Below, piece by piece: positions 1-64,000 of a DNA stretch of 64,000 nt. Source of the stretch: an uncultured Latescibacterota bacterium (GTDB lineage: Bacteria; Latescibacterota; UBA2968); assembly GCA_958295785.1 (NCBI GenBank), contig OY282377.1, forward strand, positions 324,394-388,393, written 5' to 3'. Position numbers and translations under genes: made by a program. Under the pieces are notes generated by a model. That model was not told the DNA's origin and made no database searches. It saw only the letters and a list, made by a program, of their open reading frames with translations. Numbering within the stretch: position 1 is the stretch's first letter; every line of letters begins with the position of its first letter.

Positions 1-1
1 C

Positions 2-790
2 AATCGCACGTATCTGCGCGATTACGAAGCGGCTATAACGGAAAATACGGGACTGTTGCTGGCGGTGCATCCGAGCAATTACAAGGTGATGGGATTTAGC
101 GCGGAAGTTTCACCCGCAGAACTGGTGGCTTTGGGGCAACAACGCGGCGTGCCTGTGGCGCACGATTTGGGCGGCGGGGTGCTGATTGACCTGCGCGATT
201 GCGGGTTGCCCTACGAACCGCTGGTCTCCGACAGCATTGCCGCAGGAGTGGATGTGGTGATGTTTAGCGGGGATAAAATTCTCGGCGGGCCACAGTGTGG
301 AATTGTGGTGGGCAAGCGAGAGCCCCTTGTGCAAATTCGGCAAAATCCCCTGATGCGCGCCCTGCGTTGCGGAAAGCTGACGTATGCCGCGCTGGAAGCC
401 ACGTTGCAGTTGTTCTCAAATCCCGAGACATTGACGCGGGAACATCCCACATGGCGCATGTTGACGGAATCCGTGACCGTGGTCGAGCGGCGCGCTCGGC
501 GGTTGTTGCGCGCTATCGGCGATCTCAAAGGCTTTGCCTGTGAATTGGTCGATTCCCATGCACAAACCGGCAGTGGGGCCTTGCCTTTGGAAAATATCCC
601 GAGCTTTGCCGTCGCCATATCAGGCGGCGATATTTTGACGCTGTCCGTTGCGTTGCGCCGCCACGACCCGCCCGTGGTCGGCTATGTGCGCGACAATCGG
701 TTATTTTTAGATGTGCGTACCCTAAGTGATCGCGAAGTGGGTATTGTGAGCGATGGAATAAAAAGCGCGAATAGACGAATAGACGAATAG
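2..790 (+). CDS. selA: L-seryl-tRNA(Sec) selenium transferase SelA, C-terminal part
   Basis: This is the C-terminal 262 residues of SelA; the frame is open at the window edge, so the true start lies upstream. SelA is a PLP enzyme that converts seryl-tRNA(Sec) to selenocysteinyl-tRNA(Sec) using selenophosphate. The visible start carries the NRTYLRDYE motif of the family, followed by HPSNYKVMGF, and the PLP-binding lysine sits in the FSGDKILGGPQ motif (Lys codon at 275-277). SelB follows about 200 bp downstream on the same strand, the usual partnership. The last residues (NRRIDE) and the stop codon lie inside an 8-bp tandem repeat, so the C-terminus may have been remodelled by repeat insertion. 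Confidence 0.95.
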   Translation, partial: NRTYLRDYEAAITENTGLLLAVHPSNYKVMGFSAEVSPAELVALGQQRGVPVAHDLGGGVLIDLRDCGLPYEPLVSDSIAAGVDVVMFSGDKILGGPQCGIVVGKREPLVQIRQNPLMRALRCGKLTYAALEATLQLFSNPETLTREHPTWRMLTESVTVVERRARRLLRAIGDLKGFACELVDSHAQTGSGALPLENIPSFAVAISGGDILTLSVALRRHDPPVVGYVRDNRLFLDVRTLSDREVGIVSDGIKSANRRIDE

Positions 791-805
791 ACGAATAGAC
801 GAATC
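769..805. repeat. 8-bp tandem repeat GAATAGAC, four units plus a partial fifth
   Basis: Four perfect copies of GAATAGAC run from 769 to 800, followed by GAATC. The repeat begins inside the selA reading frame and supplies its stop codon (TAG at 788-790). A related string (GACGAATAGATGAATCG) spans the stop of the SDR gene near 26565-26578, and a reverse copy lies at about 50541-50555, so the unit belongs to a dispersed repeat. Confidence 0.85.
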
Positions 806-831
806 GTAGGGACAGGCCCCCGTGCCTGTCC
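806..831. repeat. Dispersed palindromic repeat (GTAGGGACAGG...CCTGTCC family), copy 1
   Basis: The sequence GTAGGGACAGGCCCCCGTG followed by CCTGTCC forms a GGACAGG/CCTGTCC hairpin. The same repeat, with sequence variants, is found at about 8081, 17790, 26579, 30251, 36473, 44615, 45793, 47046, 50177, 50394 and 51414, always between genes. It is immediately followed by a GGTCAGTGGTCAGT string (840-854), another dispersed motif. Confidence 0.8.
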
Positions 832-888
832 GAAGCAGCGGTCAGTGGTCAGTCCTCGCCCAACAGCCCCGAAACCCTACACGCTTCG

Positions 889-980
889 TTGATGAATGGG
901 CATGAGGATGGAGTACAACGGGCTACTTCTCAAGTCCGTTCACCGGATAGTTGTACCCCGTATTGGGTGGGATTCATTAA
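889..980 (+). other. Inverted-repeat-rich leader between selA and selB; not a convincing tRNA(Sec)
   Basis: A 9-bp outer stem (TTGATGAAT at 889-897 with ATTCATTAA at 972-980, one G-T pair) encloses a perfect 7-bp stem (GTACAAC 913-919 with GTTGTAC 950-956) and a small inner hairpin (ACTT/AAGT around 924-934). The segment ends just before the selB ribosome-binding site, so it would be the 5' leader of selB mRNA if transcribed from upstream. A tRNA(Sec) gene is often near selA/selB, but no T-loop TTCRA, U33-UCA anticodon loop or CCA end can be placed here. The function is unknown and the structure may be a repeat remnant. Confidence 0.35.
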
Positions 981-996
981 AAGGAGCGCGAGGCTG

Positions 997-2895
997 ATGG
1001 CGCATGTGATTGTTGGAACAGCCGGGCATATCGATCACGGGAAGACCGCGCTGGTGAAAGCACTGACTGGCATTGAAACCGATACCTTGCCCGAAGAGCG
1101 AGATCGCGGCGTGACGATAGACATTGGCTTTGCCTACTGGAAAGACAATGTGACCATCATCGACGTGCCGGGGCACGAGCGGTTTGTCAAAAACATGGTG
1201 ACGGGGGTGTGTACGGTCGATCTCGTCCTTTTTGTGGTGGCTGCCGACGACGGCGTGATGCCGCAAACGCGCGAGCATCTGGGCATTTTGAATCTGCTGG
1301 GCGTGCCCCGCGGCATTGTGGTGCTGACAAAGGTCGATCTGGTGGAAGACGATTGGTTGGAACTGGTCGAGGAAGAATTGCAGGAGGTGTTTGCCGAAAC
1401 CTTTTTGGAAGACGCGCCCATTGTGCGCGTGTCATCCCTGACCGGCGAGGGGATCGACGACTTGCGCGGGGTGATTGAGGAAGAGATCGCAACTATTGAA
1501 GCGCGGGCAGACCGAGGCGTGTTTCGCTTGCCCATAGACCGCGCGTTTTCCGTGCAGGGCTTTGGCACGGTGGTCACGGGCACGGTGATTTCGGGCGCGG
1601 TGCATGTGCGGGACGAACTGGCATTGTTGCCCGCGGGCAAAAACGTGCGCGTGCGCGGGGTGCAAACGCATGGGCAAGATGTGGAGGCGGCGCGGGTGGG
1701 CGCGCGGGCAGCCATCAATGTGAGCGGGGTTGTCGTGGATGAGGTGGCACGCGGCGATCTGCTCGTTCAGCCGGGCTATTTTGAGACCACGTATATGATC
1801 GACGCACGCTTGCACATGTTGCCAGACGCGCCCGCAGAGGTGACAAATCGCACGCGCGTGCATTTGCTTATGGGACCGCGAGAAGTCTTGGCCCGCGTGG
1901 TGTTGCTCGAAAGCGAGATTTTGTTGCCGGGCGATTCCCAACTCGTGCAACTGCGCTTGGAAGAACCCGGCGTTGCCGCACGGGGCGACCGGTTTGTGAT
2001 TCGGCGGTATTCCCCGGTGCAAACCTTGGGCGGGGGCGTGGTGTTGGATCCGCAACCGGTGAAGCACCGGCGGTTTCGGGAGGATGTTGTCGAGGTGCTT
2101 CGAGAACTGGAGCAAGACGATCCCACGCGAGTTTTGCTGACGCGCTTGAAGGCCGCGCGATGGCAACCGCGCACGGCCTTGCAACTCGCATCCGAGATGG
2201 CACTGTCGACGAGCGAGATTGAAGACCGACTCAAAGCATGCGTGGATTCGGGCGATGCGATTTGTTATGTACAGGCGGGCAACACGCGATATGTTCACGT
2301 AAAATGTTGGCGGGAATTGCTGGACGGGATTGGCGATGCGATGCGGGTTTTTCACGAAGTCCATCCGCTCAGGCCGGGCGCGCGGCGCGATGAACTCCGC
2401 GCAGGGGTGATGGGCAGGCCCGCTGGCGATTTGTTTGCACACGGCGTTGAACATCTCATCCACACGGGCGGGCTAAAAAGCGAACACGCGATGATTGGGC
2501 TGCGCGATCACGAAATTGCGTTGACCCCTGAGCAAGAAGCCCTGCGCGATGCCATCGCACGCCTGTTGCGAGCAGGCGGCACGACGCCCGAGGATTTGAG
2601 GGGATTGCCCAAGACTGTCAATGCCAGCGCGAAAGCCGTGCAAGAGGTGGTAACGGCCATGCAGGCGATGGGGCAGGTGGTGCGCTTGGACGATACCTTG
2701 TTGTTCCATCCCGAGGTGATCGAAGATGTGGCGCGACAATTGGTGGATCATCTCAAAAAAAATGCCGAGATCGATGTCTCGACATTTCGCAATTTGATCG
2801 CCACCACGCGCAAATTTGCCGTGCCGCTGTTGAATTATTTCGATACGCAAGGCACCACCATCCGGCAGGGCGATGTGCGGGTGTTGAACAGATGA
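997..2895 (+). CDS. selB: Selenocysteine-specific elongation factor SelB
   Basis: SelB delivers selenocysteinyl-tRNA(Sec) to ribosomes at UGA codons marked by a SECIS hairpin. The 632-residue protein opens with an EF-Tu-like GTPase domain ([12 protein letters not shown]-loop, [10 protein letters not shown] switch I, DVPGHE G3, TKVD G4), continues with domains II-III, and ends with the winged-helix region used for SECIS binding. The start at 997 is chosen because an AAGGAG ribosome-binding site lies at 981-986 and the P-loop begins six residues in; an upstream in-frame ATG at 889 would add 36 residues with no family similarity. No selenoprotein with an in-frame UGA was recognised in the window. 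Confidence 0.95.
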
Positions 2896-2978
2896 AAGTT
2901 CCCGCAGAGGAACGCAGATAGGAAAGCACGAAGGGAGGCAGGTCTCAACCCTTGTCGTTAGGTGTACTATCGCTTTTG

Positions 2979-3680
2979 TCAGGAGTCGTTATGGCCTGAC
3001 TTTGCTCCGAGTCGCTCAATGCGCTCGATCCACGCCTTAAAGTGGGGACATTTGGATCGGATGTTCTCCAAGCCAATTCGTTCGACCATTTGTGACCCCA
3101 CTGTTGTTTTCGAGTCTTCGTATTCGGGAAGTTTGGCGATGATTCTCTTTGATGGCGCCGTATGTTGCCCGTCGTCAATGAGTTCTGGAAACTGGACGTC
3201 GATAGTGCGTTGCAAAGCGGAGATTTGAGAATCTGCATTGTCAAAAAAGAAAGCGAATTGGGATACATCAAAAAACAAATAAGCTTCAAATTCATGCAAT
3301 TGAATAAACGGGATGAAGCGCCTGTCACCGGTCTCATTAAGCCACGCCTTTTCGAGAGCATCCACGCGCTTATACGGGTCATGGCGCAGTTTTTCAGCTT
3401 CTTCAATGCCGGGGAATTTCGCATGGAGGGCGTAAAGGTCAATCATCGTTGTGAAAAACACGTCATTCCCCGACTCCTGCTTGAGAAAGCGGTTGATGTC
3501 GTTCTGCATCGCCGTGAAATTTTTCCCACCTCCGCGATGAACTTTGCCCTTTTTGCGAGCGTGTGCAATCAAAACCGGTTTGTGCATATAGACCCCAAAA
3601 TTCGCCAAATGCGGTTTCAAGACTGTATTGGCAAACGTTTGTTCTGTTAAACCTTCGGCAAAAAGATAGAGCCGAGCCAT
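2979..3680 (-). CDS. DUF4276-like (TOPRIM-fold) effector of an ATPase pair
   Basis: The 233-residue protein begins MARLYLFAEGLTEQTF, the glutamate-bearing opening typical of DUF4276 proteins, which are generally viewed as TOPRIM-like nucleases. Further acidic positions appear in FTTMIDLYALHAKFPG and in FIQLHEFEAYLF. The start at 3680 overlaps the stop of the upstream ATPase by one base (TGATG), indicating translational coupling; the longer open frame to 3746 runs into the ATPase gene and is not favoured. Pairs of an AAA ATPase with a DUF4276/DUF4435-type protein are known from anti-phage systems such as PARIS, so a defence role is plausible but inferred. Family assignment is from motif recognition, not a profile search. 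Confidence 0.8.
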   Translation of the reverse strand: MARLYLFAEGLTEQTFANTVLKPHLANFGVYMHKPVLIAHARKKGKVHRGGGKNFTAMQNDINRFLKQESGNDVFFTTMIDLYALHAKFPGIEEAEKLRHDPYKRVDALEKAWLNETGDRRFIPFIQLHEFEAYLFFDVSQFAFFFDNADSQISALQRTIDVQFPELIDDGQHTAPSKRIIAKLPEYEDSKTTVGSQMVERIGLENIRSKCPHFKAWIERIERLGAKSGHNDS

Positions 3681-4780
3681 CAGTGCGGCCCTCCACCGAT
3701 GATGTTTTTTTCCCAAATTTCCCCGAGCGAATAGTCTTCCAGCCAAGCTTCGAGCTTTTCGGCATCCGGCCTGTCAACCTCTGTAGCTACCCCATTTCGT
3801 TCGACAATCACGATATCCTCTATCTCAAAAGCATCGAGAAACGCGCTGGACTGCGTGCTGACGAGAACCTGCGTGTGGTGGCTTGTTGCGCGAAACAGCG
3901 AAGCAATCACTTGGAGCGCGTAGGGGTGTAATCCGAGTTCCGGCTCATCCACCACAATCAGGTAGGGAAGATTTTCTTTTGGTTGCAACAGCAGCGAAAT
4001 CAGGCATATCGCCCGCAGGGTACCGTCTGAGAATTGATGGGGGCCGAAAATGAGGTCGGACTCGCGATGACGCCAATTGAGAATGATGTCTCTGGAATGG
4101 GTCGGCTCGAGATCAAAATCCTCAAAAAACGGTGCCACCTGTTGAATTGTCCTCACAATCCGGCGATACGCTATTTCCTCGCCGGACTTTAACGCATACA
4201 ATACCGCCGCCAGATTCGCCGCATCGGGCATAAGCCATCGGTCGTCACCCACGTAACAATACTGCCGAACTCTCGCAGTCGGCGATGTATCGTGAAAGTG
4301 GTAGACGCGGCAATGATTCAGCAAATGCCTGACCACTTTTGCCGCTGGTTCGCCTGCTTCTGCCTCGTCTCCAATCCGCGTTTCCTGATGACCAGCCCCT
4401 AATGATACGACCTTTGGTGTCGGATAGCCTGTTGTCTGATAAGAGAGTGTTTCTTCGGCGAAAATCAGAGAATCACCAGAAGCGTGAAACAGCCGCATCT
4501 GATAGATGTCTGTTCCGTTTTCGACTTCAAACGCCATTTTTGCTTCCAGTTGAGGGGTTATTTTGGGGCCAAAATACAGATTGGCTGTCGCCCGCCCCGT
4601 CGCCCCAATATATTGCTGGAGCCGTCTGCCCATCAATTCATTCACCAACTTAAAAAAGGCAATGAGATTGCTCTTACCTGCTCCGTTAGCACCGATCAAG
4701 ACATTGAGAGGTCGGAGTTCTATTGCCATCTCTTTGATGGATCGGAAGCCCCTGATTTCGATATGCTTCAGTCTCGACAT
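3680..4780 (-). CDS. AAA/ABC-type ATPase (AAA_21-like), partner of DUF4276-like protein
   Basis: A 366-residue SMC/ABC-like ATPase. The N-terminus reads FRSIKEMAIELRPLNVLIGA leading into the Walker A motif GANGAGKSN (residues 30-38), an ABC signature-like FSDGTLRAI lies at about 250-258, and the Walker B motif is LIVVDEPELGLHP (about 274-286). A switch serine/histidine region STQSSAFLDAF follows. It has the length and layout of stand-alone AAA_21/AAA_15 ATPases found next to effector nucleases. An AAGGAG site lies just upstream of the ATG. The effector gene starts on its stop codon. The upstream DNA contains a 12-bp perfect palindrome and then a copied 3' end of the dehydrogenase gene found at 6972-8000. 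Confidence 0.88.
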   Translation of the reverse strand: MSRLKHIEIRGFRSIKEMAIELRPLNVLIGANGAGKSNLIAFFKLVNELMGRRLQQYIGATGRATANLYFGPKITPQLEAKMAFEVENGTDIYQMRLFHASGDSLIFAEETLSYQTTGYPTPKVVSLGAGHQETRIGDEAEAGEPAAKVVRHLLNHCRVYHFHDTSPTARVRQYCYVGDDRWLMPDAANLAAVLYALKSGEEIAYRRIVRTIQQVAPFFEDFDLEPTHSRDIILNWRHRESDLIFGPHQFSDGTLRAICLISLLLQPKENLPYLIVVDEPELGLHPYALQVIASLFRATSHHTQVLVSTQSSAFLDAFEIEDIVIVERNGVATEVDRPDAEKLEAWLEDYSLGEIWEKNIIGGGPH

Positions 4781-4795
4781 CTCGCTTTCTCCTTA

Positions 4796-4807
4796 ATGCC
4801 GCGGCAT
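4796..4807. promoter_or_regulatory. 12-bp perfect palindrome upstream of the ATPase start
   Basis: ATGCCGCGGCAT is a perfect dyad 16 bp upstream of the ATPase start codon, between the start and the duplicated dehydrogenase 3' end. It could be an operator for an autoregulated module or a recombination scar. Nothing more can be said from sequence. Confidence 0.3.
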
Positions 4808-4817
4808 GGGAGTGCTA

Positions 4818-4936
4818 AAAAAACGTACCTAATTTGATATTTTGCTCGGGGTTGCTGGCGATTTTTGGATATTCTGTGACGAGGTCTTCAAACGCCACCA
4901 CGGGCGTTACAATCGGATCGCCCGTTAGTTTTCCCT
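4818..4936. repeat. Direct repeat, copy A: duplicated 3' end of the dehydrogenase gene
   Basis: These 119 bp match 6978-7096 with only three differences (4851 G/A, 4899 C/T, 4926 T/C). On the minus strand they encode the last ~40 residues of the dehydrogenase (LTGDPIVTPVVAFEDL ... NIKLGTFF) and are followed by a stop codon (TAG 4815-4817), so the copy ends like a real gene end. The frame stays similar a few codons further upstream (RLRSKGK against RLLTEGK) before a stop. The two copies flank the ATPase/PIN cassette in direct orientation, like attL/attR around an island. Confidence 0.92.
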
Positions 4937-4953
4937 TCGATCTCAATCGGCAA

Positions 4954-5043
4954 CTATTTGATCACGGACCCGACGCGGGAACGGACAAAATGGGGCGTGC
5001 GAGCAACATCCGCCAATCTCATAACCCGCTCCTCTTTTGCCAT
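4954..5043 (-). CDS. Possible 29-residue ORF or gene-start remnant beside the duplicated gene end
   Basis: A short frame MAKEERVMRLADVART followed by PHFVRSRVGSVIK has a good ribosome-binding site (AGGAGCAGAT then ATG) but stops after 29 codons, 18 bp before direct-repeat copy A. It may be the start of a gene whose remainder was lost when the cassette arrived, or a small peptide gene of the cassette. The segment TPHFVRSRVGSV faintly recalls nitrile-hydratase-beta-like sequences; this is not a firm match. Confidence 0.3.
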   Translation of the reverse strand: MAKEERVMRLADVARTPHFVRSRVGSVIK

Positions 5044-5104
5044 ATCTGCTCCTGAATCAAGCACCTAACCGACGACGCGCCTCGGACTGCGCGCCATTTT
5101 GCAA

Positions 5105-5575
5105 CTAGTCAATTGACTTTTCGTCATCTCGCGTTGGATTGACCCATACAATTTGTCGCAATTCGCGCACCGCATCCGCCGCATTTCCAAACGTCCCGCG
5201 TGCGCGTTCATCTTGCGAAGTGACCAGCCAATCAGTCGCAATCGCCGCTTCAATGAGATGAATATCCTTGACAACTATCTCTTTTTTATCCTGCGTTACG
5301 GCCTTATCTATTCTCTTGCGTAAATGGTCATCGCGTTCGCCATCAATGCGAACAACTCGCCGGCTCCCCCACATTCGCCTACGCCATTTGCGCGAATATT
5401 TGGATATGTGGCTATGCCATTCTTTATTTATTGCATCTGTCATCACAACATGGTGTCCAACATCCAATACCGCCTCCAAAAACTTTCGACACGCACTTGA
5501 AACCGGATGATCCGTTTCACCGGCAGACTGTACAACATCTGCGTCAATCACCAATCGCCGAGGCCGTTTTGCCAT
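5105..5575 (-). CDS. PIN-like nuclease partner of DUF3696-type ATPase
   Basis: The 156-residue protein begins LVIDADVVQSAG, the Asp-bearing first strand of PIN-like nucleases, and carries a later KDIHLIEAAIATDWLVTSQDE segment that resembles the second acidic cluster and the closing strand with T/S-x-D. Its start codon overlaps the ATPase stop by one base (TAATG). Small PIN-like proteins coupled to DUF3696-type ATPases occur across bacteria and are candidates for toxin or defence effectors. The middle of the protein is basic (KYSRKWRRRMWGSRR), compatible with nucleic-acid binding. Fold assignment is by eye. Confidence 0.7.
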   Translation of the reverse strand: MAKRPRRLVIDADVVQSAGETDHPVSSACRKFLEAVLDVGHHVVMTDAINKEWHSHISKYSRKWRRRMWGSRRVVRIDGERDDHLRKRIDKAVTQDKKEIVVKDIHLIEAAIATDWLVTSQDERARGTFGNAADAVRELRQIVWVNPTRDDEKSID

Positions 5576-6918
5576 TATTTGCTCCGCCCTTCCACTGCAT
5601 CCAAATACGCGCCTTCAGCCATCAACTCGATATCGCCGAAATCCTCTGGCCAACCCCCAAAAGCACCGTTCTCATCCAAATCCGCACTTTGAATTGACGT
5701 CATTCCGTTCTCATCGCTACGCGAAAACCAATGTAATTTCACCAATTCAGGATCGAGATTCCCCTCTGCCACCAATGTCTGCACCTTGAGCAACAACAAC
5801 GCGCTGTGCGTCTCCACGACCAACTTTACTCCGCGCTTTGCTGATTCCGCCAAAATTTTCGCCAGTGCATATTGCGCTCGCGGGTGCAAATGCAGTTCCG
5901 GTTGTTCGAGATACACGAGTTGCCCCAGTTCGGCAATGAGAAGTGCGACAAGCACGGGCAACACTTGCGACACGCCAAAGCCAACGTCAGCGATATTCAC
6001 GAGATCGTCAGCCGATTTTGTTTGCGGAAGTCTGCCAACCAGCAACTCAATTTGTGTATACTCGACAGCCTCCGCAGCAATTTTCCCTGTTAAGCCGAGG
6101 GTTGCAAGCATCTCTTCGAGCTGATTGAGACGGTCATCATTTTTTGTTTGCCAGCGTGCAACAACACCCGCGGCATAATTTTCAAATGTGCCAGGGAAAT
6201 CAGGGCCTGTCGCCGTTGTTTTGTAAACGCGCTCGGGATTGCCGCGCAATCCGGGGACGTGAATCATGTTGCGTATAAGTAGATCATATATACCGGGGGC
6301 ATAAATCATGAGGCTTATGCGTGGATCATATCTAAGAAGTCGAAAGAAATTGTCTGTATCTCCACTATCCCTTGCCCTAATGATCTTGAGAAAACACCGA
6401 TTTCTCACAACCTCAAACTCCAATCCTTCAGGCCATTCTATTTCTTTTTCCCGCGATGTTGACATAGCCTTTTTCAAATGATCTGAACTTAGATTTGGTC
6501 TCAAATACAGAGAATATTTGTCCCGTTTATTTTTTATGACCATCTCTGTGATTTCAAGCACGCGCTCCTTTGTAAGAGAAAACACAACTTTAAGCGTCGG
6601 ATATTTCGCGTGCTCTAGTTCGACGCTAAATGCCTGGCAGTTGGCGTTTTTTTTCTCACGCGAAATGAATTGGTTGACGGACGTAAACTTGACATTTGGA
6701 CCATCCAGCAAAAGGGGGCCGGCGGGATCATAACCCACTTCCAGCGTCTGCTTCATCAGCAACAGGGGTTGCATCATACTCGACTTGCCAGAACTGTTCG
6801 CACCAGCCAAGATCGTGAGCGGACGAATCTCAATCCGACTTTCTTCGGCAAGCGACTTGAATCCCCGCACGGAAATTGCCGTGATGCCTTCTCGCTTCGA
6901 CGTGCGCTGTTTTGCCAT
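5575..6918 (-). CDS. AAA ATPase with DUF3696-like C-terminus, partner of PIN-like protein
   Basis: A 447-residue ABC/SMC-like ATPase. After ITAISVRGFKSLAEES comes Walker A GANSSGKSS; the Walker B region reads VYLEQPELHLHPRAQYALA, where Glu-Gln replaces the usual Asp-Glu, as is common in DUF3696-linked ATPases. The C-terminus DENGAFGGWPEDFGD matches the G-x-F-x-x-WPxxF ending of DUF3696. The start at 6918 is preferred over the 12-codon-longer frame (to 6954) because AAAGGAATGG precedes it. The gene and its PIN-like partner form a 1.8-kb cassette lying between two 119-bp direct repeats. The overall A+T content looks somewhat higher than in the flanking metabolic genes, consistent with transfer. 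Confidence 0.85.
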   Translation of the reverse strand: MAKQRTSKREGITAISVRGFKSLAEESRIEIRPLTILAGANSSGKSSMMQPLLLMKQTLEVGYDPAGPLLLDGPNVKFTSVNQFISREKKNANCQAFSVELEHAKYPTLKVVFSLTKERVLEITEMVIKNKRDKYSLYLRPNLSSDHLKKAMSTSREKEIEWPEGLEFEVVRNRCFLKIIRARDSGDTDNFFRLLRYDPRISLMIYAPGIYDLLIRNMIHVPGLRGNPERVYKTTATGPDFPGTFENYAAGVVARWQTKNDDRLNQLEEMLATLGLTGKIAAEAVEYTQIELLVGRLPQTKSADDLVNIADVGFGVSQVLPVLVALLIAELGQLVYLEQPELHLHPRAQYALAKILAESAKRGVKLVVETHSALLLLKVQTLVAEGNLDPELVKLHWFSRSDENGMTSIQSADLDENGAFGGWPEDFGDIELMAEGAYLDAVEGRSK

Positions 6919-6971
6919 CTTTCCATTCCTTTGCTTTGTCATCCCCGTATTCATCGGGAAGTTCGTGACCG

Positions 6972-8000
6972 CTATTCAAAAAACGTACCTAATTTGATAT
7001 TTTGCTCGGGATTGCTGGCGATTTTTGGATATTCTGTGACGAGGTCTTCAAACGCCACTACGGGCGTTACAATCGGATCGCCCGTCAGTTTTCCCTCTGT
7101 GAGCAATCGCCAGCAGGTGGCGTAGATGCGCTTTTCATCCCATCGGGGGTGTTCCCGGTTCGGCTCGCTACACGCCCGAGAAAAAATGAGATTGGGGCGA
7201 TTGAAATGCGCTTCTGCGCCAAAATCCAACCCGGCCCCATAAGGCGGGGGCGCAGCACCGGCCACCACATTGCCGCCAAACGCCACGCCGCGCACAGCGG
7301 CTTGCAGGGCATGCACATTGCCGCTGTATTCTATCGCCACATCCACCCCTCTGTTTTCCGTTGCTTTTTTGATTTCCACGCCCGCGTCACAGGCCGTGGG
7401 ATCAAGGGTCAGATCCGCGCCGCAGATTTGGGCCGCGCGGCGGCGGTTTGACAGGGGATCGACTGCGATTATCGGATACGCGCCGGAGAGTTTGGCGATC
7501 TGCACCGCCATCAGGCCAATAGCACCCATCCCAAACACGGCGACCGCGTCTCCGATCCGCACCTGTCCATCTCTGACCGCGCCCATGGCAAAATCCGCTG
7601 GATCCAAACACACCGCGGACCGCCACGAAACCCCGTGTGGCATCTTCCAGCACCGATCTGTAGAAACGACATGGACTTCTCGAAATGGGCCGTAACCCAA
7701 CGCGACATCTCCTTCGGCAAAGCCTTTCACGCCCGTGCCCATTGCCGTCACAGTGCCCACAAACATATTCCCCACGCGAGACGCCCGGCCCGTGCCTTTA
7801 CCCGTGTCTGGGAACACCTGAAGTTCTGCATCATATCGCCCCCGTTTCCCGCTATACCCTTTCACCCCCGACATCTCGGTTCCGTGCTTGGCTGCGGCGT
7901 ACAGACTCTGCACCCGCATCTCTCCTTCTCCGACCTCTGCCGCCTCGTATTCCCGCAAGGCCATCTCTTCGGGCGACAGGGCAATCAGTTCCCGTGGCAT
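6972..8000 (-). CDS. Zinc-type alcohol dehydrogenase-like oxidoreductase (MDR superfamily)
   Basis: A 342-residue medium-chain dehydrogenase/reductase. A GroES-like N-terminal half (KHGTEMSGV ... VGNMFVGTVTAMGTGVKGFAEGDVAL) is followed by a Rossmann domain with the NAD(P) motif VFGMGAIGLMAVQIAK and an acid residue after the second strand (IAVDP). The classical catalytic zinc cysteine is not evident (KHGTEMSG replaces the C-G-S/T-D motif), as in sugar-linked or zinc-independent MDR relatives. The start at 8000 is chosen because AGGAGG abuts the earlier ATG at 8009 but is well spaced for this one. The 3' end is the target duplicated around the neighbouring cassette. Substrate is unknown; nearby sugar genes suggest a polyol or sugar derivative. 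Confidence 0.85.
   Translation of the reverse strand: MPRELIALSPEEMALREYEAAEVGEGEMRVQSLYAAAKHGTEMSGVKGYSGKRGRYDAELQVFPDTGKGTGRASRVGNMFVGTVTAMGTGVKGFAEGDVALGYGPFREVHVVSTDRCWKMPHGVSWRSAVCLDPADFAMGAVRDGQVRIGDAVAVFGMGAIGLMAVQIAKLSGAYPIIAVDPLSNRRRAAQICGADLTLDPTACDAGVEIKKATENRGVDVAIEYSGNVHALQAAVRGVAFGGNVVAGAAPPPYGAGLDFGAEAHFNRPNLIFSRACSEPNREHPRWDEKRIYATCWRLLTEGKLTGDPIVTPVVAFEDLVTEYPKIASNPEQNIKLGTFFE
6978..7096. repeat. Direct repeat, copy B: native 3' end of the dehydrogenase gene
   Basis: This is the in-gene copy of the 119-bp direct repeat (116/119 identical to 4818-4936). It contains the last 39 codons or so of the dehydrogenase; the stop codon TAG (6972-6974) lies just outside. The ATPase/PIN cassette begins immediately downstream of it. 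Confidence 0.92.
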
Positions 8001-8080
8001 GGCATCCATCCTCCTAAAAAGTCACTGGCCTGCGGCGTTGGCTACGCCTGTGCTTGCGCGTGCGCCGGAGTGACGAAAAT

Positions 8081-8107
8081 GGGCGAGCACGGGGGCATCG
8101 CCCCTAC
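8081..8107. repeat. Dispersed palindromic repeat (GTAGGGGCGATGCCCCCGTG family), copy 2
   Basis: GGGCGAGCACGGGGGCATCG followed by CCCCTAC is a reverse-oriented member of the repeat family. It lies between the dehydrogenase and the fucosidase genes. Confidence 0.75.
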
Positions 8108-8167
8108 ATACATCGCTCGTGTTTTTTGTTGATAAATTTCCATCTCGCGTCTCGCGTTTTACTCTTT

Positions 8168-9889
8168 CTATTTTCGCGTTAGGGTAATGGCTGAGAGGGA
8201 CAATCCGGCGCGGGATTTTTTGTCGATGGATTCGGCGCGGACTTCGATGGTATAAATCCCGGGGGTGTCGAGTTGAACATTGCCGATGATGGTCGCGGCT
8301 TCGGGGAAATACCGCGCTTTGGGGCTGTCGCTCCAGGCGTCGGGTGCGATGGTTTTGCGGAAGGTGCTGCCCGCAAGGTCGACGCGCACTTCGTGTCCCC
8401 CCGTCCATTCGCGTGCGCGGCGGAGTGCGCTGGTGTGGATGCGGATTTCAAACGCGCCGGGGTTGGAAATTTTGAAATCGCAATCAACCCAGTTGGACGT
8501 GCTGAACCAGTTTTCGATCACCCCGCTTTCGCCAATGCGAATTTGCGGTGCCGATTTGGGGGTGTGCAAATTGACCATGCTGGCGATCATCGCGACGCTG
8601 CCATCGGCTTGCTGGAGGGCGGTCTGATCGACTTCGGGCGCGCCATCGAGATCCAGAGCCACAACCGCGACATTGGGATCCGGGCAGGCGGGCAGGCGCA
8701 GTTCCAGCATGTCGCAGTCATTGTCGCGGGTTTGAGAAATTGCGATGCGTGCGCGTTCGTCGGCGAGCAAGGTCGCTTTTGTGACGCGGTTGTGCAGGCC
8801 GGGAAGCGCGAACCGCTCGCCGGGCCAGTGGGTAAAGAGCAAGTAGAGGCGGTTGCCTTTTTGCGTGATGCCGCCCCATGGAAATTCATGCGGATAGGGT
8901 GTGGCTTTTGTGCCGTAGATGGCTTCGCCGTTGGTTTTCATCCATCTGCCAATGGCGCGCAGGCGGTTGACACTCTGCTCGGGCACGCTACCGTCTGCCC
9001 GCGGGCCAATATTGAGCAGATAGTTGACGCCTTTGCTGACGAGATCGACGAGCAGATGGAGCAGGGTCTTGACGCTTTTCCAATTGTGATCGTCGGTTTT
9101 GTACCCCCACGTATCGTTGAGGGTGGCCGGCGTTTCCCAATACCCCTCAAGGCGGCCCGTGGGAATCTGGTTGTCGCCCAGGCTGCCGTAGTCCCCCACG
9201 CCATTGCCCACGCGCCCGCTTACGAGGCAGTCGGGTTGCAAGGTGTGAACGAGGCGGGAGAGGGCCTGGCTTTGTTCCAATGAAATGGATACGGGCGTGT
9301 CGAACCATATCAGGCCGATGGGGCCGTATTGCGTGAGCAACTCGCGCACTTGGGGCTTGACTTTGTTTTCGAGATAATAGGCGAAGTCTTTGGTGGCAGG
9401 GTCAAAGTCCCAGTCATTGCCCGAGGCATTGGGGGCGTGCCAGTCCTGATCTTGCGAGTAGTAAAAGCAGAGGCGAATGCCGTATTTTTCGCAGGCTTTG
9501 GACAGGGCAGCCATCGCGTCTTTGCCGTAAGGCGTGGCATCGACAATGTCGTAGGTGCTACACGGCGAGTCATACATGGCAAAGCCATCGTGGTGCTTGG
9601 CCGTGATGACGAGGTATTTCATCCCCGCATCTTGCGCGAGTTTGGCGATGGCATCGGCGTCGAATTTGACGGGGTTGAATTGCGAGGCGAGTTGTTCGTA
9701 TTCCGCGACTGGAATTTCTGCGCGCCGCATAATCCATTCGCCAATGCCCTCAATGGCCTTGCCTTTCCACTTGCCAGCGGGAATCGCGTACAGGCCCCAG
9801 TGGATGAACATGCCAAACCGCGCTTCTTCCCACCACGCAATGCGCTCGCGGTCGCGTTGGGTTTGTCGCGTCTTTGCTGCGGTATTCAT
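8168..9889 (-). CDS. Alpha-L-fucosidase, glycoside hydrolase family 29
   Basis: A 573-residue GH29 enzyme that hydrolyses alpha-L-fucosyl linkages by a retaining mechanism. The catalytic barrel occupies the first two-thirds: WWEEARFGMFIHWGLYAIPA, the substrate-contacting LVITAKHHDGFAMYDS and the nucleophile in IGLIWFDTP (Asp197). The C-terminal third looks like a beta-sandwich domain ending in a galactose-binding-like region (LDTPGIYTIEVRAESIDKKS). No signal peptide is evident, so the enzyme is probably cytoplasmic and acts on imported oligosaccharides. The AAAGGAG site before ATG supports the start. It sits with other sugar genes spread through the window. Confidence 0.95.
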   Translation of the reverse strand: MNTAAKTRQTQRDRERIAWWEEARFGMFIHWGLYAIPAGKWKGKAIEGIGEWIMRRAEIPVAEYEQLASQFNPVKFDADAIAKLAQDAGMKYLVITAKHHDGFAMYDSPCSTYDIVDATPYGKDAMAALSKACEKYGIRLCFYYSQDQDWHAPNASGNDWDFDPATKDFAYYLENKVKPQVRELLTQYGPIGLIWFDTPVSISLEQSQALSRLVHTLQPDCLVSGRVGNGVGDYGSLGDNQIPTGRLEGYWETPATLNDTWGYKTDDHNWKSVKTLLHLLVDLVSKGVNYLLNIGPRADGSVPEQSVNRLRAIGRWMKTNGEAIYGTKATPYPHEFPWGGITQKGNRLYLLFTHWPGERFALPGLHNRVTKATLLADERARIAISQTRDNDCDMLELRLPACPDPNVAVVALDLDGAPEVDQTALQQADGSVAMIASMVNLHTPKSAPQIRIGESGVIENWFSTSNWVDCDFKISNPGAFEIRIHTSALRRAREWTGGHEVRVDLAGSTFRKTIAPDAWSDSPKARYFPEAATIIGNVQLDTPGIYTIEVRAESIDKKSRAGLSLSAITLTRK

Positions 9890-10085
9890 AGAGACTCCTT
9901 TCGGTAAAGTTATCAGCGGTCAGCGGTCAGCAGTCAGCAAAACAAGGCGACTCACAGAGCGGCGGGGCTACACGCGAAGCACGATGTTAGCAAAGCTGAT
10001 CCCTGACTTTCAATTCTCCATCTCAATATCCGCGATTTTTCCGCGTGTGTCAAGCGGCCCCATCCAACTGCTCGAATGCCCGCGC

Positions 10086-10114
10086 TTGATTTTCCCCTTT
10101 GCTTAACCTATATT
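10086..10114 (+). promoter_or_regulatory. Sigma-70-like promoter of parAB
   Basis: TTGATT (10086-10091) and TATATT (10109-10114) are separated by 17 bp, 43 bp upstream of the parA start codon. Confidence 0.5.
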
Positions 10115-10156
10115 TTAGCGACCTCAATATCGCTGTGAATTTACGGGATTTTCGTT

Positions 10157-10918
10157 ATGTCTGCTCGCATCATTGCCATAGCCAATCAAAAAGGCGGCGT
10201 GGGCAAAACCACCACCGCTGTCAACTTGGCGGCGTGTTTGGCCGCTGCTGAAAAGAAAACCCTGCTGCTCGATTTAGACCCGCAAGCCAATGCGTCGAGC
10301 GGGTGCGGCATTTCTGTGGATGAAGAAACGCCCTGTGTGTACGAAGTGCTCCTCGAGGACGTGCCCTTGTCGCAAGTGACCTGCCAAAGCGAGTTGCCCT
10401 TTTTGGGCATCGCGCCCTCGCACATTCGGCTCACCGGTGCCGAAGTGGAAATGGTGTCTGTGATTTCGCGCGAACAACGCCTCAAAACCGCCCTTATGCA
10501 GGCGCGCAACATGTACGACTTCATCATCATCGACTGCCCGCCCTCGCTGGGGTTGCTCACGCTCAACGCGCTGACCGCCGCGGATTCCGTGCTCATTCCC
10601 ATCCAATGCGAGTACTACGCGCTCGAGGGATTGAGCAAATTGCTCAACACCTTGCGCCTCGTGCAACAACACCTCAACCACCACCTCACCATCGAAGGCG
10701 TTCTGCTCACCATGTACGATGGCCGCCTCAATTTGTCGCGCCAAGTGGCCGAAGAAACCAAATCGCACTTTGGCGGCCGCGTCTATAACACCATGATCAA
10801 CCGCAACGTCAAACTCGGCGAAGCCCCGAGTTTTGGCAAACCCATCATCCTCTACGATATTCTATCGGCCGGCGCGCAGAATTACATGAGCTTGGCCGGG
10901 GAGGTCATCAATGGCTAA
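10157..10918 (+). CDS. parA: Chromosome-partitioning ATPase ParA/Soj
   Basis: A 253-residue deviant-Walker ParA ATPase. [20 protein letters not shown] carries the deviant Walker A motif, [14 protein letters not shown] the A' motif, and [18 protein letters not shown] the Walker B region. With ParB it segregates the chromosome origin region. It has no N-terminal HTH, as expected for the chromosomal (Soj) type. The stop overlaps the parB start by eight bases, giving a coupled two-gene operon. No canonical 16-bp parS site was spotted in the window. Confidence 0.96.
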
Positions 10919-11801
10919 ACGCAATGCCCTCGGCAAGGGCCTAGGTGCCCTCATTCCCGGCGCTGCGGACATCTCCATCTCGGAGAGCCATCCGTCGCAC
11001 TCGGATCAGAGCCATCGGCAAATCGTGGAAATCCCCCTCGATGAGATCGAACCGAATCCGCATCAACCGCGCGCGGATTTCGACCCCAAAGCCGTGAGCG
11101 AATTGGCGCAATCAATTCGGGAAAAGGGCATCCTCCAGCCCGTTGCCGTGCGCCGGTTTGGAGCGGGCTATCAATTGATCGCGGGCGAGCGGCGTTTTCG
11201 CGCTGCGCGCCAGGCCGAGTGCGCGGTCATCCCCGCGATAGTGATGGAGGTGGGGACGGACCAAGAAATGATGGAACTCTCGCTGATCGAAAACATCCAA
11301 CGGGAAAACCTCAACCCCATTGAAGAAGCCAAAGCCTATCGCATGCTCATCGACGAATGTTTTCTCACGCAGGACGAGGTGGCACAGCGCGTGGGCAAAG
11401 ACCGCTCCACCATTGCCAACACCTTGCGCCTTCTCGCATTGGCGCCCGAAGTCCTCGATGCCCTGCAAGCCGGGCAGATATCCGCAGGTCACGCCCGCAC
11501 CTTGTTGGGCCTTGACAATGCGGATCAGCAGATTGCGTTGTGCCAGCAGATCATCGCACAGGGGATATCTGTTCGCCGCACAGAAGCCCTCGTCAAAGCC
11601 CTCAAAACAGACGCGAATCAAAAAAAATCCACGTCGCGCAAAGACCCCAATCTGCTTTCGCTCGAAGAAGACCTCCAGCGTTATTTTGGCACGTCGGTCA
11701 ACATCAACCGCAGAGGGGCGAAGGGCAAAATCGAAATCGAATTTTACAGCAACGACGACCTCAACCGGGTGCTGGAGTTGTTGCGAAATGAGGGGTATTA
11801 A
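10911..11801 (+). CDS. parB: Chromosome-partitioning protein ParB/Spo0J
   Basis: A 296-residue ParB. The N-terminus [17 protein letters not shown] is the usual ParA-contacting peptide; the CTP-binding ParB/sulfiredoxin domain contains NPHQPR and the GERRFRAA motif (about residues 82-100), followed by the [17 protein letters not shown] segment and the [26 protein letters not shown]. The C-terminal dimerisation domain ends [16 protein letters not shown]. It follows parA with an eight-base overlap. Confidence 0.96.
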
Positions 11802-11816
11802 AAGAAAGGAAATGTC

Positions 11817-12005
11817 GTGGTAGCGACTGCCCAAAGCGTTTCGATTTACGGGATACGCAAAGCGGGTGACAAGGTCATCTTAGAGCCGCTGAAAAAACGC
11901 GCTTGGCCGGATGGGTTTTGGGATATTTTTGTTGCGGATCCAAATTTTGAAATCCTACAACCGCTACCCCAAAAACCAGTTGTTTTAGCTGATCGAGAGG
12001 CATAG
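11817..12005 (+). pseudogene. Degenerate VapB/AbrB-type antitoxin remnant
   Basis: The 62-codon frame encodes KAGDKVILEPLKKRAWPDGF and a tail LPQKPVVLADREA that resemble the second half of VapB-type antitoxins. The N-terminal AbrB DNA-binding core (the RLPKEF-type segment) is missing, and the best ribosome-binding site (AAAGGA) points to an ATG at 11812 whose frame stops after three codons. An internal deletion plus frameshift explains this. No VapC PIN toxin follows; the next gene starts 10 bp downstream and may simply share the transcript. Confidence 0.5.
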
Positions 12006-12014
12006 GAGTTTTGT

Positions 12015-13769
12015 ATGAGATACCTATTTTTTGTCGTATTGATCCTCGGTTGCGCGACCCCCGAACCGCCCCAATCGGTGGATATTGTCGTCGATGATTT
12101 CGGGCTGTATGACCAGCGGGGCGATTTTCACACGCTTTATGAACACGCAGACGCTTCGGCTATTGTCTTGTTCGTGCAGGGCAATGGCTGCCCAATTGTT
12201 CGCAATGGGGTGCATGCCCTCAACGCAATACGCGATGAGTACGCGCCCAAAGGCGTGCAATTTTTCATGCTCAACGCCAATTTGCAAGACGACCGCGAAA
12301 GCATCCGCCAAGAAGCCGATGCGTTCTCTATTGACTATCCCATCCTCGTTGACGAAACCCAACTCGTCGCCGAATCGCTCGATTTGCGCCGCACGGCCGA
12401 GGCCCTCGTGATCGATCCCAAGACGTGGCGCGTGCGCTACCGGGGGCCGATTGATGATCGCCTGCATTACGAAGCGCAAAAGCCCAGCGCGTCCGCGCAC
12501 CATCTCGCCGATGCCCTCCGCGCCCACCTCGCGGGCAGGGACGTGGCCCGCAGTGCCATCGCGTCGCCCGGTTGCCTCATCGCCCTGCCCGGCAAAGACG
12601 AGGCGCGACACAAACGGATTTCCTACGCCCGAGAGGTCGCGCCCATTTTGCAACGCAAATGCGTGCCCTGTCACCAACCCGGCGGCGTCGCTCCTTTTGA
12701 CATGACCGATTACAAAGAAGTCGCGGGCTGGTCGCCGATGATGCGCGAAGTGGTGCGAACCCGCCGCATGCCCCCTTGGCATGCCGATCCGCACGTCGGC
12801 ACATTTGGCAATGACCTGTCGCTCACGGTGCGAGAAACACAAACCCTCGTCCATTGGATCGAAGCCGGCGCGCCGCGCGGAGAAGGCGGCGATCCCCTCG
12901 CTGAAACCCCCACGCAAGCCACCACTTGGGCGTATGGCGAACCCGATTTGGTCATCCCATTGGAACGCCAAGAAATCCCCGCAACCGGCATTGTCGATTA
13001 CCGCTATCTCAAATTAAAAGTGCCCATCGACCGCGATGTGTGGGTGCGCGGCACGGAATTTTTGCCGGGCAATCGCGCGGCGATGCACCATGCCCTCATG
13101 CGGGTGATCTATCCCAAAAGCCACAAAATGAAAACCGCGAAAAATCGCTGGTTAGACGGCATTTTTGCCGTGTATGTACCGGGCATGGACGGCGTGATGT
13201 TGCCCGAGGGCACGGCGCGGTTGTTGCCCGTGGGGAGCAAAATCCAGTTTCAAGTCCACTATACGACCACGGGACGCGCCGAAGTGGATGAGAGCAAACT
13301 GGGGTTGTACTTCACCGACTCACAAAACCTGCGCGAAAACATCGTGGTCGGGCCTGCCAATACGAAAATCAAAATCCCGCCCCATGCCCATGCCCACCGA
13401 GATTCATCTGTCAAAGTCTTTGAAAAAGACGTCACGCTCTACGGCCTCTTTCCCCACATGCACTTTCGCGGCGCGGGCTTCCGCTATGTGGCCCACTATC
13501 CGGATGGCAGCCGCGAGACCCTCCTCTCCGTGCCGAATTACACGTTTAACTGGCAGCGGTTTTACACGCTTTCAACCCCCAAATTCCTTCCGGGCGGCAC
13601 GCGCGTGGTCAGCCATGCGGTCTTTGACAACTCGGCGAAAAACAAATTGAACCCGGATCCCTCTGCAACGGTCCGCTGGGGCGAGCAGAGTTTTGACGAA
13701 ATGCTGATTGGCTACATGAGCATGACCGAGGGCAGAGGGAAACAACTTTTTTCCGCTGTGGACGAATAA
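12015..13769 (+). CDS. Lipoprotein fusing redoxin, c-type cytochrome and copper monooxygenase-like domains
   Basis: A 584-residue secreted lipoprotein. A lipobox LILGC (Cys13) ends the signal peptide. Residues ~25-175 form an AhpC/redoxin-like domain (VLFVQGNGCPIVRNG, with a single cysteine). A haem c motif CVPCH with REVAPILQRKC lies at about 210-222. The C-terminal half (HHALMRVIY, LFPHMHFRGAGF) resembles the two copper sites of PHM-like ascorbate-dependent monooxygenases. The MPPWHADPHVG linker is typical of such fusions in Planctomycetes-type genomes. The likely site is the periplasm. Substrate is unknown. An ATAGGAG site supports the start. Confidence 0.82.
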   Translation: MRYLFFVVLILGCATPEPPQSVDIVVDDFGLYDQRGDFHTLYEHADASAIVLFVQGNGCPIVRNGVHALNAIRDEYAPKGVQFFMLNANLQDDRESIRQEADAFSIDYPILVDETQLVAESLDLRRTAEALVIDPKTWRVRYRGPIDDRLHYEAQKPSASAHHLADALRAHLAGRDVARSAIASPGCLIALPGKDEARHKRISYAREVAPILQRKCVPCHQPGGVAPFDMTDYKEVAGWSPMMREVVRTRRMPPWHADPHVGTFGNDLSLTVRETQTLVHWIEAGAPRGEGGDPLAETPTQATTWAYGEPDLVIPLERQEIPATGIVDYRYLKLKVPIDRDVWVRGTEFLPGNRAAMHHALMRVIYPKSHKMKTAKNRWLDGIFAVYVPGMDGVMLPEGTARLLPVGSKIQFQVHYTTTGRAEVDESKLGLYFTDSQNLRENIVVGPANTKIKIPPHAHAHRDSSVKVFEKDVTLYGLFPHMHFRGAGFRYVAHYPDGSRETLLSVPNYTFNWQRFYTLSTPKFLPGGTRVVSHAVFDNSAKNKLNPDPSATVRWGEQSFDEMLIGYMSMTEGRGKQLFSAVDE

Positions 13770-13790
13770 CCTACGCGGGGCATTGGCATT

Positions 13791-14945
13791 ATGATGATCA
13801 AGCGTCTTGTCGTCAAAAACTGGCGCAATTTTCGGCACATCGATGTTCGGTTGCGCGAACGTCAGTTTATCGTAGGGGCGAATGCGTCTGGCAAATCCAA
13901 TCTCCTCGACATTTTTCGCTTTCTCCGAGATGTTGTAAAGGCCGAAGGGGGAGGATTGCAAAAAGCGGTCAAAGACCGCGGAGGCGTGTCTAAAATCAGG
14001 AATTTGGCGGCGCGGCAAGATCCGGAAATTGCAATTGAAATTCACCTCGCGGACAACGCAGAATCTCCTGACGCATGGCACTATGCAATCGGGATTCGCC
14101 AGGAACCTCGGGGGTATCGCCAGACCTATCTCACTTATGAACGCTTGTGGAAAGACGGGCAACAGATTCTCGATAGACCAGATGCAGATGACGAAGTGGA
14201 CCGGGATCGGCTCACGCAGACCTTTCTCGAGCAAATCAATGTCAATGCGGATTTTCGTGAACTCGTCCGTTTTTTTCAAGCCATTACCTATTTGCATCTG
14301 GTGCCCCAACTTTTGCGATTTGCCGATTCGATTCAGGGAAGGGTTGTCGAAGATGATCCCTTTGGGCAAGGATTTTTGGAAAGGATTGCCAGAGTCACGG
14401 AAAGGACGCGCCGCGCGCGCCTGCAAAAAATTGAACAAGCCCTCCAAATTGCCGTGCCTCAACTCGAGCAATTGGAATTTATTCGCGATGAAATCACGGG
14501 GCGGCCCCATTTGCAGGCTCTTTATTCCCACTGGCGTCCGAATGCGGGTTTGCAACGAGAAGATCAATTCTCCGACGGGACGCTCCGGCTTATGGGCTTG
14601 TTGTGGTCTCTCCTCGACACCGATTCCGTGCTCTTATTGGAAGAGCCCGAGTTGTCATTGAATGCGGGCATTGTCTCTCAACTCGCACCTTTTATTTCTC
14701 GAATGCAAAGAAGCAGACGCCCACAAGTTTTTGTGAGCACACACAGCGATGCACTGCTTACAGAACAGGGTATTGATGGCAGAGAAGTCCTTTTGCTCGC
14801 GCCAGCGAGAGAGGGCACAGAAGCAAAAATAGCCTCTGATATCGATGCCGTACGGACGCTTCTCGCATCTGGCTTTACGGTCGGTGAAGCCGTACTGCCG
14901 AGAACCCGCCCTGAACATGCCGAACAGTTGAGTTTATTGGAATGA
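13791..14945 (+). CDS. AAA/ABC-type ATPase (AAA_21-like), third ATPase-effector pair
   Basis: A 384-residue ATPase beginning IKRLVVKNWRNFRHIDVRLR, with Walker A GANASGKSN (29-37), the signature-like FSDGTLRLMGLLWSLL and Walker B VLLLEEPELSLNAG. The switch region is VFVSTHSDALLTEQGID. It is of the same broad class as the ATPase at 3680-4780 but clearly divergent from it. It follows the redoxin lipoprotein gene by 21 bp and shares an ATGA overlap with the next gene. Its role is inferred as the sensor/NTPase of a defence-type module. Confidence 0.87.
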   Translation: MMIKRLVVKNWRNFRHIDVRLRERQFIVGANASGKSNLLDIFRFLRDVVKAEGGGLQKAVKDRGGVSKIRNLAARQDPEIAIEIHLADNAESPDAWHYAIGIRQEPRGYRQTYLTYERLWKDGQQILDRPDADDEVDRDRLTQTFLEQINVNADFRELVRFFQAITYLHLVPQLLRFADSIQGRVVEDDPFGQGFLERIARVTERTRRARLQKIEQALQIAVPQLEQLEFIRDEITGRPHLQALYSHWRPNAGLQREDQFSDGTLRLMGLLWSLLDTDSVLLLEEPELSLNAGIVSQLAPFISRMQRSRRPQVFVSTHSDALLTEQGIDGREVLLLAPAREGTEAKIASDIDAVRTLLASGFTVGEAVLPRTRPEHAEQLSLLE

Positions 14946-15547
14946 AATCAAAATTCTTCATCCTCGCTGTTGAGGATATACTCAGCGATGCGGTTTCGAC
15001 TAAAATTCTCGAATACTTCGGTCTCGAAATCGCGCAGAGAATAGGATATAAAGGAAATACTTATCTCCGACAAAAATCCCCCAGCCTCAACCACACGGCT
15101 AGGGGATTTTACAATGTCTTTCTGTTGACAGATTTAGATTCTCCCCAAAATTGTCCGTCAAAACTCATTCAATCTTGGGTTGGATCACCTCTAAATGCTG
15201 GATTTCTTTTTCGCGTTGCAGTCGTGGAAATCGAATCGTGGATTATGGCAGATCGCAGGGGCATCGCCAAATTTCTGTCGATCTCCCTCCATCGCATTCC
15301 ACAGCATTCAGACAAAATAGAAAATCCCAAAGAGTTTCTCGTTTCCCGTGCGCGAAGGAGTAGAAAGACAAAATTAAGGCGCGAATTGGTTCCTGCACCG
15401 AGCGCGACAACCGCAAAAGTAGGCCCCGGATTTAATGCGCGTTTTACCGAGTTTGTGCGCGATTACTGGGATTTGGAACGCGCTGCTTCAGTATCTGTCA
15501 GTTTGAAAAGGACATTGGATCGCATCCGCAGTTTGTACCCCGTCTGA
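14942..15547 (+). CDS. TOPRIM-like (DUF4276/DUF4435-type) effector
   Basis: A 201-residue protein beginning FFILAVEDILSDAVSTKIL (glutamate of a TOPRIM-like first motif), then FLLTDLDSPQNCP (a D-x-D motif) and VAVVEIESWIMADRRGIAKF, which matches the E-x-E-x-W-x-x-AD segment seen in DUF4276-like proteins. The C-terminal half is basic (SRARRSRKTKLRRE). It starts inside the ATPase stop (ATGA), so the two are co-translated. It ends four bases from the convergent Gfo/Idh gene, so the module is tightly packed between housekeeping genes. Family placement is by motif only. Confidence 0.7.
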   Translation: MKSKFFILAVEDILSDAVSTKILEYFGLEIAQRIGYKGNTYLRQKSPSLNHTARGFYNVFLLTDLDSPQNCPSKLIQSWVGSPLNAGFLFRVAVVEIESWIMADRRGIAKFLSISLHRIPQHSDKIENPKEFLVSRARRSRKTKLRRELVPAPSATTAKVGPGFNARFTEFVRDYWDLERAASVSVSLKRTLDRIRSLYPV

Positions 15548-15550
15548 GTT

Positions 15551-16792
15551 TCAAGTGTCTATCCCCAGCGCGTCATCGATCTCTGCTTGATAGGCATACA
15601 CCTCCCCGCGCTCGATTTCTGTTGCTGTCACCGTGCGTCCTGCACGCGCAGATTCGCAGATCGCATAGATGGCTGCGACGTCTTTCATCCCCTCTGTGCC
15701 ATTGACCTCAATGGGATCGCCGTTTAAGACCGCACGGGCCAATTCCCATTGTTCATAAGCGATCAATTTCCAATCCACCGCTCGATCACCCGCGCTGTTC
15801 TCGGTGGGGAAAAAGTGGTCTAAGAGCGGATGCAATTCAAAATCGTCAATGGCGTCTAAAATCGCATCCTGATCTCGCACCGCGCCATCTGCCGATTGCC
15901 AAATCGCCTGACTTCCGCGATTGCCAAAACTCTGCAAGCACCCCTTGTCGCCCAAAATCAACTGATTGCGACACGCGCCGTGCCCACCAATGCCCATCAT
16001 AAAACTCACTGTCACACCGCTCTCCATCTTCATCATCGCCATTGCCGTGTCTTCTGCTGTCGCGGGCACTTCGCTGGACATTGCGCGAAATCGCCGCTGG
16101 TAAAATGCGTATTGATCGCGGATGGCCCGCTGTTTTTTTCGCACGGGTTCCACCAAGCGCGCATCGCCATACACCTCGACCACATCGCCGAGTTGGTATC
16201 GGATCAGATCCGCATAATGCACGCCCATGTCGAGCAATGGCCCGCCGCGGTCTTTCAAATGCCGCCACGGGGTGATAAAAATTTCATTGCCTCCGCGCAC
16301 CGCGTGGAGCATCGCCATATACGGCGTTCCAATGCGCCCGGTGTCCAGCAAATGCCGCGTTAAGCGGGCCGAGGGATCGCGCCGATAGTTTTCCGCGACG
16401 GATAGTTTTCGCCCGTTGCGCTCGCCCGCTGCGATCATGGCGTGACACGCTTTCACGGAAATGGCCATGGGCTTTTCAACCAGCACATGCAATCCCATGT
16501 CCAATGCCTGACAAACCACTGTGTGATGCACCGATGGATCGGTGACCACATCGACCGCCATCAAATCCGGGATGGCTTGCACCATCGCTTCCATAGATGT
16601 GAACACAGGCGGTTTTGCACCGAGCAATTGCTCGGCTTCTCGCGCGGCGAGTTCTGCGTGATCGCGGTTGAGATCGCACAGGGCGCACAACGCAATGTTG
16701 TTAAATGGCGTTCGCGCCAGTTCGCGCAGCCCATACAAATGGCGCGTTCCCATGCCGCCGCAACCGATCAGCGCGAGTTTGAGTTTGTCCAT
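15551..16792 (-). CDS. Gfo/Idh/MocA-family NAD(P)-dependent oxidoreductase
   Basis: A 413-residue sugar or inositol-type dehydrogenase. The N-terminal Rossmann fold starts LALIGCGGMGTRHLYGL, the middle shows GLHVLVEKPMAISVKACHAMI (the EKP motif with catalytic lysine), and the C-terminal alpha/beta domain contains the GGPLLDMGVHYADLIRYQLG signature. The start at 16792 has an AAAGGAG site; the longer frame to 16861 is not supported. Substrate is unknown. It belongs with the other carbohydrate-catabolic genes of the window. Confidence 0.93.
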   Translation of the reverse strand: MDKLKLALIGCGGMGTRHLYGLRELARTPFNNIALCALCDLNRDHAELAAREAEQLLGAKPPVFTSMEAMVQAIPDLMAVDVVTDPSVHHTVVCQALDMGLHVLVEKPMAISVKACHAMIAAGERNGRKLSVAENYRRDPSARLTRHLLDTGRIGTPYMAMLHAVRGGNEIFITPWRHLKDRGGPLLDMGVHYADLIRYQLGDVVEVYGDARLVEPVRKKQRAIRDQYAFYQRRFRAMSSEVPATAEDTAMAMMKMESGVTVSFMMGIGGHGACRNQLILGDKGCLQSFGNRGSQAIWQSADGAVRDQDAILDAIDDFELHPLLDHFFPTENSAGDRAVDWKLIAYEQWELARAVLNGDPIEVNGTEGMKDVAAIYAICESARAGRTVTATEIERGEVYAYQAEIDDALGIDT

Positions 16793-16940
16793 GTTTTTCT
16801 CCTTTGAGTCGCGTAAAGTGGCGTGCTCTACAAAGGTGACGCTTGCACAACGGAATTTCAAGTGATATAATTTGGGGCGCGGTTGGGTTTTTCAACTTTT
16901 TGTGAAGGATACCATAGATCCCACACCCTCTGGAGCGCGT

Positions 16941-17705
16941 ATGGTTGTCGTAGAAGATGTCGTCAAAACCTTCACCCTGTCTCGGCGGCAGAAGCGCGAA
17001 ATGGGGGATGGGTTTCAGGGCAACACCATTGACGCGGTGCATCACATCAGCTTTACCTGCCAGCCCGGGCGCGTCTTCGCGCTGTTGGGGCCCAATGGCG
17101 CGGGCAAAACCACTGCGCTGCGTATGATCGCCACCATGCTCAAACCCACTTCGGGCCGCATCGCCGTGGCGGGATACGACACGGTCAAACAAAGCCAAGC
17201 CGCGCGCAAGAGCCTCGGTTTTCTCACCGGCAACACGGGGTTGTACGACCGTTTGACGCCCAGTGAAATGGTGCGTTATTTCGCGGACCTGCACGGCATG
17301 AACCGCGCAGATTACAAAGCGCGGCGCGATCATCTCTTTGGCTTGCTGGACATGGAAGCGTTTGCAGACCGCCGCATTGGCAAACTCTCTACGGGCATGA
17401 AACAAAAAGTCTCGATTGTACGCACGATCATTCACGACCCCGCCGTCATTGTGTTCGACGAACCCACCGCCGGTCTCGATGTCGTCACGTCGCGCAATAT
17501 CGTGCGCCTTATCCGCAACTGTCGAGACGCGGGCAAAACCGTTATTTTTTCCACGCACCGCATGGGAGAAGTCAGCCTGCTCTGCGACGACCTCGCCATC
17601 ATTCACAAGGGCCAGTTGCGGTTCAACGGGACGTTTGAGGACTTTCAAAATCACATGCAAACCCCCACGCTCGAAGACGAGTTTATTCGCATCGTTGAAG
17701 AGTAG
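16941..17705 (+). CDS. ABC transporter ATP-binding protein, NatA-like
   Basis: A 254-residue ABC ATPase of the NatA/CcmA type. It has Walker A LLGPNGAGKTTALRMI, signature KLSTGMKQKVSIVRTI and Walker B VIVFDEPTAGLDV followed by the H-loop FSTHRM. The start at 16941 is preferred because GGAG precedes it and the core domain begins there. The cognate ABC-2 permease gene lies 670 bp downstream, separated by a MITE-like insertion. Together they probably export an ion or small molecule; NatAB pairs extrude Na+, but the substrate here is not shown by sequence. Confidence 0.92.
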   Translation: MVVVEDVVKTFTLSRRQKREMGDGFQGNTIDAVHHISFTCQPGRVFALLGPNGAGKTTALRMIATMLKPTSGRIAVAGYDTVKQSQAARKSLGFLTGNTGLYDRLTPSEMVRYFADLHGMNRADYKARRDHLFGLLDMEAFADRRIGKLSTGMKQKVSIVRTIIHDPAVIVFDEPTAGLDVVTSRNIVRLIRNCRDAGKTVIFSTHRMGEVSLLCDDLAIIHKGQLRFNGTFEDFQNHMQTPTLEDEFIRIVEE

Positions 17706-17789
17706 CCTACAACGCGCGCAGCGCGTATCAACGCAGATGAACGCGGATGAAAGGCGAGTCAGCGGTCAGTTCCCTCACCCCCATCAACC

Positions 17790-17814
17790 GTAGGGACAGG
17801 TCCCCGTGCCTGTC
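17790..17814. repeat. Dispersed palindromic repeat family, copy 3, within a patch of short repeats
   Basis: GTAGGGACAGGTCCCCGTGC followed by CTGTC is a copy of the palindromic family. It lies between natA and the MITE-like element in a patch that also contains AACGCAGATGAACGCGGATG (about 17730-17750), GTCAGCGGTCAG (17759-17770) and a GATAGCTGAACGCCAAAAGC string (17872-17891), each seen elsewhere in the window. Confidence 0.75.
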
Positions 17815-17930
17815 TTTGTACTCAAGGTGTGACGGGACAGGCCACCGACCACCCGGCGGTTGGGTGGGGTTGATAGCTGAACGCCAAAAGCCGATGGCTG
17901 ATTTTCAAACGTAGAGCACGCCGAAAAATA

Positions 17931-18364
17931 TAATACCAATTTGCTCTCAAGTTGTCCGTATCCTGCCTCCCATCAAGGCTGAATGAGGAACAGACGTTCC
18001 GTAGAGATCATGCTCGTCTCAAGCGTTTGGTTCTGCCTCCACAAGGGTTGCCTTTGATGCCTTCGGCGACCTACTTTTTTTCAACCGCAAAAAAAAGTAG
18101 GCAAAAAATGCCGCTCTCATGCGCCGAGGGACTGGCACAGCGCAAAACGCTTCGTTGCACACACGCCATGCGCTGGCCTGCAAGGTGGGTTGCAAGATGG
18201 CTGTGGGTTGCGAGGTGGACTTGCGCGCTGTGCGCGATGGCTTTATCTGATGGTCTTTTGGGATGGCTGGTTGCAATGGCTTCTCTGAATGCCTGCGGAA
18301 CGTCAAGGGAGATCTCTTGCTGGCAACATATCGCACCATGCCAATAGAAAATCAATTTAGTATA
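17931..18364 (+). mobile_element. MITE-like element family 1, longest copy (about 434 bp)
   Basis: The segment runs from TAATACCAATTTG to AAATCAATTTAGTATA, with imperfect terminal inverted repeats (TATACCAA-type). It shares long blocks with 39458-39863, including AAAAAGTAGGCAAAAAATGC, CTCATGCGCCGAGG and GCGCGCTGTGCGCGATGGC, and its last third matches 19728-19850. It encodes no convincing protein. Fragments occur at 30293-30336 and 21880-21898. It lies between the natA-like and natB-like genes, which would otherwise be adjacent. Confidence 0.82.
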
Positions 18365-18374
18365 AGAGGTCGCT

Positions 18375-19571
18375 GTGAACCCCATTATGACCATTGTAAA
18401 AAAAGAGTTCAAAGACATCATCCGCGACCGGCGGTCGATAATGATGATGTTGATCGTGCCGATGCTGTTGTTTCCGCTGTTGATCACGCTCGTGACCACC
18501 GTGACGTCACACCAATCAAAAAAAGCCAAAGCGAAAACACTCGAAGTGGCTCTGATCGCGCACGGCAATGCAACGGCATTCCGCGATACGTTGCTCAAGC
18601 GCGGCGATATGAAAATTCGGGAAGATATATCCGAGGACATGATCCACGCTTTGATCCAATCCGACAGCTTGGATGCGGCCATTTGCTTTGACGCGCAATT
18701 CGATGCCCAAATTGCCGATCTGCAATCCGGTCAGATTCATCTCTATTTCAAATCTTCCAAGGACTTGAACACATCGCGCAATCGCCTGACCAATTTGATT
18801 CGGGACTACGAAAACCAGATCGTCAATGAGCGATTCCAACGGCTTTCGCTCGACCGCACCATTGTGGATCCCGTGCAGGTCAAACGCCACGACATTGCTT
18901 CGCAACGAGAGAAAATTGGGAAAAGCATTGGGGGAATTTTGCCTTATTTTTTTGTTTTAATGTGTTTTATGGGGTGCATGTATCCGGCCATTGACTTGGG
19001 CGCGGGGGAAAAAGAGCGCGGCACCTTGGAAACGCTGCTCGTCGCGCCTATCGGCAAATTTCATATCTTGCTGGGCAAATGTGGTGTGATTGTGTTATCG
19101 GGGCTCGTTGCGGTGAGTGTCTGTTTTATCGGTCTCTTTCTCGTTGCTGTGCAGCATCGAGAAATTGTCGCAAAGATCCTCCACGCGCTGCAAGGCATGT
19201 TCGAAATATCCTCTCTCCTCTTGGTCATTTCTCTGTTTTTGCCTCTCACCATCTTTTTTGCCGCTTCTTTGCTGTCTCTTTCCATTTTTGCCAAGTCCTT
19301 CAAAGAGGCGCAGAGCATGATGACGCCGCTCAATATCGTCATTATTGTGCCCGCGGCGATTGGCCTTCTGCCCGGCATTGAACTCGATGCGGTCACGGCG
19401 TTCATACCGATTTTGAATATCTCCCTTGCGGCCAAAGAAATTTTGTCGGGAACCATCACAATACCCCTGTTGCTCGCGGTTTATGCCTCGCTCATCGCCC
19501 TTGCGGGCCTCAGCCTGTACGCTTGCGCCAAGTGGTTTGAACGCGAAAGCACGATCTTTCGGGAAATGTAA
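18375..19571 (+). CDS. ABC-2 type permease, NatB-like
   Basis: A 398-residue membrane protein with one N-terminal membrane segment (MMMLIVPMLLFPLLITLV), a large extracytoplasmic domain (about 45-190) and five or six C-terminal membrane segments. The motif GAGEKERGTLETLLVAPIGK is the hallmark of NatB/ABC-2 permeases. The probable start is GTG at 18375 with AAGAGG upstream; an ATG four codons later is an alternative. It pairs with the ATPase at 16941-17705 despite the intervening repeat. A strong terminator follows about 115 bp downstream. Confidence 0.9.
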   Translation: MNPIMTIVKKEFKDIIRDRRSIMMMLIVPMLLFPLLITLVTTVTSHQSKKAKAKTLEVALIAHGNATAFRDTLLKRGDMKIREDISEDMIHALIQSDSLDAAICFDAQFDAQIADLQSGQIHLYFKSSKDLNTSRNRLTNLIRDYENQIVNERFQRLSLDRTIVDPVQVKRHDIASQREKIGKSIGGILPYFFVLMCFMGCMYPAIDLGAGEKERGTLETLLVAPIGKFHILLGKCGVIVLSGLVAVSVCFIGLFLVAVQHREIVAKILHALQGMFEISSLLLVISLFLPLTIFFAASLLSLSIFAKSFKEAQSMMTPLNIVIIVPAAIGLLPGIELDAVTAFIPILNISLAAKEILSGTITIPLLLAVYASLIALAGLSLYACAKWFERESTIFREM

Positions 19572-19685
19572 TCGGCGTGCGTTATGGCGGTCGCGATCTT
19601 TACACTCATCTCGGTTTTTATCATCGGTTATGCACTTTGCCATATCGAATCAAATTTTTGAGTGTTCGCAAAAAGATGCCAACAC

Positions 19686-19722
19686 AAAAGCCGACGCGTA
19701 GGTGCGTCGGCTTTTATTTTTT
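19686..19722 (+). terminator. Rho-independent terminator after the ABC-2 permease
   Basis: A perfect 12-bp stem AAAAGCCGACGC (19686-19697) / GCGTCGGCTTTT (19704-19715) with a 6-nt loop is followed by ATTTTTTTC. Confidence 0.9.
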
Positions 19723-19727
19723 CGAGA

Positions 19728-19850
19728 TTTATCGGAGGGTCTTTTGGGATGGCATTTTTGCAATGGCTTTTCTGAATGACTGTGTAACGTCAAGGGAATC
19801 ATTTGCGGGTAGCATATCGCATCACATCAGGCCAATAGAAAATCAATTTG
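19728..19850 (+). mobile_element. MITE-like family 1, right-end fragment
   Basis: The 123 bp from TTTATCGGAGGGTC to AATCAATTTG match the right third of the family 1 element at 39740-39860 and 18240-18360. The expected terminal GGTATA is missing because a family 2 element begins exactly at this point. Confidence 0.75.
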
Positions 19851-19961
19851 AGTCCCTAACATAAAGAAATCAAGCGTCTGAAACAGATGAGTGAACACCC
19901 GCAGGAACGCCTCGAAGTCGGCCTCTCACAAATCCATGTCAACGCTTTATGTTAGGGACTC
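19850..19961 (+). mobile_element. MITE-like element family 2, copy with perfect 17-bp terminal inverted repeats
   Basis: GAGTCCCTAACATAAAG (19850-19866) and CTTTATGTTAGGGACTC (19945-19961) are perfect inverted repeats bounding 112 bp. The interior (ATCAAGCGTCTGAAACAGA, GAACGCCTC, CTCTCACAAATCCATG) recurs at 45861-45974 and 47259-47373, and partly at 21898-21943. It is too short to encode a transposase and would move in trans. Confidence 0.88.
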
Positions 19962-20166
19962 TTATATTCAGCCCCATTCACTTCACTTCCACGCGGACAA
20001 CTCATACGATAAATACACTTACACTCCTTTGGATGAAAGTAAAAGAGGACAGTGGAGCATTGCGGACGATGTACTTACCATGACTAATGAAGATGGCACT
20101 ACTTATACCTATAAGTACCACATAAGAGGTAATATCCTAACGTTGAGCAGAAGCGAGGGGGGGTAG
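19962..20166 (+). pseudogene. C-terminal fragment of a small beta-rich (DUF5640/lipocalin-like) protein
   Basis: The open frame runs out of the family 2 element and encodes KRGQWSIADDVLTMTNEDGT followed by TYTYKYHIRGNILTLSR, the G-x-W-x-I ... L-T-L strand pattern of short lipocalin-like DUF5640-type domains. The 5' part of the gene is missing and replaced by the repeat, so this is a truncated remnant. A terminator lies 100 bp downstream, probably once belonging to this gene. The family name is tentative. Confidence 0.45.
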
Positions 20167-20265
20167 AATTTTAGAACGTCGCTACACGAGGGTCATATAA
20201 TCCTGAATAACGGCGTACAACTTCGACAGAAGTTTATCCTGATTCAGACAAGGGGTCACAAAACG

Positions 20266-20300
20266 AGCCCGGGTTCGCAAGGAACTCGGGCTTTTGTTTT
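20266..20300 (+). terminator. Rho-independent terminator
   Basis: AGCCCGGGTTC (20266-20276) pairs with GAACTCGGGCT (20282-20292) with one G-T pair and is followed by TTTGTTTTTC. Confidence 0.85.
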
Positions 20301-20432
20301 TCGTTGTCAGCGGTTGGCGGTCAGCAAAACAAGCAATCAGCGGTGGAGAGGTGGGGCTGAAAGCCCAAAGCTGATTTCAGTGAACATTTGACGTTACGCA
20401 ATGCTCCGCTTGTCATTCAGCGGGAAATCGCG

Positions 20433-21350
20433 TCAGGCCTCCGCATCCAACACACGCTGAAATGCCGCCAGATTATTGACTTGCACCGCCGCATGAAGCA
20501 ACTGCTTGAGCCGTTGCAAATCGTCGATGACCGCAATGCGATCAGCGAACTGGCCGGCCACACCCGCATCAAAGCGAACCGCCAACGCTTCTCGGATGCT
20601 CTCTTGGATGCCCTGCTCAATGCCCTGCTCAATGCCCTGCTCAATGCCTTGTTTAACGCCCAGTTCCTTGAGGTATTGGGCAAACGATGATTCACGCATA
20701 ATCGCGTCCATAAGACCCTCCTGAGAAATGATACTCGTGATAGTGTTTGGATCATACGCCAACCCACTTAATACTGCCAAGCCGCCCAAAAAGTTAGCCT
20801 TTTCGGCCTGCGCCAACGACACGGCATCGGTCCTGCGAATGCACTGACGCAACCATTCCTCGGAAGTCATCCCCGCAGGACGCTTCATCAATGGCGCGAA
20901 TGGAAGCAAACCCGGATGACCGCCCTCAACAATGTCTTGCCCGTCTATCTCGTTCAGCCGAATCACCTTATAGCGCACCACCACTGGGTAATCGGGATGC
21001 TTTTGGAGGTAAAGCCCTTCATCGCGTCGCCCGGCATCGGGCCGTAGGTAGATCACATGGGAATAGACCGGCAGGCCATAGTATTCAATGAGCCGGATGA
21101 TATAGCTGGCCATGCGGATCGGCATGGGGGAATCCCTGCTGTCGGTGGTTTGAAATTCCGTGTGTACCAAGACCTCCTCGCCATCAATCCACACGCGAAT
21201 CAGGCTATCGGTTAAGCGCGTTTCAACCCTAGGGATCTCGGGGTCGAGGATTGCGCGGATTTCGACATCGGCTCGTCCGAGGGTAAAGCGGACGAAATCG
21301 GCAGGGTAGGTTTGAATCAAATGTTTGGAAATCGTATCGTATTCTGCCAT
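20433..21350 (-). CDS. Rpn-family (recombination-promoting nuclease) PD-(D/E)XK protein
   Basis: A 305-residue protein of the Rpn/YhgA-like group. The nuclease core is near the N-terminus: VETRLTDSLIRVW provides the Glu and Asp positions and VLVHTEFQTTDSRDSPMP the E-x-Q motif, followed by MRMASYI-like helix MASYIIRLIEYYGLPV. A run of GIEQ tetrapeptides (about residues 230-246) comes from a 12-bp coding tandem repeat and is typical of this group. A close paralogue lies at 45973-46938. Both paralogues are bracketed by family 2 MITE-like repeats. Rpn proteins stimulate RecA-independent recombination in E. coli; the role here is not known. Confidence 0.85.
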   Translation of the reverse strand: MAEYDTISKHLIQTYPADFVRFTLGRADVEIRAILDPEIPRVETRLTDSLIRVWIDGEEVLVHTEFQTTDSRDSPMPIRMASYIIRLIEYYGLPVYSHVIYLRPDAGRRDEGLYLQKHPDYPVVVRYKVIRLNEIDGQDIVEGGHPGLLPFAPLMKRPAGMTSEEWLRQCIRRTDAVSLAQAEKANFLGGLAVLSGLAYDPNTITSIISQEGLMDAIMRESSFAQYLKELGVKQGIEQGIEQGIEQGIQESIREALAVRFDAGVAGQFADRIAVIDDLQRLKQLLHAAVQVNNLAAFQRVLDAEA

Positions 21351-21374
21351 GTGGATACCACCAAGTGACGAACT

Positions 21375-21395
21375 CCCCTTGCTGAAGCAAAGGGG
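21375..21395. repeat. Hairpin resembling an IS200/IS605 right end
   Basis: CCCCTTGC and GCAAAGGGG form an imperfect hairpin with a TGAA loop and one bulged base. It lies just past the C-terminal end of the TnpB relic, where IS605-type elements carry their right-end palindrome. Confidence 0.45.
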
Positions 21396-21612
21396 CTTCT
21401 AAGGAGATTGTGCGATCAACAAAGAGTGCGGCAAAAGCAACAAGCCATCTGACATCTTCGCCTGCAAGGGTTGACATCCCAACCCGATGAATGTTTGTGG
21501 CCGCGTTCAAATCTCGGTCAGTTTCATAGCCACAGTCGCAAACAAAGACCCGTTCACGCAGGGGCAACTTTTACCACGCCACAAGCAGAACACGTCTTAC
21601 AGCTTGAATTGG
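21396..21612 (-). pseudogene. TnpB (IS605 OrfB) C-terminal relic with frameshift
   Basis: On the minus strand the zinc-ribbon of TnpB is readable: CKTCSACGVVK (from about 21600), then after a one-base frameshift near 21570 LPLRERVFVCDCGYETDRDL and NAATNIHRVG. The two C-x-x-C knuckles and DRDLNAA are diagnostic for TnpB. Everything upstream of the zinc ribbon, including the RuvC active site, is missing. The relic sits between the Rpn gene and the toxin-antitoxin pair and marks old insertion activity. Confidence 0.8.
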
Positions 21613-21879
21613 ACAAACTGCGTAACATCAATAAATAATCTGCAATATCTCTCGCTCTGTCAAGTGGTTCGTCACCCATTCCCGCCATCAAGCGGTCAGT
21701 CCCTTGTCTGAATCGCGGATTGTCGCGGATTTAGGGATTGCGCGGATTAACCCCACCCCCTGCCACTCACTGCGTCCTCCGCACCTGCTACATCCTTTAC
21801 ACCCCCTGCACGTTCTGCCCTACCGGTGCCGCCCAATCCGCGTCATCTGCGCCATCTGGTTAATACGCGTTTCAGACAG

Positions 21880-21943
21880 TTATACCCATTTGATTTTAAG
21901 AAGCCCTAACAGAAAGCGTTGACATGGATTTGTGAGAGGCCGA
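21880..21943 (-). mobile_element. Fragments of MITE-like families 1 and 2, reverse orientation
   Basis: TATACCCATTTGATTTTA (21881-21898) resembles the right end of family 1 in reverse, and AGAAGCCCTAACAGAAAGCG onward to 21943 matches the right half of family 2 in reverse. The same order, family 1 end then family 2, occurs at 19840-19961. The family 2 part runs into the antitoxin gene and supplies its last codons. Confidence 0.7.
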
Positions 21944-22280
21944 TTTTCTCCTCAGCCCAACCCTTACAACGTCCTTGCCCGGCATCTGCAACCGGGCCTT
22001 GAACGGAGAGTTCGAGGCCGAGTTGTCGCAGTATGGTGCTCAAGCTGGTGAATTGAGGATTGCCTTGCGCCGACAACATGTGATACACGGTTTCGCGGTT
22101 CAATTGTGCGTCTTTGGCAAGTCTCTTCATACCATAAGCTTCCGCGACATTTCGCAGTGCCAACAGGAACAGTTCATTCCCATCTTCTTCCAAAGCCGCG
22201 TTCAGATATTCTGCCGCTTCCGCAGGGTCTTGAAGTGCTTTGAATAGTTCCGGTTTATAGGGTCTCGATGGTTTGTTCAT
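21906..22280 (-). CDS. HTH-type addiction-module antidote (HI1420-like); C-terminus supplied by a repeat
   Basis: A 124-residue antitoxin of the HI1420/TIGR02684-like family. PYKPELFKALQDPAEAAEYL and ALRNVAEAYGMKRLAKDAQL are typical, followed by the HTH segment NRETVYHMLSAQGNPQFTSL and ILRQLGLELSV. It overlaps the toxin gene by four bases (ATGA), with the toxin first. The last 13 codons (IGLSQIHVNAFC and stop) are encoded by a fragment of MITE-like family 2, so the natural C-terminus has been replaced. The DNA-binding core is intact, so it is probably still functional. Confidence 0.85.
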   Translation of the reverse strand: MNKPSRPYKPELFKALQDPAEAAEYLNAALEEDGNELFLLALRNVAEAYGMKRLAKDAQLNRETVYHMLSAQGNPQFTSLSTILRQLGLELSVQGPVADAGQGRCKGWAEEKIGLSQIHVNAFC

Positions 22281-22615
22281 CGTGCTCGTCTCCTGAAGTC
22301 GGTCAAAAAGCCTCTATCCCGAGAGATGTCTCTTTGTTGCGATCTTTTTGTCCCGCCAGCCAAGAGCAGAATAATCAGGTCGCCGATTTCACCGAAATAG
22401 ACGCGGTAGCTAGGGCCATAGTCAATTCGAAGTTCACAGAGGCCACTGCCCAAAAAGCGACAATCGCCCAAGTTACCCATGCTGAGGCGATCCAAGCGAA
22501 CCCGAATGCGTGCGCGTGCCTTTCGGTCGTTCAGACGCTTGAGCCATTCGCCAAAAGGAACTCGCCCTTCAACAGTGATATATTCCTCAATTTGTCGGGA
22601 GATTGGTTCGCGCAT
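22277..22615 (-). CDS. RelE/ParE-superfamily toxin (HI1419-like)
   Basis: A 112-residue type II toxin. The sequence FGEWLKRLNDRKARARIRVR followed by LDRLSMGNLGDCRFLGSGLCELRIDYGPSYRVYFG has the basic helix and the E-x-R-I-x-Y-G-P-x-Y-R-V-Y strand of the HI1419/TIGR02683 group, which inhibit translation by mRNA cleavage. The C-terminal LLAGGTKRSQQRDI is also typical. It is the first gene of a coupled toxin-antitoxin operon, upstream of its HTH antidote. Confidence 0.9.
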   Translation of the reverse strand: MREPISRQIEEYITVEGRVPFGEWLKRLNDRKARARIRVRLDRLSMGNLGDCRFLGSGLCELRIDYGPSYRVYFGEIGDLIILLLAGGTKRSQQRDISRDRGFLTDFRRRAR

Positions 22616-22677
22616 ATTTTAATGTAGCGCGAAAGCGGCATGACGGCAAGTGCCTTTGCGGCGAATAGGCTTTTGCT

Positions 22678-22706
22678 TTTACACAGCGCGGCGTATCTAT
22701 TATATT
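22678..22706 (+). promoter_or_regulatory. Sigma-70-like promoter of the S9 peptidase gene
   Basis: TTTACA (22678-22683) and TATATT (22701-22706) are separated by 17 bp, 44 bp before the chosen start codon. Confidence 0.55.
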
Positions 22707-22749
22707 GATCGCAACCCCATTTCCGTCACGTTTCCCCACGAGGCCCGCT

Positions 22750-25650
22750 ATGCGTTTGTGCTTATGCTCGCTGTCTGTTCTTCTGATTTTGTCGCCATCC
22801 GTCTTTGCCGAAAAAAAACCGCTGGATCACGATGTGTACGAGGTGTGGAATCGCATGCGCGCCAGCGATATTTCCAACAGCGGGCAATGGGCTTTTCTGT
22901 CCGTTGGAGCAGACGAAAAAGACACTGAACTCCGCATTGTGAGCCTCACAGACGACCGTGCGTACGCGATTCCGCGCGGCGAATCCGCGCAATTCACTCA
23001 GGACGCACGCTATGTCGTCACCCTCATCAAAGCGTTCAAGGATTCGGTGAAGCAGGCAAAGCGCGACAAGAAGAAGCCGGAGGAATCGCCCAAAGACTCG
23101 CTCGGCGTCGTCGCGCTCGACACGGGCGATCTCTTCAAGGCGGCGCGCGTCAAATCTTTCAAATTGCCAAAAGAAAACAGCGGATGGGTCGCCTATTTGC
23201 TGGAAAAGGAAGTGGCGAAAAAGGACAGCACAAAAGCGAAAAAGGAGAAATCATCCGAGTCGAAAGCAAAAGAGGAACAGAAGATAGAGAAAAAGGAAGA
23301 AGTAAAAAAAGAGGAACAGAAGGATGAAAAAAAGAAAAAACGCAAAAAAGCCGAGGGCACGACGCTCGTTCTTCGCAACATCCGAACCGGTGCTGAAACG
23401 CGCTATGCCCATGTGGTCTCTTATGCGTTCACGGAAAATGGGGCGCATCTCGTCTTTGCCGCTGCGAGCAAAGACAGCACCGCCGATGGGGTCTATGCCA
23501 TTCGCACGGGCACGGGGGATTCCACAGCGGTTCTGCGCGGCGCGGGGGATTACAAAAAAATCACTTGCGACGAGTCCAATACCCATCTCGCATTTATCGC
23601 CAACCGCGACAGCTTTGCCGCAGAGCAACGGGAATACGTGCTCTATTCATGGCGCGTGGGGTCAAAAGATCGGGCAAAGGTGCGCGCCCGTTCACAAACA
23701 AAGGGCATCCCGCCCAACTATTGGGTCAGCGAGCACGGGGGCCTCTCGTTTTCCAAAGACGGCAAACGCCTCTTTTTTGGCACGGCGCCCAGGCCGGAAC
23801 AAGAAGCGGAAGACGACGCGCCCGAGGATGAAAAAGTGGTGGTCGATATCTGGCATTGGAAAGACCCGTACCTCCAGCCCATGCAACTCAAAGACGCCAA
23901 AGACGAGCGCGAACGCGCCTATCGCGCAGTGGTTCACCTCAACAATGGCAAAGTCGTTCAACTCGCCACCGAGACCGTGCCCAATATTCGCCTGGGAAGC
24001 GAGGGCAATGCCGATGTTGCGGTGGGCTATTCGATCCTGCCCTATCGCCAACTCATTTCTTGGGACACGCCGGGCTATTACGACAGCTATTTGATCGATG
24101 TCAAGACGGGCGCATCGCGGCGCGTGTTGACCAAACAGCAGGCGCGGCCCAGCCTTTCGCCCGAGTCCAAATACATCTACTGGTGGGATCGCGTTCAAAA
24201 AACGTGGTATGTGCAACAGGTCAAAAACGCGATTCGCGTGAATGCGGGGAAGAATATTCCCCATCCGTTGCACAATGAGTTGCACGACCGACCCTATCCG
24301 CCGGGTGATCACGGCACTGCCGGGTGGACAAAAGGCGACAGGGGATTTCTCATTTACGACCGATACGATATTTGGCTCGTGGATCCCAATGGCCGCAATG
24401 CGCCCATTGGGATCACCGAAGGGGTTGGGCGAGAGACCGAGACGCGCTTTCGGTATGTGCGTCTCGACCCGGAGGAGCGGGCGCGCGATCCCAAAGCCGA
24501 GTTGCTGTTTTCCGGGTTTCACCACAAGACCAAGGCGATGGGCTATTACCGCGACCGCATTGACAGCCGGGACAAACCGGTTGAACTCGTCATGCGCGAC
24601 AAGCGGTTTCTCGATGTGAAAAAGGCCGAGGACGCGGATGTGTTGCTGTTCAGGCAATCGGATTTTGAGGAATATCCGGATCTGTGGATGGCTGATCTCA
24701 ATTTTCAGAATGCGCGGAAAATCAGCGATGTCAACCCGCAGCAGAAGGATTATTTGTGGGGCACTGCCGAGCTCGTGGATTGGATTTCGCTCGACGGCGA
24801 GGTGTTGCAGGGCATTCTCTACAAGCCCGAGGGGTTTGACCCGTCGGAAAAATATCCCATGCTGGTTTATTTTTACGAAAAAATGTCGCATCAACTCCAT
24901 GTCCACCGCACGCCTCGAACCTCTGGCGGGTCGATCAACTTTCCCTTTTACGTCAGCAGGGGGTACGTGATCTTCATCCCGGACATTCCCTACAAAGTCG
25001 GTTTCCCGGGCGAGAGCGCGGTCAACGCGGTTGTCTCGGGGGTGACGCATCTCGTCAATCAGGGCTTTGTCGATCCGGACCGCATCGGCGTGCAGGGCCA
25101 CAGTTGGGGCGGGTACCAGATCGCGTATATGATCACGCGCACCAATATCTTCCGCGCCGCCGAGGCCGGCGCGCCCGTGTCGAACATGGTCAGCGCGTAC
25201 GGCGGCATCCGCTGGGGTTCGGGCCTGAGCCGCATGATGCAGTACGAAAGGTCCCAAAGCCGCATTGGTGGGTCACTGTGGGAAGCCCCGATGCGGTTTA
25301 TCGAAAACTCGCCGATTTTCTGGGCAGACAAAATTCAAACGCCGCTGCTGATTTTGCACAATGACGAGGATGGCGCGGTGCCGTGGTACCAGGGGATCGA
25401 GCTTTTCGTGGCCCTGCGCCGCTTGGGCAAACCCGCGTATCTGGTCAATTACAACGGCGAAGCGCACGGCATTCGCAAACCCCACAACCGCAGGGATTGG
25501 AGCATTCGCTTGCAACAATTTTTCGACCACCACCTCAAAGACGCGCCCGCGCCCGCGTGGATGCGCGAGGGCATTCCCGCGGTGCAAAAGGGCAAGACCC
25601 TGGGGTTGGAGGCAAAAGAGTCAAAAGCAACCACAGATAAACACAAATGA
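22750..25650 (+). CDS. Secreted S9-family peptidase (prolyl oligopeptidase/DPP-like)
   Basis: A 966-residue serine peptidase with a signal peptide (MRLCLCSLSVLLILSPSVFA). The beta-propeller region occupies the first ~640 residues and the C-terminal alpha/beta-hydrolase carries the catalytic triad: Ser in VQGHSWGGYQIAY, Asp in LILHNDEDGAVPWYQG and His in NGEAHGIRKPHNRRD. A strongly charged Lys/Glu-rich stretch (about residues 140-205) is inserted in the propeller and is not part of the usual family. The start at 22750 is chosen for the signal peptide and GAGG site; an in-frame ATG 45 bp upstream would precede the signal sequence by 15 residues. Confidence 0.93.
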   Translation: MRLCLCSLSVLLILSPSVFAEKKPLDHDVYEVWNRMRASDISNSGQWAFLSVGADEKDTELRIVSLTDDRAYAIPRGESAQFTQDARYVVTLIKAFKDSVKQAKRDKKKPEESPKDSLGVVALDTGDLFKAARVKSFKLPKENSGWVAYLLEKEVAKKDSTKAKKEKSSESKAKEEQKIEKKEEVKKEEQKDEKKKKRKKAEGTTLVLRNIRTGAETRYAHVVSYAFTENGAHLVFAAASKDSTADGVYAIRTGTGDSTAVLRGAGDYKKITCDESNTHLAFIANRDSFAAEQREYVLYSWRVGSKDRAKVRARSQTKGIPPNYWVSEHGGLSFSKDGKRLFFGTAPRPEQEAEDDAPEDEKVVVDIWHWKDPYLQPMQLKDAKDERERAYRAVVHLNNGKVVQLATETVPNIRLGSEGNADVAVGYSILPYRQLISWDTPGYYDSYLIDVKTGASRRVLTKQQARPSLSPESKYIYWWDRVQKTWYVQQVKNAIRVNAGKNIPHPLHNELHDRPYPPGDHGTAGWTKGDRGFLIYDRYDIWLVDPNGRNAPIGITEGVGRETETRFRYVRLDPEERARDPKAELLFSGFHHKTKAMGYYRDRIDSRDKPVELVMRDKRFLDVKKAEDADVLLFRQSDFEEYPDLWMADLNFQNARKISDVNPQQKDYLWGTAELVDWISLDGEVLQGILYKPEGFDPSEKYPMLVYFYEKMSHQLHVHRTPRTSGGSINFPFYVSRGYVIFIPDIPYKVGFPGESAVNAVVSGVTHLVNQGFVDPDRIGVQGHSWGGYQIAYMITRTNIFRAAEAGAPVSNMVSAYGGIRWGSGLSRMMQYERSQSRIGGSLWEAPMRFIENSPIFWADKIQTPLLILHNDEDGAVPWYQGIELFVALRRLGKPAYLVNYNGEAHGIRKPHNRRDWSIRLQQFFDHHLKDAPAPAWMREGIPAVQKGKTLGLEAKESKATTDKHK

Positions 25651-25719
25651 ACGCAGGCCCCCATGTGACCCCGTCACGGGACCTGCTGAAGCCCGTGCAG
25701 GGATGAACAGGAGAACACA

Positions 25720-26571
25720 ATGAGAAAAAAAAAGATCGTCGTAACCGGTGCATCCGGCTATGTGGCGGGGCTGATGTTGCCCGCATTGCGCGCAAAGTAC
25801 GATTTGACATTGTTGGATGTCAAAACCACCAACCGCGATGGTGAAGAAGTGGAAGGCGTGCAAATCGCGGATTTGGAAAATTCGGATCGGGATGCGTACC
25901 GCGAATATTTTCGAGGTGCCGACGCTGCGATCCACAGTGGGTTTAAGGGCACTGTTGACTGGCAACACACGGACTATTGGAAAGAGTCCGACAATATTCG
26001 GATGTGCTACAACGTGTACCAAACATGTGTCGAAGAAGGCGTAAAACGCATTGTGGTGATGAGTTCCAATCACGCCTGCGATTTTTACGAGCGGCTGATC
26101 TGGTCTGACCAACTGGACTTTGCAACCACTGACATGCTGCCCCTGTCCGACAATTTTTACGGCTGGGCTAAGTCGTCGTATGAACATCTCGCCTTTGTAT
26201 TCGCAACTGGCAATGCCACCAATGGCAAGCGGCTGGAGAGCGTTCACATTCGCATTGGCGCGCCCCGCGATACCATCATGGAAGGGCAATCAGCGGACGA
26301 CTTGAAACGCATGCACCGCGAACTGGGCGCGTATTTGAGCGCGCGCGACTTGTCCCAACTCGCGATCAAAAGCCTCGAAGCAGAGGATATTGAAGACGAA
26401 AATGGCGTGCCATTTCAGATCTTTTTCGGCATCAGCGGCAACACACACCGGTTCTGGAACCTCGACAATGCAAGGCGCGTGGTGGGCTACACACCCAAAG
26501 ACGACAGCCAGATCCGATTTGCGAATGAGATCTCAGAACTCATTCAAGATGCAAAAAGAATCGACGAATAG
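25720..26571 (+). CDS. NAD-dependent epimerase/dehydratase, uronate-dehydrogenase-like SDR
   Basis: A 283-residue extended SDR. The NAD motif is VVTGASGYVAGLM, the catalytic serine region VVMSSNHACDFYE, and the Y-x-x-x-K pair YGWAK. The SSNH segment and overall length match uronate (hexuronate) dehydrogenases, which oxidise uronic acids to lactones. The following gene is an enolase-superfamily sugar-acid dehydratase, so the two could act in one oxidative sugar-acid route. A GGAG site precedes the ATG. The stop lies in the same GACGAATAG repeat that ends selA, giving the same terminal RIDE residues. Confidence 0.85.
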   Translation: MRKKKIVVTGASGYVAGLMLPALRAKYDLTLLDVKTTNRDGEEVEGVQIADLENSDRDAYREYFRGADAAIHSGFKGTVDWQHTDYWKESDNIRMCYNVYQTCVEEGVKRIVVMSSNHACDFYERLIWSDQLDFATTDMLPLSDNFYGWAKSSYEHLAFVFATGNATNGKRLESVHIRIGAPRDTIMEGQSADDLKRMHRELGAYLSARDLSQLAIKSLEAEDIEDENGVPFQIFFGISGNTHRFWNLDNARRVVGYTPKDDSQIRFANEISELIQDAKRIDE

Positions 26572-26578
26572 ATGAATC

Positions 26579-26608
26579 GTAGGGACAGGCACGGGGGCCT
26601 GTCCCTAC
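26579..26608. repeat. Dispersed palindromic repeat family, copy 4, perfect 12-bp stem
   Basis: GTAGGGACAGGC (26579-26590) and GCCTGTCCCTAC (26597-26608) are perfect inverted repeats. It is the most symmetrical member of the family. A TGACCACTGACTACTGACCA string follows at 26638-26660. Confidence 0.85.
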
Positions 26609-26675
26609 GACTGATGGGACAGGGCGGCGGAGTGGACTGACCACTGACTACTGACCACTGACAAGGATTCCAAAC

Positions 26676-27800
26676 ATGAAAATCACAAAATTTGAGACCA
26701 TTCCGATTCGGGGGCGGGCGATGATTTTGAAGATGTTCACGGATGAAGGCCTGGTGGGATATGGCGAGCCAATGAATTACGAACACGGGCGCGTGGTGGC
26801 GCGGGCAGTGGATGACATGGCCGAATATCTGGTGGGCAAAGACCCGCTGGACATCGAGGATCACTGGCAGGCGATGTACCGCTCGAGTTACAGCCGAAGC
26901 ATGCCGATTTTGATCGGCGCGCTCAGTGGGATAGAAATGGCAATGTGGGATGTGTTTGGCAAACGGGTTGGCATGCCCGTGTGGAAACTTTTGGGCGGGA
27001 AAGTGCGCGACCGCATCCGCGTGTACACCGGCACGGGTGGGACAACGCCAGAAGAATGTGCAGAAAACGCATGTCAAAAAGTCGCAGCGGGCTTTCGCGC
27101 CATCAAGATGGGGGCATCGCCTGGTCCCGTGCGATTTGTAGATACGCCAAAGACCATCGACTTCATGGTGTCCCGCGTTGCCGCCGTGCGCGAAGCCGTG
27201 GGCGATGGCATCGACATCGCGGTGGATTTGCACCGGCGTTTGAGCCCCGCGATGGCCGCCATTCTCGTCAAAGAGTTGGAGCCGCTGCGCCCGCTGTTTG
27301 CCGAAGAGCCGTGTCACCCGGAAAACAACGAGGCGTTGTTGGCCCTGTCCCGAAGCACCACCGTGCCCATTGCCACAGGCGAACGGCACTTGACGCGCTG
27401 GGGGTTCCGCGAACTCATCGAGCGAGAAATGTGCGCGATTTTGCAACCCGATATTCGCCATTGCGGGGGCATGTTGGAATTGAAAAAAATCGCGGGAATG
27501 GCCGAGATCCACAACATGGCGATAGCCCCTCACAACGCCGCCGGCCCCGTGGGGGTGGCGGCGTCTGTCCATGTGATGGCAACGATCCCCAATCTGTTGA
27601 TTTGCGAGGGCGGGCACAATCGCGGGGAAGGCTTGTTCAACACGCCCATGGTTTTTCGAGATGGCTTTATCGAACTGCCGACCGAACCGGGCTTGGGCGT
27701 GGATATGGACGATGAAGCACTCGAGACACTGCGCGATGAATCGCATCGCCTGCGCGGGATGTTCTGGCATGAAGATGACGGATCTTTTGCGGATTACTAA
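26676..27800 (+). CDS. Enolase-superfamily dehydratase (mandelate racemase group, galactonate-dehydratase-like)
   Basis: A 374-residue enzyme with a capping domain and a C-terminal barrel. Metal ligands are visible as Asp in IAVDLHRRL, Glu in LFAEEPCHPEN and Glu in PIATGERHLTRWGF; ILQPDIRHCGGMLELKKIAG and IAPHNAAGPVG complete the active site. The histidine in DLHRRL and the QPDxxHCGG motif resemble D-galactonate/mannonate-type sugar-acid dehydratases. The start at 26676 has the usual N-terminus MKITKFETIPI. It follows the uronate-dehydrogenase-like gene. The exact sugar acid is not determined. Confidence 0.9.
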   Translation: MKITKFETIPIRGRAMILKMFTDEGLVGYGEPMNYEHGRVVARAVDDMAEYLVGKDPLDIEDHWQAMYRSSYSRSMPILIGALSGIEMAMWDVFGKRVGMPVWKLLGGKVRDRIRVYTGTGGTTPEECAENACQKVAAGFRAIKMGASPGPVRFVDTPKTIDFMVSRVAAVREAVGDGIDIAVDLHRRLSPAMAAILVKELEPLRPLFAEEPCHPENNEALLALSRSTTVPIATGERHLTRWGFRELIEREMCAILQPDIRHCGGMLELKKIAGMAEIHNMAIAPHNAAGPVGVAASVHVMATIPNLLICEGGHNRGEGLFNTPMVFRDGFIELPTEPGLGVDMDDEALETLRDESHRLRGMFWHEDDGSFADY

Positions 27801-28980
27801 CGTGTTCATTCCCGTTCTTATGTGGTTGCTTTTGCTCTGTGCGAGCGGTGATGCAGATGCCACAGACCTGACCCTGCGCCGGGAATACAACGATGTGTCC
27901 GCCGCCATAGACAGCTTGGTGAGAGTGATGCGGGTGTCCGATGCCGATGTGCTGGACAAATTGCCGGAAGGTCGTCCCGACCGCGTCGTGCCCGAGGGCC
28001 TGACGGCGGTGATGATCTTTTGGGCAGACGACGAAGCGCGCGTTTGGCTCAACGATTTTCCCGTGGGCAAAACCCGCTTGACGCCCGTGGAAGTGAGCAT
28101 TCCCGATCTGTATTTTCGCGGGCAAAATCACCTGCGCGTGCGGTGTTGGGATACAGATGGGGTCGAGAGTTGTTTTTTGGGCGGGTTATATCTAAAAGAT
28201 GGCGCGGGCAGGTTATATCCCGTTGTGGTCTCCAGCGGAGAATGGGAGGCAGATGGCGGACAGGCATCAGAAATTGTCTATGCCCATCCCCTGCCAGACA
28301 TTCCCTCTGCCGAGCCGATTTGGGGCGCGCACACGTTTGGGATTGTGAACCTGAGCGTCACCTTTGATCGCGAGGCGATTGACCGCGCATTGGGGCAACC
28401 TGTGGGCGCGGTGTCTGCGCGGCAACAGGCGATGGACTATCACAAATTCGCCCAACAAATCGCCGCGTTGCAGGCCCGGCGGGAAAACATCGAGGCGACC
28501 ATGGCGCAACAAAGCGACCTCAACATACCGCTTTACTATCGAGAACGCGCCCTTTCCGCATCCCTGTCATTGGGAAAGACCGCCCCTTTGACAGAAGAGG
28601 TGTCGGCACCTGTGGCACAAAAAACGCGCTCATGGTCAGAGAAACTGCCGGCGGTGCAGCGGCAATTGATCTATCCAACCCCCCGCGCACTCAAGGGCGA
28701 ACAGGCGGCAAATACAGCGGATGGTGAGACAATTTTGGACAAGCGCGGCAGCCGAGAGCAAGCCTATCGCCCGCCCGAAGAGCGCGGTGGCAAGGCGCAA
28801 GGCAAACGCGGTGAAAAGGACAAGGGGACTGAGGGGCCACCGCATCCGCAGGGAACGGGCCGCGATGGCGCGAGCGGGCGGGCCACGCGATTGGGGCTGG
28901 TGTTGCCGACATTGGTGTTGGGATTCTACGTGCTATACGCGATCACGCGATGGCAGTCGATAACAGGAGAACGCAATTGA
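27775..28980 (+). CDS. Unknown secreted, C-terminally membrane-anchored protein, first gene of an ExbB/ExbD-like operon
   Basis: A protein of about 401 residues with an N-terminal signal sequence (VFIPVLMWLLLLCASGDADA), an extracytoplasmic domain with a beta-rich part (AVMIFWADDEARVWLNDFPV, VRCWDTDGVESCFLGGLYL), a Q/R/E-rich probable coiled coil near 230-255, a proline/glycine/charge-rich linker and one C-terminal membrane segment (LGLVLPTLVLGFYVLYAI). It overlaps the stop of the preceding dehydratase gene by 26 bp and its own stop overlaps the next start (TGATG). No family was recognised. The context suggests it is the periplasmic partner of the proton-channel-like proteins that follow. Confidence 0.7.
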   Translation: MTDLLRITNVFIPVLMWLLLLCASGDADATDLTLRREYNDVSAAIDSLVRVMRVSDADVLDKLPEGRPDRVVPEGLTAVMIFWADDEARVWLNDFPVGKTRLTPVEVSIPDLYFRGQNHLRVRCWDTDGVESCFLGGLYLKDGAGRLYPVVVSSGEWEADGGQASEIVYAHPLPDIPSAEPIWGAHTFGIVNLSVTFDREAIDRALGQPVGAVSARQQAMDYHKFAQQIAALQARRENIEATMAQQSDLNIPLYYRERALSASLSLGKTAPLTEEVSAPVAQKTRSWSEKLPAVQRQLIYPTPRALKGEQAANTADGETILDKRGSREQAYRPPEERGGKAQGKRGEKDKGTEGPPHPQGTGRDGASGRATRLGLVLPTLVLGFYVLYAITRWQSITGERN

Positions 28981-29741
28981 TGGGCGGATTGCACTGGGCC
29001 GAGATGTTGTCTTTGGTTCTTTTTTGGGCCGTGTGCGCGGTGGCCGGCGCGCTGATTTTGATGCAGCACGCAGCAACTGTTTGCCGATACGAAAAACAGT
29101 TTGGGTTGACCGCGTTCACTTGGATTGGGCCTGTCATCGGCGGGGTGGCCGGCGCGGGCATGGCGGGCATTGGCATTTATTTTTACTTTTTTGCACCGCC
29201 AGCAGGGGGCTGGGTCGAGTGGGTCGGGCGGTCGTCTTACGCGCTCATTTTGGGCAGTTCGGCAGCGCATCTGGTCACGCTGATTCATTTTTGGCGTCGC
29301 CTCAATGCGGAAAACAATGCACAGCCCGATACATTGACCGCGCGGCGAAAGCAGCAGGCCGAGAGACTGCGCCACAGCCGCGAGAATTACGCCGATCTCA
29401 AAGCGCGAGACGACGACGCCATAGACGACTTGCTCGCGGTGTTCGGCGACCGGTTGTTGACCGCGCAACGCGCCTTGAACCGCATTCCGTTTTACGGGTA
29501 TTTGGGCACTGTGTGCGGCATTTTGCTGATGGCCGAAGAACTGACCCTGTTGGATGAAGCCACCGAGACGTTCAAAGTGTTGCGCGATATGGCAGGTGGG
29601 TTGGTGCTCGCATTTCAAACAACGCTCGTCGCGCTGTTGGCCTATCTGCCGCTTCGCAAGGGGTATGATGTATTGCTGAGTCGCATGTCCGATTTGGAGC
29701 GCGAATGGCTGGGCATGCGCGACGTGGAGAACGGGCCATGA
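28980..29741 (+). CDS. MotA/TolQ/ExbB-family proton-channel-like protein
   Basis: A 253-residue membrane protein with three or more membrane segments. The C-terminal region RIPFYGYLGTVCGILLMAEE and MAGGLVLAFQTTLVALLAYL is the conserved MotA/TolQ/ExbB core (G-x-x-GTV-x-G ... GL-x-x-A-x-x-T-T). A cytoplasmic charged helix (about 120-165) connects the first pair of segments to this core. It starts on the preceding stop codon and ends in an ATGA overlap with the next gene. Such proteins form pentameric channels that use proton or sodium flow to drive a partner; no tonB, tolA or flagellar gene is nearby. Confidence 0.82.
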   Translation: MGGLHWAEMLSLVLFWAVCAVAGALILMQHAATVCRYEKQFGLTAFTWIGPVIGGVAGAGMAGIGIYFYFFAPPAGGWVEWVGRSSYALILGSSAAHLVTLIHFWRRLNAENNAQPDTLTARRKQQAERLRHSRENYADLKARDDDAIDDLLAVFGDRLLTAQRALNRIPFYGYLGTVCGILLMAEELTLLDEATETFKVLRDMAGGLVLAFQTTLVALLAYLPLRKGYDVLLSRMSDLEREWLGMRDVENGP

Positions 29742-30160
29742 GGCGGCGGTTTTTACAACGTGCGGTATCAGATGCCGAAGCGCACGACGTGAGCAAAGAG
29801 TTGTTTTTGGGGATTATGATGTTGATGCTCTGCTTGGGCATTATGATTTTGAACGTGTCGCAACCCGTGTGGCGCGTCCACCATCACGACCCCAAGCCCG
29901 GCGATGTGGTGATTTTATACACCGCTCAAGGGCTGGTGTTTTCAGAAGACGGGCGGTCTGTCAAACGCGGGTTGGGGCCGGGCGAGTTTCGCAAAACAGT
30001 GGGGGCCATGGTCGCAAAACCCGATCAGAATTTGCACCTGTTTCTAAAAGGGGGCAGCCGCGAGCAGATGGTCAATGATGCGGCGTATGCGGACTCACTC
30101 CTGTCCGCTGGCACCGCGGGCCAAAAAGTGCGCCCCGCCGTGTTCGTCCATTTGTGGTAA
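29738..30160 (+). CDS. Small single-pass protein, ExbD/TolR-like position
   Basis: A 140-residue protein with a basic N-terminus (MRRRFLQRAVSDAEAHDV), one membrane segment (LFLGIMMLMLCLGIMILNV) and an extracytoplasmic domain (QPVWRVHHHDPKPGDVVILY ... VHLW). The topology and position after an ExbB-like gene match ExbD/TolR. However, the conserved membrane aspartate of ExbD/TolR/MotB is not seen within the hydrophobic stretch; the nearest acidic residues lie just before it (AEAHDVSKE). It may be a divergent stator subunit or an unrelated anchor. Coupled to the upstream gene by ATGA. Confidence 0.6.
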   Translation: MRRRFLQRAVSDAEAHDVSKELFLGIMMLMLCLGIMILNVSQPVWRVHHHDPKPGDVVILYTAQGLVFSEDGRSVKRGLGPGEFRKTVGAMVAKPDQNLHLFLKGGSREQMVNDAAYADSLLSAGTAGQKVRPAVFVHLW

Positions 30161-30522
30161 GTCAGTGGTCAGTTACCCCGGCCTTCCCCCCGGCCCAAAG
30201 GCGAGAGGTACCCACATAAGAATGCGGATAAACGCGGATGAAAAGCAATCGTAGGGGCGTGGCCCCCGTGCCCGCCCATAGAGACAAAAAGCAATACCAG
30301 TTTGTTTTTCAGTTGTCCATATCCCGCATCCCATTTTGTTGCAAATTGAAGAACAAAGTCAACAAATATCTCATCGCGATCCGCGACCTGTTTCACTTGG
30401 ACAGGGATGCGGATTTTTTTTGAAAAGAAAACCGAATCGGTCAGAGATGTGTCTATACAGGTGGAAGTGCAATACTCATCCTGAAAATTCTTTCATCCTT
30501 CAATCTCGATTTAGAGGGTGTA
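30161..30522. other. Intergenic repeat patch with a palindromic repeat and a MITE family 1 left-end fragment
   Basis: This gene-free stretch holds CAGTGGTCAGT (30163-30173), a GCGGATAAACGCGGATG string (30225-30241), palindromic family copy 5 at 30251-30278 and a left-end fragment of MITE-like family 1 (AATACCAGTTTG to about 30336, with AGTTGTCCATATCCCGCATC). The rest, up to the RND gene, shows no clear signal. Confidence 0.7.
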
Positions 30523-33500
30523 ATGATCGACACGAAAAAAAGAACATCGCTGTTGCCCAGAATTTCGGTGACGAGGCCCGTCACGGTGACGATGTGTTTG
30601 GTCGGGTTGATGGTGATTGGGCTGGTGGCGTATTGGCGCATTCCCATTCAGGCGTGGGCGTCGGGCAATGACTGGAATCGGTTTTGGGTGGATGTGGCGC
30701 AGGAAAATGCGTCTGTTCAAGAGCGGTTTCACACCATCGCCCTGCCGATGGAGCAGCACATGCGAACCGTGAGAGAACTCAGCGATATTTACGCCTTTGC
30801 CGGGGAACCTTGGGCAGGAGTCGAGTTGCGCTTTCACCGCGGCACAGACATGCGCGATGCGTACGTGCGCGTGGCAGACCGATTGGAGCGCGCCAAGCTC
30901 GATTTGCCCGAAGAAGTGCGCGATAAAATCAAGGTGTATTCGTGGAATCAAGAAACCGATTCCGAGGTGATCTGGACCGGGCTGTCCATTCCGGAGGACA
31001 TCGCCGACAAGGAGCAATGGGTTCAAACCCATGTGCTCGATCCCATTGAACGGGTCGATGGCGTGGCGAAGACCAGCATCTGGGGGTTTGAAGACAAGGA
31101 AGTTCTGATTTTGGTGGATCAAGAGCGGATGCGGACGCACGGCATTGAAACCCATGAACTCGTGGCGTCGTTGCAACAGGACAATTTTTCCCTGTCTGGC
31201 GGTCGCGTTTCCGAGGGGGGAAAGCGGTTTTTCGTGCGGTCGCTGGCGCATTATCAAAGCCTTGCGGAAATCGAGAATATCGCGGTGCAAAGCCGGCACA
31301 GCAGCAAGAGGGTGCGCCTCGAGGATGTGGCCGATGTGGTATATGCTGCGCCGCCGCGCGACCGGGTGTGGCGCGTGGATGGGCAACACAACCTGGGCTT
31401 GGATGTGTACAAGGAATCGGGCGAAAATATCGTGGATTTGTGCCAACGCATTGTCGCCAAAATGGCGGAGATCGAGGCCCATACCCCTGTGGTGTTCCGC
31501 TTGTTTTACAGCGAGGGCAAGCTCATCGCCGATTCGATGGACAATTTGAAAATCACGGGGCTGTGGGGCGGGTTGTTCGCCGCGCTGGTGTTGTTGTTTT
31601 TCCTGCGCGCCGTGCGAATGACCGCGCTGATCGCGCTGTCCATTCCCCTGTGTGTGATGATCACGATCACCGTGCTCTATTTTATGGGTTGGTCGCTCAA
31701 TTTGTTGACGATGATGGGCTTGATGGTGGGCGTGGGCATGGTGGTCGATAACGCGATTGTGATTGTGGAGAATATTTACCGCCTGCGATCCGAGGGCGAG
31801 GACGCACGAAGCGCGTCCATTCACGGCGCGAGCGAGGTGGGCTTGGCAATTGCGATGGCGACGTTGACGACAGTGGTGGTGTTTTTGCCGATGATGTTGA
31901 TGAATGACAGCTTTGACATGAAGTTTTTGCTGTCGAAAATCGGGATGCCCGTGGTGTTCGCGCTCGTGGCGTCTCTGTTTGTCGCGCTGTTGTTCATTCC
32001 CTTGGCCGCACAGCGGTTTAGCGACTCGGTGGTGAAGTCCGATCCCAAGTCCATTGCGTTTGTGCGTGGCTTTTATCGGCGCGGGCTTCACTGGGTGATT
32101 CACCATCGCCGAGATGCGTTTTTGATCGCGCTCCTGTTGTTTGCCACCATCGCTTTTCCGCTGGAGAACACGAAGAAAACGGATCAGATGCGTTTTTCCT
32201 CGAATCGCGTGACCATTCGCATGTATGGCCCCAACAATTTTTCGCTGGAAGAGATGGATAAAATTGCGACCGATCTCGAAACTTATGTCAATGAACGGCG
32301 CGGCCGGTACAAAATCAAAAATGTCATGACGTATTTCCGGCGCGGGTACATCAATTTGCGGATGAATCTCGAAGAAGACCCGCATCAGGCGTGGTGGTAC
32401 GCGGTGTATCGCTGGGGGCGCAATGGCATGGGCTTTCCCCTTGACCGGTGGATGACGCGGCAAGAGATCATCGACGAACTGAATCGGGACGTGCCGCGCT
32501 ATGTCGGGTTTCGGGTGTCGGTGGAATCTCGAAGCTCGGGCGGGCGAGACCCTTATGTGAGCGTGTACTTGTACGGGCCTGACTTTGAAAAATTGGAAGA
32601 TATGCTCGGCGAGGTGGAACGGCGGTTGAAGCAAATCCCAACGGTGACGAGTTTGCAAAGCGATTTGGAATTTGGCAAAGACGAGATTCGCATTCGCGTC
32701 AACCGGATACAGGCCAAAAAGCACGGGATTCCAGCCGAGCGGATCAGCCGCACTCTGGCCTATCAACTGCGCGGCGCGACCTTGCCGCGGTTTCAAGCAG
32801 ACGATCACGAAGTGAATGTGCAACTGATTTTGGACGAATCCGACCGGCAATCGCTGGTGCAGTTGAAGAATTTTATGTTTGTAACAGACGCGGGCGAAAA
32901 ATTGCCCTTGTCGAGTTTTGCGACCTTTGAGATCACCAAGGGGCCGAGCCGTATTTTTAGGCACAATGGGCGCAACCGGTTGCGCGTGCGCGTCTATACC
33001 ACCAAGGCCGATATCGAGGGGATGTATCAGGAGATCGACAAAGTGATGGAGGGGTTCACCCTGCCGAGGGGCTACGAGTGGAACAAGGGCGAGCGGTATT
33101 CGCAATACAGCCGGGAAAGTCAGGCGATGACCTTTGCCATTGTGATGGCGATAGCGTTTGTGTTTTTGCTGATGGGCGTGTTGTTCGAGTCGGTCATTTT
33201 GCCCTTTGCCGTGGTTTTCGCCATTCCATTTTCGTTTTTGGGCGTGTACTGGGGGTTGTGGCTCACGAATACGACGATGGATTTTATGTCGAATGTGGGG
33301 GCGATAGTGCTGATTGGGGTGGTGGTCAACAACGCGATTGTATTGGTCGATATGATCAACCGCTCGCGTCTATCGGGTATGGACCGCACAGAGGCGATTA
33401 TGGCGGCGGGTCACAATCGCTTTCGGCCCATTTTAATGACGACCTGCACGACCGTGTTTGGGTTGTTGCCCATGGCCATTGGCAGCAGCACGATGATGGG

Positions 33501-33690
33501 CATGCCCTACGCGCCCTTGGGCATTACCATGATGGGTGGGCTGATTGTGTCAACGGCACTGACGCTGTTTGTCATTCCGCTGTTTTACGTTTTGTTGGAC
33601 GATTTGCGCGAGGCATTGAAACAGATCGCCGCGGGGAGTTTCCGAAGCTCTGACCAGTGGGAAGATGACCCTGTGCAAGCGGCGGGTTGA
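30523..33690 (+). CDS. RND-superfamily efflux transporter (AcrB/CzcA/MdtB-like)
   Basis: A 1055-residue HAE/HME-type RND pump. It shows the 12-segment layout with two large periplasmic loops, the transmembrane 4 motif GVGMVVDNAIVIVENIYRL containing the proton-relay Asp, and the repeated half VVNNAIVLVDMINRSRLSGM ... TCTTVFGLLPMAIG. The N-terminus SVTRPVTVTMCLVGLMVIG-like segment (PRISVTRPVTVTMC) is typical. No membrane-fusion (HlyD/AcrA) or TolC-type gene is adjacent, so the pump is either completed by distant genes or works in an unusual way. Substrate is unknown. Confidence 0.93.
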   Translation: MIDTKKRTSLLPRISVTRPVTVTMCLVGLMVIGLVAYWRIPIQAWASGNDWNRFWVDVAQENASVQERFHTIALPMEQHMRTVRELSDIYAFAGEPWAGVELRFHRGTDMRDAYVRVADRLERAKLDLPEEVRDKIKVYSWNQETDSEVIWTGLSIPEDIADKEQWVQTHVLDPIERVDGVAKTSIWGFEDKEVLILVDQERMRTHGIETHELVASLQQDNFSLSGGRVSEGGKRFFVRSLAHYQSLAEIENIAVQSRHSSKRVRLEDVADVVYAAPPRDRVWRVDGQHNLGLDVYKESGENIVDLCQRIVAKMAEIEAHTPVVFRLFYSEGKLIADSMDNLKITGLWGGLFAALVLLFFLRAVRMTALIALSIPLCVMITITVLYFMGWSLNLLTMMGLMVGVGMVVDNAIVIVENIYRLRSEGEDARSASIHGASEVGLAIAMATLTTVVVFLPMMLMNDSFDMKFLLSKIGMPVVFALVASLFVALLFIPLAAQRFSDSVVKSDPKSIAFVRGFYRRGLHWVIHHRRDAFLIALLLFATIAFPLENTKKTDQMRFSSNRVTIRMYGPNNFSLEEMDKIATDLETYVNERRGRYKIKNVMTYFRRGYINLRMNLEEDPHQAWWYAVYRWGRNGMGFPLDRWMTRQEIIDELNRDVPRYVGFRVSVESRSSGGRDPYVSVYLYGPDFEKLEDMLGEVERRLKQIPTVTSLQSDLEFGKDEIRIRVNRIQAKKHGIPAERISRTLAYQLRGATLPRFQADDHEVNVQLILDESDRQSLVQLKNFMFVTDAGEKLPLSSFATFEITKGPSRIFRHNGRNRLRVRVYTTKADIEGMYQEIDKVMEGFTLPRGYEWNKGERYSQYSRESQAMTFAIVMAIAFVFLLMGVLFESVILPFAVVFAIPFSFLGVYWGLWLTNTTMDFMSNVGAIVLIGVVVNNAIVLVDMINRSRLSGMDRTEAIMAAGHNRFRPILMTTCTTVFGLLPMAIGSSTMMGMPYAPLGITMMGGLIVSTALTLFVIPLFYVLLDDLREALKQIAAGSFRSSDQWEDDPVQAAG

Positions 33691-33764
33691 TCCACGAAGG
33701 GCACTGGCGGTGTACAACGCAGGTCACGGACGCGAAGGGATATGGGGGGATGATCCATCATTAG

Positions 33765-33801
33765 AAAGGGCCGTGCAGTTTTGCGCGGCTCTTTGTTTTT
33801 T
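33765..33801 (+). terminator. Rho-independent terminator after the RND gene
   Basis: AAAGGGCCGTGC (33765-33776) pairs with GCGCGGCTCTTT (33783-33794), with two G-T pairs, followed by GTTTTTT. The remainder of the 311-bp gap up to argR holds the ARG boxes and little else. Confidence 0.9.
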
Positions 33802-33930
33802 ACCCGTGCGTTCTAAATAATAAAAGTTGACTATTTGGAGCGAATTTTTAACTTATCCCCGTATTGTGGATGGCAGACGCGCCAGTGACGAGAGGTCGTT
33901 ATGGGCAAGCTGATCAGCCGCTCGCATGTG

Positions 33931-33968
33931 TATGAATAAAAATTCAATTTTATGAATTTTTATTCTTG
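33931..33968. promoter_or_regulatory. Tandem ARG boxes (ArgR operator) upstream of argR
   Basis: Two ARG-box palindromes, TGAATAAAAATTCA (33933-33946) and TGAATTTTTATTCT (33953-33966), are spaced 20 bp centre to centre, close to the spacing bound by one ArgR hexamer. The second overlaps the -35 region of a putative promoter (TTGATT 33966-33971, 16 bp, TATTTT 33988-33993). This predicts arginine-dependent autorepression of argR and probably the whole arg cluster. Confidence 0.8.
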
Positions 33969-34001
33969 ATTTAAACGGATTCTTCTGTATTTTATGGTCT
34001 T

Positions 34002-34487
34002 ATGAATGCAAAACAAGAACGCCAGCAAAAAATTTTAGAACTGATTTCAGATCAGTCCATTGCGCGACAAGAGGAACTCAGTGCCGCGTTGAAGGATGTT
34101 GGGATTTCGACCACGCAATCGACCCTATCAAAAGATATTAAGGAACTGGGCGTGGTGAAAGTGCCCGATGGCGACGGTGGGTTTCGCTATCGGGCTCCCG
34201 GTGCGTTTGTCGGGGCAGATCAACGGCCATTACAAGGCGAAAATTTGCTTCAGCGCGAATTGCAGGATTTTGTCGTCAGTGTAGAAGCGGTGGCGCAAAC
34301 GCTGGTCTTGAAGACAATTACCGGACATGCCCAGGGTGTTTGTGAAGCAATTGATCGAGCAGAATGGGAAGAAGTTGCCGGAACCCTCGCTGGCGAAAAT
34401 ACCATTTTTATTTTGTGTCGGTCGCCAGAAGCATGCCAGAATCTTGAAAAGCGCGTTTGGATACAGAAAACTTCGTCCACAAATTGA
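34002..34487 (+). CDS. argR: Arginine repressor ArgR
   Basis: A 161-residue ArgR. The N-terminal winged helix (KILELISDQSIARQEELSAA, TQSTLSKDIKELGVVKVPDG) has the STLSKD recognition motif, and the C-terminal domain has TITGHAQGVCEAIDRAEWEE followed by VAGTLAGENTIFILC, which form the arginine-binding hexamer interface. It lies first in the arginine cluster with two ARG boxes upstream. Confidence 0.95.
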   Translation: MNAKQERQQKILELISDQSIARQEELSAALKDVGISTTQSTLSKDIKELGVVKVPDGDGGFRYRAPGAFVGADQRPLQGENLLQRELQDFVVSVEAVAQTLVLKTITGHAQGVCEAIDRAEWEEVAGTLAGENTIFILCRSPEACQNLEKRVWIQKTSSTN

Positions 34488-34595
34488 TCGGTAACTGATG
34501 TTACGCAGCAATCAGATAAGCCATCAATGCCTCGAAAAGATGGTATGGGGCATTCGTTCACGGGCGCGCCAACCACTTGGGAATACGGGAAGGAA

Positions 34596-35543
34596 ATGAC
34601 AGTGATCAAAACGGGTATTTACGGCGATACCGGGATGGTGGGGCAAGAGATTGAAAAAGTCTTGCAAAACCACAAGCGGGCAACCATTGCGTTTCGCCAA
34701 AATTCAAAACGCCGGGAAGGCGTGTTATCCGATTGCGATGTGGCGTTTTTGGCCACCAAGGACCCCGAATCGATGAGGTTTGCGCCCGAGGCATTGACCG
34801 CAGGTGTGAAAGTCATTGACATGAGCGGGGCTTTTCGCTTGCCCAAAGCGGCGTTTGAAGCCGGGTATGGCATGGTGCATACGGCCCCCGAGTTGCTCAA
34901 AGAAGCGGTTTATGGCCTGCCCGCTTTGTTTGCAAAACAGATCGCCAATGCGCGCTTGGTGGGCAATCCGGGTTGTTATCCCACAAGCGTCATTCTATCT
35001 CTTCATCCCCTCAAAACACTCGTGCAGGGGGAGGCGACCATCGTCGCCACTTCGGGCACTTCGGGCGCGCGTGCCGAGGTGGAGGAAGTGGCAAATGAAA
35101 TAACATATAACTATGGCAAGCGACACAAACACGTTCCCGAAATGGTGTTGTATTCGGGCTTTGAAGTGAATTTTACGCCCATTGTGCTGCGCTCCGTATT
35201 TGCGGGCATCAACGCAAATATTCGCATTGAACTCGCCGATAGCCTGAAATCGCTGGCAAATGAAGAAGCCGCAATGCAGTTGCGCGAAGCCATTGCAAAC
35301 GCTTATGATGCCGACGATTTGGTGCGGGTGGTCGAAGATTCTGACGCGCATTGGTGGGGCACGCGCGATGTGGTGGGCACGCACGAGTTGCTCATCAAAC
35401 TGGGCGTTGACGACGGCTTTGCCTATATCAATGCGCTGGAAGACAATCTGTGCAAAGGCGCGGCCAGCCAAGCTGTGGAAAATATGAATTTGATGCAGGG
35501 CTTACCGCGTCTTTATGGGATGGTGTGTAGATTTGACTGCTGA
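34596..35543 (+). CDS. argC: N-acetyl-gamma-glutamyl-phosphate reductase ArgC
   Basis: About 315 residues. It catalyses NADPH-dependent reduction of N-acetylglutamyl phosphate to the semialdehyde. The nucleotide motif is GIYGDTGMVGQEI and the catalytic cysteine is in LVGNPGCYPTSVIL. The N-terminal conserved Arg-x-x-Ser segment of other ArgC proteins is shortened here, and the protein is close to the short class 2 type. Start choice: ATG at 34596 lies very close to GGAAGG, so GTG at 34602 is an alternative. It lies between argR and argB. Confidence 0.9.
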   Translation: MTVIKTGIYGDTGMVGQEIEKVLQNHKRATIAFRQNSKRREGVLSDCDVAFLATKDPESMRFAPEALTAGVKVIDMSGAFRLPKAAFEAGYGMVHTAPELLKEAVYGLPALFAKQIANARLVGNPGCYPTSVILSLHPLKTLVQGEATIVATSGTSGARAEVEEVANEITYNYGKRHKHVPEMVLYSGFEVNFTPIVLRSVFAGINANIRIELADSLKSLANEEAAMQLREAIANAYDADDLVRVVEDSDAHWWGTRDVVGTHELLIKLGVDDGFAYINALEDNLCKGAASQAVENMNLMQGLPRLYGMVCRFDC

Positions 35544-35554
35544 AGGAGAGACCC

Positions 35555-36442
35555 TTGGATCCCCATGTCATCGAAAAAGCCGCCGTTTTAATTGAAGCTT
35601 TTCCGTATATTCGCTCATTCCGCGACAAAATTGTCGTGGTAAAATACGGCGGTAGCACGCAACCTGAAGAGGGCGGTTCACCGACGGTGATGGCCGATTT
35701 GGTCTTTATGGAAACCGTGGGCATGCGGCCCGTGGTCGTACACGGCGGGGGGAAGGATATCAGCAGGCGTTTGGAAGAATCGGGAATCGCATCGCAATGG
35801 GTCAATGGCTTGCGCGTCACGGACAAGGCGTCGATGCAGGTGGTGGAAGACACGCTGTTTGGCGAAGTGAATCGGCGCATTGTCGATGGCCTGGAAATCC
35901 TCGATGGACGCGCGCGCGGCATGTCGGCCAAAGACGCGGGGGTGATGTTTGTCACGCGGCATTTTGCGACGGTTGAGGAGGATGGGGAGACGAAACAGGT
36001 CGATATCGGTTATGTTGGCGATGTGGCCCGCATCGATCCCGATCCCATCCGTCTGGCCTGTGAAGAAGGGATGATTCCCATTATTTCGCCAATTGGATTG
36101 GGGCCGGATGGCGCGAGTTACAATGTGAATGCCGATACCGCGGCCGGCGAGATCGCACGGGCACTGCAAGCGGAAAAACTGGTGTTTTTAACAGATGTGA
36201 ATGGCATTCGACAAGATCCGGACGATCCAAACTCTCAAATCTCAACCCTGCATGTCAATGATGTGGAAGCCCTGATCGGCAAGGGCATTGCCAGCGGGGG
36301 AATGATCCCCAAATTGCGCGCGTGTGAGCGTTCTGTAAAGGGCGGCGTTCACAAAACGCATATCATTGATGGCAGTGTTCCGCACGCGCTTTTGCTGGAA
36401 ATTTTTACACGCGAAGGCATTGGCACACAAATTGTGCAATAA
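35555..36442 (+). CDS. argB: Acetylglutamate kinase ArgB
   Basis: A 295-residue amino-acid kinase that phosphorylates N-acetylglutamate. Conserved pieces are IVVVKYGGSTQ, RPVVVHGGGKDISRRL, the substrate loop and KLVFLTDVNGIRQDPDD, followed by GGMIPKLRACERSVKGGV. The start is a TTG at 35555 with GAAGGAGAG upstream, leaving 11 bp after argC; no ATG fits as well. An N-terminal helix (VIEKAAVLIEAFPYIRSF) like that of arginine-sensitive hexameric enzymes suggests feedback inhibition by arginine. Confidence 0.95.
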   Translation: MDPHVIEKAAVLIEAFPYIRSFRDKIVVVKYGGSTQPEEGGSPTVMADLVFMETVGMRPVVVHGGGKDISRRLEESGIASQWVNGLRVTDKASMQVVEDTLFGEVNRRIVDGLEILDGRARGMSAKDAGVMFVTRHFATVEEDGETKQVDIGYVGDVARIDPDPIRLACEEGMIPIISPIGLGPDGASYNVNADTAAGEIARALQAEKLVFLTDVNGIRQDPDDPNSQISTLHVNDVEALIGKGIASGGMIPKLRACERSVKGGVHKTHIIDGSVPHALLLEIFTREGIGTQIVQ

Positions 36443-36472
36443 AAAACGCATGGCCCCTACGTTTTGATCTTT

Positions 36473-36499
36473 GGGCGAGCACGGGGACATCGCCCCTAC
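36473..36499. repeat. Dispersed palindromic repeat family, copy between argB and argD
   Basis: GGGCGAGCACGGGGACATCG followed by CCCCTAC is a reverse-oriented member, inserted within the arg operon. Confidence 0.75.
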
Positions 36500-36578
36500 A
36501 CACGTTGCTCGTCTTTTGCGCTTTGCCCGCTCGTGCTTTTTGTGGCCAAACTCACCTCTCACCTCCAAAGGACACACC

Positions 36579-37778
36579 ATGACCACGCGAGAAATTATCG
36601 ACTTGGAACAGAAGTACATTTTGCAAACTTATGGCCGGCCCGAGTTTGTGCTCGAAAAGGGCGATGGGGTCTATCTCACAGATACGGATGGCAAACGCTA
36701 TCTCGATTTTGTAAGTGGCCTGTCTGTCAATGCCTTGGGCTATAACAGCCCGACGATTCAAGAGGCGGCCAACGCACAACTGGGCAAGCTGATCCACGTT
36801 TCAAATTTGTATCACACGATTCCAGCGCCGCAACTGGCGCGGTTGTTGTGCGAACATTCGTTTGCGGACCGCGTGTTTTTTTGCAATAGCGGGACCGAAT
36901 CCATTGAGGCGGCGCTGAAGTTTGCGCGCAAGTGGGGGTACAAAAATTTTGAGGATGCCCAAAAAAATAAAATTATTGCGATGAACAATTCTTTTCACGG
37001 GCGAACTTACGGCGGGATTTCGACAACCGGGCAACCCAAATACCACAAGGGATTTGGCCCGATGCTGCCGGGCATTGAATTTGCCGAGTTGAACGATTTG
37101 GAGTCCGTGGAAAAATTGGCAGACAGCCAAACCGTGGCCGTGTTGTTGGAGCCATTGCAGGCAGAAGGCGGGATTCACGCATCGGACCCGGCGTTTTTGG
37201 AAGGCGTGCGCGCCCTGTGCGACGAGATGAAGATGGTGTTGATTTTCGACGAAATTCAGTGCGGTTTGGGCAGAACCGGATCCCTGTTTTGCTATGAACA
37301 ATACGGGGTCGCGCCCGATATTATGACGCTCGCCAAACCCCTGGCTGGCGGCTTGCCCATCGGCGCGACGCTCGTAACGCAAGATGTGGCCGATGCCGTG
37401 GAACCGGGGGATCACGCCGCGACCTTTGGGGCGCATCCGGTGTCGTGTGCGGTGGCAATCGAGGTGTTCAAGACCCTGTCCGATCCCGCATTTATTGCCG
37501 GTATAAAAGAGAAGAGCGCGTATTTGTTTGACAAACTGAATGCGTTGGAGGATAAACATTCGGAGGCGGTAACGGAAATTCGCGGCAGCGGTTTGATCGC
37601 CGGCGTGGTGCTCAAAGAAATACCGGCTGCGGATGCGATGAATGCAGTTCGAGAAAAGCACGGCATTCTGATCTGTGTTGCCGGGCCTGATGTGGTGCGC
37701 TTTTTGCCCCCGCTGGTAATTGAAAAAGCACACATTGACGAAGCCGTGAACGCGCTGGATGAGTTTTTGACGGGTTAG
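36579..37778 (+). CDS. argD: Acetylornithine aminotransferase ArgD
   Basis: A 399-residue class III PLP aminotransferase. NSGTESIEAALKFARKWGY, NSFHGRTYGGISTTGQPKYH, the Asp of LIFDEIQCGLGRTG and the PLP lysine in DIMTLAKPLAGGLPIGA are all present. The start at 36579 is chosen for its AAAGGA site; the upstream open frame reads through the palindromic repeat and is not real. It completes the argC-argB-argD run. Confidence 0.95.
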   Translation: MTTREIIDLEQKYILQTYGRPEFVLEKGDGVYLTDTDGKRYLDFVSGLSVNALGYNSPTIQEAANAQLGKLIHVSNLYHTIPAPQLARLLCEHSFADRVFFCNSGTESIEAALKFARKWGYKNFEDAQKNKIIAMNNSFHGRTYGGISTTGQPKYHKGFGPMLPGIEFAELNDLESVEKLADSQTVAVLLEPLQAEGGIHASDPAFLEGVRALCDEMKMVLIFDEIQCGLGRTGSLFCYEQYGVAPDIMTLAKPLAGGLPIGATLVTQDVADAVEPGDHAATFGAHPVSCAVAIEVFKTLSDPAFIAGIKEKSAYLFDKLNALEDKHSEAVTEIRGSGLIAGVVLKEIPAADAMNAVREKHGILICVAGPDVVRFLPPLVIEKAHIDEAVNALDEFLTG

Positions 37779-37794
37779 GGAAAAAGGAATTTTC

Positions 37795-38430
37795 ATGACG
37801 CGAACTTTGGATATTGGCGGGCGAATCGAATTGCTGCCGATGGATGCCCATTTTTGCGACATCTCGATTGGGCTTTATCGGCAGGAAAACGCGCAGGGCG
37901 CGGTGTTTCGCGTTCACACGTACAGCCAGCGCGAGGGCGCGAGGGTGCGGATCGATTCGGTCAAACGGGCGATGCGGGTTTTGGGAGGAATGGAGGAAAC
38001 GCCCGAGGGCCTGTTGCGCTTCCCGTGTGGCGCGGCGCATCTGCTGGCCGTGAAGCGGCTGTTTTTGGAAGCGTGCAAACAGGGCATGGATGGCGAGGTG
38101 TCTGCGCGGCCATTGACCATTTTGGACAAAAAGTCGGGCTTGCATATTTCGGCAACGGTTGGATCTGACGGGGTGTATCAAATCACTGCGGATCGCGAGG
38201 AAAGCGGCGCAGAGCGGCGCGTTCGATTGGTGGCCGGCGGGCTTGCAAAACTGGGCGAATTGGAGAAAGTGAAAGGCGCGGAAGATCGCGTGCGCTTCAA
38301 CTGCGGCGCGGCACACGATGCCTTGGTGGGCGTGTTGTTGGTGCGCGCGCCCAATGTGCGCTCGGTTTTGCGAGAACTGGAACAGGCCGCCAACCGAGGC
38401 GTGCTCGCGGCCCCAAGCACGCAGAATTAG
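37795..38430 (+). CDS. Unknown protein with duplicated CGAAH half-domains, in the arg cluster
   Basis: A 211-residue cytoplasmic protein of no recognised family. It contains an internal duplication of about 90 residues: RFPCGAAHLLAVKRLFLEA (75-93) and RFNCGAAHDALVGVLLVRA (167-185), each preceded by a helix (SVKRAMRVLGGMEE; VAGGLAKLGELEKV). A cysteine and histidine recur in both copies (C78/H82 and C170/H174), which could bind a metal or act in catalysis. It starts 17 bp after argD and is probably cotranscribed with it. Nothing in the sequence names a substrate. Confidence 0.75.
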   Translation: MTRTLDIGGRIELLPMDAHFCDISIGLYRQENAQGAVFRVHTYSQREGARVRIDSVKRAMRVLGGMEETPEGLLRFPCGAAHLLAVKRLFLEACKQGMDGEVSARPLTILDKKSGLHISATVGSDGVYQITADREESGAERRVRLVAGGLAKLGELEKVKGAEDRVRFNCGAAHDALVGVLLVRAPNVRSVLRELEQAANRGVLAAPSTQN

Positions 38431-38461
38431 GGCTGGATCAACGCTGTGTTGGGAAAACACA

Positions 38462-39433
38462 ATGGCGCAATTAACTTTGTCCGATCATCGGGAGAGGCCA
38501 GAAATTTCGAGGCACTTTCAGCCCAAACAGAAAATGGGCGTCATACGGGCGGACGCGCTCAAAGCGTGCAGAAAACTGCCCGATGAATTTTTCAGTCTGA
38601 TCATCAGTTCGCCGCCCTATAACATCGGGAAGAATTACGAAAAAAAGATCGATTTTGAATCCTATTTAGAAGATCGGAAAACCGTCATTGCCGAATTGGT
38701 GCGCGTCTTAAAATCCGATGGCAGTCTCTGTTGGCAAGTGGGGAATTACCTGGATCAAGGCGAGGTTTATCCGCTCGATATTTACTTTTATCCCGTGTTC
38801 AAAAGTTTGGGGTTGCAGCTTCGAAACAGAATCATCTGGCATTTTGGGCATGGGTTGCACGCGAAAAAACGCTTTTCTGGCAGATACGAAACCCTGCTTT
38901 GGTTCACCAAGAGCGCCCAGTACATTTTCAATTTGGATGCGGTTCGAGTGCCCTCGAAATACCCGGGCAAAAGACATTACAAAGGCGCGAAAAAGGGCAT
39001 GCCGAGTGGCAATCCGCTGGGCAAAAATCCGTCAGATTTTTGGGCGTTATTGCAATCGGAGTTCGACGACTGCGTTTGGGATATTCCCAATGTCAAATCC
39101 AATCACCCAGAAAAGATAGCTGAACATCCCTGCCAATTTCCCGTTGAACTCGTCGAGCGGTGCGTGTTGTCCATGACCTGCGAAGGCGATTGGGTTTTGG
39201 ATCCTTATGGCGGCGTTGGAAGCGCGGCGATTGCGGCTCTCAAACACAACCGCAGGGCCGTGTCCATTGACAGAGACGAGTTATTCTGTGAAATCACTTG
39301 CCGGAGAATTGTAGATTTTTACGAGGGCAATTTGAAGATGCGACCGCTGGGCAAGCCCGTGCATCAGCCTTCGGGGAATGAGAAAGTCTCTCAAGTTCCC
39401 ATTGATTGGAAAACCGAGGTGTTTCCGATATAG
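38462..39433 (+). CDS. Solitary DNA methyltransferase, beta-class (SPPY motif)
   Basis: A 323-residue SAM-dependent DNA methyltransferase. Catalytic motif IV is LIISSPPYNIGKNYE (SPPY at 50-53) near the N-terminus and the SAM-binding motif I is VLDPYGGVGSAAIAAL near the C-terminus, the order of beta-class enzymes. SPPY is commonest in N4-cytosine methyltransferases, but N6-adenine cannot be excluded. No restriction endonuclease is adjacent, so it is either a regulatory or protective orphan enzyme. The start at 38462 is the first ATG before the fold begins and no strong ribosome-binding site is visible. Confidence 0.9.
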   Translation: MAQLTLSDHRERPEISRHFQPKQKMGVIRADALKACRKLPDEFFSLIISSPPYNIGKNYEKKIDFESYLEDRKTVIAELVRVLKSDGSLCWQVGNYLDQGEVYPLDIYFYPVFKSLGLQLRNRIIWHFGHGLHAKKRFSGRYETLLWFTKSAQYIFNLDAVRVPSKYPGKRHYKGAKKGMPSGNPLGKNPSDFWALLQSEFDDCVWDIPNVKSNHPEKIAEHPCQFPVELVERCVLSMTCEGDWVLDPYGGVGSAAIAALKHNRRAVSIDRDELFCEITCRRIVDFYEGNLKMRPLGKPVHQPSGNEKVSQVPIDWKTEVFPI

Positions 39434-39457
39434 ACATCCCCGTTCTGATTTTTATTT

Positions 39458-39863
39458 TTCCGTATCCTGCCTCCCATCAGGGAGGAATGAGGAATCTTGT
39501 CTCAAGCGTTTGGCCCTACAGCATCGTTTGTTGCCTGTGATGCGTTGGCTACGCCTGTGCCTACGGCGTGCGGCGACCGACTTTTTTTCAACAGCAAAAA
39601 AAGTAGGCAAAAAATGCCGCTCTCATGCGCCGAGGGGCTGGCACAGCGCAAAGCGCTTTTGTAACAGGAAGACATGCGCTGGCCTGCAAAGTGGGTTGCA
39701 AGAGGGAGGTGGGTTGCAAGACGGCCTTGCGCGCTGTGCGCGATGGCTTTATCGGAGGGTCCTTTGCGATGGCATTTTTGCAATGGCTTCTCTGAATGAC
39801 AGGGAATCATTTGTGGGTAGCATATCGCATCACATCAGGGTAACATAAAATCAATTTGGTATA
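39458..39863 (+). mobile_element. MITE-like element family 1, second long copy
   Basis: About 405 bp from TTCCGTATCCTGCCTCCCAT to AAATCAATTTGGTATAA share most of their length with 17931-18364. The left terminal TAATACCAATTTG is missing. It fills the gap between the DNA methyltransferase and the corrinoid operon and its right end lies 18 bp before the latter's first start codon, so it may carry the operon's promoter. Confidence 0.8.
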
Positions 39864-39880
39864 ACACAACGGAGACAGCC

Positions 39881-40927
39881 ATGCACGATCAAACAATCGC
39901 CCCGATGAAACCGCGCGACCGCGTGTTGGCCGCGCTCAAGCGCGAACCCGTGGACCGCACGCCAACGTGCAATCCCACGTCGGTCGCCACCGTGGAATTG
40001 ATGGACCTGGTCGACGCGCCGTTTCCGCAGGCCAATCGCGACGCAGAATCCATGGCGCGGTTGGCAGCAACGGGCTATACCGAACTGGGCTTTGACACGA
40101 TCATGCCGGTGTTCACGATCATTCAAGAATCGTCGGCCTTGGGGTGCAAAATTCAGTGGGAGCAAAAGGACAACTGGCCCACAGTGAGGATGAGAGAACC
40201 GATCTGGCAAACTGCGGACGATATCAAAATCCCGTCGAATTTGCTCACCCATCCGGATACGAAATGCGTGCTGGATGCGATTGGCGTTTTGCGAAAGAAA
40301 TACGGCGATGAGGTGGCGATTATCGGCAAGACGATGGGGCCTTGGTCTTTGGCCTATCACTGTTTTGGCGTGGAGGATTTTTTGCTCCTCTCGCTGGACG
40401 ATCCCGATCACACGCGGCAAATTCTCGACAAGTTGAAAGACGTGACCATCGCATTTGGCAGGGCGCAAATTGAAGCGGGTGCCGACGCCCTAACCCTGCC
40501 CGATCACGCGACCGGCGATTTGGTCAGCGGCGCGTATTATGACCGGTACTTGCGCGATCTGCACATCGAATTTGCCGACCGCATTCCCATTCCGCTGATT
40601 TTGCACATTTGCGGGCGCACGGTGGATCGCATGGCGTACATCGCACAAACCGGCATGGCGGCATTTCACTACGATTCGAAGAACGACCCCAATGAGTCGA
40701 TTGGGATTGTGAAGGATCGCATCGCGCTGGTGGGCAATATCAACAATCCGGAAACCCTGTTTGCAAAAGACCCGCAAGCCGTGCGCGAAGAAGTGTACCA
40801 AAACCTCGATGCGGGCGTGGATATGATCGGGCCAGAGTGCGCGATACCTTTGCAGACGGCTATCGAAAATTTGAAGGAAATCCCCAAGGCGGTCGCAGAT
40901 TGGCACGCGGAGAAATCACATGGCTGA
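39881..40927 (+). CDS. Uroporphyrinogen-decarboxylase-family corrinoid methyltransferase (MtaA/MtbA/CmuA-like)
   Basis: A 348-residue TIM-barrel of the UroD superfamily. In this branch a zinc site activates a thiol or methyl donor; the ligands are visible as His and Cys in ILHICGRTVDRMA and Cys in MIGPECAIPLQT. PRDRVLAALKREPVDRTPTC is the usual N-terminus of the MtaA/CmuA group. It overlaps the corrinoid protein gene by eight bases. It is probably either the substrate:corrinoid methyltransferase or the corrinoid:acceptor one. Methylated substrate unknown. Confidence 0.88.
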   Translation: MHDQTIAPMKPRDRVLAALKREPVDRTPTCNPTSVATVELMDLVDAPFPQANRDAESMARLAATGYTELGFDTIMPVFTIIQESSALGCKIQWEQKDNWPTVRMREPIWQTADDIKIPSNLLTHPDTKCVLDAIGVLRKKYGDEVAIIGKTMGPWSLAYHCFGVEDFLLLSLDDPDHTRQILDKLKDVTIAFGRAQIEAGADALTLPDHATGDLVSGAYYDRYLRDLHIEFADRIPIPLILHICGRTVDRMAYIAQTGMAAFHYDSKNDPNESIGIVKDRIALVGNINNPETLFAKDPQAVREEVYQNLDAGVDMIGPECAIPLQTAIENLKEIPKAVADWHAEKSHG

Positions 40928-41681
40928 GTTGTGCGATATTCAAAATGCGTTTATCCGAGAAGAGATCGAGGAATTTTTGGAACGCCCGGATGAGATCCAA
41001 CGCAATATCGCGTTGTTCTCGCGGGCGAGCGCCGAGATGCAGGTCATTGCCGCCGCGTTGATCGATGGCGCGCATCTCGATGTGGACCGCTTGACGTGCG
41101 AAGCCCTGAGCGCAGGCGTGGGCGCATTGGAAATTATGGACGATGGCTTGATCGCGGGCATGGGCATTGTGGGGATCAAGTTTCGGGAGAATTTTATTTT
41201 TGTACCCGAAGTGCTGGCGTGTGCGCGCGCGATGAAAGCGGGGATGGCGCATATTGAACCCATTTTGTCGGCTTCGGGCATCGACCCCGTCGGCACGGTT
41301 ATCATGGGCACGGTCAAGGGCGATTTGCACGATATTGGCAAAAATTTGTGCATTATGATGTTGCGCGGTTCGGGGTTTGTGGTCCACGACTTGGGCGTGG
41401 ATACCTCGGAAGATGAGTTTATCGAAGCGGTTGAAGAACACGAGGCCAATTTGCTGGGCATGTCCGCGCTGCTGACCACGACCATGCCGAATATGGGCAA
41501 GACCATTGAGGCGTTTATCGACGAGGATTTGCGAGACGACGTGAAAATTATGGTGGGCGGCGCGCCCGTCACACAGGAATTTGCCGACGACATGGGCGCG
41601 GATGGGTACGGCGAAAATGCCCTCGCCTGCGTGGAATTGGCCGTGCAATTGTTGCGGGAATGGGAGATGGAGAATGCGTAG
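40920..41681 (+). CDS. Corrinoid-binding methyl-carrier protein (MtaC/MtbC-like)
   Basis: A 253-residue protein with an N-terminal four-helix cap (about 1-100) and a C-terminal cobalamin-binding Rossmann-like domain. The D-x-H-x-x-G motif is GDLHDIGKN (134-142), with His137 as lower cobalt ligand; VHDLGVD and the later GGAPVT motif complete the base-on cobalamin pocket. It carries a methyl group between the neighbouring methyltransferases. The coupled start overlaps the UroD-family gene. Confidence 0.95.
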   Translation: MAELCDIQNAFIREEIEEFLERPDEIQRNIALFSRASAEMQVIAAALIDGAHLDVDRLTCEALSAGVGALEIMDDGLIAGMGIVGIKFRENFIFVPEVLACARAMKAGMAHIEPILSASGIDPVGTVIMGTVKGDLHDIGKNLCIMMLRGSGFVVHDLGVDTSEDEFIEAVEEHEANLLGMSALLTTTMPNMGKTIEAFIDEDLRDDVKIMVGGAPVTQEFADDMGADGYGENALACVELAVQLLREWEMENA

Positions 41682-41693
41682 GGAAAGGATGAA

Positions 41694-43598
41694 ATGAAAA
41701 AAATCGATCAAAAAGCCTATCGACAGCGGCTAAATCGCATGGCCGAGATTTTCGCGGATATCGTCCAACACGCCGATGAACAGGCCATGACGCGCTGTCC
41801 CTACAAAAACAAAAACAGCGAATGCACGGCCAAATTTGGATGTCAGTACCAGCGAAAACCAGCGCCCGACGGGGTGCTTTTTCAATGCGCGAGCGACGAC
41901 AACCTCGATTATCGCACGGCTTGGGAAACGGACGCAGACGCATATCCGGCCGCAAAAGCCGCGCTCAGAGCAAGAAAAAAGGGAAGGGGAACGATAGCAC
42001 ACGCTGGGCAGGTGCAACCCCTCGCAGGGCAGAAGACGATTTTTGATTATGCCGACGACCTCGCGGTTCGCGTGCCAACATCGTGCTTTCGGTCGGGAAT
42101 TTGCCATGAATGCGTGGTGGAAATCACAGCGGGGATGGATGCCCTGTGTCCCAAAACCGAGGCCGAGTCCTTTTTGAAAGACAATTACCGCTTGGCCTGT
42201 CAGGCCGAAGTGGTGGATTTGGACGCGGACATTGAATTTGCCCCCCTGCGCCGCGCGCCGCAGATTTTGACGTTGAGTCCGTCCAAGAAGATGGACTTTG
42301 ACCCGGTGGTGACGCGCCGCGGGGACCGCGTGTGCTACGACGGGGAGGACATCGACCGATTTCGGGGGCATGTCTATGGCTTGGCGATTGACGTGGGCAC
42401 CACAACGGTTGTGATGGATCTCGTGGATTTGGAATCCGGCGAGAGCGTTGCCATCGCGTCCTTTGAAAACCCCCAACGCTTTGGCGGCAGCGATGTGATG
42501 TATCGCATTTCCTACGACGGCGAATATCCCAACGAATTGTGGAAAGCCCTGGTCAATGCGGTCAACAACGAGATTTTTGAATTGGGCGAAACGCTGGGCT
42601 TTGCGCGGCAGGAAATTTACGAAATTGTCGTCGCGGGCAATGCCACCATGCGCGATCTGTTTTTCAGGCTCGACATACAGAGCATTGGGCAAAAGCCCTA
42701 CAAGTCGCAGACAGAACACGAGTATTTGGCGGGAAAACGCGCCACCACAGCCCTGTGCGAAAGCAGCAGGCGGTTGGGCATTCGGGCAAACCCCAAAGCG
42801 CGGGTCTATGGCATGCCCCTCATCGCGAGCCACGTAGGCGGCGATGTGGTCGCCGATATGCTGGCCGTGGGCATGGGCGGGCAAGACGAGGTTGTGATGC
42901 TCATGGATGTGGGCACCAATACCGAAGTGGTGGTGGGCAATCGCGGGCGGTTGGTGGCGGCGTCTTGCCCGGCAGGGCCGGCATTTGAAGGCGGCGGCAT
43001 CACCTGTGGCATGCCCGCGCAAGACGGGGCCATCGAATCCGGGGTGTGGGAAAACGGTCGGTTTAATTATCGCGCTATCGGCAACGGCGTGCCTATGGGC
43101 TTGTGCGGGTCGGGTTTGATCGATTTGCTGGCCGAACTCCGGCGGCACAATTTGATGAGTGAAAAGGGCGCGTTTGCCAATCGCAAGCAATTTGAACTGC
43201 CCGTGGTGCCCGAACGCGGGATCGCCCTGTCGCGTGAAGACGCGAGCAATTTGGCCCAGGCCAAGGCTGCAAATTACTGCGGGCAGTTGATTGTGATGCG
43301 CGAATTTGGCGTCCGGCCGGATCAAATTCACCGCCTGTATCTCGCGGGAGGGTTCGCCAATTACGTCAAGGTGCAAAACGCGATTGACATTGGTTTTCTC
43401 GCCCCCGTGCGTGCCGAGCGCATTGAAAAGGTGGGCAATGCCGCGATCTTGGGCGCGCGCGAGGTTTTGCTGTCGCGGAAACGCCGCGCCGAAGCAGAGC
43501 GCGTCGCAAAGCGGATTGAACACATCGAGTTGGAGACGACGCCCGACTTTTTCGACGCGTTTGTCGAGGGGTGTCAGTTCAAAAGGATGGTCGTATGA
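41694..43598 (+). CDS. Reductive activator of corrinoid proteins (ASKHA/DUF4445, 2Fe-2S; RamA/RACE-type)
   Basis: A 634-residue ATP-dependent reductase that restores inactive Co(II) corrinoids to Co(I). The 2Fe-2S ferredoxin domain has Cys131, Cys137, Cys140 (SCFRSGICHEC) and Cys169 (LACQ). The C-terminal two-thirds form an ASKHA ATPase: GLAIDVGTTTVVMDLVDLES, VMLMDVGTNTEVVVG and GLCGSGLIDLLAEL. An added N-terminal region of ~65 residues has four cysteines (C35, C44, C50, C65) that could bind another metal or cluster, an unusual extra. It lies 12 bp after the corrinoid protein gene and overlaps the next gene (ATGA). Confidence 0.92.
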   Translation: MKKIDQKAYRQRLNRMAEIFADIVQHADEQAMTRCPYKNKNSECTAKFGCQYQRKPAPDGVLFQCASDDNLDYRTAWETDADAYPAAKAALRARKKGRGTIAHAGQVQPLAGQKTIFDYADDLAVRVPTSCFRSGICHECVVEITAGMDALCPKTEAESFLKDNYRLACQAEVVDLDADIEFAPLRRAPQILTLSPSKKMDFDPVVTRRGDRVCYDGEDIDRFRGHVYGLAIDVGTTTVVMDLVDLESGESVAIASFENPQRFGGSDVMYRISYDGEYPNELWKALVNAVNNEIFELGETLGFARQEIYEIVVAGNATMRDLFFRLDIQSIGQKPYKSQTEHEYLAGKRATTALCESSRRLGIRANPKARVYGMPLIASHVGGDVVADMLAVGMGGQDEVVMLMDVGTNTEVVVGNRGRLVAASCPAGPAFEGGGITCGMPAQDGAIESGVWENGRFNYRAIGNGVPMGLCGSGLIDLLAELRRHNLMSEKGAFANRKQFELPVVPERGIALSREDASNLAQAKAANYCGQLIVMREFGVRPDQIHRLYLAGGFANYVKVQNAIDIGFLAPVRAERIEKVGNAAILGAREVLLSRKRRAEAERVAKRIEHIELETTPDFFDAFVEGCQFKRMVV

Positions 43599-44599
43599 AG
43601 TCTTTTGCAACACGCCTCACAGACGACCGCCCGATGCTCTACGACGGGGGGTTCGGCTCTCAGTTGTTTGCGCGGGGGGTGAATTTGGCAAATAGCGCGA
43701 TTGCCAATCTGTCGCATCCCGACGCGGTTGTGGCCGTGCATCGCGCGTACATCCACGCGGGCGCAGACGCCATTGGCAGCAACACCTTTGTCGCGTCTCC
43801 CCTGCATCTGGCAATGGCCGATGCCGACGCGGATGACGCCGAGCACTTGACCACCTTGGCCGCCCAACACGCGCGCCGCGCCGTTGAAGAAAGTGGGCGC
43901 GCGGTTTATGTGGGCGGCTCTATTGGCCCATCCCCCGGCGCGATTGAAGCCGACGCCGGCGATACGGATTTTGGCATTCCCAATGCAGAGGTGCGCGAAG
44001 CCCATCGGCGCGTGATCGATGCCCTGGGCAAAGGCGGGGTCGATTTTTTTGTGATCGAGACGCAGTTTTCCGCCAAAGAAGCGGCCATTGCCGTGGATGT
44101 TGCGCGGCAAACCGGCTTGCCTATCGCCGTGAATATGACGTATAAATGGACGCGAGATCGCTTGACGGGCGCGGTGATTTATCGCACGGATTGGGGGGTT
44201 TCGCCGGCCGATGTGCTGGACACGCTGGCGCGTGGCGAATTTTCAAATGGCGAGAATTTGATCGACCATGTGCAACTTTTTGGCCTGAACTGCGGCGCGG
44301 AAACGCGCAACACAGACCACACGGGCATGCCGTATGCGATAGAGGGCACCGTGCAGATGCACCGCGCCCTTGCGGATCGCGGCATTGAAAACAAGCGGTT
44401 GATGGCCTATCCCAATGCGGGCCTGCCCACGCTGGACAGCGCGACCAAACAGGCGTCGTATTCCCAAGGGCCAAAGGACATGGCGCGATATGTTGGCCCT
44501 TTGTTGGACGCAGGCGGCTTCATGATCGGCGGGTGTTGCGGCACAACGCCCGATCACATCCGCGCATTTCGCAGCGTTTTGGACGCGCGTGAGGAATAG
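43595..44599 (+). CDS. Homocysteine S-methyltransferase-family protein
   Basis: A 334-residue protein of the MetH N-terminal/BHMT family. It starts with LYDGGFGSQLFARGV and has the zinc ligands Cys in LFGLNCGAETR and the Cys pair in IGGCCGTTPDHIRAF. It is the fourth gene of the corrinoid operon (ATGA overlap with the activator), which suggests that methyl groups taken from a methylated substrate reach homocysteine, or another thiol, giving methionine. It lacks its own cobalamin domain, consistent with use of the separate corrinoid protein. Confidence 0.9.
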   Translation: MKSFATRLTDDRPMLYDGGFGSQLFARGVNLANSAIANLSHPDAVVAVHRAYIHAGADAIGSNTFVASPLHLAMADADADDAEHLTTLAAQHARRAVEESGRAVYVGGSIGPSPGAIEADAGDTDFGIPNAEVREAHRRVIDALGKGGVDFFVIETQFSAKEAAIAVDVARQTGLPIAVNMTYKWTRDRLTGAVIYRTDWGVSPADVLDTLARGEFSNGENLIDHVQLFGLNCGAETRNTDHTGMPYAIEGTVQMHRALADRGIENKRLMAYPNAGLPTLDSATKQASYSQGPKDMARYVGPLLDAGGFMIGGCCGTTPDHIRAFRSVLDAREE

Positions 44600-44614
44600 C
44601 CGAATATCCGGATC

Positions 44615-44640
44615 GTAGGGGCGCGGCCCCGTGCCCGCTC
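44615..44640. repeat. Dispersed palindromic repeat family, copy downstream of the corrinoid operon
   Basis: GTAGGGGCGCGGCCCCGTGC followed by CCGCTC is a member of the family, 15 bp past the operon's last stop. Confidence 0.7.
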
Positions 44641-44686
44641 GAATAGTCGATCTGCGATGAACTTTTGAACTTTGAGGATGTCCGTT

Positions 44687-45697
44687 ATGACCGATTACTG
44701 GGAAACAGAGCCGGAAGAAGATGTCGATGTTGAAGATTTGTTCGCGGGCGCGCTGTTGGGCGGCGCGATTGGCGATGCGCTGGGCAGTTTTTGCGAGGGA
44801 TGGAAGCGGGCGCGGATTCTGGCGGTTGATGGCCTGGCTGACCGCTATCGAGATCGGGTCAATCGGGCGGGCGTGATGACGCTCTCCGCCGGAGAATACA
44901 CGGACGACACGCAACAGACCCTGGTGCTGGTCGAGTCGATTGTGGCGTGTGGAAAGGTCGATCCCGAAGATATGGCCAAGCGGTTCTTGGACTTGTGGCG
45001 GCGGGGTGATCTGCATTCTTACGGCGGGGCTTTTCGGGAAACACTGGAACGCTTGGATCGCGGGGTGGCGTGGTCCGAAGCCGCGTCGCGCGACAAGGCC
45101 ACCAATGGCGCGGTCATGAAAATCGCGCCGGTGGGCTTGTGGCACTGGGCGACGGGTGAGGACATTCGGGAAGACGCGCTGGCCGCGAGTTGGGTGACGC
45201 ACAAAGATCCGCGTGCGGTCGCGCCAGCGGTGGCACTCGCGCATGTGGTGGGGCATCTGGTCACGCATCGCCCGCTGGATGTGAACGAGGTCCTCGATGT
45301 GGCCGAGTGGTCTGCCAGACCGATTTGCGAATCCACAGGCGCGTTGATCGGGCAGATACGCGCCTTGTTGCCCATGGACGAAGACGACGCGTGGGCCGCC
45401 ATGCAGCAGATGCCCGAAGCGATCAGAGAAGACGCCATCCCGAGCGAAGCCCCATCCACGGTCGTCGTGGCCTTAGAGGCGTTTCTGCGCGCACAAGGCG
45501 CGTTCATCCCCACTGTGACGCGCGCACTGACTGCGGGCGGCGACGTGGATACATTTGCAGCCGTGGCCGGTACCCTGAGCGGTTTGTACCTCGGCACTTC
45601 GGGCCTGCCATTGCATCTCGTGGAAACCCTGTCTGAACGTGCGAGAATCGAATTTTTAGCGCGAGAACTTTTTCAGAAAACGGGTGGGACAAATTGA
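44687..45697 (+). CDS. ADP-ribosylglycohydrolase family protein (DraG-like)
   Basis: A 336-residue all-helical hydrolase that removes ADP-ribose from proteins or other molecules. Metal-binding motifs are visible: GALLGGAIGDALGSF, SAGEYTDDTQQTLVLVESI and, near the C-terminus, ALTAGGDVDTFAAVAGTLSG. The start at 44687 has GAGG upstream. No ADP-ribosyltransferase (DraT) is nearby, so the target is unknown. The N-terminal 20 residues are very acidic (ETEPEEDVDVEDL). Confidence 0.93.
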   Translation: MTDYWETEPEEDVDVEDLFAGALLGGAIGDALGSFCEGWKRARILAVDGLADRYRDRVNRAGVMTLSAGEYTDDTQQTLVLVESIVACGKVDPEDMAKRFLDLWRRGDLHSYGGAFRETLERLDRGVAWSEAASRDKATNGAVMKIAPVGLWHWATGEDIREDALAASWVTHKDPRAVAPAVALAHVVGHLVTHRPLDVNEVLDVAEWSARPICESTGALIGQIRALLPMDEDDAWAAMQQMPEAIREDAIPSEAPSTVVVALEAFLRAQGAFIPTVTRALTAGGDVDTFAAVAGTLSGLYLGTSGLPLHLVETLSERARIEFLARELFQKTGGTN

Positions 45698-45860
45698 TGC
45701 GCGAATCAACGGAACGGGGTACAACTGCGGTGCCTCATCAGCAGTTCAAGACGCGAAAAACGAGCACGCCGTAGGCACGGTGAAGCCTTTTCGGGCGAGC
45801 ACGGGGGCATCGCCCCTACACGCACTCGCCTTTCATCCGCGCAATCCGCGTCATTCGTTT
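45698..45860. repeat. Repeat patch between ADP-ribosylglycohydrolase gene and MITE family 2
   Basis: It holds palindromic family copy 45793-45820 (GGGCGAGCACGGGGGCATCG then CCCCTACA) and a CATCCGCGCAATCCGCGTCA string (45835-45855), both dispersed in the window. Confidence 0.65.
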
Positions 45861-45974
45861 AGACGCCCTACCATAAAGAAATCAAGCGTCTGAAACAGAG
45901 GAGTGAACAGCCGCAGGAACGCCTCAAAGTCTGCCTCTCACAAATCCAGGTCAACCCTTTTTGTTAGGGCTTCT
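45861..45974 (+). mobile_element. MITE-like element family 2, downstream of the second Rpn gene
   Basis: AGACGCCCTACCATAAAGAA at the left and CTTTTTGTTAGGGCTTCT at the right bound a 114-bp element alike in its interior to 19850-19961. Its right terminal repeat overlaps the stop codon of the Rpn gene (TAG at 45973-45975). Confidence 0.85.
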
Positions 45975-46938
45975 AAGCCTCTGCGTCCAACGCATGCTGA
46001 AAAGCATCGAGATTGTCCACTTGCACCGCCTCACGAAGCAACTGCTTGAGTTGTTGCAAATCGTCGATAGCCCGAATGCGACCGGCGAACTGACCGGGCG
46101 CGTCCGCATCAAAGCGAACCTCCAACACATCGAAAATAGCTTCAATGGTGCTTTCTCTACTCCCGCGCTCCAGACCCTGTTCAATCCCTTGCTCCCTGCC
46201 GCGACGCATCCCCTGTTCAATGCCCTGTTCAATGCCGCGGTCAATACCTTGTTGGGTAAGGTATTGGGCAAACGATGATTCACGCATAATCGCATCCATA
46301 AAACCCTCCTGAGAAATAATACGCCTAACGGTGGACAATTCGTACGATATTCCACCTAAAATAGCCATACCCGCCATCATGTCAACCTTGGTTGAGGCAT
46401 CCAAGGGCAAGGCTTCCGTCGCTTGAAGACATTGACGCAACCACGCATCCGCAGACACGCCAGACGGAGGTTTCATCAATGGCGCAAACGGAAGCAAGCC
46501 CGGATGACCATCCTCGATAATCGCTTGACCGTCGATCTCACTCAGACGAATCACCTTGTATTTCACCAGCACCTCATGGCCGGGCAGTTCTTGGATGTAG
46601 TATCCCTTATCGCGTCGTCCAGCACCGGGACGCAGGTCGATCACAAAGGAAAAGATCGGCAGACCATAGCGTTCTATGGCGCGACCGATATAGCCGGCCA
46701 TGCGACGCGACATCGGAGTGTCCGTGCTGTCCGCGGTTTGAAATTCGCAATGAATCAACGCATCCTCACCCTCAATACGCACGAGAATCAGGCTATCGGC
46801 GCGCCGGGCTTCCACAGTGGGTTGCTCGGTCTCGAGCACCTCGAGCACCTCAATGTCAGCGCGTCCGAGTGTGAAGCGGATGAAATCGTCCGGGTAGGTT
46901 TGAATCAGGTGTTTGGATATCGTATCGTATTCGGCCAT
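45973..46938 (-). CDS. Rpn-family PD-(D/E)XK nuclease, paralogue of 20433-21350
   Basis: A 321-residue paralogue sharing the start MAEYDTISKHLIQTYP and the nuclease motifs (VEARRADSLILVRIEGEDAL, IHCEFQTADSTDTPMSRRMA). The low-complexity region near 235-265 (GIEQGIEQGMRRGREQGIEQ) differs in repeat number and order from the paralogue, as expected of slippage. The start at 46938 matches the paralogue's; the frame extends 100 codons further upstream without similarity. Both flanks carry family 2 MITE-like elements in the same orientation, and the downstream one touches the stop codon. Confidence 0.85.
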   Translation of the reverse strand: MAEYDTISKHLIQTYPDDFIRFTLGRADIEVLEVLETEQPTVEARRADSLILVRIEGEDALIHCEFQTADSTDTPMSRRMAGYIGRAIERYGLPIFSFVIDLRPGAGRRDKGYYIQELPGHEVLVKYKVIRLSEIDGQAIIEDGHPGLLPFAPLMKPPSGVSADAWLRQCLQATEALPLDASTKVDMMAGMAILGGISYELSTVRRIISQEGFMDAIMRESSFAQYLTQQGIDRGIEQGIEQGMRRGREQGIEQGLERGSRESTIEAIFDVLEVRFDADAPGQFAGRIRAIDDLQQLKQLLREAVQVDNLDAFQHALDAEA

Positions 46939-47258
46939 AAACGCCACCTTGAAAAAATTGAGGAACAAAAATGGGAAAGAAAAAAATGATACAATCACGC
47001 CATTTTTGACAAGACTTTGTTGGACAAAGATGCGAAAATAAAAACGTAGGGGCGGTGCCCCCGTGCCCGCCCGAAAAGGCAACCACAGAGGGACAAACAT
47101 TGGGGCGTGCAGATAGGACGGCGAATGGAGCAGACAGAGAGGACATAGCGGAGGCTGGAGGGTGGTGGGTAATCCGCGCAATCCCCTAATCCGCGACAAT
47201 CCGCGATCTAGACAGTGGCGTTGCAGAGCCTGTGCCAAAACGCCGTAAGCCAGTGCTA
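46939..47258. other. Intergenic repeat patch upstream of the second Rpn gene
   Basis: Contains palindromic family copy 47046-47072 (GTAGGGGCGGTGCCCCCGTG then CCCGCCC) and a string TAATCCGCGCAATCCCCTAA with ATCCGCGACAATCCGCGATC (47170-47210), a motif also at 21712-21755 and 45835. No gene is evident. Confidence 0.65.
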
Positions 47259-47373
47259 AGAAGCCCTAACAAAAAGAAATCAAGCATCTGAAACAGAGGA
47301 GTGAACACCCGCAGGAACGCCTCAAAGTCGGCCTCTCACAAATCCATGGCAACGCTTTTTGTTAGGGACTCTT
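47259..47373 (+). mobile_element. MITE-like element family 2, upstream of the second Rpn gene
   Basis: AGAAGCCCTAACAAAAAG (from 47259) and CTTTTTGTTAGGGACTCTT (to 47373) are near-perfect terminal inverted repeats around the conserved interior ATCAAGCATCTGAAACAGA ... CTCTCACAAATCCATGG. Confidence 0.88.
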
Positions 47374-47395
47374 AATCCGCGATCCGTCTTCCGTC

Positions 47396-48082
47396 TCACT
47401 TCTCCCGCCTCCGAATCTCATACACTGTTGCGTCTTCGCGCTCGGTCATCGGTGTGAACGCCCAGCCCGCATTGGACAGGCGATCAAAAAAGGGTTTGCC
47501 CAAAATGCGATTGGGTTCGCTAAACAAAATGCGCCCTTCGGGCATCAGAAGGGCGTCGAATGCGGCGATAAGGGGATCGAAAAAACGCGGTTCATAGACG
47601 AGGTCTGCGCCCAACAAGGTGGGATAGCGGCGGTTTTGAGGCGGCGTGCGCCAGTCAAGGCGCGTTACAGCAGGCGCGATGCCGGCGATTTGCAAACCAT
47701 TGAGTTGCGTAAATTTGAGCGCGTCGGGCTGGTAATCGGTGGCGGTGACACGCGCACGCTTGAGGCAGGCAATAGCCGAGACAAGGCCCAAGCCACAGCC
47801 GAGTTCGAGCACGGGTTCGCCCGGTGTGAGCACCCGATCCGAGAGCAGCACTTCGGCCAAAACACGCGCGGAATCCCAAAGGGTTGCCCAATAGGGCACG
47901 CGCTCGTCTCGCACGTCAAGGCTATCGGGGTCAGCGCAGACCAATTTGTCAAAGAGTGCTTCGGCATCTTCAACGCAAGTGACGGATATTTTGCGCCCGC
48001 AGAGATTGTGTCGCTCTTCGCCGAGTTGATACCGCGCAGCGAGTTCGCGTCTGAGGGCGTAAATTTTTTTTTCAATGCTCAT
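47396..48082 (-). CDS. Class I SAM-dependent methyltransferase (Methyltransf_16-like)
   Basis: A 228-residue methyltransferase. Motif I is VLELGCGLGLVSAIACL, preceded by VPYWATLWDSARVLAE, the W-P/W-x-S-x segment of METTL21/NNMT-like enzymes that methylate lysines or small molecules; motif II is VTATDYQPDAL and motif IV LLGADLVYEPRFFDPL. It is monocistronic and transcribed divergently from the STAS gene. Substrate is not evident. Confidence 0.88.
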   Translation of the reverse strand: MSIEKKIYALRRELAARYQLGEERHNLCGRKISVTCVEDAEALFDKLVCADPDSLDVRDERVPYWATLWDSARVLAEVLLSDRVLTPGEPVLELGCGLGLVSAIACLKRARVTATDYQPDALKFTQLNGLQIAGIAPAVTRLDWRTPPQNRRYPTLLGADLVYEPRFFDPLIAAFDALLMPEGRILFSEPNRILGKPFFDRLSNAGWAFTPMTEREDATVYEIRRREK

Positions 48083-48208
48083 GGAGGTGAGATGGAAGAG
48101 GCGAAGTGACTTGTTTTGCTGACCGCCTGATTACCTATTGATTTTTTGCTTTTCCAAATGTATTTTCCGTGTGTGACACACAGTTCAATTTTGGTTTTGG
48201 AGGTTTGT

Positions 48209-48556
48209 ATGAAAATTTCGGAACAAATTCGCGACGATGTCGCAGTCTTAACCCTATCGGGAGAATTGATGAGCGGCCCCGAGGTTGCTCCCTTTCAAGA
48301 TCACATTAAGAAACTTGCGAGCGAGGGTGTGAAAAAAGTGGTGGTTGATTTTTCAAAGGTCAGATGGTTTGGCAGTGCGATGTTGGGGGTGCTTACCGCG
48401 AGTTTGACAACCTTGCGCGGTGAAGGCGGCGATTTGAAGCTGACGGGTGTCACCAGAAAGATCGAGAGTATTTTGATGGTGACGCAGTTGGCGAATATTT
48501 TTCAGACCCTCGATACCGTAGATAGGGCTGTGGAAAGTTTTGCTAACGACGCATAG
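48209..48556 (+). CDS. STAS-domain protein (anti-sigma-factor antagonist-like)
   Basis: A 115-residue STAS domain. EQIRDDVAVLTLSGELMSGP and KVVVDFSKVRWFGSAMLGVL give the usual pattern; the phospho-acceptor position is within FGSAMLG rather than the common DSSGLG. GGEGGDLKLTGVTRKIESIL-like helix follows. The start at 48209 has GGAGG. No anti-sigma kinase is adjacent, so its partner switch components lie elsewhere. Confidence 0.9.
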   Translation: MKISEQIRDDVAVLTLSGELMSGPEVAPFQDHIKKLASEGVKKVVVDFSKVRWFGSAMLGVLTASLTTLRGEGGDLKLTGVTRKIESILMVTQLANIFQTLDTVDRAVESFANDA

Positions 48557-48667
48557 CGTTTTTTGTTTCAATCCCAGAATACACGACCGATTCGCTATTG
48601 ATACCGGGCTTCACAAATCGCTTGGAAATTCAATTTTTGCCTGTTCACCAATGAGAAAGGCGAGATC

Positions 48668-50116
48668 ATGAAAATCCTGCTCGCAGCATTTAAACAAGAA
48701 ACCTCCAGCTTTAACCCTGCGCGTATGCCCTACGAGATGTTCAGTGTGCTCTTTGGCGACGAACTGCTCGCGCTGCGCGGCAGCAATACCGAAATCGCCG
48801 GCGCGCTCGATGTCTTTGACGGGCGAAGCGACATCGACACTGTGCCCCTGTATTCGGCCTCGTCTGTCTCGGGCGGGCCAGTCGCCGATGAGGACCTCAA
48901 CCGGCTGATGGACGAATTGCTCACCGCTGTTCGCAACAACGGCCCCGCAGATGGGATGCTCATGGTTTTTCACGGCGCGATGGCCGGCGAAACCGAAGTT
49001 GACCCCGAGGGCCATGTCCTCACTGAAATCCGCAACATCCTCGGCGATGTGCCCATTGTCACCACCTTTGACCTGCACGGCATCATCACGGACCGCCTCA
49101 TCGAACAATCCGATATTATGGTGCCTTTCCACACCTATCCGCACATCGACATGTACGAAACCGGGCAACGGGGTGCGCGCAACTTGCTCGCCCTTCTCGA
49201 TGGGCCTGTCAAACCCACAGTCGCGCGCATCGCGCTGCCCATGCTCGTGCGGGGCGACGAACTCATCACCAAAACCGGTCGCTTTGGTCGGGCCATCCGC
49301 TGGTGTCGGGAAATAGAAAATTCCAAAGGCGGCTTGGGCAGTGGGGTTTATATTGGCAACCCCTTCACCGATGTGCCAGACTTGCGCTCCAATGTGATTG
49401 TTTTTACGGACAACGACCCCAAGCGCGCACGCGATGAGGCCGAGCGCATCGCCCGATACATGTGGGATAACCGCCACCACTTTACGGCGCCCCTCGTGTC
49501 GATTCGAGACGCGATTCGCCTGGCTGAAAAAACCGATGGTCTCACGGTGTTTTCCGATGCTGCCGATGCCACCTCGTCGGGCGCGTCTGGCGATAGCAAC
49601 GCCATTCTCAAGGGGTTGTTTGAACATGGCTACACGGGTCGCGCACTTCTGCCGATAGTCGATCCCCCGGCCGTTGAAGCCGCGTTTCAGGCCGGCGTGG
49701 GCGCGACTCTTACCCTGCCCATTGGCGGCGCGATTGACAAAACGCGCTTTTCCCCGGTTGAATGCGAGGGCTATGTCAAATTGCTCACCGATGGCGCCTA
49801 TACCACGGGCACGGGCACATCTGGGCATGCGGGCAACACCGCTGTTCTCGTGACCGACACGTACAGCATTATGGCAACCACGCGCCCGGTCAGCATTATG
49901 GATCGCAAAGTTTTTGAAGCGCGCGGCCTCGACCCGCGAGATTTCGATTTGGTCGTGTGCAAGTCGCCCAATGGCTTTCGGGTTCACTACGAAGAAATCG
50001 CCGCCCGAATCGTGCCTGTCGACGCGCCCGGCTCGACCAGTGCCAACCTCAATTCCCTGCCCTATACCCAATGCCCTCGCCCCATGTTCCCGCTGGACAA
50101 TGACGCGGAGATGTAG
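48668..50116 (+). CDS. M81-family metallopeptidase (MlrC/microcystinase C-like)
   Basis: A 482-residue protein with the MlrC N-terminal domain (ILLAAFKQETSSFNPARMPY) carrying likely zinc ligands in FDLHGIIT and FHTYPHIDMYETGQRGA, and a C-terminal MlrC domain (TDTYSIMATTRPVSIMDRKV, FDLVVCKSPNGFRVHYE). The family hydrolyses linearised microcystin-derived peptides in sphingomonads, but most members act on other unknown amides. An AAAGG site supports the start. No transporter or partner gene is adjacent. Confidence 0.9.
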   Translation: MKILLAAFKQETSSFNPARMPYEMFSVLFGDELLALRGSNTEIAGALDVFDGRSDIDTVPLYSASSVSGGPVADEDLNRLMDELLTAVRNNGPADGMLMVFHGAMAGETEVDPEGHVLTEIRNILGDVPIVTTFDLHGIITDRLIEQSDIMVPFHTYPHIDMYETGQRGARNLLALLDGPVKPTVARIALPMLVRGDELITKTGRFGRAIRWCREIENSKGGLGSGVYIGNPFTDVPDLRSNVIVFTDNDPKRARDEAERIARYMWDNRHHFTAPLVSIRDAIRLAEKTDGLTVFSDAADATSSGASGDSNAILKGLFEHGYTGRALLPIVDPPAVEAAFQAGVGATLTLPIGGAIDKTRFSPVECEGYVKLLTDGAYTTGTGTSGHAGNTAVLVTDTYSIMATTRPVSIMDRKVFEARGLDPRDFDLVVCKSPNGFRVHYEEIAARIVPVDAPGSTSANLNSLPYTQCPRPMFPLDNDAEM

Positions 50117-50618
50117 ATGGGAGAGGCAAAAGCAACCACAGATGACCACAGATGAACGCAGATTAAAAACGAGCATGTAGGGCGCGCCCGTGCCCGAAAT
50201 TCAGTGGTCAGTTCACCCAATCCCGCCTTCCTTCGTGCCCCTTCGTGTCCTTAGAAGCCATCTTAAAATTATCGGGACCTACCCCCTAACCCCCCTTCCT
50301 ACAAGGAAGGGGGGAATCAATATCTCCCTTCAAGAAAAGGGGATAGAACATCTCCCCTCCCTCAGCACAGGCTTTGCTGACCGCTGACTGCGAGGACAGG
50401 CACGAGGGCCTGTCCCTACGGGTGATGGGGCGAGCGGGCGGACGCTGATTGCTGACCGCTTGGGGGCGGGATGGATGGGGGCACGCACAGAGGGCTACGA
50501 TTTGTTTCCAGTCTTTTGGGATAGGTGGGGCGAGGTTCGTTGATTCGTCTATTCGCCCATGACTCGCTTCGTTGCGTTATGGGCTACGCTTATGTGTTTT
50601 TTTGTGTATCTTATTTTT
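50117..50618. repeat. Dense intergenic repeat patch (five repeat types in 500 bp)
   Basis: Between the convergent M81 and DUF5683-like genes lie an AACCACAGATGACCACAGAT string (50136-50165), palindromic copies at 50177-50196 and 50394-50420, CAGTGGTCAGT (50201-50211), a perfect 11-bp hairpin CCCCCCTTCCT/AGGAAGGGGGG with a 3-nt loop (50290-50314), GCTGACCGCTGACTG (50377-50391) and a reverse GATTCGTCTATTCG unit (50541-50555). No gene is supported here. The 11-bp hairpin could also act in termination for the M81 gene, though no T-run follows. Confidence 0.75.
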
Positions 50619-51290
50619 TTAAAATCTCGTCCTCAACGCAACCATTGTCCGCCCCTCTATATCGACGGGTCTAATGTCGATCCACAAGCGCGGTTCGGTT
50701 TGTTTTTGAAGCGTGCGCGTATAGACCGAGGCGTGTATGGCGCTGGCAATGTGGTTGAGCACGGCCAGGCCAGTGACGAGCGATGCGCGTTTGAGGTATT
50801 TGTTGCTGTCGTTGCGACGGGTTTCATAAGCCTGCCTGCGCGCCGATTGCACGCTCATATTGTCGGTTGTAAAATTGGGCTTTATGTCGTCCCAGCCATA
50901 GACAAATTGATGGTATTTGCCAATGAGTTCGTAATACTGTTGCGTGTCTGTGTCTTTATTGGGTAGCGCGTGGGTTTCGCGATACGGATCGGCCTGGCTT
51001 TTGTTCCAGTCTCGCCACGCGCTGTACCGCGCTTCATGCCAATGCCGGTCCGCGTACGTGCGAAATTCCGCTTTGATGTCATTCCCCTTCCCCCGCCATG
51101 AAATATAAGCTGTCCATGTGAGGGCTTCGAGGCCCATAAATCCGACAGCCCGCATTTTGGATCCTGCATACCATTCCCCCAACCCCGGCACGAGCAACGA
51201 AAGAAAAAAAGCCGTCTTAGGTGATTTTTCCGCGCCTGTCTGCCCGCACATCAGGGCAACAGCAAACGCGCAGATCGCGCATTTTCGCAT
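50619..51290 (-). CDS. DUF5683-like small envelope protein
   Basis: A 223-residue protein with a signal peptide (MRKCAICAFAVALMCGQTGA), then the hallmark KSPKTAFFLSLLVPGLGEWY and AGSKMRAVGFMGLEALTW membrane segments of DUF5683-type proteins of FCB bacteria, a charged middle with several Trp/Tyr, and a late segment GLAVLNHIASAIHASVYT. The start at 51290 has GAGGAG. Function of the family is not established; members usually sit among envelope genes, as here. Confidence 0.75.
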   Translation of the reverse strand: MRKCAICAFAVALMCGQTGAEKSPKTAFFLSLLVPGLGEWYAGSKMRAVGFMGLEALTWTAYISWRGKGNDIKAEFRTYADRHWHEARYSAWRDWNKSQADPYRETHALPNKDTDTQQYYELIGKYHQFVYGWDDIKPNFTTDNMSVQSARRQAYETRRNDSNKYLKRASLVTGLAVLNHIASAIHASVYTRTLQKQTEPRLWIDIRPVDIEGRTMVALRTRF

Positions 51291-51298
51291 GGGAAACT

Positions 51299-51480
51299 CC
51301 TCAATAATACAGTGGTCAGTTCCACCCAACCCTTCCGCCGCCCAAGTGGTCAGTGGTCAGTCACCCCGCCCGGCCCCAAAAGCGGATCGGGATTTTCAGG
51401 ATGAGAGGCTATCGCAGGGGCGGTGCCCCGTGCCCGCCCGTTGTGGTCAGCAGGCAGCAGGGGATGGGGGCTGATAGCTG
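51299..51480. repeat. Repeat patch with TCAGTGGTCAG strings and palindromic family member
   Basis: CAGTGGTCAGT (51310-51320), GTGGTCAGTGGTCAGTC (51346-51362), a palindromic family member at about 51414-51440 (GGGGCGGTGCCCCGTGCCCG) and GCTGATAGCTGAACGCTAAA (51470-51489) are packed in this short gap. Confidence 0.65.
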
Positions 51481-51484
51481 AACG

Positions 51485-54400
51485 CTAAAAGTTGCCCCGC
51501 CCAACATCCGTAATAAATCCAAACAACAGTGTAAAATAAACTTTTAGACCGCTTCGTTCAAGGGGATCGCCAGCGCGTTGCAACGGCACATGGTCAAACC
51601 CGTAGGCCACATCCAGGCTGGCGCGCGTGGGGAAAAGGTAAAACGAAGTGGCGTCATAGCGCAATTGCGCGCCCAATTCGCGTTTCCAGCCGCGGTTGAG
51701 CACCGCATCGTCGGGCGTGCCATCCCAGGCGCGCCCGAGGCCGGCAAAGAACGCGCCGTAGAGTTGATCGGAGTAGATCGGGCCGGTTTGCCGGTCGATG
51801 CGCGACAAGATGGGAAAGCGATAGGCCGAGCGCAGCATTAGGGCGCGGCGGCCCTCCATGCTGTAAAACGTATAGCCTTTCATGCCGGGCAAGCCGCCGA
51901 GGAAGAAGTCAAACGCGTCGTCAACTCGGCTGTCGATCAGGCCGCCGAAAAACCGGAAATTCAGCGCGCTCGGGCCGGGGCCAAGGGGGATAAATTCGTT
52001 CCAATCCAAAGAGAACCGGTTGTAAAAATACCGGTCGTAAGTTTCGATGAGCAGCGAGGTATTTTCCTCAAACCCGCTGATAAACCAGTTGAAATACCGG
52101 TTGTAGCGCAGGGCGAGGCGGCGCCCGGATCGGGGGTTGATTGCCGAGTCGCGGAATCGGCCCCTAGCGTCGAGGCGATAGGTGAGGGCGAGGTCAAATC
52201 CATTGAGCGTGGTCGCGCCCACGACATCGCGGTTGAGACCGTTGAACCGCGCCTGATCCAGCACCGCGCCCGTGCGGTTGTACGCGAGGCGCGCGTCGAT
52301 GAGACCGCCGCGTGCCATCGCGTATTTGCCGCCGATTTCAATGCCCGTCAGCGCGAACGTGCGGTCGTAGATGCGAAAATCTTCGTCGCGGCTGATCGCG
52401 TCTTCTTCGACGTGGCGCGACAGGCGATAGGCTTCCAAAAAAAATGTGGGGCGTCTTTTGCGGTATTCGTAAAGGGCGTAGAGGTCCATGTCCAAATCGT
52501 GGGCGATCAGGCCGCTGATGACAAAGGTTTGTTTTCGCAAAACATCGTCTGACCCCGCTATCGCGCCGAATTTGAACTTGCCGCTGTCAATTGCCAAGCG
52601 CGGCAGGATGGTGGTGGTCGAAAATTCGCTCTTGTAAGGGCGACTGTCTATCGCGGGTTTGGGTCTTGCGGGCACAAAGGGTTTGACCTGAAAGATGCCG
52701 GGATCCACGGGTTCATTCAATGGCTGTGCGATCACGCGGATTTCGTAGGCGTTTTTGCCGTAGTGGGCAAAGGCGATGCGGTCGCCTTTTGGATGCACGT
52801 GGGGTTGAAACGCGCCGCCGTACACGCGGGTGAGGCGGCTGATCGCGCCGTCGGATAGATTGACGCGATACAAGTTGAAAATGCCGTCGTCGTCCGAGGC
52901 GAACACGAGGGCCGATCCATCGGGCGTCCAGCACGGGTCGCGGTCCGTTTCGCGGGATGCGATCCGCACCGCGTAATCGCCCCCAGTGGCGGGGATGGTG
53001 GCGATGTCGCGCGAAGTGCCAACGCGGTAGATCGAAAAGGCGATTTGCGACCCATCGGGCGACCAGCGCGGGGTGGCGACTTGTGACCCATCAGAAAAGT
53101 GCGTGAGATAGCGCGTTTCCCCGGTGGTCGCGTCCAAAATCCCGAGATTGGTGCTGCCCCCGCTGTTTTTGACAAAGGCGATTTGCGTGCCATCGGGCGA
53201 ATAGGCCGGGTGCATGCCGCGCAAGCCATGGCTCAAGCGCGTTTCCCCAGGGAAAGTGTCCCGTGCGAGGCCAATGGCATTTTTGACGCTTTGAAACACG
53301 CTCGATTTTTCGGTCTCGAGATTCATGGTATAGAGATCCCATTGCCTGGACCCGTATTTGTTGGGCTGGCTGTGGCGCGCATAGAGGACATGCCCGTTAT
53401 CAGGCGACCAGTCCCAAGCCGTCACGGCATTGGGAGCGATGAGTTCTGTGTTGCTGTCCGCGAGGGTATAGACCATCAAGCTGGTGCGCCCATAGTCGCG
53501 GCCTCGGTTGGAGAGAAAGGCGAGTTTTGTGCCGTCGGGCGACCAGCGGGGGTGTAGGTTGAGATAGCCGTCTTCATAAATGAGGTCGCCCTGCGCGGGC
53601 TTGGCCTCGATTTGCGCGATTTGCACTGCGTAGCGTTCTTTGAGCGACGCGACCCAGTGGTCGTGCAATTCGCGTTCCGAGATGCCCAGCGCGACCCGAA
53701 CCGCGCCGCCAAAATCCGTGCGCCACCAGACTTTCATCTGCCGATACAATTCCCGGAGCTTGTCGCGGCCATACGCATCGGCGATAAACAGGGTGAGGGA
53801 ATAGCCGTGGTCATACACTTTTTCAAACCCGAGACCGGTCTTCGCGCCAAAAACGCCCATTTCGTGGCGCGTGAGCAAGGTGTTGTGGCGCGTGGCTTGG
53901 CGCAAGATCATATCGCGGTGCGAGTCCCAGCGGTCATACCTTGCCCCCGGCGCCATGTATTGCGCCGTGCCTTCGGCGAACCAGGGCGGGATAATGGTGG
54001 CGGGAATGGCGTAGGCAGCCAAAATATTGGGATAGCCGTCGAGGATATCGTCGCGCTTGCCCTCGCCCTGATAGCGCAAGTAGTTGACAAACAGACCGGG
54101 CACGCGCCGCGAGGCTTTGCGCGCGGTTTGGAGGGCGATGATGTGCGTCAGTTCGTGCGCGATCACATTGGGAAGCCAATCCGTGTTGCCGCGCAGTGCA
54201 AAGTCGAGATTGGAGACCCAGATTTCGATGGTGTTGTGGTAGTAATACGCCGCGCCATTGGCGTAGTCTTCGGTGTCTTTGAGGATGATGCGTACTTTGC
54301 TATCGGGTTCAAAATTGTAAAATGCCGCGATCGGGCCATAAACGTCTTCGGCGATTTGGGCCGCACGCGGCGCCAATATTTCCAAGCCCTGATGAAAATA

Positions 54401-54526
54401 GAGTTTGAAATGCTCGGTCTCAATGACGCGCCAAGCTAATTCGGGATGATTGGCGTCAAATTGCGCCCAAGCGGATGTGCCCAGCGCGAGGAGGAGAAGC
54501 AAGGTGCGTGTGAATTTGTGGTGCAT
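51485..54526 (-). CDS. Secreted gluzincin peptidase + TolB-type propeller + BamA-like barrel
   Basis: A 1013-residue outer-membrane protein. A signal peptide (FTRTLLLLLALGTSAWA) is followed by a zinc peptidase domain (residues ~25-290) with VIAHELTHIIALQ and the downstream Glu in PPWFAEGTAQYM; then 5-6 PD40/TolB repeats of the form HPRWSPDGTKLAFLSNRGRD (about 310-590); and finally a BamA/TamA-type beta barrel ending in F (LLFGFITDVGRGNF). The start at 54526 has GAAGGA. This three-part design occurs in several FCB-group genomes. It probably acts at the cell surface, coupling proteolysis with substrate capture. Confidence 0.87.
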   Translation of the reverse strand: MHHKFTRTLLLLLALGTSAWAQFDANHPELAWRVIETEHFKLYFHQGLEILAPRAAQIAEDVYGPIAAFYNFEPDSKVRIILKDTEDYANGAAYYYHNTIEIWVSNLDFALRGNTDWLPNVIAHELTHIIALQTARKASRRVPGLFVNYLRYQGEGKRDDILDGYPNILAAYAIPATIIPPWFAEGTAQYMAPGARYDRWDSHRDMILRQATRHNTLLTRHEMGVFGAKTGLGFEKVYDHGYSLTLFIADAYGRDKLRELYRQMKVWWRTDFGGAVRVALGISERELHDHWVASLKERYAVQIAQIEAKPAQGDLIYEDGYLNLHPRWSPDGTKLAFLSNRGRDYGRTSLMVYTLADSNTELIAPNAVTAWDWSPDNGHVLYARHSQPNKYGSRQWDLYTMNLETEKSSVFQSVKNAIGLARDTFPGETRLSHGLRGMHPAYSPDGTQIAFVKNSGGSTNLGILDATTGETRYLTHFSDGSQVATPRWSPDGSQIAFSIYRVGTSRDIATIPATGGDYAVRIASRETDRDPCWTPDGSALVFASDDDGIFNLYRVNLSDGAISRLTRVYGGAFQPHVHPKGDRIAFAHYGKNAYEIRVIAQPLNEPVDPGIFQVKPFVPARPKPAIDSRPYKSEFSTTTILPRLAIDSGKFKFGAIAGSDDVLRKQTFVISGLIAHDLDMDLYALYEYRKRRPTFFLEAYRLSRHVEEDAISRDEDFRIYDRTFALTGIEIGGKYAMARGGLIDARLAYNRTGAVLDQARFNGLNRDVVGATTLNGFDLALTYRLDARGRFRDSAINPRSGRRLALRYNRYFNWFISGFEENTSLLIETYDRYFYNRFSLDWNEFIPLGPGPSALNFRFFGGLIDSRVDDAFDFFLGGLPGMKGYTFYSMEGRRALMLRSAYRFPILSRIDRQTGPIYSDQLYGAFFAGLGRAWDGTPDDAVLNRGWKRELGAQLRYDATSFYLFPTRASLDVAYGFDHVPLQRAGDPLERSGLKVYFTLLFGFITDVGRGNF

Positions 54527-54619
54527 AAATTTTCCTTCAACCGCCATGACGCCGCAACAAGGCCGCTGTCTCGAGATGGTTTCCCTGTATGATGCTAAAT
54601 TGAGTCGTGTATTTTGCCC

Positions 54620-57600
54620 TCACTTGATCACCGCCGCCTTGATAAAGCGCACTTCTGTGCGCGTGCCATCGCTGGCTTGCAGGCGGCACAGATAGAGGCC
54701 ACTCGCGTAATCGGTTACATCCCACGCGATTTCGTTGTCGGTATTGGGCACGGGATTGGCGTGCGTGAGGTCGCCGACCTTTTCGCCGATGGGATTGTAA
54801 ATCGCCACGCTGACCGCGGCGGGTTGCGACAAAAAAAAGCGGATGCGCGCGCGGTCGCCATAGCGCACGGGATTGGGATAGAGGTACGCGCGTTCAGCGG
54901 GCAAAAGGGCGGTATCTGTTGGCGGCGCGATCTCGCCCATCTCTCGAAGCAATCGGCCCGCGTTGCCAGGCCCGCCGCCGAGTTGTCCCCAGATAATATC
55001 GTTCCCGGTGTAAGCGGGGTCAATCGCTTCCAAGTGGAAGAGTTGCGCGCTGCTATCGGCGGTATAGACGACGAGTTCCAAAGTGCCATCATCGTCCAAG
55101 TCGTCGAGGAGGGGCGATGCGACAATGGGGCCGGCGAGCATGAGGGGAAAGCCCGGCAGGTGTTGCCCTCGCGCCGTCAGGCCGTAGAGGAGGCCGCCGC
55201 GCGTGCCCACAAAAATGTCGGGCGATGAGTTGTTGTCGATATCCGCGAGAACGGGCGGGGCTTCAATGGGGCCCGCGTCGTCTTTGAGGGGCAAGGCCAA
55301 CGCGCCTTCGGTTTGCAAAATGGCGTTGAAGCGATAGGCCCACAATTTGCCATCGCCGCCGAAGAGGACTTCGGCAAAGCCATCTGCGTCGAGGTCCGCA
55401 AGCACAGGGGACGAATGCGCGCCGCCGGGTACGGGATCGGTCGCCAAAGCCAGGCCCTCTGCGTCGAGAATGGCGAGAACGCCGTCTGCGGTGACGATGG
55501 CGATGTCGTCGTCGCCATCTCGATCCAGGTCGCCCAGTGCCGCGCTGCCGATCACCGGTGCCGCAAATGCGGCGAGGAGATGGGATTGCCCGGATGCGTG
55601 GATGAGGTGGACCTCGCCATTGCGGGTCACAGCGATGAGTTCATTGTCCGCATCGCCATTGACATTGCCCACAGCGAGCGATTGGACGCTGTCGCCCAAG
55701 GCCGCACGGCCTGGGGATGCGGACAAAAAATGGCCCCATTCGATTTTCCCATCGCTTTGCCCCCAGATATCGACGCGGGCTTCGGGAAAATTTGCAATCA
55801 CCGGAGGCGCGGAGAACAATGCGGGGGAATCGACCAAATCGCGAATCGCGCCCTCGGCCCGCCAATGCGTTCTCGCCCGCGCGCTCGAGAAGATGAACTC
55901 GGAGGGATCGCCTACGGCCGGGGTGGCGAAACTGCTGTCGCAGGTATCCGCCATTTCAAACGCCGCGCCGGTGATGCGCCAAGCGATAGATGATTCCGAA
56001 CAGCCGAGGATTTCCATGATGCCATCGCCGTCGAGGTCTATGACGCGGGGCGCGTGCCGCGTGGGATTCAATCCCGCGATAGGCCAGTTGTCCGCTCGAT
56101 TGGCAAAGCGGATGGCAACGCGCATCGCGTTGCCGGGCGGGCTGAGCACTTCGATGGTGATGCCGCTTTCATAGCCCAAATTGCTGCGCGTATTCGGCGA
56201 TGTGTCCGGGCCAAACACCGCGTTGTTGCCGATGTAAAAAGCGTCTTCGGGCGCGCCTTCGATGTTGCTGAGGGAAATGATGCCGCTTTGGATGATGCGG
56301 CTGGCCGATACATTGCCGATGTCCTGCAAGCCATCGGCTTCTTCAAGGGCAATGCCCCGGCGGTATTGGGCGTCCGCGATTTTGTAATCCGGATGGCTGT
56401 TGATGGGATTGTCCGCATTGCTATCCCGAATCACCGCATCGTCGATGTGGTAGATGAGAATGCCCGATCCGGGGATAAACGCATCGTAGTCATCTGCGGA
56501 AAGCCACACCCCGTGAGGCGTGGAGAATTGGATTTGCGGGATGCGGTTTTCCACCGCGAGGCGCGAGAGCCGGTTTTCGATCAAAAAATATTCTGTCGCG
56601 CTGATGGGCACGCGCACGGCTTGGGGCAAATCGGACGCGCTGCCAGATGCGGCGATTTCCACAGTGTCGTTTTGGGTGATGGCGAGCGGCTCGATCCAGC
56701 CGAGTTGCATGCGTGACCACGCCATTGGGCGGCTGGGCAAAAAGCCGATCAGAACATCGCCACTTTGGGACTGAATGCCCAGGCGCGCGGCGTCAATTTG
56801 GTTGTTCGCGCCGGTATCCATCAAGCACCAGTCGCCGAGGGCGGGCAGGTCGTTTTCAAAATCCGAAAGCCCGGGCAAGCCGAGTTGTGACGCGAAAAAC
56901 CGCACGAGCGTGCCATTGAGACCGCCCCGGCCATCTGCGCTGATGGCTTCGGGCAACAGCATGCCCGATGTGACGTAAAACGCGCCATTGTTGACGGCTA
57001 TCGCGCCATCGGCCAATTCACTGAGGTCGCGTTCATAAATAAATGCCGAGGGTATGTCGTTGAGCTTTTGACTCGCTTCGCCGCCGAGGCCCGCGTGAAA
57101 GACCGCAAATGCGCGGTATTGCGAGAAGTCTATGGCATCTGCGTCATCTGCTGCGCGGATACCATCCCGAAAGAGCCGCGTGACGCGCTCGTCGATTTCC
57201 CGCCGCGTGCGCCCATTGCCGTATTCGATCAACGGCGTGTCGAGCACATAACTCCCGTTGGGGTCTTGCGGGTACACGTCGTATTCGATGATCAATTGCC
57301 CGTTGGATACATTTCGATAATAATTGGCAAGTGCGCGCAGGTGGGCTTCAAAATAGGCGCGGTCATGGGGGGGGGCGTCGAAGGGATAGGCGCGATCAGC
57401 CGTTTCGGTTGCCAGATCGAATGTGCCGTTTCCGCTCGTGGTTTCGCCGTCCGGATCTTCGGGCGGAAAAGACACGCGCACGGCCAAAACGCGCCAAGTG
57501 TCGGCCTGCGCCGCGAGGGGGGCAGGGTATCCAAAAAGAGCCACAAAACACGGGAGGATCGCGCAAACGATCCCCCCAATGCCCTGTGGCTCGTGAATCG

Positions 57601-57646
57601 CAGTTATGCACCGCGCCGCTCGTTTTAAGATCGAGACCACTTCCAT
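54620..57646 (-). CDS. Secreted M6-like peptidase homologue with lost zinc site, FG-GAP repeats and T9SS-type C-terminus
   Basis: A 1008-residue secreted protein. Residues ~50-460 follow the M6 (immune inhibitor A) peptidase layout (VLAVRVSFPP, FDAPPHDRAYFEAHLRALAN, YYRNVSNGQLIIEYDVYP, GDWCLMDTG), but where M6 enzymes have H-E-x-x-H-x-x-G this protein reads LVRFFASQLGLPGLSDF, so the zinc ligands are gone. FG-GAP/VCBS-type repeats follow (DLDGDGIMEILG, GDLDRDGDDDIAIV, ADLDADGFAEVLFG). The C-terminus (YLYPNPVRYGDRARIRFFLS, YASGLYLCRLQASDG) is a FlgD-Ig/T9SS type A sorting-like domain. The PorV-like gene precedes it by 14 bp, consistent with T9SS export. Confidence 0.85.
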   Translation of the reverse strand: MEVVSILKRAARCITAIHEPQGIGGIVCAILPCFVALFGYPAPLAAQADTWRVLAVRVSFPPEDPDGETTSGNGTFDLATETADRAYPFDAPPHDRAYFEAHLRALANYYRNVSNGQLIIEYDVYPQDPNGSYVLDTPLIEYGNGRTRREIDERVTRLFRDGIRAADDADAIDFSQYRAFAVFHAGLGGEASQKLNDIPSAFIYERDLSELADGAIAVNNGAFYVTSGMLLPEAISADGRGGLNGTLVRFFASQLGLPGLSDFENDLPALGDWCLMDTGANNQIDAARLGIQSQSGDVLIGFLPSRPMAWSRMQLGWIEPLAITQNDTVEIAASGSASDLPQAVRVPISATEYFLIENRLSRLAVENRIPQIQFSTPHGVWLSADDYDAFIPGSGILIYHIDDAVIRDSNADNPINSHPDYKIADAQYRRGIALEEADGLQDIGNVSASRIIQSGIISLSNIEGAPEDAFYIGNNAVFGPDTSPNTRSNLGYESGITIEVLSPPGNAMRVAIRFANRADNWPIAGLNPTRHAPRVIDLDGDGIMEILGCSESSIAWRITGAAFEMADTCDSSFATPAVGDPSEFIFSSARARTHWRAEGAIRDLVDSPALFSAPPVIANFPEARVDIWGQSDGKIEWGHFLSASPGRAALGDSVQSLAVGNVNGDADNELIAVTRNGEVHLIHASGQSHLLAAFAAPVIGSAALGDLDRDGDDDIAIVTADGVLAILDAEGLALATDPVPGGAHSSPVLADLDADGFAEVLFGGDGKLWAYRFNAILQTEGALALPLKDDAGPIEAPPVLADIDNNSSPDIFVGTRGGLLYGLTARGQHLPGFPLMLAGPIVASPLLDDLDDDGTLELVVYTADSSAQLFHLEAIDPAYTGNDIIWGQLGGGPGNAGRLLREMGEIAPPTDTALLPAERAYLYPNPVRYGDRARIRFFLSQPAAVSVAIYNPIGEKVGDLTHANPVPNTDNEIAWDVTDYASGLYLCRLQASDGTRTEVRFIKAAVIK

Positions 57647-57660
57647 TTGCCCAACTTGTA

Positions 57661-58722
57661 TTAAAACGCAAATCCACCCGAGAAGCGGATCGTGTTGCTG
57701 GCGGGGTTCTCTTGATTCACAAAATACGAAATGTCGAAATTTGCCCAGTTGTATTTGAGACCGAGGCCAAACGCGGGCAATTTGCGTTTGCCGTCCTTAT
57801 CATAAGAATAGCCGCCGCGCAGGGCAAAAGCCGACTCTTCGGACAGCCAGTACATCCATTCCGCGCCGATGTGGTAATCCATATCGTCAAATTCCGTGAA
57901 CCCGTCGCCGCCCTCTTTGGGCTTCCAGCCGTAGGGATCGTCGTTCCAGCCCGAGATAAAGGAAAAGAAGCCATCATGGGCCAGGGGTTTGTACACATCT
58001 GCGGTGAGAATCAGGTGATACGCTTCGGTTTGGAGCGCTTTGTACGCTATGCCCAAAACGAAATTCTGCGGCAGGGGATCGGCTTGGTCCGCGTCGATAA
58101 AGGTCATGTTGGGGCCCACATTCCGCAAAACGCTGGCCAGAGTCAACCGACTCGTGGCCTTCCACATCAGCCCCAAGTCGCCGGCAAACGTGGTCGCCGT
58201 GCCTTTGCCTTGCTCGATCCCCGCACCTTGGTCGGAGAGGTGTTCGTGGATGAACTTAACCGTGATGCCCAGCGCGAGATTTTTGAAGAGATGCGTGCCA
58301 TAAGACACGCCTAGTGCCATGCCATAGCTCTTAAACGTGCCGAGATCATTGCCTTCCTCATCGGTGCGTTGTTGTTCGCCCAACGAACTGTAAATGAGGC
58401 TGTATCCCAGATTGCCAATGCCACTAAACGGGTGTGTGTAAGCTCCGAATGACGAAAAAATGTCGCTGGCCAGTCGGGGAATGGGTTTGTAAAAGGTGGT
58501 GCTCAGGTTGCGAATTTTTTGTGAGGCCAGCGCGGCCGGGTTGTAGTACGTGGCGTTGGCATCATCGGCAATGGCGACATAGGCATTGCCCATGCCCGAT
58601 GCGCGGGCAGATGGGGCAAACAACAAAAAGTTGGCCGCGGCCTGAGATTCCGGCGTTGCGTGAACGCGCGTGCTGAAAAGGCCAAGGCCAAAGGCGAACA
58701 GGGCAATGAGACGATACTTCAT
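57661..58722 (-). CDS. PorV/PorQ-family outer-membrane protein
   Basis: A 353-residue FadL-like beta-barrel. A signal peptide (RLIALFAFGLGLFSTRVHA) is followed by FLLFAPSARASGMGNAYVAI and ATYYNPAALA, the PorV/PorQ hallmark (A-R-x-x-x-MG-x-A-x-V-A ... YNPA). The barrel ends FSGGFAF. PorV is the T9SS shuttle protein that receives cargo with the C-terminal sorting domain, and the next gene encodes such a cargo. The start at 58722 has AAGGAG; upstream lies a terminator-like hairpin in the leader. Confidence 0.87.
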   Translation of the reverse strand: MKYRLIALFAFGLGLFSTRVHATPESQAAANFLLFAPSARASGMGNAYVAIADDANATYYNPAALASQKIRNLSTTFYKPIPRLASDIFSSFGAYTHPFSGIGNLGYSLIYSSLGEQQRTDEEGNDLGTFKSYGMALGVSYGTHLFKNLALGITVKFIHEHLSDQGAGIEQGKGTATTFAGDLGLMWKATSRLTLASVLRNVGPNMTFIDADQADPLPQNFVLGIAYKALQTEAYHLILTADVYKPLAHDGFFSFISGWNDDPYGWKPKEGGDGFTEFDDMDYHIGAEWMYWLSEESAFALRGGYSYDKDGKRKLPAFGLGLKYNWANFDISYFVNQENPASNTIRFSGGFAF

Positions 58723-58767
58723 GGTTCTTCTCCTTGAGGAAGTTGGCCGGGAATCCTGCAAGACATG

Positions 58768-58811
58768 AAAAAACCCGGTAATGAGCGCGTGTGAAGCGCC
58801 GCCAACCGGGT
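58768..58811 (-). promoter_or_regulatory. Terminator-like hairpin in the porV leader (possible attenuator)
   Basis: On the minus strand ACCCGGT (58811-58805) pairs with ACCGGGT (58779-58773), with an inner GGCGC/GCGCT stem, and is followed by TTTTTT (58773-58768), about 45 bp before the porV start codon. It could end a transcript from upstream or regulate porV by attenuation. No gene lies immediately upstream on this strand, which favours a leader role. Confidence 0.55.
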
Positions 58812-59034
58812 GGGGCATTCCAAACATCGCGCGCTAAAGCAGGCATATCTCGACCATCTGACAGATGACCGACTGGGGTTTACAACGAATGATGAACGAC
58901 AAAAAACCAATGCTTTAGCGGTGATGCGATAGACAAATTTCCTGTTTGATGTTGAAAGCAAAAAACCGCTTGTTTGAGACGCGTGCGTTGCCTATTTTTG
59001 ACGCGAATTGTTTGATACGCGAAAGGGGAAAACC

Positions 59035-59295
59035 GTGATTGATCGAAATTTACTCGATATTTTGGCCTGCCCAGAAAACAAAACGCCCGTGAAGTTGGTC
59101 GATCAACTGCTGATTGACGCCATCAACCGTGCGATTGAAAAAGGCGAGGTGGAAAACCGGGGCGGGCAAAAAGTTGAACAGCCGATAGACGGGGGCTTGG
59201 TGCGCGAAGATGGCCTGTATTTGTATCCGATTCAAGACGCCATTCCCATTATGTTGATCGACGAAGCCATTTCGCTACAAAAAGTGCAGGTCTAA
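59035..59295 (+). CDS. Trm112-family small protein (YcaR-like)
   Basis: An 86-residue protein with NLLDILACPENKTPVKLVDQ and LVREDGLYLYPIQDAIPIML, the two conserved ends of the bacterial Trm112/YcaR family. In eukaryotes and archaea Trm112 activates methyltransferases; the role of bacterial members is less clear. The start is GTG at 59035 behind AAAGGGG; the frame to 59008 lacks a site. Only one cysteine remains of the usual zinc-binding set. A 25-residue insertion in the middle is common in the family. Confidence 0.8.
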   Translation: MIDRNLLDILACPENKTPVKLVDQLLIDAINRAIEKGEVENRGGQKVEQPIDGGLVREDGLYLYPIQDAIPIMLIDEAISLQKVQV

Positions 59296-59408
59296 ATTCT
59301 CTGCACTTGGAAAACTTCAGCAAATCCCGCGCATGTGTCAAGCCTTTTTTGTTCGGTTTATACGTTTCCCCAAATGGCGAGTTCCGCATTTTCTCAACAA
59401 AAAATCAC

Positions 59409-60917
59409 ATGATGTTATGTGCCATCGATCAGGTGAGGGGCGTTTTGCTGCAAAATAGTTGGATCGCGCTCGCGCTGGGGATATTATCCGTCGGGTGTGG
59501 CGGGGCGTTGGACGAGACCGCGCCCCTCTCTGTCACCGCTCTTGACGGCGGTCAAATAACCTGGCGGAACTGGCAACACAGAGATTCTGCCCGCGTGCTC
59601 GGTCGCCCCATGCTGTTGTTTTTCTACACGCAGCGGTCGGTTTGGTGCCGCGATTTGGCGGCGCGATGTTTTAAAAATGAAGAGATCGCACGCGCGATTG
59701 CGCGCCGCGCCATGCCGATCTGGATCGATGCAGATCAACGCCCGGATTTGTTCGAGCGTTTTGGCATGGGCGGGGTTCCTTCGTTCTCTTTTTTGACCCC
59801 TGACGGACAGTGGATCACGGGCAGCACCTATCTCGATCCCGACGATTTGACAGAACTCTTGCGGCGGGTGCAAATTTTATACGACAATCCCGATAGACTG
59901 ACCGCGCTCGAAGCGCAGCGGACAGAGTTGAACCGGCGCGCCGCGCTTCATCGCAAAAAGCATCCGAGGCCCCGCATCGCGCCCGGCATTGCACTGTTGC
60001 ACCGCGTGCGCGACAGTTTGAACGCCGTGGTCAAAAGCGGTTTTGACCCCGGCCCCGAGGGGTTGCTCGCGCTCGCAGAAGCGGGTGTCGATTCCCCGTT
60101 GATCCAAGTTGCCCACAGCGCGCGGCGCGACGCCGATGGGGCTTATGTGCAGGGGGTGTTGACACCTCGCGGGCCCGTGATCGATGCGGAAAAACACATG
60201 GCGGTCAATGCCCAGTTGCTGATGGCTTATGCGCGGGTCAATTTGTCGCGCAATTTGGCCGATGCGATGTTGCGACAATTCGCCGTATCGGGCGATGTTT
60301 TGTTGGGCGCCGGGCTTGCGGGTTTTCGCGATCAATCCGCGCGGGCATTGCGAGACACAGCGGTTTATTCGGGGTGGAACGCGCTGGCTGTTTCGGGGTT
60401 GTGCGCGACATTTCAAGACACAAAAGAGACGCGGTATTTGGACGCTGCACGGCGAATTTTTGACGCGATTAAGACGCGATTTGCGCTGCGAGATGGCCTG
60501 TTCGCCCACGCGGCCGCGTTGAGCACGCCCAGTTTTTTACAAGATCAGGTTTTCATCATCCGCGCTGCGCTGGATTTGTTTGACGCAGAAGGCCGCGCGG
60601 CCGATTTGTCATTTGCACGCGCGCATGCAGATCGGGTCATGGTCGCTTTTGCCGATTCTTCGGGCGCCCTAAAAGACCGCATGCCCGAGGCCGATGTTGC
60701 TATCGCGCCCGCGGTGGATCGGTGGTTGCCCTCGGCAAATGGGGTGGCCGCGCAGGTTTTGATGCGGCTTTTTGTGCATACAAAAATGTCGCGCTATCGC
60801 AATGGGGCAGAGGCGATTTTGACGGCCCTCGTTGGCCCCAACATCAATCGCATCGGATATGCCGGCGCCTTGCACCGCGCATTGGCTTTCTTCGTGCGGG
60901 AAAGCAAAAACAGATGA
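59409..60917 (+). CDS. Lipoprotein with thioredoxin-fold domain lacking CxxC, DUF255/YyaL-like
   Basis: A protein of about 502 residues. LALGILSVGCGG is a lipoprotein signal. Residues ~50-150 form a thioredoxin fold (VLGRPMLLFFYTQRSVWCRD, PIWIDADQRPDLFERFGMGG, VPSFSFLTPDG) in which the C-x-x-C is reduced to WCRDL; this matches DUF255-type domains of YyaL/SSP411 proteins. The rest is all-helical with repeats (AVYSGWNALAVSGLCATFQD, RYLDAARRIFDAI) like the (alpha/alpha)6 part of that family. The start is uncertain (ATG at 59409 or 59412) and no clear ribosome-binding site is seen. It overlaps the next gene (ATGA). Confidence 0.75.
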   Translation: MMLCAIDQVRGVLLQNSWIALALGILSVGCGGALDETAPLSVTALDGGQITWRNWQHRDSARVLGRPMLLFFYTQRSVWCRDLAARCFKNEEIARAIARRAMPIWIDADQRPDLFERFGMGGVPSFSFLTPDGQWITGSTYLDPDDLTELLRRVQILYDNPDRLTALEAQRTELNRRAALHRKKHPRPRIAPGIALLHRVRDSLNAVVKSGFDPGPEGLLALAEAGVDSPLIQVAHSARRDADGAYVQGVLTPRGPVIDAEKHMAVNAQLLMAYARVNLSRNLADAMLRQFAVSGDVLLGAGLAGFRDQSARALRDTAVYSGWNALAVSGLCATFQDTKETRYLDAARRIFDAIKTRFALRDGLFAHAAALSTPSFLQDQVFIIRAALDLFDAEGRAADLSFARAHADRVMVAFADSSGALKDRMPEADVAIAPAVDRWLPSANGVAAQVLMRLFVHTKMSRYRNGAEAILTALVGPNINRIGYAGALHRALAFFVRESKNR

Positions 60918-61801
60918 CCGACAACCGCTTGCTCATTGTCGGCGCGTCCGGCTTTTTGGGACACGCGCTTTGCGATACGTCCAGCACTTGGGCATGCGTG
61001 CCCGCGTCTCGCAGTGGTCAACAGGGGCATCTCGCCCTTGATGTGACACAGCCCGATGCGGTGCGCGATGCGGTGTCGCAAGTGCGCCCTCAATGGGTGA
61101 TCAATGCGGCGGCCCTGACGAGCGTCGATGAATGCGAGCGAAATCCCGACCGCGCGCGCGCCGTACACATCGACGGAACGCGCAATCTAATTCGGGCGTG
61201 CGAACAAGTCGGATGCGGGTTGGTGAACGTATCGACCAATTACGTGTTTGATGGGAAAAAAGGGCCTTATGCCGAAAGCGATGAAGCGCGCCCGATAAAT
61301 GTGTATGGGCGGACCAAGTTGGAAAGCGAACGCGTGGTGTTGCGTGCGCTTTGCCCCGGCATCGTGGTACGCACGGCGGTTTTGTACGGCTTTCGCCCGG
61401 GGTGTCGGCCCAATTTTGTGACGTGGGCTATGGCAGCACTATCCGCGCGTCAGGCCATTCGCGTGGTGACAGACGAATGGGCAAATCCGACCTTTGTCGA
61501 TGAACTCGCAGCGTTTATCTTCTCGTTGTGTCGAACCGATTTTCGCGGCATAGTGCATTTTGGCGGGGCGGATTTTTTGACGCGCTTTGAAATGGTCGAG
61601 CGGATTTGCGCCCTCATGGGCTTTGATCTTTCGCTCGTATCTGCCGCGACCTCCGCAGAATTTGGACAACCCGCGCAACGGCCCCTCCGCGCAGGGCTTT
61701 GCACGACCCGCGCCCAAACCCTGTGCGATGTCGCCCCCGCTCCTTTTGACCACAATGTGAGGCGATTAAAGCGCGTCCTTCACCAAATAGCCTATGTCTG
61801 A
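60914..61801 (+). CDS. dTDP-4-dehydrorhamnose reductase-like SDR (RmlD/RfbD family)
   Basis: A 295-residue extended SDR. The NAD(P) motif is LLIVGASGFLGHALC; VDECERNPDRARAVH and VNVSTNYVFDGKKGPYAESD with NVYGRTKLESERV (Y-x-x-x-K) are diagnostic of RmlD-type reductases. It would reduce a dTDP-4-keto sugar or act on a related substrate. It is coupled to the upstream thioredoxin-fold lipoprotein and overlaps the glycosyltransferase gene by eight bases. The other rml genes are not in the window, so the specific sugar is unsure. Confidence 0.85.
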   Translation: MTDNRLLIVGASGFLGHALCDTSSTWACVPASRSGQQGHLALDVTQPDAVRDAVSQVRPQWVINAAALTSVDECERNPDRARAVHIDGTRNLIRACEQVGCGLVNVSTNYVFDGKKGPYAESDEARPINVYGRTKLESERVVLRALCPGIVVRTAVLYGFRPGCRPNFVTWAMAALSARQAIRVVTDEWANPTFVDELAAFIFSLCRTDFRGIVHFGGADFLTRFEMVERICALMGFDLSLVSAATSAEFGQPAQRPLRAGLCTTRAQTLCDVAPAPFDHNVRRLKRVLHQIAYV

Positions 61802-62516
61802 TCAAAAACTCCGCGTTTCTCTGATTACCCCCACGTACAACGAGCGCGAAAATATCGCGTTGTTGACCGAAGAAATTTTTGGCGTTTTGAAAGCCCATCC
61901 CGACATCGATCTCGAATTGATCGTGGTCGATGACAATTCGCCCGATGGCACGGGCGAGGTGGCCGAATCGCTCAAAGATCGCTACCCGGTGCAGGTGGTT
62001 CACCGCGCCGGAAAATTGGGATTGGGCAGCGCGGTGATGGCCGGGTTTGCACGGGCCAAGCGGGATATTTTGGGTGTGATAGATGCCGATTTGAGCCACG
62101 ACCCCATCGTGTTGCCGCAACTCATTTACGGTTTGCGGGATTGCGATCTGTCCATTGGCAGCCGGTTCGATGCGGAAAGTCACGTTGAAAAATGGGCGTG
62201 GTACCGCAAAGTGATTTCGCAAGTCGGGGTGTTTTTCGCGCGGCAATTAACCGGCGTGCAAGACCCCCTGGCGGGCTACTTTTTTCTGCATCGGCGCGTC
62301 ATTAAAGACGTGACCCTGACTTCGCCGGGGTACAAAATTTTGCTGGAAATTCTGGTTAAGGGGCATTACGCCTCCCTGTTGGAAGTGCCCTTTGTCTTTC
62401 GCAACCGGCAATACAGCAGCAGCAAATTGAACTGGATGGAGTACTATTTGTTTGCCAAACAATTGTTGATCTTCTGCTTTTTGCGGCGAAAAAAGCCCAA
62501 AACCCACGTCAAATAG
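61794..62516 (+). CDS. GT2 glycosyltransferase, dolichol/polyprenol-phosphate mannosyltransferase-like
   Basis: A 240-residue GT-A enzyme. SLITPTYNERENIALLTEEI, ELIVVDDNSPDGTGEVAESL and ILGVIDADLSHDPIVLPQLI (the D-x-D site) are typical of DPM1/polyprenol-phosphate mannosyltransferases, and GYKILLEILVKGHY with VPFVFRNRQYSSSKL completes the fold. No C-terminal membrane pair is present. It probably makes a polyprenyl-phosphate sugar for surface glycosylation. Confidence 0.92.
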   Translation: MSDQKLRVSLITPTYNERENIALLTEEIFGVLKAHPDIDLELIVVDDNSPDGTGEVAESLKDRYPVQVVHRAGKLGLGSAVMAGFARAKRDILGVIDADLSHDPIVLPQLIYGLRDCDLSIGSRFDAESHVEKWAWYRKVISQVGVFFARQLTGVQDPLAGYFFLHRRVIKDVTLTSPGYKILLEILVKGHYASLLEVPFVFRNRQYSSSKLNWMEYYLFAKQLLIFCFLRRKKPKTHVK

Positions 62517-62532
62517 GTTCGGGTATTTTTGC

Positions 62533-62561
62533 TTGACACAGGGGCAATTGGCCTTTATGTT
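62533..62561 (+). promoter_or_regulatory. Sigma-70-like promoter of the FtsX-type permease gene
   Basis: TTGACA (62533-62538) and TATGTT (62556-62561) are exactly 17 bp apart, 43 bp before the start codon. Confidence 0.65.
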
Positions 62562-62604
62562 GACCGCGTTTTAGACACTTATTCGATAAATTTTGGAGGC
62601 ACTT

Positions 62605-63276
62605 ATGGCCGATCAGCACGAACTCAAAACCCAAATTACCCTGCCGCTTTCCAAAGCGGTTGAGATCAGTTTTAACAGCGTTAAAATCCGATTTGGCCGG
62701 TCTTTAATTACGGTGAGTGGCATTGTGCTCGCCATTGCTTTTTTGATGTCAATTTGGGCGGGCAATGCCATTGTCGAGGGTTTGATTTCTGCCGGCGATC
62801 CCAAAATCAATTTGGTGCTGCAACAAAAGGGCGTTGAAATTGATCCCGACAGCACCGCCGCGAGACAGAAACAATCGAAAGATGCGTGGTTGGCGGTGTT
62901 GTCCTTGCTCGTGTGTCTGGTGGGGATTGCCAATGCCATGCTGATGTCTGTCACCGAGCGTTTCCGCGAGATCGGCACCATGAAGTGCATGGGCGCGCTG
63001 GACGGGTTTATCATTAAGCTGTTTATTCTCGAATCCACATTTATGGGCATTGCCGGCACAATTATCGGGGTGATCGTCGGGTTTGTATTGACCTCACTGC
63101 TCAACATGTCGAGTTTTGGCGCGATCATTTTTGATCACATTCCCCTGTCCCAAATTCTCGGCGACGGTCTTTGGGCCATTGCAATTGGTTCTGTTTTGTC
63201 CCTGATAGGCGGCATTTTGCCGGCCTATCGCGCCGCCAAGATGGAGCCTGTCGACGCGATGTCTTTGGAAGTTTGA
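62605..63276 (+). CDS. Compact FtsX/MacB-type permease
   Basis: A 223-residue permease with four membrane segments (LITVSGIVLAIAFLMSIWAG; AVLSLLVCLVGIANAMLMSV; FMGIAGTIIGVIVGFVLTSL; ALWAIAIGSVLSLIGGILPA-like). TERFREIGTMKCMGALDGFI and PAYRAAKMEPVDAMSLEV are the hallmark FtsX/MacB segments. The large periplasmic domain between segments 1 and 2 is shrunk to about 40 residues, so this is a minimal form. GGAGG precedes the start. The ATPase gene follows 118 bp downstream. Confidence 0.9.
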   Translation: MADQHELKTQITLPLSKAVEISFNSVKIRFGRSLITVSGIVLAIAFLMSIWAGNAIVEGLISAGDPKINLVLQQKGVEIDPDSTAARQKQSKDAWLAVLSLLVCLVGIANAMLMSVTERFREIGTMKCMGALDGFIIKLFILESTFMGIAGTIIGVIVGFVLTSLLNMSSFGAIIFDHIPLSQILGDGLWAIAIGSVLSLIGGILPAYRAAKMEPVDAMSLEV

Positions 63277-63394
63277 AATCGGCTATCAGCGTTCCGCGTT
63301 CAGCCCCCACCGCGCCACCTCCAAAGACGCTTGTTTTGCCGGCCGCTTGGGGGCGTGGGATGGGCGGACCTAACAACTGACCTCGAGGTGTTTT

Positions 63395-64000
63395 ATGGCT
63401 ATGGAAGAAAAAACAGAAACAACTGTAGAGACCGAAGCCGCAACTGTTGTGCGAACTCAGGATGTAAAAAAGGTCTATGTGATGGGCGAAGAGCAGATTC
63501 ACGCGCTCAGGGGCGTGGATCTGGAAGTCACGCAGGGCGAATATTTGTCCATCATGGGCCCTTCTGGCTCGGGGAAGAGCACCCTGTTCAACATGGTGGG
63601 CGGGTTGGACAAGCCGACCGAGGGCAAGGTCTATATCGACGATGTGGATGTCGCCCAACTCGACGCTTATGAACTCGCTTGGTTGCGCTGCCGAAAGATC
63701 GGTTACATTTTTCAGTCCTACAACCTGATTCCCGTGATGACCGCGCTCGAAAATGTCACTTTGCCCATGGTATTTGCCGGGCTGACGAGCGATGAAGCGC
63801 GCGACAAGGGCGTGGAATTGCTGACGCAAGTGGGCCTAGGCGAGCGCGTGATGCACAAGCCCTTCGAGCTTTCGGGCGGGCAACAACAGCGCGTGGCGGT
63901 CGCGCGGGCCTTTGCCAATGATCCGGCGATCATTTTAGCCGACGAACCGACTGGAAACCTCGATTTGAATACCGGGCGCGAGATCATCGAGTTGTTGCGC
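63395..64000 (+). CDS. ABC transporter ATP-binding protein, LolD/MacB-type, truncated by window end
   Basis: The first 202 residues of an ABC ATPase. Visible motifs are Walker A IMGPSGSGKSTLFNMVGGLD, Q-loop IFQSYNLIPVMTALENV, signature FELSGGQQQRVAVARAF and Walker B IILADEPTGNLDLNTG. The N-terminus is extended and Glu/Thr-rich (EEKTETTVETEAATVV). It pairs with the FtsX-type permease upstream; such pairs act in lipoprotein release, efflux or cell-wall signalling. The H-loop and C-terminus lie beyond the window. The start at 63395 has GAGGTG upstream. Confidence 0.93.
   Translation, partial: MAMEEKTETTVETEAATVVRTQDVKKVYVMGEEQIHALRGVDLEVTQGEYLSIMGPSGSGKSTLFNMVGGLDKPTEGKVYIDDVDVAQLDAYELAWLRCRKIGYIFQSYNLIPVMTALENVTLPMVFAGLTSDEARDKGVELLTQVGLGERVMHKPFELSGGQQQRVAVARAFANDPAIILADEPTGNLDLNTGREIIELLR

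Follow-up and report, generated by a model that had tools for sequence, protein, structure and literature searches.

The locus lies in a 64-kb window (the whole stretch of DNA analysed, 64,000 nucleotides) of a Latescibacterota genome and consists of three plus-strand open reading frames, here called A, B and C, with stop/start overlaps throughout (Table 1). A and B share the sequence TGATG (A stop TGA 28978-28980, B start ATG at 28980) and B and C share ATGA (C start ATG at 29738, overlapping the B stop TGA 29739-29741), in agreement with the first-pass annotation, which had described three genes fused in this way. Its reading of the genes as an ExbB/ExbD-like operon is supported by the Pfam match of B and the predicted fold of C.

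Table 1. Features of the A-B-C locus; coordinates are those of the window
Feature	Position	Strand	Basis
Gene A, 401 aa, exported, C-terminal membrane anchor	27775..28980	+	ORF; 22-sequence alignment A1
A signal-peptide-like segment, residues 1-29	27775..27861	+	Hydropathy peak 4-22; homologues with membrane-like N-termini
A beta-sandwich, residues 77-198 (predicted)	28003..28368	+	AlphaFold pLDDT ~83-96; Foldseek; HMM
A long helix / coiled coil, residues 221-246 (predicted)	28435..28512	+	AlphaFold model
A charged Gly-rich disordered linker, residues 310-371	28702..28887	+	pLDDT <50; length varies among homologues
A C-terminal membrane helix, residues 373-397	28891..28965	+	AlphaFold model and hydropathy
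Gene B, 253 aa, MotA/TolQ/ExbB family	28980..29741	+	PF01618; TolQ profile; hydropathy; alignment A2
B Thr177 in YLGTVCGIL, TolQ Thr145 equivalent	29508..29510	+	Invariant column; TolQ profile alignment
B Thr215 in LAFxTTL, TolQ Thr178 equivalent	29622..29624	+	Invariant column; TolQ profile alignment
Gene C, 140 aa, single-pass, ExbD/TolR-like periplasmic fold (predicted)	29738..30160	+	AlphaFold pLDDT 82; Foldseek; alignment A3
C membrane helix HD[VI]SKE[LI]FLGIMMLMxLGI[ML]ILN, residues 16-41, near-invariant	29783..29860	+	Alignment A3; loci comparison
C Glu21, candidate ion-binding residue, invariant	29798..29800	+	Alignment; register comparison
C Gly25, position of essential Asp in ExbD/TolR register	29810..29812	+	Alignment; register comparison
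C periplasmic domain, residues 57-138, order bbb-a-b-a-b (predicted)	29906..30151	+	AlphaFold model; Foldseek

No family was found for A in Pfam, NCBIfam or PADLOC. Its earlier description as a secreted, C-terminally anchored protein with a coiled coil and a charged linker agrees with hydropathy, which places a single C-terminal membrane segment at residues 373-391, and with the AlphaFold model (helix 221-246, disorder 310-371), and a signal cleavage site was read by eye at approximately ADA/TD. The predicted beta-sandwich had been overlooked; it bears a weak likeness to the GH2 sugar-binding jelly roll (Foldseek; HMM vs 7sf2, E 0.077), and its WADDEA and WDTD motifs are invariant across the 22 aligned sequences. 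A does not belong with TonB or TolA, since its anchor is C-terminal rather than N-terminal and it has no Pfam match, and is probably a periplasm-reaching third protein of a new type.

B matches MotA_ExbB (PF01618) at E 2.9e-6 and 27.5 bits, above the curated Pfam cut-off of 22.9, which confirms its assignment to the MotA/TolQ/ExbB family, and a B profile aligns with TolQ 8odt at E 0.017. Approximately five membrane helices are predicted, corresponding to a TolQ-like core and an extra N-terminal hairpin. The threonine pair of the family is present, with GTV and TT aligning to TolQ Thr145 and Thr178; together with TolR Asp23, these threonines make up the route suggested for protons through TolQR (PMC12583513; PMC12215075). 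TolQ Glu173, at the channel entrance (PMC12583513), aligns with Leu210 of B in the profile alignment, and this feature is thus not kept.

C is a small single-pass protein, as first described, and was linked to ExbD by fold comparison alone, the sequence-based approaches having failed: Pfam gave no match to ExbD/TolR (PF02472) even at E 10, an HMM search of the PDB gave none, and hhalign against ExbD of relatives returned a probability of 0.4%. In a Foldseek comparison of the C model with 350,542 chains of solved structures, TolR 5by4 and ExbD 8vgd, 8vgc and 8p9r took ranks 1, 2, 3 and 5, respectively, with a probability of 0.95 for TolR 5by4 and E-values of just 0.05-0.2. The model has the ExbD/TolR architecture, an N-terminal helix followed by the periplasmic fold, with scores that are suggestive.

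Within the membrane helix of C, HDxSKE and FLGIMMLM are invariant at every readable locus, as expected for a helix packed inside a ring. To our knowledge, all models of the motors that contain ExbD, TolR or MotB centre on the aspartate in the membrane helix of these proteins. This canonical Asp is absent from the hydrophobic helix of C, which has Gly at the position in the ExbD register; ExbD sequences aligned from the same genomes all retain the Asp. Glu21 precedes the Asp by four residues, a single turn along the same face, in the best ExbD register and falls on the ZorB Asp in the best ungapped ZorB register; neither Glu21 nor Lys20 varies, in contrast to the periplasmic domain. Glu can replace Asp in related motors: the MotB mutants D24E, D32E and D33E are motile, though reduced (PMC6663468), and the GldLM motor uses GldL Glu49 (PMC8986121). 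The first-pass annotation had remarked that the small protein lacks an obvious membrane aspartate, correctly for the helix, and had missed the invariant residue, Glu21, at the start of that helix. As to its suggestion that energy coupling may differ, the invariant Glu at the Asp position or one turn before it, and the two threonines kept in B, make it more likely that the mechanism is the usual one with an altered site than that another mechanism is at work. Glu21 may do the job of the missing Asp, and since hydrophobic helices align in several registers, this is a guess for which conservation is the sole guide.

The A-B-C unit is present in 37 of 64 Latescibacterota genomes, all 37 from one class, the only one from which it is known so far (genome contigs were scanned with a single protein as query). 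C adjoins B at all 59 loci examined, with the same membrane motif, and dN/dS values of 0.09-0.25 indicate purifying selection; this recurrence, adjacency, shared motif and low dN/dS argue that the arrangement is not due to chance. The three genes are inherited together and are lost together as a clean block in one genus (g14). Their context is chromosomal, conserved and stable across families, with metabolic neighbours and no nuclease, and a plasmid or viral origin was rejected as no match was found among plasmids or viral contigs. Outside the window's genus, almost every locus has two coiled-coil genes (c5 and c6) in convergent orientation downstream, which made them look like partners; they are retained in g14, which lacks A-B-C, and located elsewhere in the window's genus, and are therefore not obligate partners. 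The upstream sugar-acid enzymes (galactonate dehydratase and a uronate-dehydrogenase-like protein) were likewise rejected as partners, their linkage being confined to the window's order.

Judged by its gene neighbourhood, A-B-C is no ordinary system of the Ton, Tol, Gld or flagellar kind. Models of the tonB, ExbD and OmpA/Pal families gave no match within the window, and at approximately 21 diverse loci no tonB, tolA, tolB, pal, flagellar or gliding gene adjoins the A-B-C homologues, in keeping with the earlier remark that such genes are missing nearby and contrary to the linkage to tonB/tolA or gliding genes that it had named as the mark of an ordinary system. A canonical ExbBD-TonB is encoded elsewhere in the same genome, so A-B-C is an extra system. 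With TolQ-TolR(-TolA) it shares the B core, the predicted C periplasmic fold, the channel threonine pair and an operon that encodes a third membrane-tethered periplasmic protein, but C has Gly/Glu where TolR has Asp23, B carries the extra helix hairpin, and A, unlike TolA, is anchored at its C-terminus and carries a predicted beta-sandwich. ExbB-ExbD(-TonB) is similar in its operon of ring and axle genes, the ExbD-like fold of C and its energiser logic, and differs in its essential ExbD Asp25, which is replaced in C, and in TonB, as no TonB_C domain occurs in A or nearby.

We consider it reasonably probable that A-B-C is a divergent, lineage-specific, ion-driven energiser of the ExbBD/TolQR superfamily, presumably of the 5:2 type, equipped with a periplasmic partner of its own. 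The ring in the membrane would be built from B, and a C dimer would be the central axle bearing the ExbD/TolR-like periplasmic domain. A would be a dedicated transducer: once exported, it would be held next to the channel through its C-terminal helix, and its flexible charged linker would extend the helical part and beta-sandwich toward peptidoglycan or some other target in the envelope. After passing the B threonine ring, ions would bind C Glu21 in place of Asp, and A would receive the movement that B makes around C.

It is unlikely that B and C are non-conducting relatives, assembled like ExbB and ExbD but serving A only passively, be it as scaffold, sensor or anchor. The Asp-less C helix, set beside the Asp kept by every aligned ExbD of the same genomes, and the loss of TolQ Glu173 in B are consistent with such a role, but both B channel threonines are invariant, as are Glu21 and Lys20 of C although the periplasmic domain has changed, and one would expect a channel that had lost its function to have relaxed at these sites. 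An ion-driven motor could instead place its charged site at C Asp17/Lys20 or in B (Arg84, Glu186/187), much as the site of GldLM has shifted to GldL, with Glu49 as precedent (PMC8986121). GldL-GldM resembles A-B-C as a 5:2 kind of motor (presumably so for A-B-C) whose acidic site is not the Asp familiar from MotB and ExbD, but GldM has four long periplasmic domains against the 140 aa axle C, its acidic residue is on the ring rather than the axle, and gld genes are absent near A-B-C. C Asp17, C Lys20 and B Arg84 are invariant, and B Glu187 nearly so; however, the ExbD register pairs C Asp17 with a residue in the cytoplasm and B Arg84 and Glu187 are predicted at periplasmic helix ends, and we hold this placement to be quite improbable.

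Anti-phage defence of the Zorya kind, at which the first-pass annotation had hinted, is largely refuted and has next to no probability. B and ZorA belong to the same broad family and C Glu21 falls on the ZorB Asp in the best register, but PADLOC, with its ZorA/ZorB models and those of ZorC/D or ZorE, matched none of A, B and C, and a complete Zorya II (ZorA2-ZorB2-ZorE2) lies elsewhere in the same genome. B is without the long ZorA tail and C without the OmpA domain, and the stable, metabolic surroundings hold no nuclease/helicase partner and give no defence context.

As to a target compatible with the energiser mechanism, it is very unlikely that A-B-C is the motor of SprA-dependent (type IX-like) secretion or a Tol-Pal substitute. 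All four A-B-C genomes in which SprA was sought, this one among them, carry it, and in two of them it is a true equivalog; at 21 A-B-C loci no gld/por genes, GldL and GldM included, occur. TolB_N was not found in four genomes tested, including this one, and a full search of this genome with Tol-Pal models gave ZorB as the sole Pal/OmpA match, so that Tol-Pal is neither linked nor present here as TolB plus Pal. Against this, neither SprA nor Pal is near A-B-C, OmpA proteins are present in many A-B-C genomes, and A-B-C is missing from some relatives; a sample of 1.6 Mb from the genome of one of these yielded no SprA. Complementarity between A-B-C and OmpA/Pal counts is not claimed because the counts follow genera. 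That A-B-C powers a major envelope process of the class by a glutamate-based axle, be it SprA-dependent secretion outside Bacteroidota or a Tol-Pal replacement, is a distinctly doubtful proposition; if true, glutamate would stand where ExbD, TolR, MotB and ZorB have aspartate.

A-B-C is a natural, deeply conserved Asp-less family that has kept the threonines and an invariant Glu on the same helix face, and it offers a ready test of ion-binding-site requirements. We know of no envelope biology described for Latescibacterota, to which A-B-C would add an energiser whose partner in the periplasm is undescribed. A second divergent ExbB/ExbD locus of the same genome (G000:C1:1.89 Mb, L080) also encodes a small axle protein and a further exported partner (PEGA), and its ring protein seemingly bears a periplasmic insertion; it differs from A-B-C in retaining the canonical Asp, and the partner proteins are unrelated.

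The window occupies positions 324394-388393 of a 5.66 Mb genome held in a single contig, and its named relatives are Latescibacterota, part of them deposited under Gemmatimonadota. The first-pass annotation's picture of three genes fused by overlaps was reproduced (table below), and the first 26 bases of gene A overlap the end of a galactonate dehydratase gene (26676-27800) directly upstream. Searches showed neither an Rfam match nor a promoter-like excess.

Genes of the A-B-C operon (window positions) and segments of the AlphaFold model of A (residues)
Feature	Position	Strand	Length
Gene A	27775-28980	+	401 aa
Gene B	28980-29741	+	253 aa
Gene C	29738-30160	+	140 aa
A beta-sandwich	77-198		
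A helix	221-246		
A disorder	310-371		
A membrane helix	373-397		

B belongs to the MotA/TolQ/ExbB family, as first proposed, with a MotA_ExbB match above the curated cut-off. Its profile aligned with TolQ (8odt, E 0.017), placing the GTV and TT motifs of B on Thr145 and Thr178, which with TolR Asp23 make up the proposed TolQR proton path (PMC12583513; PMC12215075). Hydropathy suggests five membrane helices, the three of TolQ plus an N-terminal hairpin. No family in Pfam, NCBIfam or PADLOC was matched by A or C. With a pLDDT of 75, the model of A agrees with the earlier claim of a C-terminal anchor, and both sequence and fold searches point weakly to a GH2 sugar-binding jelly roll.

AlphaFold predicts C (pLDDT 82) as one helix (residues 2-41) followed by strands (b) and helices (a) arranged bbb-a-b-a-b. 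Foldseek against the PDB returned TolR 5by4 at the top (probability 0.95), two ExbD-peptide complexes next, and an ExbD-TonB complex at rank five; despite modest E-values (0.05-0.2), an ExbD/TolR fold is likely because independent PDB entries agree. The motif HD[VI]SKE[LI]FLGIMMLM is invariant in 19 aligned C proteins and in 59/59 loci, several of which are one genome counted twice; L024 and L047 are one place, where a masked stretch of N comes after the motif. The claim that C lacks an obvious membrane aspartate stands in that its hydrophobic helix has none, and is qualified by Glu21. Of two good ungapped registers, one sets Glu21 on the Asp of the same genome's ZorB (score 16) and the other sets Gly25 on the ExbD Asp (mean 6.5). 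They would place Glu21 either on the Asp position itself or a helical turn earlier on the same face, which is no more than suggestive, given how easily hydrophobic helices align. Glu is chemically able to serve, as MotB D24E, D32E and D33E mutants retain reduced motility (PMC6663468) and the GldLM motor requires a Glu in GldL (PMC8986121).

The operon, the family of B, the conserved residues and co-inheritance are shown, as is, by prediction, the fold of C. Most likely B and C make up a ring-and-axle ion-driven motor, putatively 5:2, in which ions would flow by way of Glu21 and A would serve as dedicated periplasmic transducer towards a presumed target. The chief rival, a non-conducting scaffold, fits poorly with the conservation of the channel threonines of B and Glu21 of C. 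The ion-driven motor would work like ExbBD/TolQR, but C matches neither the sequence model of the ExbD family nor its membrane Asp, both of them defining features, and A-B-C is therefore placed beside ExbBD/TolQR as a variant and outside the Ton, Tol, Gld and Zorya systems.

B turned up in 37 of 64 genomes from the phylum (one as a partial match), all within the window's class, and in no other class sampled; searches of plasmids and viral contigs gave no relative. All three genes are under purifying selection (dN/dS: A 0.22-0.25, B 0.18, C 0.09-0.12). In one genus, g14, the block is gone and the flanking genes are kept: at locus L128 the coiled-coil gene c5 follows from 7957 once the TPR gene c39 has stopped at 7881, and tblastn over five g14 loci found no trace of A-B-C. 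Given this clean loss, A-B-C behaves as a unit.

Across about 21 diverse loci, A-B-C showed no linkage to tonB, tolA, tolB, pal, flagellar or gliding genes, which upholds the first-pass annotation on the window; the tonB/tolA or gliding linkage that it held would mark an ordinary system was not seen there. Sugar-acid enzyme genes lie upstream in the window's order, and a uronate-dehydrogenase-like gene with the galactonate dehydratase (window 25720-27800) is kept directly before A in much of it. Family f4 instead has genes for an amidohydrolase, a Na/Ca exchanger and a short-chain dehydrogenase upstream, and in some of its loci a TPR gene immediately precedes A. Downstream, the uncharacterised coiled-coil genes c5 and c6 (L058:10456-12130 and equivalents) are common but separable; outside the window's genus, nearly every locus has them pointing towards A-B-C (convergent). 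c5 is a lipoprotein in f4, and c6 has N-terminal membrane helices. In the window's genus the two lie apart from A-B-C, c5 next to a gene for an outer-membrane efflux lipoprotein and c6 next to genes of an RND pump. An AcrB-type RND pump (window 30523-33690) lies directly 3' of C, where the same-genus relatives read have other genes. In g14, where A-B-C is lost, c5/c6 adjoin a thiol-redox operon of VKOR-domain and OmpA-like proteins followed by a thioredoxin-like protein (L128:9717-11600, L130:10242-12652, L131:8257-10774).

Elsewhere the window's genome (G000) carries canonical ExbB-ExbD loci, beside which lie two of its five TonB_C matches. TolB_N was not found in it, and its one OmpA-domain protein is ZorB, which a first-look filter, able to miss weak matches, had left off the list. 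A complete Zorya type II is present (ZorA2, ZorB2 and the HNH nuclease ZorE2; L081:7584-10672, G000:C1:4679583-4682671). A second unusual, divergent ExbB/ExbD-like energiser locus (L080:6641-12958, G000:C1:1892640-1898957) encodes a 416 aa MotA_ExbB ring protein with an apparent periplasmic insertion, a divergent ExbD-like partner that scores below the Pfam threshold but keeps the Asp, and, close by, a PEGA-domain protein. SprA, the outer-membrane translocon of type IX secretion, was found in G000 (L135:10015-16305, G000:C1:3293014-3299304; TIGR04189, 624 bits) and in further Latescibacterota loci (L137, L138, L140), with LptF/LptG-like protein genes upstream in three genomes; published papers describe type IX secretion as confined to Bacteroidetes. 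In another genome, one open frame of 927 aa (G008:C1:2815191-2817216) has several TonB_C domain matches in tandem.
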